The notes beneath the pieces were generated by a model. That model was not told the origin of the DNA. It saw nothing but the letters and a program-made list of their open reading frames with translations, and did not search any database. Of a DNA stretch of 37,682 bases, positions 1 to 37,682 are shown piece after piece. Source of the stretch: an uncultured Eubacteriales bacterium. Lineage in GTDB: Bacteria > Bacillota > Clostridia > Oscillospirales > Acutalibacteraceae. Location: contig ONLA01000024.1 in the NCBI GenBank assembly GCA_900318495.1, positions 1 to 37,682 of the forward strand, written 5' to 3'. Position numbers and translations under genes: made by a program. Position 1 is the first letter of the stretch, and every line of letters begins with the position of its first letter.

Positions 1-20
1 CACCGCACCCATACAACGGA

Positions 21-100
21 GGCGCCTTGCAAGGACGACAACGCAGTATTGCGGAAAATAGACCGCAAAGATTGGCTACTTTTTATTAGGTATTAGTATA
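21..100 (-). repeat. Dispersed 96-bp element, copy A (shorter, reverse orientation)
   Basis: Read on the minus strand, this starts with TATACTAATACCTAATAAAA and follows positions 1-80 of the element found complete at 4397-4490, 27062-27157 and 37586-37681. It diverges after GGCGCC. The left end of the element carries stop codons in all three frames. An internal hairpin (TTGCGG, loop, CCGCAA) is preserved. It lies directly downstream of the sigG stop, as other copies lie at gene 3' ends. The sequence at 1-20 is not part of the element and holds nothing recognisable. Confidence 0.9.
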
Positions 101-126
101 AGCCAATCCGCACGTCTTAATGTGGC

Positions 127-909
127 TCATATATTCTTTTTAATGCTGTCCAGTGCGCCTTTTTCGATACGGCTGACCTGTGCCTGGGAAATACCAATTT
201 CGGACGCCACCTCCATTTGGGTTTTGCCTCTGAAAAACCTTAGTGTTAAAATTCGTTTTTCCCTGTCGGAAAGGTTTTTTATTGCCTCCTTTACCGCCAG
301 CTCCTCAAGCCACGTGCTGTCGTCACGGTTGTCGCCGATTTGATCCATCACATAAATGGTGTCGTTGCCGTCTGAGAAAACCGGTTCATACAGGGACACG
401 GGCTCTACGATTGCTTCAAGCGCGATAACCACATTTTCCTTGGGCACCTTCATAATTGAAGCTATTTCCTCGACGGTAGGCTCGCGGTTGTTTTTTATTG
501 TAAGCTGCTCCTTGATTTGCATAGCGTGATATGCCGTGTCACGCATTGAGCGCGAAACCCTGACGGCGTTGTTGTCGCGAAGATAGCGGCGGATTTCGCC
601 GATAATCATCGGCACTCCGTAGGTACTGAAGCGCACGTCGAGCGAAGGATTAAAGTTGTCGATAGCCTTGATAAGCCCGATAACGCCCACCTGAAAAAGG
701 TCGTCGGGGTTTTCTCCCCTTCCCAAAAAACGCTGAACCACGCTGAGCACAAGGCGCAGGTTTCCGTTAATCATTTTTTCTCTTGCCGTTCTTTTTTCGG
801 CAGGCGTACCGTTTTTTATTTTAAGCAAAAGCTCCTTTTTTTCGTTCTCGCTTAGCACCTTTAGCCGCGAGGTATTTATTCCGCAGATTTCAACCTTGCC
901 GTACTGCAC
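127..909 (-). CDS. sigG: RNA polymerase sporulation sigma factor G
   Basis: Sigma-70 family factor that directs late gene expression in the forespore after engulfment. The N-terminus contains KVEICGINTS, close to the sigma-G-specific KVEICGVDTS of Bacillus. Region 2 follows (NGNLRLVLSVVQRF, DDLFQVGVIGLIKAIDNF, IIGEIRRYLRDN), then region 3 and a region 4 helix-turn-helix ending QMEVASEIGISQAQVSRIEK. I chose the GTG at 909 because GGAGG lies 7 nt upstream and the resulting 260 residues equal the Bacillus protein length; the longer open frame runs into an upstream terminator. It is monocistronic here, not next to sigE/spoIIGA as in many Clostridia. Family assignment is very secure. Confidence 0.96.
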   Translation of the reverse strand: MQYGKVEICGINTSRLKVLSENEKKELLLKIKNGTPAEKRTAREKMINGNLRLVLSVVQRFLGRGENPDDLFQVGVIGLIKAIDNFNPSLDVRFSTYGVPMIIGEIRRYLRDNNAVRVSRSMRDTAYHAMQIKEQLTIKNNREPTVEEIASIMKVPKENVVIALEAIVEPVSLYEPVFSDGNDTIYVMDQIGDNRDDSTWLEELAVKEAIKNLSDREKRILTLRFFRGKTQMEVASEIGISQAQVSRIEKGALDSIKKNI

Positions 910-939
910 GCAAAAACCTCCAACAATCATTATATTAAG

Positions 940-967
940 AGTATTGCCTGCAATACGGAAAATATAC
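940..967 (-). promoter_or_regulatory. Candidate sigma-F/G-type promoter for sigG
   Basis: On the minus strand GTATA (963-967), 14 nt, then GGCAATACT (940-948) resembles the forespore consensus GYATA-N15/16-GGnnAnAnT. The spacer is one base short. It begins in the T-rich tail of the upstream terminator and ends about 30 nt before the GTG. It fits the known forespore control of sigG, but the call rests on motif resemblance only. Confidence 0.35.
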
Positions 968-969
968 AA

Positions 970-1003
970 AAGCGGTACGGAACCCCGGGGCTCCGTACCG
1001 CTT
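970..1003 (-). terminator. Rho-independent terminator after the PAP2 gene
   Basis: A perfect 12-bp stem (970-981 with 992-1003) with an inner CCCCGGGG is followed on the minus strand by TTTGTATATTTT. It lies 13 nt past the PAP2 stop codon and separates that gene from sigG. Confidence 0.85.
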
Positions 1004-1016
1004 GACAAGGCTTAAT

Positions 1017-1571
1017 TTAATTTGGATAAATAAACGACGGCGGAACAATTGCGCGGAACAGCAAAACCGTGACAAGTCCGCACACAATTCCGAGAAGCAT
1101 TCCGAACACCACGTCGGTGAGGTAGTGAACGCGCAGATAAACGCGTGAAAAGCCGATTATCGCGGCGATAAGGAAAATCGGAATGATAACATAAACCGGG
1201 CACTGGCTGAAAATAACAACCGACACCACCGAGAACGACGAGGCGGTGTGTCCCGACGGGAATGAGTAGTACTTAGGTTTTTTAATAATCTGCTCATCAT
1301 CGTCAAGGCTGTGGCAGGGGCGCACTCGCTTAACGGCGTGCTTGATTATGCCCTCTCCCATAAGCGAAGTAAGCCCGAGCGAAAAAATTATTGTAAGCCC
1401 GGTGTACCTCCAGCGCGGATTAATCAGGAACGGCAGGCAAACAGCCCACCAAACAATTCCGGCGTTTCCGAGACGTGAAGCGGTTACCATTATTCTGTTT
1501 AGTTTTGGGCGGTGGATTCTGCTGATGTTCTCCAGAACCCTGTTGTCAAGTCTTTTTAATCTGCCAAACAT
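1017..1571 (-). CDS. PAP2-family membrane phosphatase
   Basis: Type-2 phosphatidic acid phosphatase family enzyme (184 aa) that would remove phosphate from a lipid phosphate or pyrophosphate at the membrane. The three-part PAP2 signature is complete: KHAVKRVRP, PSGHTASS and SRVYLRVHYLTDV. Several hydrophobic segments surround the motifs. It could act on undecaprenyl pyrophosphate (BcrC-like) or on phosphatidate; the sequence does not decide. The ATG at 1571 is preferred over a TTG at 1598 because GGAG lies 8 nt upstream of it. It is monocistronic, with its own candidate promoter and a strong terminator. Confidence 0.88.
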   Translation of the reverse strand: MFGRLKRLDNRVLENISRIHRPKLNRIMVTASRLGNAGIVWWAVCLPFLINPRWRYTGLTIIFSLGLTSLMGEGIIKHAVKRVRPCHSLDDDEQIIKKPKYYSFPSGHTASSFSVVSVVIFSQCPVYVIIPIFLIAAIIGFSRVYLRVHYLTDVVFGMLLGIVCGLVTVLLFRAIVPPSFIYPN

Positions 1572-1663
1572 AAACACTGCTCCGTGATTGCGATTCAAAA
1601 CACAGTTTTACAATATAACGCAAAATTCTCCTTTTATTTACATAAAAAACGTATCTTGCGTTT

Positions 1664-1672
1664 ATTATAACA
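1664..1672 (-). promoter_or_regulatory. Candidate extended -10 promoter for the PAP2 gene
   Basis: The minus strand reads TGTTATAAT, a perfect TATAAT with the TGn extension. There is no good -35 at 17 nt. It lies about 90 nt upstream of the start codon. Confidence 0.35.
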
Positions 1673-1724
1673 CATAAAATCCGAAAATAACAGAGTTTTT
1701 TTTAAATACCATATTTAAAATTTA

Positions 1725-1753
1725 TTGACGGTTTTTGCATTTACAATTATAAT
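1725..1753 (+). promoter_or_regulatory. SigmaA-type promoter for the two-component operon
   Basis: TTGACG (1725-1730), a 17-nt spacer and TATAAT (1748-1753): 5/6 and 6/6 matches. Predicted transcription would begin near 1760, so a REP-like palindrome becomes the start of the 5' leader. Confidence 0.75.
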
Positions 1754-1756
1754 AGT

Positions 1757-1799
1757 ATTCAAGCAAGCCGTGCGCCTTGAATTGTGCGGTGTTGCCTTA
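1757..1799. repeat. REP-like palindromic repeat in the leader
   Basis: Same family as 18063-18116, 22904-23055 and 36225-36303. It carries the core TTCAAGCAAGCCGTGCGCC followed by TTGAATTGTGCGGTGTTGCC. Only one outer arm is present, with the inner TTCAAG/CTTGAA stem. Confidence 0.8.
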
Positions 1800-1825
1800 T
1801 AATAGTTTGTTAGGATTGATGTTTT

Positions 1826-3610
1826 ATGCTAAAGGGCAGGCTGGTAAGCTATATTCTGCTTGGAATAATGGCGGTTATGTTTATCGGATTATGCGTTTTG
1901 ATTGTTACAAATTCTTTTACAAGTGATTTGGAGTATTATAAAACGTTTATTGACGGTAAGTATTCGGTTGACGGCGGAGAATGGAAGCCGACAATCCCCG
2001 GCAAAATGGTTGACGAAAACTTTAAAGAGGTAAAAATCAGGGGAAAGCTGACCAATGAGCTTTTCGGCGACAATGTGCTTATTCTTTCGGCAAAAAACGT
2101 TTGGTACAACCTAAAGCTTGAGGATGAAATCGAGATATACAATATGCGCGATTACGACGATTCGCCGCTTGCCGACACGCCCGGTTACAGCATTAATTAC
2201 GCTTATGCCGAGTCAATCCGCCCCGACACCGTGATTGAGCTGACGATAACCAACCCTTATCCGATGTTCTCGGTTAAGGAGCTTGACAACTTTTTTGTAA
2301 TGTACGGCGGAAATTTAAGCCTGCCTTATGAGCTGTTTATACAAAACAAGCTGCCGACAATTATTGTATGTACGCTTATTTGCTTTTTCGGCGTTGTAGC
2401 CTTTCCGATTGCAGGCTTTGTAATGGGCGGAATCGACTACCGTTACCTTTCGTTCGGCATTATGAGCTTTTTTGCCGGTCTTTATCTGCTTTTTGACAGC
2501 TTTGGGGAATACTTGCCGCTGTGGGTCACAAGCGAGGTGCTGTGTATGGCGGTGGATGTGTTTACAAACTACCTGTTTGCAGTTGCCGCCGCAGTATACA
2601 TAAAAACCAACCTGTCGCGCACCCCGCACAAAATCGCCGCGAATATACTTATGATAGGGCTTGCCGCTGCGCTGCTGCTTGTCAGCATTTTACACGCGAC
2701 CGGCGCGGCGGATATTTATGAAACCCAGCCGTATATGATGATGTATATCGGAGCCGGCGCGGTTGTAAGCACATTCTGCCTTGTAAGGGAAGCAATTTCC
2801 AAAAGCAGGGAAGCAATTTCGGTTTTGATTTCGTGGACGCCGATTTTCGTCACGGTTTTTCTTGACGGAATTAACAGCTTTGTTCATTTTTGGGACGGAC
2901 GTTTTTTCCTGAGCGGTATTGTGGTGTCGCTCGGTGTTCAAATCGTTCAGCTTGTTTTTGATATGAGAAGGCAGTACAAGGAGCAAATACACTACCAGCA
3001 GATGCAAAAGGAGCTTTACGAGGCGAGGGTTTCGATTATGGTGTCGCAAATTCAGCCGCACTTCCTTTACAACTCTCTGACCTCGATTGCCATGATGTGC
3101 ACCAAGGATCCGCAGCTTGCCAAAAAAGCCACCATCAATTTTGCCGACTATCTGCGCGGCAATATGAATTCGCTTAAAGAGAAAAATCCGGTGCCGTTTT
3201 CGCGCGAGCTTGAGCATCTTAAAAAATACCTTATGCTTGAACAAATGCGCTTTGGCGATATGCTTAACATTGAGTATGACATTCAAGCCGAGGACTTTGT
3301 TCTTCCGCAGCTTTCGGTGCAGCCGCTTGTGGAAAACGCGGTTAAGCACGGCGTGGGAATGAAAGAGGACGGCGGAACGGTAACGATTGCCACGCGCGAA
3401 ACAGACAAAGCTTACGAGGTGATTGTCAGCGACGACGGCGTGGGCTTTGACACAAGCGCGCCGCCAAAAAACGACGGGCGCAGCCACGTGGGTATGGAAA
3501 ACGTAAAGCAAAGGCTTAAAGAGATGTGCAACGCCGAGGTTATTATCGAAAGCGAACCCGGCAAGGGCACTGTTTCAACAATAAGAATACCGAAGGAGGA
3601 CAACAACTGA
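1826..3610 (+). CDS. LytS-family sensor histidine kinase, multi-pass membrane protein
   Basis: Membrane histidine kinase of 594 aa. Residues about 8-30 form a first membrane helix, followed by an extracytoplasmic domain to about residue 165, then a cluster of roughly seven membrane segments (about 175-390), an arrangement like 7TM-type sensors. The cytoplasmic part is the His_kinase type of LytS/YehU: SQIQPHFLYNSL with phosphoacceptor H412, and a GHKL ATPase with PLVENAVKHG (N504), DDGVGFD and GKGTVSTIRIP. The ligand cannot be told from sequence. It overlaps the response regulator by one base (TGATG), so the pair is translationally coupled and almost certainly cognate. Start ATG at 1826 with AGGA about 10 nt upstream. 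Confidence 0.93.
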   Translation: MLKGRLVSYILLGIMAVMFIGLCVLIVTNSFTSDLEYYKTFIDGKYSVDGGEWKPTIPGKMVDENFKEVKIRGKLTNELFGDNVLILSAKNVWYNLKLEDEIEIYNMRDYDDSPLADTPGYSINYAYAESIRPDTVIELTITNPYPMFSVKELDNFFVMYGGNLSLPYELFIQNKLPTIIVCTLICFFGVVAFPIAGFVMGGIDYRYLSFGIMSFFAGLYLLFDSFGEYLPLWVTSEVLCMAVDVFTNYLFAVAAAVYIKTNLSRTPHKIAANILMIGLAAALLLVSILHATGAADIYETQPYMMMYIGAGAVVSTFCLVREAISKSREAISVLISWTPIFVTVFLDGINSFVHFWDGRFFLSGIVVSLGVQIVQLVFDMRRQYKEQIHYQQMQKELYEARVSIMVSQIQPHFLYNSLTSIAMMCTKDPQLAKKATINFADYLRGNMNSLKEKNPVPFSRELEHLKKYLMLEQMRFGDMLNIEYDIQAEDFVLPQLSVQPLVENAVKHGVGMKEDGGTVTIATRETDKAYEVIVSDDGVGFDTSAPPKNDGRSHVGMENVKQRLKEMCNAEVIIESEPGKGTVSTIRIPKEDNN

Positions 3611-4392
3611 TGAGAATACTTTGTGTAGACGACGAGGCGCTGGCTCTTGAAATGCTTACCCAGGCGATTGAGGAGGCTATTCCCGGCGCCGATTTGCACC
3701 CCTTCCGCAAGCAAAGCGAGCTTCTTGCCGACGCCGAAGCGAACGGATGCGACATAGCGTTTTTGGACATTCATATGAGAGGAATGAACGGCGTTGAGCT
3801 TGCCAAAAATTTAAAGCAGGTAAACCCCAAGATGAACATTATTTTTGTTACCGGCTTTGACGAATACACGGGCGACGCAATGCGCCTTCACGCGAGCGGC
3901 TACATTATGAAGCCCGTAACCAAAGAAAAAATCGAGGCCGAGGTTGCCGACCTGAGGTTCCCGATAGTTCCCAAAAACGACGCCTTGCTGCGGGTTCAGT
4001 GCTTTGGAAATTTTGACGTTTTTACTCCCGACGGAAAGCCTGTTCACTTTGAGCGTTCAAAGTCAAAGGAGGTTTTCGCGTATCTTGTTCACCGCCACGG
4101 AAGCTCCTGCACAATCAGGGAAATCGCGGCTGCGCTGTTTGAGGACGAGCCTTACGATTCCAAACAGCAGGCTTATTTGCAGAAGATTATGTCGGCAATG
4201 ATGAAAAGCCTAAAAAAGGTCAACGCGCAAAAAACGGTCAACAAAAGCTACAACAGCCTTTCGGTCAACGTAAACACTCTTGACTGCGATTATTACCGCT
4301 TTCAGGAGCTTGACGCAGGCGCTGTAAACGCTTATCAGAACGAATATATGAGCCAGTATTACTGGGCAGATTTTCTGTATGAGGAATACTAA
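3610..4392 (+). CDS. Response regulator, receiver plus SARP-type winged-helix domain
   Basis: Cytoplasmic transcription regulator of 260 aa, partner of the kinase that ends on its start codon. Residues 1-120 are a CheY-like receiver with acidic pocket D7/D8, phosphoacceptor D53 (FLDIHMRGMNG), T81 and K101. Residues about 127-260 begin RVQCFGNFDVF and continue with FERSKSKEVFAYLVHRHG, which matches the OmpR-like DNA-binding fold of the SARP family (COG3947-type regulators). LytS-type kinases more often pair with LytTR-type regulators, so the pairing with a SARP output is of note. The start is ATG 3610, because the receiver begins there and the upstream in-frame extension lies inside the kinase gene. 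The stop is followed after 4 nt by a dispersed repeat. Confidence 0.92.
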   Translation: MRILCVDDEALALEMLTQAIEEAIPGADLHPFRKQSELLADAEANGCDIAFLDIHMRGMNGVELAKNLKQVNPKMNIIFVTGFDEYTGDAMRLHASGYIMKPVTKEKIEAEVADLRFPIVPKNDALLRVQCFGNFDVFTPDGKPVHFERSKSKEVFAYLVHRHGSSCTIREIAAALFEDEPYDSKQQAYLQKIMSAMMKSLKKVNAQKTVNKSYNSLSVNVNTLDCDYYRFQELDAGAVNAYQNEYMSQYYWADFLYEEY

Positions 4393-4396
4393 TTAA

Positions 4397-4490
4397 TACT
4401 AATACCTAATAAAAAGTAGCCAATCTTTGCGGTCTATTTTCCGCAATACTGCGTTGTCGTCCTTGCAAGGCGCCAGCCTTGCCGCGTCCT
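4397..4490 (+). repeat. Dispersed 96-bp element, copy B
   Basis: Identical to positions 3-96 of the copies at 27062 and 37586. It fills the whole gap between two convergent genes: it starts 4 nt after the regulator stop and its last two bases form part of the TAG stop of the minus-strand GTPase gene. Two hairpins are possible: TTGCGG/CCGCAA and GCAAGGC/GCCTTGC. Confidence 0.95.
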
Positions 4491-7074
4491 ATACGTTGTT
4501 ATCAAGCTCCGAAATAAGCCTTCTTATTTCCTCCTGCGCTTCCTTTACCTCGTCGTAAAACATCCGCGACGGAACGCGGAGCGCGCCGTTTCCGAGGATA
4601 ATAAGCTGCTCCATTCCGTCGGAGGTTACCACTCTTACCCTGTTGTTTTTGGCGAGCCTGTGCGAGGTTTTTTCGATGTACATATCGGCGGTTTCCGCTT
4701 CCTTGGTGTACACAATGCTTATTCCGTTAACCTGCTCCACCTCGCGCGAGCTGCCCTTGACCTTGTACGCGTCAAACACCAAAATCAGCTCGCATTTTTT
4801 AAAGCCCTGATAATTGCACAGAATATTTATAAGCGCGAAGCGTGCGCTGTCAATGCTTTCTTCGGCAAGCTTTTTCAGGCTTTCCCACGAAAAAATAACG
4901 TTGTAGCCGTCAACAAGCACATACTCCGTACCGTCGTAGGACGGCGCGGATTTTTTCCTGTATTTCGGGTCGCCCGAGTCCGTTTTAGGCTTAAAATGCC
5001 TGCGCAGCTCGTTTTCACGGTGCTGCTTAACCGGGCCGTAGGTCTGCTCGAAAATGCGCATAAGCTCCTTGTCCGACGCGAAAAAGTCCTTTTGCGTTTC
5101 AGCCTGCCTCGCTATTTTTTTCTTTAGGGCTTCTCCGTTCGGCTTGGAGGTGTTAAGCACGCTTGGCAGGTGCATATAATTTTTGACCTCGTTCCACTTT
5201 ACGATGTGTCCGGCGCCGTGAGAGCAAAAAACAGAGTCACACGGATTGTCAGTGTCCGCCTCGGGATTATAGGCAAACCGCGAGATAACCCCGTCTGAGT
5301 CGCCGCACTCGCTGTAGCCCTTCAGCGACAGCGTCAGCCTGCCCGCGCCGTGAGTGTACTGCATAACCTCGCGCGCGTAGCCGCGCATTTTGCTGACGGG
5401 AGCCGTGCCGCTGATTACGGTTTCGCCGCCGGAGGTTTCGGGCGGTTCAAAGCTTCCGTTCATAAGCTGAATGTCGTTCATCGCGCGTCCCGTGTTTTCA
5501 GCGGGAACCTCGAGGGTGAATTCATAGAACGGCTCAAGCAGTATGCTTTTTGCCTGCATAAGCCCCTGGCGAACCGCGCGGTAGGTTGCCTGGCGAAAAT
5601 CTCCGCCCTCGGTGTGCTTGGCGTGCGCTTTGCCCGACACAAGCGAGATTTCAACGTCGGTAACAGGCGAGCCGGTCAAAACACCGAGGTGGGTTTTCTC
5701 GTAAAGGTGTGTCAGAATCAGCCTCTGCCAGTTTATGTCGAGCGAATCGCGGCTGCATTCGCTTTTGTATATCACTCCGCTGTTTCGCGGAAGCGGCTTT
5801 ATAAGCAGGTGAACCTCGGCGTAATGGCGCAGCGGTTCAAAATGCCCGACTCCCTCAACAGCGTCCGCGACGGTTTCCTTGTAAATTATGCTGCCCTCGC
5901 CGAAATCCGCGTCAAAGCCGAAGCGGTCGTGTATTACACGGCGAAGTATTTCAAGCTGGATGTCGCCCATAAGCCGAACCTGAATTTCACCGTAACGCTC
6001 GTTGTATTCAACGTTAAGCTGAGGGTCCTCGGCTTCGAGCACACGCATTTTTGACAGCGCCGTGTGAACGTCAATGCTGTCGGGCAAAATCATACTGTAG
6101 GTCAGCACAGGCTCCAGCACGGGGATATCCGCTCCGCTTTCAGCGCCCAGACCGTCGCCTGCTCCGGCAAAGGTTATGCCGGTTACCGCGCAGACGGTTC
6201 CTGCCCCGGCGGATTCGGGAGCGGCGAACTTTTCACCCGAATACAGGCGGATTTGGTTAACCTTTTCGCTTTTGCCGCCTGTTTTGCAGGTCAGCACATC
6301 CCTGACTCTCAGCTCGCCGCCAGTTATTTTCATATGAGTAAGGCGGTTGCCGCGGCTGTCCTCCGATATTTTGTAAACCCTGGCGGCAAATTCGCTGCCG
6401 TATGACGGCATAAGGGTGTATTTGTCAAGACAGGCAAGGAATCCCTCAACGCCTTCAAGCTTCAGCGCCGAGCCGTACATCACCGGAAACACGCGGCGCT
6501 GCTTTACCGCCCGGGCAATAACGCCGCTGTCAAGCGTTCCGTCCTCGTATTTTTCAAGCAGCTCCTCGTGGCACAGGGCAATGTTTTCATAAAGGCCTTC
6601 GGCGTCGCCGAAATCGACGCAGCAGTCGCTCAGCTTGGTTTTTAGCTGGGTAAAAACAGTTTCCCTTGACGCGCCCTGCAAATCCATTTTATTTACGAAT
6701 ATGAAGCAGGGAATGCCATAGCGCCTTAAAAGCTTCCACAGGGTTTGGGTGTGGCTTTGAACGCCGTCGGTTCCGCTGATTACCAGCACGGCGTAATCGA
6801 GCACGCTCATAGTGCGCTCGGTTTCAGCCGAAAAATCGACGTGGCCGGGCGTATCGAGCAAGGTAAAACAGGTTGTGCCGTAGTTTAGCAGCGCCTGCTT
6901 TGAGAATATGGTGATTCCGCGCTCGCGCTCAAGCGCGAAGTTGTCCAAAAAGGAGTTTTTATGGTCTACCCTGCCGAGCTTTCCGATATTGCCGGAGCAA
7001 TACATCAAGGCCTCGGACAGCGTAGTTTTTCCCGAATCGACATGGGCTAAAATTCCGGCTGCTATTTTTTTCAT
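4489..7074 (-). CDS. EF-G/TetM-like translational GTPase fused to a YacP/Rae1-like NYN nuclease domain
   Basis: Protein of 861 aa. Residues 1-~640 are a ribosomal-protection-type elongation factor: G1 AHVDSGKTT (10-18), G2 RGIT (52-55), G3 DTPGHVD (74-80), G4 NKMD (128-131), followed by EF-G-like domains II-V. A charged linker (about 655-715) leads into residues 718-861, a YacP-type NYN domain with LVDGYNVIF (D722), LVFDAY (D768), ADMYIEK (D797) and VVTSDG (D819), the acidic residues expected of this metal-dependent RNase fold. Free-standing YacP (Rae1) is a ribosome A-site mRNA endonuclease in Bacillus. TetM-like GTPases also act at the A site, so a ribosome-directed mRNA-cleaving machine is inferred. 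The domain IV loop reads KHTEGGDFRQAT, not the SPVSTPADF type of TetM, so tetracycline resistance should not be assumed. ATG 7074 has AAGGAG 8 nt upstream. Confidence 0.9.
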   Translation of the reverse strand: MKKIAAGILAHVDSGKTTLSEALMYCSGNIGKLGRVDHKNSFLDNFALERERGITIFSKQALLNYGTTCFTLLDTPGHVDFSAETERTMSVLDYAVLVISGTDGVQSHTQTLWKLLRRYGIPCFIFVNKMDLQGASRETVFTQLKTKLSDCCVDFGDAEGLYENIALCHEELLEKYEDGTLDSGVIARAVKQRRVFPVMYGSALKLEGVEGFLACLDKYTLMPSYGSEFAARVYKISEDSRGNRLTHMKITGGELRVRDVLTCKTGGKSEKVNQIRLYSGEKFAAPESAGAGTVCAVTGITFAGAGDGLGAESGADIPVLEPVLTYSMILPDSIDVHTALSKMRVLEAEDPQLNVEYNERYGEIQVRLMGDIQLEILRRVIHDRFGFDADFGEGSIIYKETVADAVEGVGHFEPLRHYAEVHLLIKPLPRNSGVIYKSECSRDSLDINWQRLILTHLYEKTHLGVLTGSPVTDVEISLVSGKAHAKHTEGGDFRQATYRAVRQGLMQAKSILLEPFYEFTLEVPAENTGRAMNDIQLMNGSFEPPETSGGETVISGTAPVSKMRGYAREVMQYTHGAGRLTLSLKGYSECGDSDGVISRFAYNPEADTDNPCDSVFCSHGAGHIVKWNEVKNYMHLPSVLNTSKPNGEALKKKIARQAETQKDFFASDKELMRIFEQTYGPVKQHRENELRRHFKPKTDSGDPKYRKKSAPSYDGTEYVLVDGYNVIFSWESLKKLAEESIDSARFALINILCNYQGFKKCELILVFDAYKVKGSSREVEQVNGISIVYTKEAETADMYIEKTSHRLAKNNRVRVVTSDGMEQLIILGNGALRVPSRMFYDEVKEAQEEIRRLISELDNNV

Positions 7075-7093
7075 ATTTTCACTCCTTTTTGCG

Positions 7094-7122
7094 GTGACAA
7101 AGCGTCCGCGGTTTGGTATAAT
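7094..7122 (+). promoter_or_regulatory. SigmaA-type promoter for the MBL-fold gene
   Basis: GTGACA (7094-7099), a 17-nt spacer and TATAAT (7117-7122). Predicted initiation near 7129 leaves a leader of only about 10 nt before the ATG at 7139. It lies in the 64-bp divergent gap shared with the GTPase-NYN gene. Confidence 0.6.
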
Positions 7123-7138
7123 TAAATAGGTGATATTT

Positions 7139-7912
7139 ATGAGAATTACGGCGTTGACCGAAAACACAACCGAGCTCGGTTTTCCGGTTGAGCACGGTCT
7201 CAGCCTGTATATTGAAACCGGAAACCGTAAAATTTTATTTGACAGCGGACAGTCCGCGCTGTTTGCCGAAAACGCCGCAAGGCTCGGAATCGACCTCGGC
7301 AGGGTTGACTTCGCGGTGCTGTCGCACGGTCACTACGACCACGGCGGCGGTTTGAAAAAGTTTCTTGAAATCAACACACACGCTCCTGTTTATGTGAGCA
7401 GATACGCGTTTGAGCCGCATTTTAACGCCGAAGGCAAATACATAGGGCTTGACAAAAGCCTCGGGAACAATCCGAGGATTGTTTTTACCGGCGGCGCCTA
7501 CAAAATTTGCAGTGGAGCCGAGCTGTATTCCCGCGAAGGGCGTGAAACGCTGTTCAAAACAAGCGCCTTCGGGCTTAAAGCCGAAAGAAACGGCAATATT
7601 ATTACCGATGATTTCCGCCACGAGCATTACTTAATGCTTGATGAAAACGGCAGGAAAATTTTATTCAGCGGTTGCTCGCACAGCGGAATCCTGAATATTG
7701 TTAATTGGTTCAAGCCCGATTTTTTAGTGGGCGGCTTCCACTTTTTCAAGCTTTCCCCGGGAGAAGAGCTTGAAAGCTACACAAGGCTTCTGGACAAAAC
7801 CAACGCGCGTTACTACACCTGCCACTGCACCGGCGCGGAACAGTACCGCTTTATGAAAACCATAATGCCCCGGCTCCGGTATATTTCGACCGGTCAGTCT
7901 ATAGAGCTGTAA
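7139..7912 (+). CDS. Metallo-beta-lactamase-fold hydrolase (COG1237 type)
   Basis: Cytoplasmic MBL-fold protein of 257 aa. It has the metal site SHGHYDHGGG with H63, H65, D67 and H68, a later GCSHSGILN motif and a C-terminal CHCTG. This pattern fits the COG1237 group, often annotated as dihydropterin-methylaminobenzene phosphate synthase-like because of an archaeal member; the substrate is not predictable. ATG 7139 is chosen because AGGTGA precedes it, though the predicted transcript start is very near and a GTG at 7130 is possible. It is transcribed divergently from the GTPase-NYN gene. Its last 19 bases overlap the 3' end of the convergent alpha/beta hydrolase. Confidence 0.88.
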   Translation: MRITALTENTTELGFPVEHGLSLYIETGNRKILFDSGQSALFAENAARLGIDLGRVDFAVLSHGHYDHGGGLKKFLEINTHAPVYVSRYAFEPHFNAEGKYIGLDKSLGNNPRIVFTGGAYKICSGAELYSREGRETLFKTSAFGLKAERNGNIITDDFRHEHYLMLDENGRKILFSGCSHSGILNIVNWFKPDFLVGGFHFFKLSPGEELESYTRLLDKTNARYYTCHCTGAEQYRFMKTIMPRLRYISTGQSIEL

Positions 7913-8688
7913 AAATCCATCATTCGCTGTTTGTAGTCCGGCGCTTCGTCAAACACGCAGTGGGCGTATTCGCTGCCGTACATATACAGTTCACAGCCGA
8001 GCTTTCCGGCGGTTTCGCGCGAGGCTTCGGCGGTCAGCACCTTGTCGCCCTCAACCCCGATAACAAGCACAGGGCACTTGATTTCGTCAAGCCTTGCGTA
8101 CACGTCAAAGCTTTCAATCGCCCTCGCCTGAGCAATAAACCTGTCAAGTTCGCGGCGCGTCACTCCCGAAAACATCATTCCCGTCGCCTGTGAAAGCTGT
8201 TCCGCAAGCTTTTCGGAATACAAAAGCTTTAACATTTGCCTTGCCGCTTCGGGCACGTCGCCTGCTTCGGCAAGCTCAGTCCAGCGGCGCATTACCCCAA
8301 GAGCACATTCATTGGGACGCGAAAGCGTTGACGCAAGAATCATCGAGCGGACAAGCTCAGGGTATTTTACCGCGATATACTGCGCTATCATTCCGCCCAA
8401 AGAAGCTCCGAAAAGGTCGGCGTTTTTTATATTCAGCGCGTTCATTGCAAGCGCGGTGTCGTCCGCCATATCTTCAACCGTAAAGCCGTCGGGAATATCG
8501 TCCCTGCGGTCAAACACCGTAACGGTGTAATCGTCCCTGAAGCACGCGTAGCCCGATTCTACGGCTTTTGCCGAACAGCTTATTTTTTGAATTCCCACGC
8601 CCGGAAGAATTACAAGGTTTTTTTCTCCGCCGCCGAAGCTGAAATATTCCAAAACGGTGTTGCCGGTTTTTACCGTGCCCTTTATCAT
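7894..8688 (-). CDS. Alpha/beta-fold hydrolase
   Basis: Soluble alpha/beta hydrolase of 264 aa with the nucleophile elbow GASLGG (S96), a probable acid D215 (GVEGDK) and H243 (EYAHCVF) in the right order for a catalytic triad. The oxyanion region is LVILPGVG. No signal peptide or membrane segment is seen. The family covers esterases, lipases, haloperoxidase-like and C-C bond hydrolases, so the substrate is unknown. ATG 8688 follows AAAGGATG. It has its own strong promoter and is convergent with the MBL gene, with a 19-bp overlap of coding ends and no terminator between them. Confidence 0.87.
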   Translation of the reverse strand: MIKGTVKTGNTVLEYFSFGGGEKNLVILPGVGIQKISCSAKAVESGYACFRDDYTVTVFDRRDDIPDGFTVEDMADDTALAMNALNIKNADLFGASLGGMIAQYIAVKYPELVRSMILASTLSRPNECALGVMRRWTELAEAGDVPEAARQMLKLLYSEKLAEQLSQATGMMFSGVTRRELDRFIAQARAIESFDVYARLDEIKCPVLVIGVEGDKVLTAEASRETAGKLGCELYMYGSEYAHCVFDEAPDYKQRMMDFYSSID

Positions 8689-8718
8689 AAAAAATCATCC
8701 TTTACTTTTTCTGCTACT

Positions 8719-8747
8719 ATTATATCAAAACCCAAGGCTTTTTACAA
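8719..8747 (-). promoter_or_regulatory. SigmaA-type promoter for the alpha/beta hydrolase
   Basis: On the minus strand TTGTAA (8742-8747), a 17-nt spacer ending in TGa, and TATAAT (8719-8724): consensus -10 with TGn extension, 30 nt before the ATG. Confidence 0.75.
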
Positions 8748-8768
8748 TATAATAAAATTATTAACTCA

Positions 8769-8797
8769 TTGACATAAAACACAATACGTTGTATAAT
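8769..8797 (+). promoter_or_regulatory. Perfect-consensus sigmaA promoter for the four-zinc-ribbon gene
   Basis: TTGACA (8769-8774), a 17-nt spacer and TATAAT (8792-8797), a full match at both boxes. Predicted leader is about 70 nt, ending in GGGAGGAAC before the ATG. Strong constitutive transcription is implied. Confidence 0.88.
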
Positions 8798-8875
8798 TTG
8801 TAAGGAATTATTTGCAGTACGCACAAGCTGTTGCGCTGTATTAATCTACCATAAATTTTTTGGGAGGAACATCCA

Positions 8876-9571
8876 ATGCCACATTTAGACGAACTAATCA
8901 TCGGTGTTATTGAAAAAAGGTTTCCCGTTCAGGCTCAGCACACTGATGAAATCAACAGGCTCACAAAGTCAATCGACGACGAAGAGAAGTCAATTCAGGA
9001 AAACTATCTTGAAATCGGCAGGCTTTATTATGAACAGAATCCCGACGCGTCCGAAGGGGAAATCGGCGAAGCGGTTGGCAAAATTAATGAGTCCAACAAA
9101 AAAATTAAAGCAAGCAAAATGAAGATTGGCACGCTTATGGGTTACACCTTCTGCGAAACCTGCGGCGCTCAGGTTGAGGAGGACGACCTTTACTGCAACA
9201 ACTGCGGCGCTAAGATGCCCGTTAAGGTTCTGCCCGGAATGGAGCTTTGTCCGCACTGCCACAAGGCTGTTAAAGCCGGAATCCGCTTTTGCACAAACTG
9301 CGGCAAGCCTATGCAGGAGGAGGAAAAGCCCAAGGTTAAGGAGTGCCCGAGCTGCGGCTTTACAACCGAGAATCTCGATATGATTTTCTGCGAAAAGTGT
9401 AACAGAAGACTTGTTATGGAGGGCGGCGACCCCGAGGAAGAAACCGTTGTTGAGGAAAAGCTTCCGGTACACAAGGTTTGCCCTGCCTGCGGCTTCAAGA
9501 TTTTTGACGCTGACACAATGTTCTGCGAAAAATGCAACAGAAGACTTGTTGAGGACGAAGCGGCTGAATAA
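8876..9571 (+). CDS. Protein with four zinc ribbons and an N-terminal helical region
   Basis: Unrecognised protein of 231 aa. Residues about 20-90 are charged and heptad-like, probably a helical coiled segment. Four double-CxxC zinc-ribbon units follow: C93/C96-C107/C110, C125/C128-C139/C142, C157/C160-C172/C175 and C202/C205-C217/C220. The last two are near-duplicates (CPSCGF...FCEKCNRRL and CPACGF...FCEKCNRRL). No membrane segment is seen. It may be a structural or protein-protein scaffold; no enzymatic motif is visible. ATG 8876 follows GGGAGG at 8 nt spacing. It is monocistronic with a consensus promoter and a bidirectional terminator. Confidence 0.85.
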   Translation: MPHLDELIIGVIEKRFPVQAQHTDEINRLTKSIDDEEKSIQENYLEIGRLYYEQNPDASEGEIGEAVGKINESNKKIKASKMKIGTLMGYTFCETCGAQVEEDDLYCNNCGAKMPVKVLPGMELCPHCHKAVKAGIRFCTNCGKPMQEEEKPKVKECPSCGFTTENLDMIFCEKCNRRLVMEGGDPEEETVVEEKLPVHKVCPACGFKIFDADTMFCEKCNRRLVEDEAAE

Positions 9572-9578
9572 CCGTTAA

Positions 9579-9597
9579 TACTAATACCTAATAAAAA
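9579..9597 (+). repeat. Fragment of the dispersed 96-bp element (copy E)
   Basis: TACTAATACCTAATAAAAA matches positions 3-21 of the element and starts 7 nt after a stop codon, between convergent genes. The rest of the element is absent and the terminator follows at once. Confidence 0.7.
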
Positions 9598-9606
9598 CCT
9601 AAAATT

Positions 9607-9653
9607 AAAAGGCATACACACGTCAAACGGTTGAGTGTGTATGCCTTTTTTGC
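9607..9653. terminator. Bidirectional terminator between the zinc-ribbon and CAP genes
   Basis: An 11-bp stem GGCATACACAC/GTGTGTATGCC (9611-9621 with 9635-9645) is flanked by AAAA on the left and TTTTTT on the right, so it can stop transcription from both convergent genes. Confidence 0.92.
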
Positions 9654-9659
9654 GGCGTA

Positions 9660-10364
9660 TCAGCCGGTAAAGAATTGTGTCCAGTACAGCGTAGAACCGC
9701 TTTTAAAGCAGCCTGTGCCGATTTTTGTAAAGGATGACGACAGAATATTTTTTCTGTGTCCTTCCGAATTCATCCATCCTGCCACAACCTGTTCGGGCGT
9801 TTGGTAGCCGTAGGCTATATTTTCGCCTGCCGAGCGGTAGGCAACGCCCGTGTCGTCGGCGGCGGTGAAGCAGGAGCGTCCGTCAGGTCTGGTATGCGAA
9901 AAGGAGAGTGTTATTTCCTTTGCCCTTACGCGCGCGACCGCGCAGGCTCCTTCGCCGCGCTGCAGCGCCGCAAGTCCGTATTTTGCCCTCTGAACGTTCA
10001 CAAGGCGTATAACTTCATTTTCATATGCTTCATTATACCCGGCGTCCGTCTCAGCCGCAGGCGGTGTGACAGCCGTGTTTTCCTGATTGCCGGTTCCTGG
10101 CTTTTGACCGTCGGGAACCTTCGGATTATCCACGCCGCAATTTGCGCCGGGGCAGACACTCGCCGCCTTGTCAATAAGCTCGCTTAGACTGCAGCCGTTT
10201 TGTGCGCAAAGCTGTTCGATTGCCGTCTTAACGCCGGAGCATCCGCCTTGATCACAATAAACCACCCTGACCTGTGCTGTCGCCGCGGCGGCAGGCAAAG
10301 CAGAAGCAAAAACCATTGTAAGAGCGGCTGCTGCCGCGGAAAGCTTCTTTAAAATGTGTTTCAT
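9660..10364 (-). CDS. Secreted CAP (SCP/YkwD-like) domain protein
   Basis: Exported protein of 234 aa. Residues 1-28 form a signal peptide (KK, a hydrophobic stretch, then ALPAAAATA). Residues 36-77 hold six cysteines (C37, C42, C53, C58, C71, C76) that may form disulfides. A linker rich in P, T and G leads to the CAP domain (about 113-234) with LVNVQRAKYGL, SFSHTRPDG, AGENIAYGY and GWMNSEGHRKNIL, the YkwD/SafA-like bacterial subgroup. His and Glu of the putative CAP cavity are present (H157, E181, H203). Function of bacterial CAP proteins is mostly unknown; a cell-surface or spore-coat-like role is possible. ATG 10364 follows GGAAGGGAG. Confidence 0.9.
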   Translation of the reverse strand: MKHILKKLSAAAAALTMVFASALPAAAATAQVRVVYCDQGGCSGVKTAIEQLCAQNGCSLSELIDKAASVCPGANCGVDNPKVPDGQKPGTGNQENTAVTPPAAETDAGYNEAYENEVIRLVNVQRAKYGLAALQRGEGACAVARVRAKEITLSFSHTRPDGRSCFTAADDTGVAYRSAGENIAYGYQTPEQVVAGWMNSEGHRKNILSSSFTKIGTGCFKSGSTLYWTQFFTG

Positions 10365-10425
10365 TATAAAACTCCCTTCCAAAATATAGCCTTTGGCAAA
10401 ATCATTAGCTTTTTTCGCCGTTATT

Positions 10426-10454
10426 ATATTACTATTATTCGCGCGGTTTTTCAA
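10426..10454 (-). promoter_or_regulatory. Candidate promoter for the CAP gene
   Basis: On the minus strand TTGAAA (10449-10454), 17 nt and TAATAT (10426-10431). A TATAAT lies a few bases downstream at non-ideal spacing, so the exact -10 is uncertain. Confidence 0.4.
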
Positions 10455-10479
10455 CACACAAATAGTGGAAGCAGAGACA

Positions 10480-10512
10480 CAAAAAGGCAGCGCCGCAATT
10501 ACGGCACTGCCT
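10480..10512 (-). terminator. Terminator after the Pro/Thr-rich membrane protein gene
   Basis: A stem AGGCAG-GCCG/CGGC-CTGCCT (10485-10495 with 10502-10512, one mismatch) is followed on the minus strand by TTTTTGTG. It lies about 50 nt past the stop at 10564. Confidence 0.85.
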
Positions 10513-10563
10513 GATTTTGTGTTATTGATTTTGTAATATCAATCGGTTTGCGTGCGTCTTAGC

Positions 10564-11637
10564 TTATCTGCGTCTGCGCTTGCTTTTTTTGTCTTTTAAA
10601 GCGTAAGCGATAATAAGCATAGTTGTAACCACAATGATAAGAACAATTCCGATTGCGGACAGAACTTCGGGAGAAATCTTTGAGCTGTTGACCTTGGTCT
10701 GGGTTGCAAGGTTCGCGCTGCTGTTTCCTGCAAGATTCTGAGCGTCGCCGTAATTTGCCTTGTTGGCGAATTCTCTTGCTTCGGGAGTTGAGTACTCTCC
10801 GTAAGGATCTGTTGTCGGGTGCATTGCGTCGGTCTTGCCTTCGGTTACCGCACCGGTTGTCGCTCCGCCTGTTGTGCCCATTGCCGTTGTAGCCTCCGCC
10901 GTGCTTAACGGTGTGGTGCTTTCGGCCGGTACTGTGCTTGAAGGAGCCGTGCTATCTGTAGGCTCTGCAGTTACCGGAGCAGTTGTGGGCTCGGTAGTCG
11001 GTTCAACCGTTGTGGGCGCCTCTGTTGTGGGCGCGGCGGTTGTTGGCGGCGTTGTCGGACGCGGAGCCGTTGTGGGCGGCGTCGTCGGACGCGGAACAGT
11101 TGTGGGTACCGCCGTTGTATGCGGAACTGTGGTCGCAGGCACGGTTGTCATAGCAGGTTCGGTAGTTACAGGAACTGTTGTAGGTTCAACCGTTGTCGGC
11201 GGCGCTGTAGTTGCCACGGGATTTGTTGCTCTCGGAGCTGTAGTAGCAGGAACAGTTGTGGGCTGTGTGGCAGCTCTGTTTGAAGAATTTCTGTTAGAGC
11301 GTGCCGCTGTTGAAGCAGCCGGATGACTGTTGCTTTCAATATAATAGCTCAGCGACCTGTTATACGGCAAAGCGCCGTTGCTTCCTCCTGTGCCTGTACC
11401 TGCAACTGTCGTGAGTCCCGTAACGGGGTCAGTGCTGCTGCCAAGCAGAGGATTATAAAAAGGTGACTGGCTGCTGTTGTTTGATTTTTGAACTACATCC
11501 GGAGGCACATACTGATCGCCGACATTGATACATGAAGTGGTAATGATAATACCTACAACAATCACAGGGATCAATATCATCATAATGATGTACATTGACT
11601 TTTGAATCCTGCTATATACCAATTCGTATTTATTCAC
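10564..11637 (-). CDS. Mucin-like Pro/Thr-rich protein with N- and C-terminal membrane segments
   Basis: Unrecognised protein of 357 aa. Residues about 15-38 form a hydrophobic helix (signal anchor), and about 324-347 form a second one followed by a basic tail ending RRRR. The middle (about 118-275) is low complexity built on TTVP, TTAP, PTTPPTTA and EPTT units, as in glycosylated stalks of surface proteins. A small N-terminal segment and a juxtamembrane segment rich in N, Q and S flank it. With helices at both ends, the stalk probably loops outside the membrane; topology is inferred. No catalytic motif is seen. GTG 11637 follows GGGAGG at good spacing. It has its own promoter and terminator. 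Confidence 0.8.
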   Translation of the reverse strand: MNKYELVYSRIQKSMYIIMMILIPVIVVGIIITTSCINVGDQYVPPDVVQKSNNSSQSPFYNPLLGSSTDPVTGLTTVAGTGTGGSNGALPYNRSLSYYIESNSHPAASTAARSNRNSSNRAATQPTTVPATTAPRATNPVATTAPPTTVEPTTVPVTTEPAMTTVPATTVPHTTAVPTTVPRPTTPPTTAPRPTTPPTTAAPTTEAPTTVEPTTEPTTAPVTAEPTDSTAPSSTVPAESTTPLSTAEATTAMGTTGGATTGAVTEGKTDAMHPTTDPYGEYSTPEAREFANKANYGDAQNLAGNSSANLATQTKVNSSKISPEVLSAIGIVLIIVVTTMLIIAYALKDKKSKRRRR

Positions 11638-11745
11638 GTATCTACCTCCCTTTCCACAGACTTTCGCGGTTAAATGAAATTTATCGCGAAGCGGAACGGT
11701 TACCTTACAAGCGCAAAAAGGCGCTAAGGGTAAATGTCCTTTTAT

Positions 11746-11774
11746 ATGATACCATAAAGGTTACATAATTGCAA
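11746..11774 (-). promoter_or_regulatory. Promoter for the Pro/Thr-rich protein gene
   Basis: On the minus strand TTGCAA (11769-11774), 17 nt ending in TGg, and TATCAT (11746-11751). The leader of about 100 nt carries a small hairpin. Confidence 0.65.
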
Positions 11775-11944
11775 GAATTTCTTCAAAAATATTTTTAACG
11801 GCAAAAACAATTTAAGCAATATGTATAAATAATTGCTTTTTCTTGCGATATTTTTATTGATTTTTAGGCTTTTGCTGAACATCAAAGCTCTGAAATTCTG
11901 TATTCAAACAGTTTTCAGCTGCTTTGCTAAACGGAAACAATATT

Positions 11945-11973
11945 ATTTTACTTCATTACAGGCAATATGTCAA
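11945..11973 (-). promoter_or_regulatory. Strong upstream promoter (TTGACA-17-TAAAAT)
   Basis: On the minus strand TTGACA (11968-11973), a 17-nt spacer and TAAAAT (11945-11950). The next recognised gene start is about 300 nt away, so this promoter drives a long leader, a small RNA or a tiny gene. Confidence 0.65.
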
Positions 11974-12047
11974 CACTTATTTTTCTAAATCAGAAAATTT
12001 ATTGACAGGGCGCATAATTTAAGGCTAACTTTACGCGCGCTGAACAT

Positions 12048-12578
12048 TTACCTGTATTTTATTGGTATTGTAATTCCGGCAATTGCCATAATCACAATTA
12101 ACACAACGATTAAAATCGTACCGATTAGTGATAAAATCAGGACTGCTCTCGCATAGTTTTTGAGCGACTGCTTTGTTGAGGAGCTGAACGCCCATACAAA
12201 AAGCATAATCAGATTTACAAGCGGAAGAACCGAAAGGAAAAATACACCAATCCAGCCGCCTATGGTAACAGGCTCGTTGTTCGTGCTTTGCATATTATAA
12301 TAATTTGCCGAAGGCTGGGGAGGCGTATAGTATTCCGGCTGATTTAAGTTCTGAGGCGGTGTGTTATACTGCTGCCGGTTATCATAGCCGCCGGAGACTG
12401 TGGTTGTTTTTTCATCAAAAAAATCGTTTCCCTGATTATACGGATTGCTTTCGCGGTTCAAAACACTTGTTTCCGCCTCGCCTGTATTGTCGGCGTAAGA
12501 ACGCGCGACAGCGTTTCCGCATTTTGTGCAGTAATTAACATTATCGGGAAGGCTTGCTCCGCAATGTGAACATTTCAT
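12048..12578 (-). CDS. Zinc-ribbon protein with C-terminal membrane helices
   Basis: Unrecognised protein of 176 aa. The N-terminus is a single zinc ribbon, CSHCG...YCTKCG (C3, C6, C17, C20). Residues about 25-100 are polar and disordered, rich in N, Q, Y and P. Two hydrophobic helices follow (about 105-132 and 145-170). This zinc-ribbon-plus-membrane layout is common in Firmicutes proteins of unknown function. ATG 12578 follows AAGGAGG at 8 nt. It is transcribed from its own consensus promoter just behind the ftsZ terminator, so it is not part of the dcw operon. It shares zinc-ribbon style and promoter strength with the gene at 8876, but no homology beyond that is visible. Confidence 0.82.
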   Translation of the reverse strand: MKCSHCGASLPDNVNYCTKCGNAVARSYADNTGEAETSVLNRESNPYNQGNDFFDEKTTTVSGGYDNRQQYNTPPQNLNQPEYYTPPQPSANYYNMQSTNNEPVTIGGWIGVFFLSVLPLVNLIMLFVWAFSSSTKQSLKNYARAVLILSLIGTILIVVLIVIMAIAGITIPIKYR

Positions 12579-12604
12579 AAAATATTACCTCCTTATTTTT
12601 TATT

Positions 12605-12633
12605 ATTATACAATTTTATTGATGATTTGTCAA
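12605..12633 (-). promoter_or_regulatory. Perfect-consensus sigmaA promoter for the zinc-ribbon membrane gene
   Basis: On the minus strand TTGACA (12628-12633), a 17-nt spacer and TATAAT (12605-12610), 27 nt before the ATG. It starts right after the ftsZ terminator tail. Confidence 0.88.
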
Positions 12634-12639
12634 TAATCT

Positions 12640-12678
12640 CAAAATAATAAAACTCCCGAAGCAAAAGCAACGGGAGTT
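12640..12678 (-). terminator. Terminator of the dcw operon after ftsZ
   Basis: An 8-bp stem AACTCCCG/CGGGAGTT (12651-12658 with 12671-12678) is followed on the minus strand by TTATTATTTT. It lies 13 nt past the ftsZ stop. Confidence 0.88.
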
Positions 12679-12690
12679 AAAAGCGGTTGA

Positions 12691-13794
12691 TTATTTATTA
12701 AAGATTGACATAATGTCGTAGAATGTATCGTCCTCGTCGTCGGTTGTGTCCTTTGTAGCCTTTGAAGGCGCGGACTTTTTCGGCTCGGGAGTATCAACAA
12801 TAACATTATCGGTGGGCTTGGGTCTTGAGGCTTCAACGCCTGTGCCAAAGCCGGTAGCGATAACTGTTACGCTCATCTGGTCGTCCATTTTATCGTCGAT
12901 AACGGCACCCCAAATAATGTTGGCGTCTTCGGACACCTTGTCCTTAATCATAGTTGAGGCGGCGTCGATATCGTCAAGGCTTACGTCGGAGGAAGCTGTG
13001 ATGTTGATGATAAGACCCTTAGCGCCGTCGATTGAGGTTTCAAGCAGCGGACTTGAAATTGCCATATCAGCCGCAATTGTAGCCTTGTCCTTGCCGGTAG
13101 CGCTGCCCATACCCATATGAGCGTAGCCTGCGTCCTTCATAACCGAGGTAACGTCGGCAAAGTCGAGGTTTACAAGACCGGGAAGCAGGATGAGGTCGGA
13201 AATACTCTGAACACCCTGTCTTAAAACATCATCAGCGATGGCGAAAGCGTTCTGGAGAGTGATGCTGGTGTCGGAAACATATTTGAGTCTTTCGTTGGGA
13301 ACGATAATAAGCGAATCAACGCAAGCCGAAAGCTCGGCGATGCCCTGCTCAGCCTGAGTCATTCTTCTTTTACCCTCGAAGGCAAACGGCTTTGTAACTA
13401 CGCCTACTGTGAGAATACCCATATCCTTGGCAATTTTGGCAACAACGGGAGCCGCGCCGGTACCTGTTCCGCCGCCCATACCTGCGGTTACAAATACCAT
13501 ATCTGTGTCCTTGAGCAAAGCTGCGATTTCGTCCTTGCTTTCCTCAGCCGCGCTCTGACCGATTGAAGGCATCGAGCCCGCGCCCTTGCCGCGCGTAAGC
13601 TTTTCGCCGATTTGAATTTTTTGCGAAGCCTTTGAAAGTCTTAATACGTGTTCATCGGTATTGATTGCGATAAACTCAACGTTCTTAACCTCCATCGCAA
13701 CCATACGGTTAACAGCGTTTCCGCCGCCGCCGCCAACGCCGATTACTTTAATTTTTGGCATATACTCATTTTCCAATTCCAGTTCAAAAGCCAT
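12691..13794 (-). CDS. ftsZ: Cell division protein FtsZ
   Basis: Tubulin-like GTPase of 367 aa that polymerises into the division ring. Near the N-terminus [16 protein letters not shown] forms the first nucleotide loop, then the tubulin signature [13 protein letters not shown], and the T7 loop [11 protein letters not shown] with the catalytic acidic residue. A short variable linker rich in P, K and S ends in a C-terminal conserved peptide ([13 protein letters not shown]) that would bind membrane anchors. ftsA, usually next door, is absent here, so the anchor is encoded elsewhere or is SepF. ATG 13794 has AAGGAGG upstream. It is the last gene of the dcw run, 216 bp after ftsQ with its own promoter. 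Confidence 0.97.
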
Positions 13795-13914
13795 TTTTCT
13801 TCCTCCTTAATTCTGAAAAGAATCTATTTAAATACTTAGTTACATATAATACAAATTATACTTAAGTAATCGCGGCAAAGCCGCAAAGCGTGAATTAATC
13901 ACAGGTTATTTAAT

Positions 13915-13943
13915 ATAGTATCACACTTTTAAAAAAATATCAA
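13915..13943 (-). promoter_or_regulatory. Promoter of ftsZ
   Basis: On the minus strand TTGATA (13938-13943), a 17-nt spacer and TACTAT (13915-13920). The leader of about 115 nt contains a GCGGC/GCCGC hairpin near 13871-13885. A dedicated ftsZ promoter is common. Confidence 0.6.
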
Positions 13944-14010
13944 TGGTTTTGCGAGTTTTTTACTCACATTTTTATTGTTTGCGGATTTGCCGGAATTATT
14001 TGCACGGTTT

Positions 14011-15543
14011 TTACCACTGTCCCCCGGAGTACGCGTCGTATCCGGCGTTCCAGTTGTAGTCGGCTCCGGCGCTGTAATCATAGCCTGTGCCGCCGTTGTC
14101 ATAGGCATTGCCGCCTGCGCTGTAATCGTAGCCTGTGCCGCCGTTGTCGTAGGCGCTGCCGCCTGCGCTGTAGTCGTAGCCCGTGCCTCCGTTGTCATAG
14201 GCGCTGCCGCCTGCGCTGTAATCGCCGCCCGTGCCGTTGTCGTAAGCGTTGCCGCCTGCGCTGTAATCATCGCCTGTGCCGTTGTTATAGGCGTTGCCGT
14301 TTTGGTCAAGCGTAGTTTCCTGCGTCGCTTCGGACGGATTGGTTGTTGCCGGCACGGTTGTGGGCGGTTCGGTGTCGGCAGGCTTATAGTGCGACATCTT
14401 GTTTTTAGCGCAGGTTGAAACGTCAAGCGTACCGTAAATAGCGCCGGTTTTGTTCGGATCGAGCTTTTCGTTGATTATTTTCATTGCGGTGCGGATTTTA
14501 TAGTTTAAATCCTCGGGAAGTCCGAGCTTAACCGTGATGTGGTTATCGTAATTAAAGGTGATTTCGTTTAAATTTTTAATATCGAGCGCCGTCACCTTGT
14601 CTACACCGTTTTCCGAAAGGCTGCTTGCCACGGTTTCGAGAATATCGGAAACATTGTTGTCGGAAAAAGTAAGATAGCTTCCCGGCTCCTTGTTTTCAAC
14701 CTCGGAGCACACAAGCTCTGTAAGCCCTTTGGCGTTTTGCGCGGTTCTTTCAAGGATTCTGCCCTTGGAGCTGATTATCAAAAACTCGCTGCCGTCCTTG
14801 ACCGCGTAGCTCGGAACGGCGTTTGTAATTTTGATTGTTACGGTGTCGGGGATAGCCACGCCGATTTCCGCCTTTTCCACATAAGGCAGTTTTTCGCTGA
14901 TTTTATCGGGGGTGCTGTTGAGCGCCGCTATAAAAATGTTTTGCTGAAGGCTGACGTTTGAAAAACCGATTATCTGGTTGTCATAGTAATATTCATCGCC
15001 TTCAATGTCGATTTTTTCGGTTTTAAACAGAACCGTAAGGCTTAAAATTACTCCGATAACTATAACGGCAAGGAAAATTGACGCGGTAATAATAATTCTG
15101 CGCTTGCGCACCTGCTTGCTTGTCATCGGTTTTTTGTTGCGCTTGATAACCTCGCGCTCCTGCTTGCGGATGATTTTGAGCCGCTTTTTCTGGCGCTGCT
15201 TTTCGGCGTACTCATCTATGTAATAGCCGTCCTCAAAATCCTGCGGCTTGAGGTTTCGGATACGCTCCTCGCTTTCGCGCATGAACTTTTCCTCACGGCT
15301 GATGTTTTCGTAATTTGAAGCCTTTCCGGAATTGACCGCTTCTTCAATTTTGCTGACGCTTTTCTTTGGCTTGGTCTTTTCCTTCTTAGTCTTTTCTTTC
15401 TTTGTTTTTCCCTTTTGGGACTTTTCCTTTTTGGCGCTTTCCTTTTTCTGCTTATTCTTGTTTTTATGATACTGCTGAGCCTGCTTTGCCGCTTCCTTTC
15501 TGCGTTTGGCAAGCTCTTTTTTCTCCTTTGAATCCAAAGCCAC
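14011..15543 (-). CDS. ftsQ: Cell division protein FtsQ/DivIB with a Lys-rich head and a Gly/Tyr-rich repeat tail
   Basis: Bitopic divisome protein of 510 aa, about twice the usual length. Residues 1-150 are cytoplasmic and extremely Lys-rich. Residues 150-173 form the membrane helix. About 174-243 form the POTRA domain (FKTEKIDIEGDEYY...), followed by the FtsQ/beta domain to about 380. The extra C-terminus has a P/T linker (PPTTVPATTNP) and five units of about 15-16 residues like AYDNGGTGYDYSAGG (417-491). GTG 15543 is chosen because AAGGAGGG sits 7 nt upstream; the 31 extra residues of the open frame run into the end of murA. It follows murA by 59 bp. Confidence 0.93.
   Translation of the reverse strand: MALDSKEKKELAKRRKEAAKQAQQYHKNKNKQKKESAKKEKSQKGKTKKEKTKKEKTKPKKSVSKIEEAVNSGKASNYENISREEKFMRESEERIRNLKPQDFEDGYYIDEYAEKQRQKKRLKIIRKQEREVIKRNKKPMTSKQVRKRRIIITASIFLAVIVIGVILSLTVLFKTEKIDIEGDEYYYDNQIIGFSNVSLQQNIFIAALNSTPDKISEKLPYVEKAEIGVAIPDTVTIKITNAVPSYAVKDGSEFLIISSKGRILERTAQNAKGLTELVCSEVENKEPGSYLTFSDNNVSDILETVASSLSENGVDKVTALDIKNLNEITFNYDNHITVKLGLPEDLNYKIRTAMKIINEKLDPNKTGAIYGTLDVSTCAKNKMSHYKPADTEPPTTVPATTNPSEATQETTLDQNGNAYNNGTGDDYSAGGNAYDNGTGGDYSAGGSAYDNGGTGYDYSAGGSAYDNGGTGYDYSAGGNAYDNGGTGYDYSAGADYNWNAGYDAYSGGQW
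14071..14295 (-). repeat. Tandem coding repeat in the ftsQ tail
   Basis: Five units of 45 or 48 bp encode the Gly/Asn/Tyr/Asp-rich tail. The third to fifth units are nearly identical in protein sequence and the first two lack one Gly, which suggests recent expansion by slippage or unequal exchange. Confidence 0.9.
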
Positions 15544-15602
15544 GGTCAACCCTCCTTTCTTCTTAACTTCCCTTATTTTTACAGTTTTATTATATTTTTT
15601 TA

Positions 15603-16856
15603 TTATATTTTCTTTACGTCCGCGCCGAGTCTGCACAGGGTTTGTTCAAGGCTTTCGTAGCCTCTTTCCAGAAACTGAACTCCGCTGATTACGGTTGCGG
15701 ATTCCGCGCAAAGCCCGGCGGCAACAAGCGCCGCGGCGCCTCTTAAATCGGTCGCTTCAACCTTTGCGCCGTAAAGAGCCGCTACGCCCTCGGCAACACA
15801 AACCTTACCCTCTGTTTTTAGGTTGGCGCCCATTCGCGAAAGCTCGCTGACGTGACGGTAGCGGTTTTCAAAAATATTTTCCACAAACACGCTGGTTCCC
15901 TTGGCGACGCAAGCCGCCGCGAGCAGCGGAGCCTGAGCGTCCGTCGGAAACCCGGGATACGGCATAGTGCGGACGGTTTTCATTGATTTAAGCCGTTGGG
16001 GAGCGGTGAACTCAAGCTCTCCTCCCCGGTTTTTTACTGTGCAGCCTGCCTCCTCAAACACGGGAATCACCGCTCCGAGGTGGCTTGGCACCACGCTTTT
16101 CAGCGTGATTTTGGAACCCGTAACAGCCGCGCAGCTCATTAGCGTCGCGGCAGCTATGCGGTCGGGAATAATTGTGTGGGAGCAGGCTCGAAGCTCCTTT
16201 ACCCCTTCAATGACAATTACACCCTCGCCCGCGCCGTAAATCTCGGCGCCGCATTTGTTAAGATAATCGGCAAGGTCACAGATTTCAGGCTCCCTCGCCG
16301 CGTTTGTTATTGTTGTTGTGCCGCTTGCGGTTGCCGCGGCAATCATTATGTCCTCTGTCGCGCCCACGCTGGGGAACGACAAAGCTATTCGCGCTCCGGT
16401 GAGTCCGTACGGCGCGCTGCATTCGATGTAGCCGTGTTTTTCTTTAATCAGCGCGCCCAGAGCGCGCAGTCCGCGCAGGTGCATATCAATAGGTCTTTGA
16501 CCTATTTCACAGCCGCCCGGAAGCGTCATTCTCGCGCTGCCGGTTGAGGCGAGAAGCGCTCCCAAAAACACGATTGAGCTTCGGGTTTTGCGCATAAGCT
16601 CGTCGGGAATATCGCTGCGGCACGCTCCCGCGCTTTTTACCGCAAGAGTGTGCGAGCTGCGGTTAACCGTGCAGCCTAAGTACCTTAAAACATGGCTTGA
16701 TGCCTCAACGTCCGACAAAATCGGACAGTTATAAATTATATTTTCGCCCTTTGCGAGCAAGGTGGCGGCAAGAACCGGAAGTGCGCTGTTTTTCGCGCCC
16801 TGAACCTCCGCCGCACCGCTGAGCTTTTGACGACCTGCCACTATCAGCTTTGACAC
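15603..16856 (-). CDS. murA: UDP-N-acetylglucosamine 1-carboxyvinyltransferase
   Basis: First committed step of peptidoglycan synthesis: transfers enolpyruvate from PEP to UDP-GlcNAc in the cytoplasm. The 417 aa match the family length. K22-N23 (GAKNSAL) and the catalytic cysteine C116 in LPGGCEIGQRPIDMH (target of fosfomycin in the family) are both present. It has the inside-out barrel repeats of EPSP-synthase-like enzymes. GTG 16856 follows AGGG; an overlapping ATG 2 nt upstream is out of frame. It sits between murG and ftsQ, where Bacillus has murB, so the operon keeps a precursor-synthesis gene there but a different one. Confidence 0.95.
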   Translation of the reverse strand: MSKLIVAGRQKLSGAAEVQGAKNSALPVLAATLLAKGENIIYNCPILSDVEASSHVLRYLGCTVNRSSHTLAVKSAGACRSDIPDELMRKTRSSIVFLGALLASTGSARMTLPGGCEIGQRPIDMHLRGLRALGALIKEKHGYIECSAPYGLTGARIALSFPSVGATEDIMIAAATASGTTTITNAAREPEICDLADYLNKCGAEIYGAGEGVIVIEGVKELRACSHTIIPDRIAAATLMSCAAVTGSKITLKSVVPSHLGAVIPVFEEAGCTVKNRGGELEFTAPQRLKSMKTVRTMPYPGFPTDAQAPLLAAACVAKGTSVFVENIFENRYRHVSELSRMGANLKTEGKVCVAEGVAALYGAKVEATDLRGAAALVAAGLCAESATVISGVQFLERGYESLEQTLCRLGADVKKI

Positions 16857-16924
16857 ATTAACACCCTCTCAATAAAAGTTCTTTACATTTTATGTAAGAG
16901 GGGCTCAAGTGTGATTGCGGCAAA

Positions 16925-18043
16925 TCAGGATGTTGAAAGCACTCTTTTTATTACGGAATAGATTCGCTCGTTAGCGTTTACTATTGCCATTTTGCGTGAA
17001 TTCGCAGTGTATTTTTCAAGCACCTGCGGATCGGAAAGTATCGCGTCCGCCTTTTGCATCAGCAACTCTCCGGTAAGGTCTTTTTCCTCGATTATATCGG
17101 CGGCGCCCGCGTCCACCAAAGCCATAGCGTTGTGGTACTGGTGATTTTCGGCAACGTTGGGCGAAGGGATGAGAATCGCCGGCTTGCCCATAGCCTGAAT
17201 TTCGCTGAGCGTAATCGCGCCCGCGCGGCATATTACAAGGTCAGCCGCCGCCATACATTCGGGCATATTATCAATGTACGGCCTTATGTCAAGATTAGAG
17301 CACGCGTCAATGTCGGTTCCCTTTTCCTTTACCAAATCCGGGAACCAGTCGCCGTAGCTTCCGTAAGCGTGGATGTGCTGATAACGGTGGTCTCTGCCGC
17401 TTCGCGCGACAAAATCCGCCATTGCCTCGTTAACCTTTTGCGCGCCGAGGCTTCCGCCGAACGAAAGCACCACAAGGCGGTCGTCAAGCCCGAGCTTTTT
17501 ACGGCTTTCTTCTTTATTTGCCGTAAGTATTTCGCCGCGCACGGGATTTCCCGTCACCACGGTGTCAACATCCGCGAAAAACTTTTTTGCCGCCGTAACG
17601 GCAACCATAACCTTTTTAACGCGCTTGCGCAGCATTTTGTTGGTTATTCCCGGATAAGCGTTCTGTTCGTGAATCAGGCAGGGCACGCCGAGCTTTGACG
17701 CGGCTTTTACCACGGGACCCGAAACATAGCCGCCTGTGCCGATGCAAATGTCAGGCTTGAATTCCCTGATTATCTTTTTTGAATCGGCGGTTGATTTTAC
17801 CGCGCGCTCCACCGTCTTAATGTTTTCGATTGTGTCCTTTGGGGTAAGGCCGCGCTTAAAACCGCTTATTGTGATTGATTTTATCGGATAGCCTGCCTGA
17901 GCGACAAGCCGCTGTTCCATTCCGTCGGCGTTTCCGATGAACAGAAATTCTGTGTACGGGCGCTTTTCCTTAATATATCCTGCAATTGCGAGCGCGGGGT
18001 TTATGTGACCTGCCGTGCCGCCTCCTGCGAGTAAAACCTTCAT
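16925..18043 (-). CDS. murG: UDP-GlcNAc--lipid I N-acetylglucosaminyltransferase
   Basis: Peripheral membrane GT28 enzyme of 372 aa that adds GlcNAc to lipid I to form lipid II. The N-terminal G-loop GGGTAGHINPALAIA, the GTGGYVSGPV loop, HEQNAYPG, the C-domain GGSLGAQ and CRAGAITLSEI are all seen, covering acceptor and donor sites. ATG 18043 follows AGGAG. It lies 72 bp behind ftsW; the gap is filled by a REP-like hairpin. Length and motifs are normal. Confidence 0.96.
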   Translation of the reverse strand: MKVLLAGGGTAGHINPALAIAGYIKEKRPYTEFLFIGNADGMEQRLVAQAGYPIKSITISGFKRGLTPKDTIENIKTVERAVKSTADSKKIIREFKPDICIGTGGYVSGPVVKAASKLGVPCLIHEQNAYPGITNKMLRKRVKKVMVAVTAAKKFFADVDTVVTGNPVRGEILTANKEESRKKLGLDDRLVVLSFGGSLGAQKVNEAMADFVARSGRDHRYQHIHAYGSYGDWFPDLVKEKGTDIDACSNLDIRPYIDNMPECMAAADLVICRAGAITLSEIQAMGKPAILIPSPNVAENHQYHNAMALVDAGAADIIEEKDLTGELLMQKADAILSDPQVLEKYTANSRKMAIVNANERIYSVIKRVLSTS

Positions 18044-18062
18044 AATATGCTCCTAAATTACC

Positions 18063-18116
18063 GGCAATACCGCCCAATTCAAGCAAGCCGTGTGCCTTGA
18101 ATTGTGCGGTGTTGCC
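18063..18116. repeat. REP-like palindrome reaching into the ftsW stop codon
   Basis: The best-formed hairpin of the family: about 21 paired positions with one wobble and one mismatch (GGCAATACCGC...CAATTCAAG against CTTGAATTG...GCGGTGTTGCC), loop of 12 nt. The G of the ftsW TAG is the last base of the palindrome, so the element abuts or supplies the stop. Confidence 0.85.
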
Positions 18117-19375
18117 TACTGTCTTTCGATGTTTGCCGTGCGCGAAATTGAAAGCACAATGCCCATTTGCGCAAGCAGCATAATCAGCGATGAACCGCCG
18201 TAGCTGAAGAACGGCAGGCTGATACCTGTGTTTGGCAGCCAGTCGGTGATTACGAGTATGTTAAGCACAACCTGGATTCCAATCTGAGAAGTCAGACCTA
18301 TTCCGAGCAGCTTGCCGAATTTGTCCTTTGAACGAAGCGAAAGTGTGATTCCCCTCCAGACAAGCAGCGCGAAAATCAGCAGGATAATAGCCGCGCCGAT
18401 AAGTCCGAGCTCCTCAACGACAATGGCAAAAATAAAGTCGTTCTGAGGTTCGGGAAGGTAAAGGTATTTTTGACGCGACTGACCGAGTCCCAGTCCCCAC
18501 AAGCCGCCGCTGCCTATGGCGTAAAGCGAGTTTCTGGTTTGCCAGGTGGTCTGCCACATTTCCTCGGTTGTGTATTCAAGCGACTGTCCCCAGCCGTCCA
18601 TACGGCTCATCGCGTAGGTGAGTCCGCCGGTTACCGCAAGCAGCAAAACTACGCCGATTAAGGCGATGCCGCCGATTGCAAGGTATTTTGTTTTCATTCC
18701 GCCGACGTAGAGCATAAGCACGGTGAGCATTCCGATAATTACAATACCCGAATAGTGCGGCTCAAGAAACAGCAGCAGCGCGATACTGCCGAAAACAATT
18801 AGTCCGGGCAAAACGCTGAACTTCGGCAGCTGCATTTTGTTGTAATATTTGCTTGCCCAGTGCGCAAAGAATAATATTACCGCGAATTTGGCGATTTCGG
18901 AAGGCTGAATATTGAACATCCCCAGCGGAATCCAGCGCTTTACTCCGCCGTCGCCGGACGGCAAAATAAGGACGAGAATTAACGCAACGTAAGCCACACC
19001 TAAAACTACGGGAGCGATCTGGTGCAGCTTATTGTAATTGAACAGCGACATTACCACCATTGCCGCGACGCCCAGCACAATAAAAATGAGCTGGCGGACA
19101 AGGTAATAATAGCTGTCGCCCTGGGTGTAATAGGAAAAGGCGTAGCTTGCCGAAAACATCATAATTGTTCCCACTGTGAGCAAAACAAAAATGATTATGC
19201 AAAACGGCAGGTCAATTCCCATACCTATATCGAACCATTTGGCGTTCTTCATTTTTCTTTGGCGCGGACGGCGCACAAAGAATTTTTCTTTTTTAGTGTT
19301 TCGTGCTTTTTTGTATTCGTCGTCATAAATACGGTTGACGTCGCCCTTAAGCAGCATTTTAAAGTTTGGAGCCAA
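18116..19375 (-). CDS. ftsW: FtsW/RodA/SpoVE-type SEDS peptidoglycan polymerase
   Basis: Multi-pass membrane glycosyltransferase of the SEDS family (419 aa) that polymerises lipid II at the septum together with the class B PBP two genes upstream. About ten membrane helices begin near residue 54 (DLPFCIIIFVLL). Family signatures include MFSASYAFSYY, GSGGLWGLGLGQSRQKYLYLPEPQNDFIFA (split here by family blocks), EELGL and the C-terminal PFFSYGGSSLI. The cytoplasmic N-terminus is about 50 residues and very basic. TTG 19375 with AAAGGGG about 10 nt upstream is likely; an internal ATG six codons further in is the alternative. It could be SpoVE, but there is no second copy in the window to compare. 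Confidence 0.93.
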   Translation of the reverse strand: MAPNFKMLLKGDVNRIYDDEYKKARNTKKEKFFVRRPRQRKMKNAKWFDIGMGIDLPFCIIIFVLLTVGTIMMFSASYAFSYYTQGDSYYYLVRQLIFIVLGVAAMVVMSLFNYNKLHQIAPVVLGVAYVALILVLILPSGDGGVKRWIPLGMFNIQPSEIAKFAVILFFAHWASKYYNKMQLPKFSVLPGLIVFGSIALLLFLEPHYSGIVIIGMLTVLMLYVGGMKTKYLAIGGIALIGVVLLLAVTGGLTYAMSRMDGWGQSLEYTTEEMWQTTWQTRNSLYAIGSGGLWGLGLGQSRQKYLYLPEPQNDFIFAIVVEELGLIGAAIILLIFALLVWRGITLSLRSKDKFGKLLGIGLTSQIGIQVVLNILVITDWLPNTGISLPFFSYGGSSLIMLLAQMGIVLSISRTANIERQ

Positions 19376-19413
19376 AGCATTAACCCCTTTCCCGGGAGTG
19401 AACGATTAGTAAT

Positions 19414-20445
19414 TTATTTTGTGCCGAAAATCACAAGGAAGAACGATAATGCGGCGAACAGCGCGGTTACAAGGCTGAAAACCGCCACAATTTTAACCTC
19501 GCTCCAGCCGCACATTTCAAAGTGATGGTGAATCGGGCTCATTTTAAACAGGCGCTTGCCGTGAGTCAGCTTGAAGTATGACACCTGCAAAATAACCGAG
19601 AACATTTCGCAGAGATAAACAATTCCCATAGGCAGCAGCAAAACCGGCATTTTCGTGGCGAAAGCCATTGCGCACACAATTCCGCCGAGAAACAGCGAGC
19701 CTGTGTCGCCCATAAATACCTTTGCGGGATGGAAGTTCCACACCAAAAATCCGAGGCATCCGCCGGCAACCGCCGCGCTTAACGCGGTGAGTCCGAGCGC
19801 GTAGGTCGAGCTGCCGATTAACATAAATCCGACGGCAACAAAGAAGGTGATTGAACCGTCAAGACCGTCTACGCCGTCGGTAAGGTTAACGGCGTTGACA
19901 ATTCCGACAATAACGATTGCCGAAATTATATAGTAGAAGAATCCAAGGTCAACCTCGCCGACAAACGGAATGATTGTTGAGGTTCCGCAGCCCGAAAAGC
20001 CGAGAACGGCAAGGTACACGGCGGCAGCCGCGAACTGCATCGCGAGCTTTTGCTTTGCCGTGAGTCCGAGGTTGCGTTTTTTGACAACCTTGGTATAGTC
20101 GTCGATAAAACCGATTAAGCCGTTTGCGAGCGCAAGTCCGATTCCGGCAAAGATATAGATTACCTCCGAGCCTAAGTCGGCGCGGTAGGTGTCGATAAAT
20201 TCGTTGCCGGTCAGCATATAGACAACCGTGCTGATTATTCCTACCGAAACAATCGCGACAATAAACATTATTCCGCCCATAACAGGAGTGCCCTGCTTGC
20301 TTTTGTGCCATTTGGGGCCGTCATCCAAAATTGTCTGCCCGAAGTTGAGCTTGTGCAGGTACGGAATCAAGAATTTTCCGACTATTGCCGAAATTGCAAA
20401 GGCAAGAATAGCCGCGCAAAACGTCCAAACGCCGTAAACTATCAT
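19414..20445 (-). CDS. mraY: Phospho-N-acetylmuramoyl-pentapeptide transferase
   Basis: Integral membrane enzyme of 343 aa that makes lipid I from UDP-MurNAc-pentapeptide and undecaprenyl phosphate. Conserved blocks: GTPVMGGIMF, FIDDYTKVVKKRNLGL with the Mg-binding acidic pair, NAVNLTDGVDGLDG, FMGDTGSLFLGG and PIHHHFE. About ten membrane helices, usual length. ATG 20445 follows GGAGAGG. It is 61 bp behind the PBP gene; murE, murF and murD that flank mraY in Bacillus are not here. Confidence 0.96.
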   Translation of the reverse strand: MIVYGVWTFCAAILAFAISAIVGKFLIPYLHKLNFGQTILDDGPKWHKSKQGTPVMGGIMFIVAIVSVGIISTVVYMLTGNEFIDTYRADLGSEVIYIFAGIGLALANGLIGFIDDYTKVVKKRNLGLTAKQKLAMQFAAAAVYLAVLGFSGCGTSTIIPFVGEVDLGFFYYIISAIVIVGIVNAVNLTDGVDGLDGSITFFVAVGFMLIGSSTYALGLTALSAAVAGGCLGFLVWNFHPAKVFMGDTGSLFLGGIVCAMAFATKMPVLLLPMGIVYLCEMFSVILQVSYFKLTHGKRLFKMSPIHHHFEMCGWSEVKIVAVFSLVTALFAALSFFLVIFGTK

Positions 20446-20506
20446 TTTTATCTGTCCTCTCCTTAATAATAACCTGTGAATCCCTTTATATACAATATAT
20501 GCAAAA

Positions 20507-22786
20507 TCAGTCGTTGAAGCCTCCGCCGGACGCCGCCGAGAAAGTAAGGGTAATTACCGTTCCGGCAGGAACCTCGGTTCCCTCCTTAACATCCTGAGCG
20601 CTGCACGTTCCGCCCGAGCTTACCGCGCCCTTGTAGCTTACGTTAAGTCCGTAGCTTGCCGCAAGGCTGTTTGCCTCAACGGCGGTGTTTCCGCTGAAAT
20701 CGGGAACTGTAACCTTGGTGTTGTTTTTGGTTTCGTCGTCGGTGTAAAGCACTATACTTCCGCCCGAAACAAGGTTTGCGGACACCGGCGGGATCTGAGC
20801 GATAACCTTTTCGCCCACGCCGTACACAGTAGCCGTAAAGCCGTCCTTGGCAACCGCCGCCTGAGCGTCTGTAACAGTCATACCGACATAGTCGCCGGCG
20901 GATGTGTCAAGATACGCAAGCTCATCCTCGTTATAGTCGGTTTTAACCTCGAGGTACGGAAGCACCTCGGACATAATGTTGATGAATACGGGCGACGCAA
21001 CCTGCGAGCCGTAGTACGCTCCGCCGTCGGGAGTATCGAAGAACACGAGCACCGCGATTTGCGGATCGTCCGCGGGCGCGTAACCGCATAACGAAGCGAT
21101 GTAGTCCTCATCAAAGGAGCTGAGCTTTTTCTGAACGCCGATTTTCTCGGAGGTACCTGTTTTTCCGGCAACCTTGTAGCCTGCCACATAACCGGCGGTA
21201 GCTCCGGCGGTTTGGGTGTTGTAGCCGAGGATCTCGTTCATTTTATCGGAGGTTGCCTTTGAGATAACCTGACGCTTAACCTTCTTTTCAACGTTTTTAA
21301 TTACGTTGCCCTTGTTGTCGGTAATTTTCTGAACAACGTAAGGCTGCAAAACATAGCCGCCGTTCGCGACCGCCGCGCAGGCGGTAATCATACTTACCGG
21401 AGTAATCTGGAAGTTCTGACCGAAGGAGGCAACCGCAAAGTCAACCTCGCTCATCTGACCGTCCTCCCAGAAGGTATCCTCAGCCTCGCCGGGAAGGTCA
21501 ATGCCGGACTTTTCGGCAAAACCGAAGCCTGCGTAGTAATCGCGGAATTTTTCCGCTCCCACTAACTGTCCGATTTGAATGAACGCGGGGTTACAGGAGT
21601 TGCAAATTGCCTGAACAAAGCTTTGCGTGCCGTGACCTCCGGTGTCGTGGCAGTGGATTATGTCCTTTCCGAACGTAACCGAGCCTGCACAGAAGAACGA
21701 GCTTGAATCGGTGATTTTACCTTCCTCGAGCGCCATTGACGCGGTACACATTTTAAATACCGAGCCGGGCATATAGGTGTCGGCAACCGCTTTGTTTCGC
21801 CACATTGCCGAAAGCGCTTCGCTTTCCGCTTTTTCCTGCTCCTTTTTGGGAAGCTCGTCAATTTTTTTCTGAGTTTCCTCCGGCAGTGAGTACGGGTCGT
21901 TAAGGTTGTAGCCGTTGGCGGTTACCATAGCCAAAACCGCGCCCGTGTTAACGTCCATTGCAATGCAAACGCCGCGGTTTAGTACGTTGTTGTTCACAAT
22001 GCCCTCCGCCATATATTTTTCGCAAATGGACTGTATGTTTTCGTCGATTGTAAGATAAATGTTGTTGCCGTCCTCGCTGTCAACATTTTGCTCGAACTGA
22101 AACGGCATATTGGCGCCGCGCGCGTTTATAGCGGTGATTATGCGCCCGGGCTTGCCTGCAAGGTAATCCTCATATTTGTACTCAACGCCTTCAAGCCCCT
22201 GTTCGTCTGCGCCTGTAAAGCCGATTACGCAGGACGCGAGGGTGTCATGAGGATAATAGCGCTTGTAGTCGTCGAGCAGCGAAATAACGTTTCCGCAGTC
22301 GTAGTCATCGCTGAGCTTTTTCTGAAGCTCGATAACCTTGTCGCGCTGCTCAACCTCAATTTTGCGCTTAACAACAACGTAATAGCTTTTTTCCTTGGTT
22401 TTTTCAAGAACGTTTTTATAGTCGAGCTTTAAGATTTCCGAAAGACCCTTGGCGCACGCCTCGCGCTGCTTGTCGTTTTCAAAATTTATGGGTGCCATTA
22501 CAACCTGCCACACCGAAGCGCTTTCGGCAAGCACCGTACCCTTTGAGTCAAAGATAGTGCCGCGCTTTGCGGTTAATGTGGTGTCGCGAAGCTGCTGACC
22601 GACCGCGCGCTCCTGAAGCTTGCTGCCGTCAATCAGTGTCAAAAACGCCAGACGCGCCAAAGCAGCGCCGAATCCGATTACCAAAATTATGATAATCAGA
22701 ACCGCCGACCGCTGTCTGAGCCTTTGATTGGGACCCTTTTCCACGTGTTTTTTAGGCTTTTTTGCCTTGTTTTCGTTTTCAGCCAA
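20507..22786 (-). CDS. Class B penicillin-binding protein with PASTA domains (FtsI/SpoVD-like)
   Basis: Septal transpeptidase of 759 aa. A basic cytoplasmic N-terminus precedes a membrane anchor (29-50). A dimerisation domain follows (RGTIFDSKGTVLA), then the transpeptidase with SVFK (S342 nucleophile, 342-345), SCN (397-399) and KTGT (542-545). The C-terminus has two PASTA repeats (about 630-690 and 695-755), which bind muropeptides or beta-lactams in relatives. It is either the vegetative PBP2B/FtsI or the sporulation SpoVD; as the only one in the cluster, the vegetative role is favoured. TTG 22786 follows AGGGAG at good spacing. It partners FtsW encoded downstream. Confidence 0.94.
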   Translation of the reverse strand: MAENENKAKKPKKHVEKGPNQRLRQRSAVLIIIILVIGFGAALARLAFLTLIDGSKLQERAVGQQLRDTTLTAKRGTIFDSKGTVLAESASVWQVVMAPINFENDKQREACAKGLSEILKLDYKNVLEKTKEKSYYVVVKRKIEVEQRDKVIELQKKLSDDYDCGNVISLLDDYKRYYPHDTLASCVIGFTGADEQGLEGVEYKYEDYLAGKPGRIITAINARGANMPFQFEQNVDSEDGNNIYLTIDENIQSICEKYMAEGIVNNNVLNRGVCIAMDVNTGAVLAMVTANGYNLNDPYSLPEETQKKIDELPKKEQEKAESEALSAMWRNKAVADTYMPGSVFKMCTASMALEEGKITDSSSFFCAGSVTFGKDIIHCHDTGGHGTQSFVQAICNSCNPAFIQIGQLVGAEKFRDYYAGFGFAEKSGIDLPGEAEDTFWEDGQMSEVDFAVASFGQNFQITPVSMITACAAVANGGYVLQPYVVQKITDNKGNVIKNVEKKVKRQVISKATSDKMNEILGYNTQTAGATAGYVAGYKVAGKTGTSEKIGVQKKLSSFDEDYIASLCGYAPADDPQIAVLVFFDTPDGGAYYGSQVASPVFINIMSEVLPYLEVKTDYNEDELAYLDTSAGDYVGMTVTDAQAAVAKDGFTATVYGVGEKVIAQIPPVSANLVSGGSIVLYTDDETKNNTKVTVPDFSGNTAVEANSLAASYGLNVSYKGAVSSGGTCSAQDVKEGTEVPAGTVITLTFSAASGGGFND

Positions 22787-22853
22787 ATTATGACTCCCTT
22801 TGAACCGCCGTGCTTACACAAAAGTATTAACGGCAGTGATTTTAGTAGAATTT

Positions 22854-22904
22854 AGGCAATATCGCAAAGTTCAGGTTCGCTCCGCAAATTGCGCGGTGTT
22901 GCCT
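22854..22904. repeat. REP-like hairpin
   Basis: Outer arms AGGCAATATCGC and GCGGTGTTGCCT pair over 12 bp with two wobbles. The inner part differs from the other copies, so this is a diverged member. Confidence 0.75.
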
Positions 22905-23055
22905 TAAGGCAATACCGCATAATTCAGGTGTGCGGATTGCGCAGCAAGATTTTTCGTCAGGTTGTACAAATAAATCAAGGTAAGGCTGACGCCTTGCCGA
23001 GACGGAATAATATTCAAGCAAGCCGTGCGCCTTGAATTGCGCGGTGTTGCCTTAA
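22904..23055. mobile_element. MITE-like unit with inverted ends of the REP family
   Basis: The left end TTAAGGCAATACCGC and right end GCGGTGTTGCCTTAA are inverted repeats of about 21 bp including ATTCA/TGAAT further in. Inside is a segment with CGCCTTGCCGAGA and GACGGAATAATATTCAAGC that recurs, partly rearranged, at 36225-36303. There is no open frame, so any movement would need a transposase in trans. Confidence 0.55.
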
Positions 23056-23060
23056 GTAAA

Positions 23061-23089
23061 AGAGAGTCAAGACTCAGTCTTAACTCTCA
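23061..23089. terminator. Possible terminator or attenuator hairpin downstream of ftsL
   Basis: AGAGAGT-AAGAC/GTCTT-ACTCTC forms an interrupted stem of about 11 bp. On the minus strand it is followed by TTTTACTT, a weak T-tract. It may reduce read-through from ftsL into the PBP gene. Confidence 0.4.
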
Positions 23090-23125
23090 TTCTTTTCATT
23101 ACATATTATTAAATTGAAATGAATG

Positions 23126-23668
23126 TTATGACCAAAGATTAAATATTGATTCAAAGAATCGTGTAAAGATATTTCCGTTATCAGCGGCAGAAACCTCCGC
23201 CTTATCGCCTTCCTCAATCGCAACAAACTCTTTTTGAGCATTTGAGGCTTTGGTCATGCCAAGCGTCTCGGTTGCGTACTTTTCAATTTCAGCATTTGAG
23301 AGGTTGGCCTCAACTTTCATCTGGTTCTGCGTGTAGATGCTTTCGGTATCTGCCAGTGTTGCCTGTGCTGTGATAATGTCCTGATTAAGCTCGGTAAGCT
23401 GAACCTGACCTACAATTATAACTCCGATAACAAAGGTTACAATTGCCGCCGAGATTGTTCCCGCCGCGATTTTTACGGGGTTATGCTTTCGGCGTCTTAT
23501 TTTATTAATTTCCTGCTCGGGAAGCTGAACAACCTTGTTTTTTTGTTTTCTTTTACTTTTTTTTGCAGGCTGTTCATCCTGCTTACGCTTGGGAGCCGCC
23601 GAAGAATATGTAAGTTCCTCGTCAAACAAGCTCAAATCATAAGCAGCGCTGCGGTTTTCATATGCCAT
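23126..23668 (-). CDS. ftsL: FtsL-like septum protein
   Basis: Small bitopic protein of 180 aa. A basic cytoplasmic region (KKSKRKQKNK, RRRKH) precedes one membrane helix (about 68-91), then a helical segment with heptad character (LTELNQDIITAQATL...) and a short tail, the layout of FtsL/DivIC. Sequence conservation in this family is low, so the call rests on layout and position between rsmH and the septal PBP. ATG 23668 (AAGGTG 6 nt upstream) is preferred over a GTG 9 nt further up. It is unusually separated from both neighbours, by 276 bp and 339 bp. Confidence 0.8.
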   Translation of the reverse strand: MAYENRSAAYDLSLFDEELTYSSAAPKRKQDEQPAKKSKRKQKNKVVQLPEQEINKIRRRKHNPVKIAAGTISAAIVTFVIGVIIVGQVQLTELNQDIITAQATLADTESIYTQNQMKVEANLSNAEIEKYATETLGMTKASNAQKEFVAIEEGDKAEVSAADNGNIFTRFFESIFNLWS

Positions 23669-23840
23669 TGTTTGCACCTTGGCCTTTCTTTATACAAAAT
23701 TTTCATAAAACACACTTAGGAAACTTTTTTATTCTGATAAGCAAAAAAGTTTCAAAAATTTAACAATTATTTTTAAAGTTTAAACACACAATTCGGCCGA
23801 ATTCACGGCTGTTTGGACACATTATCGAATATATAGTAAT

Positions 23841-23866
23841 TACAAATTTATTATACACAATTTGTA
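23841..23866 (-). promoter_or_regulatory. Dyad around a TATAAT box upstream of ftsL
   Basis: TACAAATT and AATTTGTA form an 8-bp inverted repeat with a 10-nt centre that contains TATAAT on the minus strand. The -35 at 17 nt is poor (GTGTTA). It could be a promoter with an overlapping operator. Confidence 0.35.
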
Positions 23867-23944
23867 GGGCTGTAACACTCTTTACAACTTTGTTATAATT
23901 TTACTACAAGTTTCTTCATTTGTCCATAGCTGAGAGAAAATTTT

Positions 23945-24868
23945 TCAAATTTTTTCGCAGATTCTCAACTTTGCACTCCTTGCTCTGGGGTTTCGGAGCA
24001 ATTCTGTTTCATTTGCACAAACGGGTTTTCGCGTTACAAGCCGCGCCTTGGGCTTGTTTCCGCACACGCAAACCGGGAAGTCCTTGGGGCAAGTGCAGCC
24101 CCGGCACCAGTCTGCCATTTTTTGTTTTACAATGCGGTCTTCAAGCGAATGAAACGTGATTACAGCCAGCCTTCCGCCCTTTGAAAGCATTGAAAAAGCG
24201 TCGTCAAGTCCTTTTTCAAGCACGGTAAGCTCGTCGTTTACGGCTATGCGGATTGCCTGAAAGGTTTTACGCGCCGGGTGACCGTCGCGCCGCGCCTTTT
24301 GAGGCACGTTTGCCTTTACCGTTTCGGCAAGCTCAAGGGTTGTTGTTATGGGCGACTGCTCGCGCCGTGAAACAATTCCCCTTGCGATTGAACCGGCGTA
24401 CTTTTCCTCGCCGTACTCAAAGATTATCTTTCGCAAATCCTCGAACGGCAGTGTATTTACAAGCTCCTCGGCGGTTATTCCGCTTTGGCTCATCCGCATA
24501 TCGAGCGGCGCGTCCTCGTGAAACGAAAAGCCGCGCGACGCGGTGTCGAGCTGGTGAGACGACACGCCGATGTCAAACAGCGCTCCGTCAATCCGCCCTA
24601 CTCCTCTGAGCTGAAGCAAATCCTTCATATTTCCGAAGTTGCCCATAACTATTATGGAGTTTTCGTTTTTCTTAAACCTTTCGGTCAGCGTTTGAATGGC
24701 GTCGGGATCCTGGTCAATGGAAATAAGCTTGCCTGTTGTAAGGTGCTTTAATATTTCGCCGCTGTGTCCTCCGCCGCCCGCGGTGCAGTCTACATATATT
24801 CCGTTTTCTTTTATGCCGAGTCCCTCGATTGTCTCCTTCAGAAGAACCGGAACATGAGAAAATTCCAT
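23945..24868 (-). CDS. rsmH: 16S rRNA (cytosine1402-N4)-methyltransferase
   Basis: SAM-dependent methyltransferase of 307 aa that methylates C1402 of 16S rRNA in the P-site. It shows HVPVLLKE at the N-terminus, the SAM loop VDCTAGGGGHSGEIL, FDIGVSSHQLD, the helical insert domain with FEYGEEKYAGSIAR, and the C-terminal FHSLEDRIVKQ and a Cys-rich CRGCTCPKDFPVCVC stretch. ATG 24868 has AAGGAGG. It is 10 bp behind mraZ and co-transcribed with it, the standard head of a dcw cluster. Confidence 0.97.
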   Translation of the reverse strand: MEFSHVPVLLKETIEGLGIKENGIYVDCTAGGGGHSGEILKHLTTGKLISIDQDPDAIQTLTERFKKNENSIIVMGNFGNMKDLLQLRGVGRIDGALFDIGVSSHQLDTASRGFSFHEDAPLDMRMSQSGITAEELVNTLPFEDLRKIIFEYGEEKYAGSIARGIVSRREQSPITTTLELAETVKANVPQKARRDGHPARKTFQAIRIAVNDELTVLEKGLDDAFSMLSKGGRLAVITFHSLEDRIVKQKMADWCRGCTCPKDFPVCVCGNKPKARLVTRKPVCANETELLRNPRARSAKLRICEKI

Positions 24869-24878
24869 AGCGTCCTCC

Positions 24879-25298
24879 TTAGAATGTGAGAAGATTCAGC
24901 GCTTCGCCGATTATATCGTCCTGCGAAGCCATAAAGCTGTCAAACTTCTGCTTGCTCCATATTTCAAGGCGTGTGTTCATTCCGATTACAAGCGCCTCGC
25001 CTTCCAGCGACGCGAACTCGCGCAAGGTCTGCGGTATTATTACCCTGCCCTGCGCGTTGGGGGTAACCTCAACCGCGGTTGCGGTAAACACATATTGCAG
25101 AGCCATTGCCTTTTTTACAGGCAACGCGTTTATTTTAGCGGAAATCTCGTCAAACTGCTGCTTTGACAGCACCTGAACACAGCAATTTCCGAAGCCGCGC
25201 GCAAGATAGAAGCTTTCGCCGAGCTCTTCACGGAATTTGGCGGGCAAAACTATTCTGCCTTTTGAGTCGATTGAATGATTTGACATACCCGAGAACAT
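24879..25298 (-). CDS. mraZ: Transcriptional regulator MraZ
   Basis: AbrB-fold regulator of 139 aa that controls its own dcw operon in species studied. It contains the two conserved half-domains, DSKGRIVLPAKFREEL near the N-terminus and NAQGRVIIPQTLREFA in the second half. The start is the ATG at 25298 with AGGAGG 7 nt upstream; the longer open frame would run through the promoter and operator. Five direct 10-bp-spaced boxes between its promoter and start fit autoregulation. Confidence 0.96.
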   Translation of the reverse strand: MFSGMSNHSIDSKGRIVLPAKFREELGESFYLARGFGNCCVQVLSKQQFDEISAKINALPVKKAMALQYVFTATAVEVTPNAQGRVIIPQTLREFASLEGEALVIGMNTRLEIWSKQKFDSFMASQDDIIGEALNLLTF

Positions 25299-25323
25299 TT
25301 GCCCACCTCCTATATAACGATAA

Positions 25324-25371
25324 TTGTCACTATAGTGCCACTGAAATGACCAATATGTCACTTTATGACAC
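25324..25371 (-). promoter_or_regulatory. MraZ operator: five direct boxes with 10-11 bp period
   Basis: On the minus strand GTGTCAT, GTGACAT, GGTCATT, GTGGCAC and GTGACAA begin at 25371, 25361, 25351, 25341 and 25330, one helical turn apart. Known MraZ sites are tandem GTG-containing boxes with about 10-bp period upstream of mraZ. Here they lie just after the predicted transcript start, which suggests repression. Confidence 0.8.
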
Positions 25372-25382
25372 CACGTGGTAAT

Positions 25383-25411
25383 ATTATAACGCAAGTACAG
25401 AGAAAAATCAA
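25383..25411 (-). promoter_or_regulatory. mraZ/dcw operon promoter
   Basis: On the minus strand TTGATT (25406-25411), a 17-nt spacer and TATAAT (25383-25388). Predicted initiation near 25376 places the MraZ boxes at about +5 to +52. Confidence 0.8.
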
Positions 25412-25501
25412 GACAAAGTTTTCAAAATTTTAATTTTTATTACAAATTTATATTTCGGGTTTTCAGGAACCCCGTTTACTTGAAAAAAACATATTCATTA
25501 G

Positions 25502-27244
25502 CTCATATACGGCGGCTGTGCCGTCACCTTTGAGCGTTCGGACGGTTTGGAAGCCATCGAAGAAGCCGCTTTTTTCGAATGCGGACAATTAACGGGAATC
25601 AATTTACCCGAAGGTCTGAAATCCCTTGAAAAAGATGCGTTTAATTCCTGCGGCAATCTGAGCAGAGTGAATGTGCCCGACGGCGTTAAAGCTATCGAAA
25701 ACTACACCTTTGCATACTGTAAAAAATTAAGTGAAGTCCGTCTGTCCGATAATCTGGAATCTATAGGACAAGATGCTTTTTCAAGTTGCTATGCTTTGGA
25801 AAGCATTACGCTCCCTCCGCGGCTTAAAACTATTGGCGAAGGTGCGTTTATACGCAGCGGACTAAAGGAAATTACTATTCCGGAATCGGTAGTTAATATC
25901 GGCGCTGCCGCGTTTCAGCTAATAGAAAATCTGAAAAAAGCAACCGTGCTGGGCACGCCAAACTTTAACGGTAACGTGGTCTTTTACAGACCGGCTCCCG
26001 GGTTTACTCTCACTTTTAAAAAAGCAATGAAGTTCAAAAGAGAACAATTTAGCGGACCGTTTTATTTTATGGCAGATGACGTCACTGTTTTTGTGCCTTA
26101 TGGCTGCACTTATAATGATGCTCTTATGACCGACGGCAACGCGGGCGAGATGTTTTCCGAGGCGAATATCGTTTTTACCCAACCGGTCGCCGGTCACTCA
26201 ATCTCACTTAACGGCGACATTGCGCTGAATTATTATCTTAACGTTCCCGAGAACACAGCGCTTCATTTTGAGTGGTACAACAAAACATTTGACCACACCT
26301 TAACCGCCGGTGATTTTGACGCGGCAAGCGGCTGTTATAAGGTTACTGTCAATGTTGCGGCTGCTGAAATGAATTATCCCATCACAATGACCTGTAAGGT
26401 TTGGGATAAGTATTCGGAAACCGACGTTTTCAGCGTGCGTGATTATATGGATATTATTCTGGACAGCGAATCCGGTTTCAGCAAAGATTATGTTTCCAAA
26501 AACGGAGAAAAGAAATACGGCTTGCTCGTTGATTTAGTTAAGAAAACGCTCGACTACGGCGCAAAGGCGCAGACGCGCTTTGGTGTGACTGGCGTTGCGC
26601 TTGCCAACGAAGGCGTGGATTACACAATGAAGCCTGTTACCGCCTATCACATTGAAACTCAGAAGTCCGATATGACCGCGGATTTGCACAAGTACGGCAT
26701 TGATTATATCGGAACGTCAATTGTGTTCCTTTCGTCTACCACGCTAAGACATTACTATGTTGTCAGCGACGCAAAGCTCTTTGAAAAGGTTAAGGACACC
26801 GCAAACTTTGACTTTGTTGACAAGGGAAAGCGTATTTGTTTTGAGCTTAAGGATATCTCCGCCGCGCAGCTGGACGTCGCAAAGGCTTTCACGCTCGGCG
26901 ACAGCGTTTACAGATATTCGGTTCTTGACTACTGCAAGCTTGTAATTGCCGACGAGAGCAAATCGCAGGAGGACAGAGAGCTTGCAATGGCAACCTATTG
27001 GTATAATGACGCCGCAAAGGCATATTTCTACGCCCCTGACGAATATGAGGACGATATGGTTTATACTAATACCTAATAAAAAGTAGCCAATCTTTGCGGT
27101 CTATTTTCCGCAATACTGCGTTGTCGTCCTTGCAAGGCGCCAGCCTTGCCGCGTCCTACAAAATTGGAAATAATAGTTTTTTCCTTGGAAGATACAATTA
27201 CCACATCAGGCCTTGATGAGTATGAGGATGATATTATTAAATAA
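25502..27244 (+). pseudogene. Broken leucine-rich-repeat (BspA-like) surface protein gene
   Basis: An open frame of about 525 codons (25502-27076) begins after an in-frame stop, in the middle of the LRR array, with no signal peptide, no convincing ribosome binding site and only a TTG (25547) as a possible start. Residues from that TTG to about 130 are LRR_5-type units (AFNSCGNLSRVNVPDGVKAI and similar). A second domain follows, starting near GHSISLNGDIALNYYLNVP, of a kind seen after LRRs in secreted Clostridia proteins. The frame stops inside a 96-bp dispersed repeat (27062-27157). Directly behind the repeat the same frame stays open for 28 codons and ends in DEYEDDIIK, echoing DEYEDDMV before the repeat. 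It is therefore probably truncated at the 5' end and split near the 3' end. A cytoplasmic product cannot be excluded. Confidence 0.75.
27062..27157 (+). repeat. Dispersed 96-bp element, copy C, inside the LRR gene end
   Basis: Full-length copy, identical to 37586-37681. Its fifth codon in the LRR frame is TAA. The 96 bp equal 32 codons, so the flanking frame is kept. Confidence 0.95.
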
Positions 27245-27281
27245 CGCCTTCCGTATAGCCGATTAGCAAGCGTCAGGAAAA

Positions 27282-27319
27282 AGGCTCTGTAATAAATGTC
27301 AGGGTAACAAACAGAGCCT
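27282..27319 (-). terminator. Distal terminator hairpin
   Basis: Stem AGGCTCTGT/ACAGAGCCT (9 bp, loop 20 nt), followed on the minus strand by TTTTTCC. Confidence 0.7.
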
Positions 27320-27348
27320 GAAAAAAGAAAATAAATATAAATAAAAAC

Positions 27349-27420
27349 AGAGCATATTTGTCCCAAATCCGTTTAAATGGAATTGCTTAGAAAGCCGAAA
27401 CGGAGGAGCAAATATGCTCT
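27349..27420 (-). terminator. Long nested hairpin followed by a T-rich tract
   Basis: Outer arms AGAGCATATTTG/CAAATATGCTCT (12 bp), then a 3-bp TCC/GGA step and an inner TCCGTTT/AAACGGA stem (7 bp), 22 paired positions in all. The minus strand continues CTGTTTTTATTTATATTT. It may be a terminator or a small structured RNA. Confidence 0.55.
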
Positions 27421-27445
27421 ATATTTATTTTACTGTTTTGTAAAT

Positions 27446-27476
27446 AAAAAACGCACGCATAGTGCGCACGCTTTTT
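27446..27476 (-). terminator. Terminator of the uvrC-side operon
   Basis: On the minus strand AAAAAGCGTGCGCA/TGCGTGCGTTTTTT folds with several G-T pairs and a 3-nt loop, then T-rich sequence. It is about 100 nt past the stop at 27578. Confidence 0.65.
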
Positions 27477-27577
27477 CGTCAGAATAATTTATACAATTGT
27501 TTATTTACAATTGTTTATTTTCGGCAGGCGTATTCCGTCAAGGAAACGCCGCGCCGCCGCGAATTGCGCGGTACCGC

Positions 27578-28042
27578 TTAATTTGACCTGCCCTTTTGAG
27601 AGTTGATAATGTTGGAGCGTGTCTTTTTAACCTCGCTGAGCTGTGAAGACAGGCTTTCCTCAGTGCGCTTCATTATGCTGTCAACATAAACATTAGCGGC
27701 TTTTCTGATTTCGGCTGACTTCTGCTTTGCGTCGTCAACGATTTCCTTTGCCTTTGCCTGCGCTTCGCGGACAATTTCGTTCTGGTTAAGCATAACCTTT
27801 TTGCGTTCCTCGGCAGAACGGATAATGTTCTCGGACTCGCGGTTAGCCTCGGCAAGAATTTGCTTTCTGTCGGAAACAATGTTCTTTGCCTGTCTTACCT
27901 CTGCCGGCATAGAATCCTGAATTTGGTCGATTATGTCGTAAACCTCGTCGCTGCTTACCATAACCTTGCCGCCCGAAAACGGAACTGCCTTTGCGTCATT
28001 TATTAAATCCTGAAGCTGTAAAATTAAATCGTCAACTTTCAT
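27578..28042 (-). CDS. Coiled-coil protein of unknown function downstream of coaD
   Basis: Soluble protein of 154 aa, largely helical and charged from about residue 45 to the end, with runs such as EEIVREAQAKAKEIVDDAKQ-type heptads resembling the stalk subunits of ATP synthases and DivIVA-like proteins; automated annotation often calls such proteins 'ATPase'. No catalytic motif is seen. The N-terminus (KVDDLILQLQDLINDAKAVP) may be a small dimerising helix. ATG 28042 has AGGAG 8 nt upstream; a GTG three codons earlier is possible but lies on the SD. It follows coaD by 39 bp and is the last gene of that operon. A role in cell division or envelope positioning is possible but not shown. Confidence 0.75.
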   Translation of the reverse strand: MKVDDLILQLQDLINDAKAVPFSGGKVMVSSDEVYDIIDQIQDSMPAEVRQAKNIVSDRKQILAEANRESENIIRSAEERKKVMLNQNEIVREAQAKAKEIVDDAKQKSAEIRKAANVYVDSIMKRTEESLSSQLSEVKKTRSNIINSQKGRSN

Positions 28043-28081
28043 TTCTTCCACTCCTATTTTTAATTTATGTAAAATTTTAAA

Positions 28082-28576
28082 TTAATACCTGTTTTCCCTT
28101 AATCTTTCCACAATTCTGCCGTGAACACATTCGGGGACAAAATTGCTTATGTCGCCGCCGTAGCTTCCGATTTCCCGAACCATACTTGAACTCAGGTACA
28201 TTGAATCGGAATCCGCGGTAAGGAATATTGTTTCAAGCTGCGGATAAAGGCGTTTGTTCGCAATCGCCATCTGAAACTCATACTCAAAGTCGCTGACAGC
28301 GCGCAAGCCTTTAACAATAGCGTCGATTTTATTCCTGCGGCAATACTCCGCAAGCAAGCCCTCAAAGCTTACCACCTCGACGTTCGGCAAGCCCTTTACC
28401 GCTTCGCGCATAAGCTCCATACGCTCCTCAATTGAAAAGCACGGATTTTTTGACGAGTTAACAAGCGCCGCTACATATACGCGGTCAAACATTTTTGACG
28501 CGCGCGTTATTATATCGAGGTGACCGAGCGTTACGGGATCGAAGCTGCCCGGACAAATTACTGATTTGTTTTTCAT
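28082..28576 (-). CDS. coaD: Phosphopantetheine adenylyltransferase
   Basis: Penultimate step of coenzyme A synthesis: adenylates 4'-phosphopantetheine with ATP. The 164 aa are the usual length. The nucleotidyltransferase motif is CPGSFDPVTLGHLD (TxGH), with KGLRAVSDFEYE and the C-terminal SSSMVREIGSYGG. Its ATG overlaps the rsmD stop by four bases, so the two are coupled; the rsmD-coaD pair is a widespread gene order. Confidence 0.97.
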   Translation of the reverse strand: MKNKSVICPGSFDPVTLGHLDIITRASKMFDRVYVAALVNSSKNPCFSIEERMELMREAVKGLPNVEVVSFEGLLAEYCRRNKIDAIVKGLRAVSDFEYEFQMAIANKRLYPQLETIFLTADSDSMYLSSSMVREIGSYGGDISNFVPECVHGRIVERLRENRY

Positions 28577-29121
28577 CTTGAAAAGTCCCTGTGTCTGAAT
28601 GTGGATATTTTTATTTTACCATAGCGATACTGTCTGTCAAGTACAAATTCACCGTAATTCGATAAAATTTCTTCATTTAACGGATTTTCCGCGATAATAA
28701 CTCCGGTGTCCTTCATACATTCCGCCACTCTGCCGAGCGCGTCGGGCAAAACTCCCGTTGAATACGGCGGATCAAGAAAAGCTATGTCAAAGCGTTCGGG
28801 ACACATTGACAAAAAACTGCGGTAATCGGTGTGAAAAACCTTTGCCCGGTCTTCAAGCCTTGTTGTTTTGAGGTTGCGCTTTACGGTTTCAACCGATTTT
28901 TTTGAATTGTCGGAAAAGTAAGCGCTTTTGGCGCCGCGGCTGAGCGCTTCTATTCCCATTTGTCCCGAGCCGGCGAACAGGTCAAGAAAAACCCTTCCCT
29001 CGGTTTCAAACTGTATAATCGAGAAAACCGCTTCCTTTACCCTGTCGGTGGTTGGACGCACGTTCTCGCCCTCGAGAGTTTCAAGCCTTCTTCCTCTTGC
29101 TGTTCCTGTAATTACACGCAT
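28573..29121 (-). CDS. rsmD: 16S rRNA (guanine966-N2)-methyltransferase
   Basis: SAM-dependent rRNA methyltransferase of 182 aa acting on the small subunit. It has RVITGTARGRRLE at the N-terminus, RPTTDRVKEAVFSI, the SAM site FLDLFAGSGQMGIEALSRGA and the catalytic DPPY in FLDPPYSTG. ATG 29121 follows AAAGGAAAG. It lies 77 bp behind uvrC and overlaps coaD. Confidence 0.96.
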   Translation of the reverse strand: MRVITGTARGRRLETLEGENVRPTTDRVKEAVFSIIQFETEGRVFLDLFAGSGQMGIEALSRGAKSAYFSDNSKKSVETVKRNLKTTRLEDRAKVFHTDYRSFLSMCPERFDIAFLDPPYSTGVLPDALGRVAECMKDTGVIIAENPLNEEILSNYGEFVLDRQYRYGKIKISTFRHRDFSR

Positions 29122-29198
29122 AAGCTTCTTTCCTTTACGCTATTAATGTATAGTATATCACAAACCGAAACATTTTACAACAATATTTTATTAAAAAA

Positions 29199-31031
29199 TT
29201 ATTCCTTGTCCGGATGAAAATATTTATAAACCGCCAAAGCGGTGTCTTTGGTCATTTTAGGAGCGTTTTTAAGCTCTTCAAGGTCGGCTTTTGAAATATT
29301 GTCGATTGTTCTGAAGTATTTCAGCAGAGCCTTTGCCCTGACCTCGCCCACTCCGTCAATGGTTGTAAGCGAGCTTTTAAAGGTCGCGTTTTTTCTGCGC
29401 TGATGATGATAGCCGATTGCGAAGCGGTGAACCTCGTCCTGCATCTTGCTGAGAAAGGCAAAAAGCTGACGTCTTGAATTAATCGCGATTTCGCCGCCGT
29501 CGCCCGTTACGGCGCGCGTGCGGTGCTTGTCGTCCTTTACCAAGCCGAAAAGCGGAACGCTGATGTTCATTTTCGCGAACACCTCTTTAACCGCCGCCAC
29601 CTGTCCCCTGCCGCCGTCGAGCAATATCAGGTCGGGAAGCTTGCCGAAGCCCTCGTCCGCTTCCTCAGCGTTGTAGTATTCGGTAAAGCGGCGCGTCAGA
29701 ACCTCCGCCATTGAAGCGTAGTCGTCCTGTCCGTCAAAGCCCTTGATTTTAAACTTTTTGTACGCGGATTTAAGCGGTTTTCCGTTTTTATACACTATCA
29801 TTCCGGCGACATTTTCGGTGCCGGCAAGGTTTGAGATGTCGTAGCTTTCTATATATTCGGGGATGTTGTCGAGCCCGAGGATTTCGCGCAGCTCCTCGAG
29901 CACGCTGTATTCGCGCACGGTGGCGCCCTTTTGCTGAGCCAAAGCCTCGGCGGCGTTTGAACGGCACATTGCCGCAAGCTGAGCCTGTTCGCCTCTTTGC
30001 GGCACGGTAAGGTTAACCTTTCCGCCGCGCTTTTCGCTGAGCCAGCGCGCCACATCGTCGAGCCCGTCGAGCGGATTGCCGAGCGCGATGTTTTTGGGAA
30101 CGTCGCCGCGCAAGGTGTAATAGCTTATTAAAAACTCCTCGGCGTCGCTTTGTTCGTCGCCGCTGTCAAAAATAAAGCTTTCGCGGTCAAACAGCCTGCC
30201 GCCCTCAAACCGGAACACCTGAAAGCAGGTTTTTCCGTCGTTTGAAAAAGATGCGATTACGTCCTCGTCAAGCACCTTGTTCGCGACAACCTTTTGCTTG
30301 TCGCCCATACGCTTAACAGCGCGGATTTTGTCGCGGATTCGCGCCGCGCGTTCAAATTCAAGGTTTTCGGCGGCTTCCTCCATTTGCGCTGTAAGCTGTT
30401 TGATTGAGTTTGACGAACCGCCCTTCAAAAAACCGAGCGCCTGGTGCAGGCTTTCGCGGTAATCGGCAAGCTTAACTCTGCCGGTGCAGGGCGCCATACA
30501 CTGTTTTATATGATAATTCAGGCAAGGCCTGCCCTTGCGGAAGTCGCGCGGAAAACTACGGCTGCAGGTCGGAAGCATAAATATTTTGTTTGCCTCCTCC
30601 ACCGCGCTTTTTACATAAAAGCTGCTTTTGTACGGTCCGATATATTCGGCGCCGTCGTCCTTTTTTTGCAGCACATAGCTTAGCTTGCTCCAGTCGCCCG
30701 GACTTACGCGGATATAGCTGTAGCCCTTGTCGTCCTTCAGCAAAATGTTATATTTGGGGGTGTGCTGCTTGATAAGGCTGCATTCAAGTATCAGCGCCTC
30801 GAATTCGCTGTCGGTGATGATGTACTCAAAATCATCTACGTTCGACACCATACGGCGCACCTTTTCGGGGTGGTTGTTTTGAGAGCCGAAGTATTGGCTG
30901 ACTCGATTTTTAAGCGCCTTTGCCTTTCCGATGTAAATAATTTCGCCGTCGGCGGCGTGCATAATATAAACTCCCGGCAAAAGCGGCAGCGCCATAGCCT
31001 TTTTTCTGAGCGCGCTCATTTTCGGATTCAC
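29199..31031 (-). CDS. uvrC: Excinuclease ABC subunit C
   Basis: Nuclease of 610 aa that makes both incisions in nucleotide excision repair. The GIY-YIG domain is at the N-terminus (LPGVYIMHAADGEIIYIGKA), the Cys-containing ISKCTGPC-equivalent here reads HIKQCMAPCTG, then a UVR motif (MEEAAENLEFERAARIRDKI), the RNase H-like endonuclease with ESYDISNLAG and LILLDGGRGQV, and a C-terminal helix-hairpin-helix (TTIDGVGEVRAKALLKYF). GTG 31031 has GGGAGG at good spacing. It starts a run uvrC-rsmD-coaD-coiled-coil gene, behind the ptsH terminator. Confidence 0.97.
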   Translation of the reverse strand: MNPKMSALRKKAMALPLLPGVYIMHAADGEIIYIGKAKALKNRVSQYFGSQNNHPEKVRRMVSNVDDFEYIITDSEFEALILECSLIKQHTPKYNILLKDDKGYSYIRVSPGDWSKLSYVLQKKDDGAEYIGPYKSSFYVKSAVEEANKIFMLPTCSRSFPRDFRKGRPCLNYHIKQCMAPCTGRVKLADYRESLHQALGFLKGGSSNSIKQLTAQMEEAAENLEFERAARIRDKIRAVKRMGDKQKVVANKVLDEDVIASFSNDGKTCFQVFRFEGGRLFDRESFIFDSGDEQSDAEEFLISYYTLRGDVPKNIALGNPLDGLDDVARWLSEKRGGKVNLTVPQRGEQAQLAAMCRSNAAEALAQQKGATVREYSVLEELREILGLDNIPEYIESYDISNLAGTENVAGMIVYKNGKPLKSAYKKFKIKGFDGQDDYASMAEVLTRRFTEYYNAEEADEGFGKLPDLILLDGGRGQVAAVKEVFAKMNISVPLFGLVKDDKHRTRAVTGDGGEIAINSRRQLFAFLSKMQDEVHRFAIGYHHQRRKNATFKSSLTTIDGVGEVRAKALLKYFRTIDNISKADLEELKNAPKMTKDTALAVYKYFHPDKE

Positions 31032-31063
31032 AAAAACACCTCCCGTACAGATTCATACTTACA

Positions 31064-31091
31064 AATAAAAACGGGCGGAATAAATCCGCCC
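31064..31091 (-). terminator. Terminator after ptsH
   Basis: Stem GGGCGGA/TCCGCCC (31073-31079 with 31085-31091), loop 5 nt, followed on the minus strand by GTTTTTATTTG. Confidence 0.9.
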
Positions 31092-31123
31092 TTGCCTTAA
31101 ATATACATTAATATAAGCAATAA

Positions 31124-31387
31124 TTATTCAGCAAAGCCTGACTCAACCAATTCGGCAAGACCTTCAACAGCCTCATTTTCGTCCGCGCCGTCGGCGATGA
31201 TTTTAATTGTTGTTCCGCCGATGATGCCGAGTGAAAGCACACCCAAAAGGCTCTTGGCGTTAACGCGGCGCTCTTCTTTCTCTACCCAAATTGTAGCCTT
31301 GTACTCGTTAGCCTTCTGAATGAAAAAAGTTGCGGGACGAGCGTGCAAGCCTGCTTTGTTCTGAACTAATACTTCCTTAACATACAT
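31124..31387 (-). CDS. ptsH: HPr-family phosphocarrier protein
   Basis: Small cytoplasmic protein of 87 aa. H15 in KAGLHARPAT is the PEP:PTS phosphorylation site and S46 in NAKSLLGVLSLGI is the regulatory site used by HPr kinase in Firmicutes. With both residues it is HPr and not Crh, which lacks His15. No PTS enzyme I or II gene is near, so it is monocistronic, with a strong promoter and terminator of its own. It could serve sugar uptake, carbon catabolite control, or both. Confidence 0.93.
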   Translation of the reverse strand: MYVKEVLVQNKAGLHARPATFFIQKANEYKATIWVEKEERRVNAKSLLGVLSLGIIGGTTIKIIADGADENEAVEGLAELVESGFAE

Positions 31388-31649
31388 TTTTGTTACCCTC
31401 TTCTCTTTAACACAAAATTTAAAGTGATTAAGCTGCTGCGGCTATTAAAACAATATTACTACAGCCTGTTAGAATATATTATAATCATTTTTTCGGTCAA
31501 GGTCAATAATATTATTTCAATTTCGTATTAATACTCACGATGTGTAGAATCTGCGGTGGATTTATTGTGCAAAATTACAACAAATAACAGCAAGTTTGTC
31601 AGTCTTGGTTCTACTATGTGCATTATTTTGTTACATTATGCGCAACATT
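31388..31649. other. Intergenic region between trmD and ptsH
   Basis: About 260 bp, AT-rich. It holds the ptsH promoter and its leader of about 84 nt. Between 31507 and 31649 no terminator with a clear T-tract follows trmD; only a weak inverted repeat (about 31566-31585 with 31616-31640) is visible. Confidence 0.5.
31478..31506 (-). promoter_or_regulatory. ptsH promoter
   Basis: On the minus strand TTGACC (31501-31506), a 17-nt spacer and TATAAT (31478-31483). TTGACC is duplicated in tandem, and the upstream copy has the right spacing. Confidence 0.82.
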
Positions 31650-32333
31650 TTAAGAATCTTCAAGCAAATCGGGACGTTTTGCTTTTGTTACCTCAATGCT
31701 TTTTTCGCGCCGCCAGCGCTCGATGTTCGCGTGGTGACCGCTTAAAAGAACCTCGGGAACCCCGATTCCGCGCCAGCTTGAGGGCTTGGTGTACTGCGGA
31801 TACTCCAAAAGGCCGTTAAAGTGGCTTTCCTCGGTAAAGCATTCGTTGTTCGTCAGCACGCCGGGAACCATACGGCACAAGGCGTCGGTGAAAACCATTG
31901 CCGGGATTTCGCCGCCCGTGAGCACATAATCGCCGATTGAGATTTCTTCGTCGATGAACGTATCGAGAAGCCTTTGGTCAACGCCCTCGTAGTGACCGCA
32001 GAGCACGCAGATGTTCTTCAGCTCGCCGAGCTCGCGCAGCTTTTGCTGGTTAAGAGTTTTGCCCTGAGGCGACATATATACAAAATACGGGCGTTCGCCT
32101 GTTTGTTCACAAATGTGCTCAAAGCAAAGCGCGATAGGCTCCGCCTTCATCAGCATTCCCATTCCGCCGCCGTAGGGCGTGTCGTCAACTCGGCGGTGCT
32201 TGTCAAGGGCGAAGTCGCGCAGCTGGTGGGTGTGGATTTCAACCGCGCCGCTTTTTTGCGCCCTGCCGATTATGCTGTCGCCCAGAACAGGCTCGAACAT
32301 TTCGGGAAACAGCGTGATTATGTCAATCCTCAT
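31650..32333 (-). CDS. trmD: tRNA (guanine37-N1)-methyltransferase
   Basis: SPOUT-family methyltransferase of 227 aa that makes m1G37, preventing frameshifts. Motifs: RIDIITLFPEMF, YGGGMGMLMKAEP, MSPQGKTLNQQ, the knot LCGHYEGVDQRLLDTFIDEEISIGDYVL (family block), and GGEIPAM. The ATG at 32333 lies inside the rimM end (11-bp overlap), with AAAGGAAT upstream; a TTG two codons earlier is possible. rplS, often next, is absent. Confidence 0.97.
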   Translation of the reverse strand: MRIDIITLFPEMFEPVLGDSIIGRAQKSGAVEIHTHQLRDFALDKHRRVDDTPYGGGMGMLMKAEPIALCFEHICEQTGERPYFVYMSPQGKTLNQQKLRELGELKNICVLCGHYEGVDQRLLDTFIDEEISIGDYVLTGGEIPAMVFTDALCRMVPGVLTNNECFTEESHFNGLLEYPQYTKPSSWRGIGVPEVLLSGHHANIERWRREKSIEVTKAKRPDLLEDS

Positions 32334-32838
32334 CGTCAAAAATTCCTTTCATCGGACGAATCAATACGTAACCGCCGTCAACGTTGCGTTCGGGAAAAAC
32401 CTCGCTGATTACCGGCGCAAGGTATTTTTTGCCGTCCGCGCCGGTGATTTCGTAAACATCGTTCGCGCCCGTGCGCAGAACGTCGGAAATTTTTCCGTAG
32501 TTTTTGCGGTTATCGGCGTCGATTACGTCAAGCCCGATTAAATCCTGAACAAAGTTAACGCCCTCGGCAAGCTCGATTTCGTCGCGGTTGATGTAAACGA
32601 TTTTTCCGCGCAGGCGCTCCGCCTGTTCGATTGAGTCAACTCCCTTTATTTTGGCAAGAGTAATGTTTTTGTGGGGACGGCTTTTTACCTCGATTGAGGT
32701 TTCGCCGTTCGAATCGAGGTAAAGCGTGGTGAATTCGCTTAAAAACCGCGGTGAGTCGCACCAGGGGTCAATCCTTACCTCGCCCTTTATTCCGTGGGTT
32801 CCGACAATTTTGCCGGACTCTAAATACTGCTTTTTCAT
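32323..32838 (-). CDS. rimM: Ribosome maturation factor RimM
   Basis: 30S assembly factor of 171 aa that binds S19. The N-terminal RimM domain has GKIVGTHGIKGEVRI and the typical FTTLYLDSNGE stretch; a PRC-barrel half follows (LIGLDVIDADNRKNYGKISDVLRTGANDVYEI as a family block) with LAPVISEVFPERNVDGGYVLI. ATG 32838 follows AAGGCAGTG. It is coupled to trmD, as usual, but stands behind mutS2 and not rpsP/KH-protein genes. Confidence 0.95.
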   Translation of the reverse strand: MKKQYLESGKIVGTHGIKGEVRIDPWCDSPRFLSEFTTLYLDSNGETSIEVKSRPHKNITLAKIKGVDSIEQAERLRGKIVYINRDEIELAEGVNFVQDLIGLDVIDADNRKNYGKISDVLRTGANDVYEITGADGKKYLAPVISEVFPERNVDGGYVLIRPMKGIFDDED

Positions 32839-32889
32839 TTTATCACTGCCTTTAACACAATACCGCGCAATCACGGCACCGCGTTTATT

Positions 32890-35253
32890 TTATTTCAGTT
32901 CAACTATGGTTACGCCGTCCTCGCCCTCGCCGAAGGTGCCCAGGCGCTTGCTTTTTACCGCCTTGTGGGTGCGCAGGTGGGTGTTGATTTCACGGCGCAG
33001 AATACCGGTGCCCTTGCCGTGAATAATTGTGAGCTTTGAAACGCCCGAAAGCACGGCGTTGTCGATTGCCTTGTCAACGATTTGGATTGCGTCGTAGGCG
33101 GTTTCTCCGCGGACGTCAACCTCGGTTTCGGGGCGGACGTCAACACGGCTCGGAACACTGCGAGCCGGGGAAAATTTGGGTTTGTCAGGCTTGGCTTGGC
33201 TTTTTAAAAGACGCAGGTTTTTAACGTCCGCGCGCGTTTTTATTATGCCAATTTGAACCAGCGCGATTCCGTCCTTGTTGGGCGGAGTAAGCACGGTTCC
33301 GTTTTTGTCGATGTCGTAGACAAGCACCTCGTCGCCCGCCCTCAGCGGCCGCGGAAGCCTGTATTCCTCGGCGGGCGTCTGTTTGATTTTCACGGGGTCG
33401 GCGTGAGCCTCCATTTGGTCTATGTTTTTGCGAAGCTTCGCCCTGTCGCCTGCGGAAAGCTCCTTTTCCTTCCGTGCCTTTTCAAGCTCCTCAACAAGCG
33501 CGTCAGCCTGCGCTCTGGTGCGCGATACAATGCGCTGAGCCTCCTGCTTCGCGCGCTCGATTTCACGTTCGGCGTCAGCCCTGGCGCGTTTAAGCTCGTT
33601 TTCCGCCTTTTGCTTTTCGGTGTTTGCCTTGGCGGTAAGACGGTTGGCGTTTTCGACCTGGCGTTCAAGGCTTTGACGCTGCTTTTCAAGCTTTTCGACA
33701 ACGTCCTCGAACTGACGGCTTTCGCCCGAAACAAGGCTTTGCGCGCGGTCTATGATTTCCGGTTCCATACCGAGGCGCTTTGAAATTGCGAACGCGTTGC
33801 TCTTTCCCGGCACGCCGATTAAAAGCCTGTATGTCGGGCGGAGTGTCGCTACGTCAAATTCGCAGCTTCCGTTTTCGACGCCCTCGGTTCGCAGCGCAAA
33901 CTCCTTAAGCTCGGCGTAGTGGGTCGTTGAAGCGATTTTAGCGTGCTTTTCGCGCAGTCTTTCGAGTATGGCTATCGCCAGCGCCGCGCCCTCTACGGGG
34001 TCGGTTCCAGCGCCGAGCTCGTCAATTAAGCACAGTGAACCGGCGTTTGCGAGCTTTAATATTTGAATAATATTGGTCATATGAGCGGAAAACGTAGAAA
34101 GATTTTGCTCAATGCTCTGTTCGTCGCCTATGTCCACCAGCACGCGGCGGAAAATGCTCAGCTCGCTGTTGTCGGCGCAGGGAACCAAAAGTCCGCACAT
34201 CGCCATAAGCGTGAGCAGTCCGAGGGTTTTGAGCGTTACGGTTTTGCCGCCCGTGTTCGGGCCGGTGATTACAAGGGTGTCAAATTCGCCGCCCAGACGG
34301 ATGTCAACAGGCACAACCTTTTTGCTGTCGATAAGCGGATGACGCGCCTGTTTAAGATTGATTATGCCCCTGTCGTTGAGCACGGGCATACTTGCCCTCA
34401 TTCTGTAGGCAAGCTCAGCCTTGGCAAAAATCAGGTTAAGCGCAGTAAGATTTTTGTAGCTGCGGATTACCGCGTCGGCAAAATCGCCTGCCTCGGCGGA
34501 CAGCTCAAAGAGGATGCGCTCGATTTCCTCCTCTTCCTTTCCCCTGAGCACCTTGATGTCGTTGTTTGCCTGAACAACGCCCATAGGCTCGATAAAAACT
34601 GTCTGACCGCTTGACGAAGTGTCGTGCACAAGTCCGGGGACGTTGTTGCGGCACTCGCTTTTTACGGGCACAACATACCTTCCGTCACGCTGGGTAACGA
34701 TTGCCTCCTGCAAATACTTTATGTAGCTGGAGCTGTGGATTATTTTGTCGAGAACCTCGCGCGCTTTTGAGGACGCGGTGCGGATTTTCCGCCTGATGTC
34801 GGACAGCGCGCCGCTTGCCTTGTCGGAAATTTCGTCCTCGGAAATAATCGCGGAGGTGATTTTGTCCTCCAAATATTTATTGGAAACAAGTCCGCTGAAA
34901 TAGCCGTCGAGCGAGGTTTCCATTGACGCGAAGCGAGAATGCCATTCTTTGACGGTGCGGATAATGTGCAGGGTACGCGCGATTTTAAGCAGCTCGCCCG
35001 TGGTGAGGCAGCCGCCTGCCTGTGCGCGGCGAAGGTTGCCGGCGCAGTTTGAGGCTCCTCCGAACGACGGAGCGCCGAAGCGTCCGCTCAGCATTAACGC
35101 GTCGTCGGTCTGCTTTAAAAGCACGCGCGCTTTTTCAAGGTTGTACTGCGGTTCAAGCGCAAGCGCTGCTTCCTTTGAAGCGTCAAGATGAGTGAGGTTC
35201 GACAGCCGTTCGAGGATTTTGTCAAGTTCAAGTGTTTTGTAATGTCTGTTCAT
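32890..35253 (-). CDS. mutS2: MutS2 family ATPase/endonuclease
   Basis: Protein of 787 aa. The MutS core includes Walker A GPNTGGKT (331-338), LIDELGAGTDP (Walker B) and STTHYAELK. A long helical insert (about 520-620) is rich in K, E, R and A. The C-terminal Smr domain has VDVRGETAYDAIQIVD and HGKGTGILR. MutS2 lacks the mismatch-recognition domain; it suppresses recombination and, in Bacillus, also splits collided ribosomes for rescue. ATG 35253 has AGGAAA 7 nt upstream and leaves 10 bp to recO. A degenerate REP-like sequence fills the gap to rimM (about 32855-32885). Confidence 0.96.
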   Translation of the reverse strand: MNRHYKTLELDKILERLSNLTHLDASKEAALALEPQYNLEKARVLLKQTDDALMLSGRFGAPSFGGASNCAGNLRRAQAGGCLTTGELLKIARTLHIIRTVKEWHSRFASMETSLDGYFSGLVSNKYLEDKITSAIISEDEISDKASGALSDIRRKIRTASSKAREVLDKIIHSSSYIKYLQEAIVTQRDGRYVVPVKSECRNNVPGLVHDTSSSGQTVFIEPMGVVQANNDIKVLRGKEEEEIERILFELSAEAGDFADAVIRSYKNLTALNLIFAKAELAYRMRASMPVLNDRGIINLKQARHPLIDSKKVVPVDIRLGGEFDTLVITGPNTGGKTVTLKTLGLLTLMAMCGLLVPCADNSELSIFRRVLVDIGDEQSIEQNLSTFSAHMTNIIQILKLANAGSLCLIDELGAGTDPVEGAALAIAILERLREKHAKIASTTHYAELKEFALRTEGVENGSCEFDVATLRPTYRLLIGVPGKSNAFAISKRLGMEPEIIDRAQSLVSGESRQFEDVVEKLEKQRQSLERQVENANRLTAKANTEKQKAENELKRARADAEREIERAKQEAQRIVSRTRAQADALVEELEKARKEKELSAGDRAKLRKNIDQMEAHADPVKIKQTPAEEYRLPRPLRAGDEVLVYDIDKNGTVLTPPNKDGIALVQIGIIKTRADVKNLRLLKSQAKPDKPKFSPARSVPSRVDVRPETEVDVRGETAYDAIQIVDKAIDNAVLSGVSKLTIIHGKGTGILRREINTHLRTHKAVKSKRLGTFGEGEDGVTIVELK

Positions 35254-35263
35254 AAACTTTTTC

Positions 35264-36004
35264 CTATGCGATTGTTTTATAAAAAATAAGTGTTTTAAAA
35301 TCTTTTTCAAAGCGGTATTTCAGGTAGCTTTCGCTCGCCTGATTAAGCATATTAAGTCCTTCTTCCGTCAGCGAAAACGAAAACAGCTTGTCGTCGTCGG
35401 CATAAACGGTGTGCCTAAGCGCGTGAAGAGCGGATTCGCTAAGCGGTATTGCTCCGCCGCTCAGGCTGCGGCAGGAGGCACATTCAAGCCTGCCCTCGCG
35501 CGGAAGAAAATACATCAGCCCGGCGGTATATTCTCCGCACACCGAGCACATCCGCAGGTCGGGAAGGTAGCCTGCCATTGCGGAAAGCCGCATTTCAAGG
35601 CAGGGCTTTACCAAATTTTCGGGACGCTTGCCCTCGTTTATCAGGTAGAGCGAGTTTAAAACCAGCCTGAGATATTCCTCCGCCTGCTGTTCCCTCGGGC
35701 AAATTGTCAGCGCAAGCTCGCAAAAATACTGCGCAAGGCACATTTTTTTGACGTCGGCGCGAAGCTTTGAAAATATGCGCAGCGAACGCGCGTCGCCGAT
35801 TATGTAGCTGTCCCGGCTTTTGTAGAAGGTCAGCCGGGAATAGGAAAGCAGGGATGACGGCGCGCATTTTTGATTTTTTATGCTTTTGGCGCCCTTGACA
35901 AACGCCTTTATTACGCCGTGGGATTTTGTGAGAACGTGAACAAGCTTGTCCTGCTCACCGATATTCATTTCTTTGATTATCAAGCCGTCCGTTTGGAACT
36001 TCAT
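35264..36004 (-). CDS. recO: DNA repair protein RecO
   Basis: Recombination mediator of 246 aa that helps load RecA on SSB-coated DNA. It has an OB-fold N-terminus (TDGLIIKEMNIGEQDKLVHVLT as a family block), a helical C-terminal domain and a four-cysteine zinc site CSVCG...CASC. ATG 36004 follows AGGGAGG. Its first 50 bases overlap the end of the yqzL-like gene, and mutS2 follows after 10 bp, so the three are co-transcribed. Confidence 0.95.
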   Translation of the reverse strand: MKFQTDGLIIKEMNIGEQDKLVHVLTKSHGVIKAFVKGAKSIKNQKCAPSSLLSYSRLTFYKSRDSYIIGDARSLRIFSKLRADVKKMCLAQYFCELALTICPREQQAEEYLRLVLNSLYLINEGKRPENLVKPCLEMRLSAMAGYLPDLRMCSVCGEYTAGLMYFLPREGRLECASCRSLSGGAIPLSESALHALRHTVYADDDKLFSFSLTEEGLNMLNQASESYLKYRFEKDFKTLIFYKTIA

Positions 36005-36128
36005 CGGTGACCTCCCTGTTTATGGTGTCCGCGCCTGTGTTTTTTGAGTTCTGTATGCTTTTGTAGCGGATATAATCGAGCACGCTGCCGGTGGTGAGAA
36101 ACACCGACCACATATTCATTTCGTCCAT
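35955..36128 (-). CDS. yqzL: YqzL-like small protein upstream of recO
   Basis: Short gene of 57 aa. The N-terminus MWSVFLTTGSVLDYIRYK matches the W-x-VF-x-x-TG-x-x-x-x-Y pattern of Bacillus YqzL, which also sits directly before recO. ATG 36128 has GGAGG 7 nt upstream. The 3' end overlaps recO by 50 bases in another frame, longer than usual, so translational coupling is likely. Function of YqzL is unknown. Confidence 0.82.
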   Translation of the reverse strand: MDEMNMWSVFLTTGSVLDYIRYKSIQNSKNTGADTINREVTDEVPNGRLDNQRNEYR

Positions 36129-36224
36129 CAAAACACCTCCGCTGTTTAGTGTTTTGATTTTGCAGCGGTTTTATTGAATGAAATTTCAGGTAACGATAAA
36201 CTATTTGCCCGGCTTTTGCATTTT

Positions 36225-36303
36225 AGGCAACACCGCACAATTCAAGGCGCACGGCTTGCTTGAATATTATTCCGTCAGCTTGCCCAAAAAATCTCGGCAA
36301 GGC
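36225..36303. repeat. REP-like half element
   Basis: Starts AGGCAACACCGCACAATTCA, continues with the core GGCGCACGGCTTGCTTGAA and the extended segment ATATTATTCCGTC, and ends near TCTCGGCAAGGCG. The extended part matches the right half of 22904-23055 in reverse orientation; the second outer arm is missing. Confidence 0.75.
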
Positions 36304-36323
36304 GATTATACAATCATAAAAAC

Positions 36324-36523
36324 AACGTTGCTCCTATTGCCCTCACAGCTTATGATATTTCTATTCTGTCTCGCGAAACACCAAACGTCATCAAAAATCA
36401 AACGTTAAGTACGCGACGTGAAAAACGTTGCTCCCATTGCCCTCACAGCTTATGATATTTCTATTCTGTCTCGCGAAACACCAAACGTTATCAAAAATCA
36501 AACGTTAAGTACGCGAAGTAAAA
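36324..36523. repeat. Two-copy tandem repeat, 100-bp unit
   Basis: Copies 36324-36423 and 36424-36523 differ at only a few positions (for example CTCCTATTG/CTCCCATTG and GTCATC/GTTATC). The period is not a multiple of three and stops occur in each frame, so it is noncoding. It ends 13 nt before the era stop codon. Confidence 0.93.
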
Positions 36524-36536
36524 AACGCGAAGTTAA

Positions 36537-37451
36537 TTAGTCGAAATTCTTTTCGTCGTAGCCGAAGTTTTGTACAAGCCGCGCTCGGTTGCGCCAGTCC
36601 TCCTTGACCTTTATCCAGGTTTGCAGGAACACCTTGCAGTCAAAAAACCGCTCGATATCCTGACGGGCACAGGCGCTGATTTTTTTGAGCATAGAGCCGC
36701 CTTTGCCGATTATTATGCGCTTATGGGTTTCGCGCTCGCAGTAAATCGTGGCGTCGATGTCGAGGATTCCGTTTTCGCGCGTTTTCATTTTTTCGATTAC
36801 AACGGCGGTTCCGTGAGGTATTTCCTTGTCGCAAAAGCGCAGGATTTTTTCACGGATGATTTCGGAAACAATTACGCGCTCGGGCTGGTCGGTAAGGGTG
36901 TCGTCGTCAAAGAAGTGACCGCCCTCCGACGCCTGCTTTTTAAGCTCGTCAAGCAGCTCGTTAAGTCCGCTGCCGTCCTGAGCGCTTACGGGTACAACCG
37001 CCTCGAAATCGTAAAGCCGGGAATAGGTAAGGATTTGCTTCATCAGCTCCTCCTTTTCCTTCAGCGTGTCGATTTTGTTGATTGCGAGAATCGCAGGCAT
37101 TTCCATCGCCTTAAACTTTTCTATAAGCGACAAATCGGCAGGCGACGGCTCGCGCCCTGCTTCAACAACAAGCAGACAGCAGTCAACGCCGCCGACAGAC
37201 TCGTTAACCGAACGCACCATATATTTTCCGAGCGAATTTTTCGGCTTGTGCATACCCGGCGTGTCAAAAAAGACAATCTGGTATTCTCCTTGGGTGAGCA
37301 CGCCCGTTATGCGGTTGCGGGTAGTCTGGGGCTTTGACGATACAATCGCGATTTTTTGCCCGAGAAGGCGGTTTAAGATTGAGCTTTTGCCGACGTTCGG
37401 TCTGCCGACAATAGCGACAAACACGGATTTATCGTTTTGATTATTAGTCAT
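36537..37451 (-). CDS. era: GTPase Era
   Basis: Essential GTPase of 304 aa for 30S maturation that binds the 3' end of 16S rRNA. G1 GRPNVGKSS (16-24), DTPG (63-66), NKID (125-128) and VSAQ are present, followed by a C-terminal KH domain with IIGKGG (247-252). ATG 37451 follows GAGGT at 7 nt; the longer frame lacks a better start. It is separated from yqzL-recO, which often follow it directly in Firmicutes, by 408 bp of repeats. Confidence 0.97.
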   Translation of the reverse strand: MTNNQNDKSVFVAIVGRPNVGKSSILNRLLGQKIAIVSSKPQTTRNRITGVLTQGEYQIVFFDTPGMHKPKNSLGKYMVRSVNESVGGVDCCLLVVEAGREPSPADLSLIEKFKAMEMPAILAINKIDTLKEKEELMKQILTYSRLYDFEAVVPVSAQDGSGLNELLDELKKQASEGGHFFDDDTLTDQPERVIVSEIIREKILRFCDKEIPHGTAVVIEKMKTRENGILDIDATIYCERETHKRIIIGKGGSMLKKISACARQDIERFFDCKVFLQTWIKVKEDWRNRARLVQNFGYDEKNFD

Positions 37452-37531
37452 AATATACCTCATATAATTCAGCTTTATTATAATCAGCCGTCGCTCTTGC
37501 CGCAGAGCGGCAAATCGGGCGGGCAATATTT

Positions 37532-37540
37532 ATTATATCA
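37532..37540 (-). promoter_or_regulatory. Candidate extended -10 promoter for era
   Basis: The minus strand reads TGATATAAT, a consensus -10 with TGn. No clear -35. The leader carries a small GCCGC/GCGGC hairpin. Confidence 0.4.
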
Positions 37541-37551
37541 CATATCGGCGC

Positions 37552-37586
37552 GAAAAAAAAGAGGCAATCATAAAGAAAGCCTCTTT
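37552..37586 (-). terminator. Terminator of a minus-strand gene beyond the window
   Basis: Stem AAAGAGGC/GCCTCTTT (37558-37565 with 37579-37586), followed on the minus strand by eight T residues. Its gene must lie to the right of the window. Confidence 0.85.
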
Positions 37587-37681
37587 ATACTAATACCTAA
37601 TAAAAAGTAGCCAATCTTTGCGGTCTATTTTCCGCAATACTGCGTTGTCGTCCTTGCAAGGCGCCAGCCTTGCCGCGTCCT
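37586..37681 (+). repeat. Dispersed 96-bp element, copy D
   Basis: Full-length copy, identical to 27062-27157. It starts at the foot of the terminator stem, again at a gene 3' end. The window ends one base later. Confidence 0.95.
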
Positions 37682-37682
37682 T

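Follow-up and report, generated by a model that had tools for sequence, protein, structure and literature searches.

A translational GTPase and a Rae1/YacP-type NYN nuclease are fused in a single protein of an uncultured Eubacteriales bacterium. We put at about one in two the probability that it serves paused ribosomes as a housekeeping-type factor encoded on the chromosome, which would clear the A site and cut the mRNA. The gene was found in a stretch of 37,682 nucleotides (contig ONLA01000024.1), called the window below. According to the excerpts of the literature available to us, Rae1 cleaves mRNA within the ribosomal A site (PMC6613710, PMC12320835), which is also where Tet-type GTPases act (PMC8161019). 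The available sections of Atkinson 2015 (PMC4342817) describe a YacP-like NYN domain on the Tet proteins of ten Clostridiales species and read it as a possible RNase-based resistance mechanism. Among the literature searched, which comprised excerpts and did not include the Rae1 papers Leroy 2017 and Condon 2018, the fusion is mentioned only in PMC4342817. As far as these searches go, what is new beyond Atkinson 2015 is how widespread the fusion is, that it replaces Rae1, that the two genes also occur separately and that the GTPase is set apart from Tet proteins.

Gene structure and domain organisation

The gene is located on the minus strand, running from 7074 to 4489, and the stop codon of the 861-residue product lies within these coordinates. 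The coordinates given in the preliminary description were correct, and the plus-strand reading frame over the same interval is interrupted by stops. The full open reading frame (4489-7167) opens at GTG. Judged from the Shine-Dalgarno sequence and the aligned M1, the ATG at 7074 is the better start.

The Pfam search showed a complete set of EF-G/Tet-type domains followed by NYN_YacP (Table 1), as expected for the EF-G/TetM-type factor with a C-terminal NYN fusion that had been described. GTP_EFTU with domains II-V, the intact G motifs and the EF-G fold place the protein among the EF2-family translational GTPases. The NYN_YacP match scored 162.8 bits against a cut-off of 24.6 (PF05991), and the solved YacP/Rae1 structures 5mq8 and 5mq9 were matched by the same part with an E value of 1e-23. 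The outline of the C-terminal GTPase extension is common to the stand-alone GTPase forms too. In the structure model, residues 647-679 of the linker form a predicted helix of low confidence and residues 679-709 are of very low confidence; a linker motif is kept in the fused proteins around E670-L-x-x-I674-F-E-x-T-Y-G. With a pTM of 0.62, the predicted model does not define where the NYN domain lies.

Table 1. Features of the fusion gene, with positions in the window
Feature	Position	Strand	Basis
CDS, translational GTPase + Rae1/YacP-type NYN nuclease fusion, 861 aa	4489..7074	-	ORF, Pfam
Shine-Dalgarno AAGGAG, ATG 7 bases downstream	7082..7087	-	sequence
G domain (GTP_EFTU), residues 5-219	6418..7062	-	Pfam, E 7.8e-49
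G-domain motifs: P-loop AHVDSGKTT 10-18, RGIT 52-55, DTPGHVDF 74-81, NKMD 128-131	within 6418..7062	-	
EF-G domain II (EF-G_D2), residues 229-309	6148..6390	-	Pfam, E 7.3e-8
EF-G domain III (EFG_III), residues 335-392	5899..6072	-	Pfam, E 4.1e-6
EF-G domain IV (EFG_IV), residues 395-509	5548..5892	-	Pfam, E 1.1e-17
Domain IV loop III, residues 481-499, signature A-H-x-K-H-T-E-G-G-D-F-R replacing the Tet loop	5578..5634	-	
EF-G domain V (EFG_C), residues 512-591	5302..5541	-	Pfam, E 4.3e-18
Family-specific C-terminal GTPase extension, residues 610-636; predicted hairpin + helix	5167..5247	-	alignment, model
Linker, residues 637-716, poorly conserved	4927..5166	-	alignment, model
NYN_YacP nuclease domain, residues 719-856; D722, D768, D797, D819	4507..4920	-	Pfam

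Conservation of the active sites

Conservation was assessed with 77 proteins, composed of the window protein and 76 of the 80 fused loci from named genomes. The four aspartates of the nuclease domain (D722, D768, D797 and D819) are invariant in all 77. A missing NYN_YacP profile match at the C-terminus or a lack of conservation of these acidic residues had been named beforehand as refuting; the match (E 9.5e-48) and the conservation (77 of 77) were both found. The P-loop is invariant apart from position 14, which is alanine or serine. T55, K129 and D131 are present in 77 of 77 proteins, H78 in 76 and N128 in 72. At the tip of domain IV, K486-H487-T488 and G490-G491-D492-F493-R494 are invariant and E489 is found in 76 of the 77; S614, F616, C617, G620 and W627 of the extension are likewise present in every fused form. 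The pairwise dN/dS (10 rows, representing 9 distinct pairs) was 0.07-0.12 for the GTPase. For the NYN domain it could be computed in 7 of the 10 rows and was 0.04-0.11. The linker value was above that of the GTPase in four of five computable rows. These comparisons support purifying selection on both halves, with the active sites kept.

Relation to Tet proteins and EF-G

The window protein scored 404.8 bits with the NCBIfam tet_protect model against a cut-off of 775, and 267.6 bits with the EF-G equivalog model against a cut-off of 659.4. With tet_protect, L130, a protein which also passes the Tet(M/W/O/S) model, scores 853 bits. The tet_protect survey covered 80 genomes that carry either the fusion or the GTPase as a stand-alone form. 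Nine proteins in seven of these genomes passed the cut-off and all of them are separate genes; four of the seven are fusion genomes. Among the matches listed, the top family member reached 457 bits and EF-G-length proteins up to 399 bits.

In the alignment with L130 as the one Tet(M/W/O/S)-family protein, K486, invariant in the 77 fused proteins, aligns with the proline of the Tet loop. We take this proline of L130 to be the counterpart of Pro-509 of TetM. Pro-509, on domain IV loop III of TetM, contacts the tetracycline site according to the available text of PMC8161019.

Over the whole GTPase, the nearest solved proteins are TetO and TetM; with domains IV-V alone, EF-G ranks first. In the structure comparison of residues 1-605, the best 50 rows hold EF-G, EF-2, Snu114-type and comparable chains. 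That none of these 50 titles names TetM or TetO excludes nothing. The window protein is placed outside the Tet clade in both GTPase trees, which hold four and seven Tet-like rows, respectively. In the quick tree with seven, the Tet-like L127 is the nearest row outside the family. The window's genome encodes two other EFG_IV proteins, one of which (L002) groups with EF-G in the tree. As tested here by profile and tree, the GTPase forms a clade of its own beside the Tet proteins and outside them.

Some records of the family carry the label 'TetM/TetW/TetO/TetS family', for example in Agathobacter rectalis, as had been suspected for Clostridia. The doubt raised earlier that this is a classical Tet resistance protein is strengthened by the score below the tet_protect cut-off, the differing domain IV loop and the occurrence of the Tet proteins as separate genes. 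The fusion is probably not the tetracycline-resistance protein of its occasional label.

Distribution and near exclusion of stand-alone Rae1

The class sample consisted of 393 genomes, in which the family GTPase was searched at an E value of 1e-110. An NYN_YacP match was obtained in 250 genomes and none in 143; the family GTPase was matched in 161. Among the 250 Rae1-bearing genomes, 132 were counted as fused. A single open frame of at least 822 residues is present in 127 of them, and the other five (G044, G062, G071, G172 and G235) hold broken or cut copies of the fusion. Twenty-one genomes carry Rae1 and the family GTPase as separate genes. The remaining 97 of the 118 non-fused Rae1 genomes carry Rae1 without the family GTPase; this number includes G130 and G376, whose Tet-like match was set aside, and a few fusions apparently cut by a contig end (e.g. 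G156, G185 and G295). The stand-alone GTPase was also found in 6 of the 143 genomes without detectable Rae1. The association of the separate GTPase with separate Rae1 gave a Fisher p value of 4e-4 that ignores kinship, with 14 of the 21 genomes belonging to one family; taken alone, it is weak evidence for a link between the two. The stand-alone GTPase occurs twice in G106 (C1:577267 and 1255715).

More than one NYN match was seen in five class genomes. The extra matches in G120, G174 and G208 were rejected as Rae1, being weak (about 5e-4) and below the cut-off. Among the five, fusion and intact stand-alone Rae1 occur together only in G284, and the mutual exclusion with stand-alone YacP is near-complete rather than absolute.

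In the window's own family, the fusion is present in 10 of 80 sampled genomes (incomplete in G417 and G455) and the GTPase alone in six (cut by a contig end in G429). Apart from a contig-end piece in G455, stand-alone Rae1 was found in none of the 76 genomes of this family that were tested. Being patchy in this family, the fusion is either dispensable in it or subject to exchange. Completeness of the window's genome is 86%, which leaves the absence of stand-alone Rae1 from it uncertain.

In the phylum sample of 398 genomes, classified by span and open-frame length, 35 genomes gave a match: 28 fused, two of them resting on partial matches, six stand-alone and one Tet-like. Twenty of the 28 fused genomes are outside the class. 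Named carriers, with at least 80 loci, include Ruminococcus, Oscillospiraceae, Lachnospiraceae, Intestinimonas, Anaerovorax, Fusibacter and Eubacterium xylanophilum.

The rlmB-sigH locus

The rlmB locus was read at 30 of 34 loci, covering 23 fused genomes and two genomes with the GTPase and no Rae1. In all four informative stand-alone genomes (G106, G180, G335 and G363), rae1 is located between rlmB and sigH. The rlmB stretch of G209 has neither rae1 nor sigH. Among the 23 fused genomes, no rae1 was detectable between rlmB and sigH in 12, and the stretch lacks sigH and is uninformative in nine, the window's genome included. Of the other two, G370 (L287) carries the fusion together with a decayed rae1, a relict of 37 residues between rlmB and sigH, and G284 has an intact rae1 at this position alongside the fusion (L275, L262). 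The stand-alone rae1 of G284 sits on a long branch; the two forms in one genome may represent a transition state. Read from these gene orders, the fusion seems to have replaced stand-alone rae1 in many clostridia. The replacement at the rlmB locus points to a housekeeping gene more than to a mobile accessory one.

Plasmids, neighbouring genes and other searches

A full-length fusion was present in 2 of the 968 plasmid records with a match (1e-30). One of the two is the 518-kb 'plasmid 12' of Monoglobus pectinilyticus; near the fusion it carries spore-coat and metabolic genes and a single recombinase gene. The stand-alone GTPase form is found on the Ligilactobacillus salivarius megaplasmid pMP118 (L271, 226540-228474), where it adjoins rpsN, encoding ribosomal protein S14, and is labelled as TetM/TetW/TetO/TetS family. 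The NYN query matched 12 Clostridioides difficile 'plasmid' records, and the one examined is a stretch of chromosomal type. This 97-kb record (L269, NZ_CP149721.1) contains gltX, cysS, rlmB, the NYN gene, sigH, tuf, nusG and rpl genes and, judged from this content, looks like a chromosome piece filed as a plasmid. A faecal contig filed as a bacteriophage (L268, MT835563.1) contains an NYN_YacP-like stretch 64.5% identical to that of the window.

No conserved neighbours were found among 757 open reading frames at 77 loci, many of which have short flanks; only general families at scattered positions appeared. Rfam gave zero matches in the window at the gathering threshold, and a search by eye for an upstream leader peptide showed just unremarkable short open reading frames. 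Nothing in PADLOC matched the full protein. A ThsB defence match of the NYN part was weak (E 0.0034) and was taken as chance. Elsewhere in the window, the minus strand holds an FtsZ/tubulin-family gene (12691-13794) and a 357-residue open reading frame with zero Pfam matches at 1e-4 (10564-11637); zinc-ribbon proteins are encoded near the former, at 12048-12578 and 8876-9571.

Origin of the fusion

The fused forms make up one clade in the GTPase tree (28 rows, support 99/98, with a bootstrap that had not settled) and in the quick GTPase tree (23 rows, support 100). Stand-alone GTPases lie outside this clade, in a weakly supported order, and Tet proteins lie further out. In the NYN trees, a branch (99; 100/100) sets the fused-type domains apart, with one stand-alone exception from G209, where a fused-type NYN domain is encoded without the GTPase part and a family GTPase by a separate gene (L030, L119). 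G209 may be a case of fission or swap. A firm nesting of its NYN domain inside the fused clade was not accepted: the tree supports it with 98/94, but fused monophyly is not rejected by the AU test (p 0.184). From these trees, a single origin of the fusion from a stand-alone GTPase is most likely, and the fusion probably came apart at least once. The separate GTPase and Rae1 genes in 21 genomes indicate that the fusion joined two pre-existing genes.

Discussion

For the housekeeping-type factor preferred here, a sequence of steps can be proposed. The GTP-bound EF-G-like part would dock at the factor site of a ribosome that has paused with its A site empty, where the domain IV tip (K-H-T-E-G-G-D-F-R) may probe or clear the decoding site. 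Upon GTP hydrolysis domain IV would be withdrawn, and the NYN domain on its tether of about 80 residues could then enter the A site, within reach through this tether, and cut the mRNA; the ribosome would thereby be bound for rescue and the mRNA for decay. What we infer is that the protein binds ribosomes, acts as a GTPase, cleaves in the A site and takes these steps in this order. Since domain IV and the nuclease should need the same room in the A site, their simultaneous action is doubtful, and the hand-over is placed after GTP hydrolysis.

It had been suggested that the GTPase delivers the nuclease to stalled or drug-bound ribosomes. A pure delivery role was not borne out. The GTPase occurs without detectable Rae1 in the six class genomes and in six genomes of the window's family, which means that it has an action of its own and is more than a carrier. 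The 97 Rae1 genomes without the family GTPase, a few of them cut fusions, and the presumed competition for the A site also oppose it. Drug-bound ribosomes as the target found no support here.

The same observations lend weight to a factor working on two tracks, in which the GTPase clears the A site so that translation resumes and the tethered nuclease cuts only upon failure. The fusion would then fix the ratio and the place of both activities, and the GTPase would be no delivery vehicle. The GTPase kept alone, Rae1 kept without it in up to 97 genomes and the long, weakly conserved linker all agree with this arrangement; by itself, however, it explains neither the stable fusion nor the linker motif around E670-I674, and we consider it possible but doubtful. 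The variable linker, with its partly very low model confidence, would also suit two active enzymes that share a promoter by chance and have no functional coupling. This is very improbable, since the fusion, apparently of one origin, has been maintained over many families and in several classes, stand-alone rae1 was lost and the linker motif is conserved.

A different substrate is conceivable as well. The GTPase might bring the NYN domain to pre-ribosomal particles instead of translating ribosomes. The available part of PMC4342817 states that rRNA/tRNA maturation was the role first suggested for NYN domains, and stand-alone rae1 adjoins rlmB and a ribonuclease III-domain gene. However, the characterised Rae1 cuts mRNA, as far as the excerpts cited above report, and the 143 of 393 class genomes with no NYN_YacP match would be unusual for an rRNA maturation step, which makes this reading improbable. 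Even less credit is given to a ribosomal protection protein for tetracycline resistance with an added RNase, as read in Atkinson 2015. The label of some records and the TetO/TetM proximity over the whole GTPase speak for it, though EF-G comes first for domains IV-V. Against it stand the scores of the window protein and of the top family member listed, the separate genes above the cut-off even in four fusion genomes, the lysine invariant where the Tet loop has proline, the scarcity of full-length fusions in plasmid records and the fact that the fusion stands in for a housekeeping gene.

In its most far-reaching form, the preferred reading is a one-polypeptide, GTP-driven mRNA surveillance machine: an overlooked family of ribosome factors next to Tet, which would work with Rae1 as a separate protein in some clostridia and fused to it in many more, sense paused ribosomes via domain IV and hand the A site to the nuclease after GTP hydrolysis. 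We hold this tentatively, at somewhat less than even odds. If it is true, Tet resistance proteins are relatives of a housekeeping factor for A-site clearing, which gives Tet-like factors a non-resistance kinship, and many gut and environmental clostridia cut the mRNA of paused ribosomes by a GTPase-nuclease that is partly labelled as tetracycline resistance. In microbiome data, one cause of falsely called resistance would be corrected, a bacterial counterpart of GTPase-guided no-go decay would be at hand, and how Rae1 recognises its ribosome would become testable with one purified protein.

Compared with known systems, the fusion is of the same kind as the Tet-NYN proteins of Atkinson 2015, classed there as Tet in the sections available (PMC4342817); in contrast to that reading, it is widespread here, stands in Rae1's stead and lies outside Tet by profile and tree. 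It shares with Rae1/YacP of Bacillus subtilis the NYN_YacP domain, the match to solved structures and the four conserved aspartates. It differs in the five-domain GTPase placed in front and the linker of about 80 residues, and the NYN copy of the window stops at profile position 140-143 of 166; the stand-alone gene is usually absent from fused genomes. Tet(M)/Tet(O)-type ribosomal protection proteins are likewise five-domain EF-G-like GTPases and, with the whole GTPase compared, the closest relatives of solved structure. The fusion is distinguished from them by its separate clade, a score far under the curated cut-off, another domain IV tip, the extra C-terminal hairpin and helix, the added nuclease and its rarity on plasmids. 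In eukaryotic no-go decay, Hbs1/Dom34-type factors act with an mRNA endonuclease, the GTPase being of the EF1 type and the proteins separate. The likeness to the fusion is one of analogy only, namely the sensing of a stalled ribosome by a GTPase combined with cleavage of the mRNA, and no homology is claimed.
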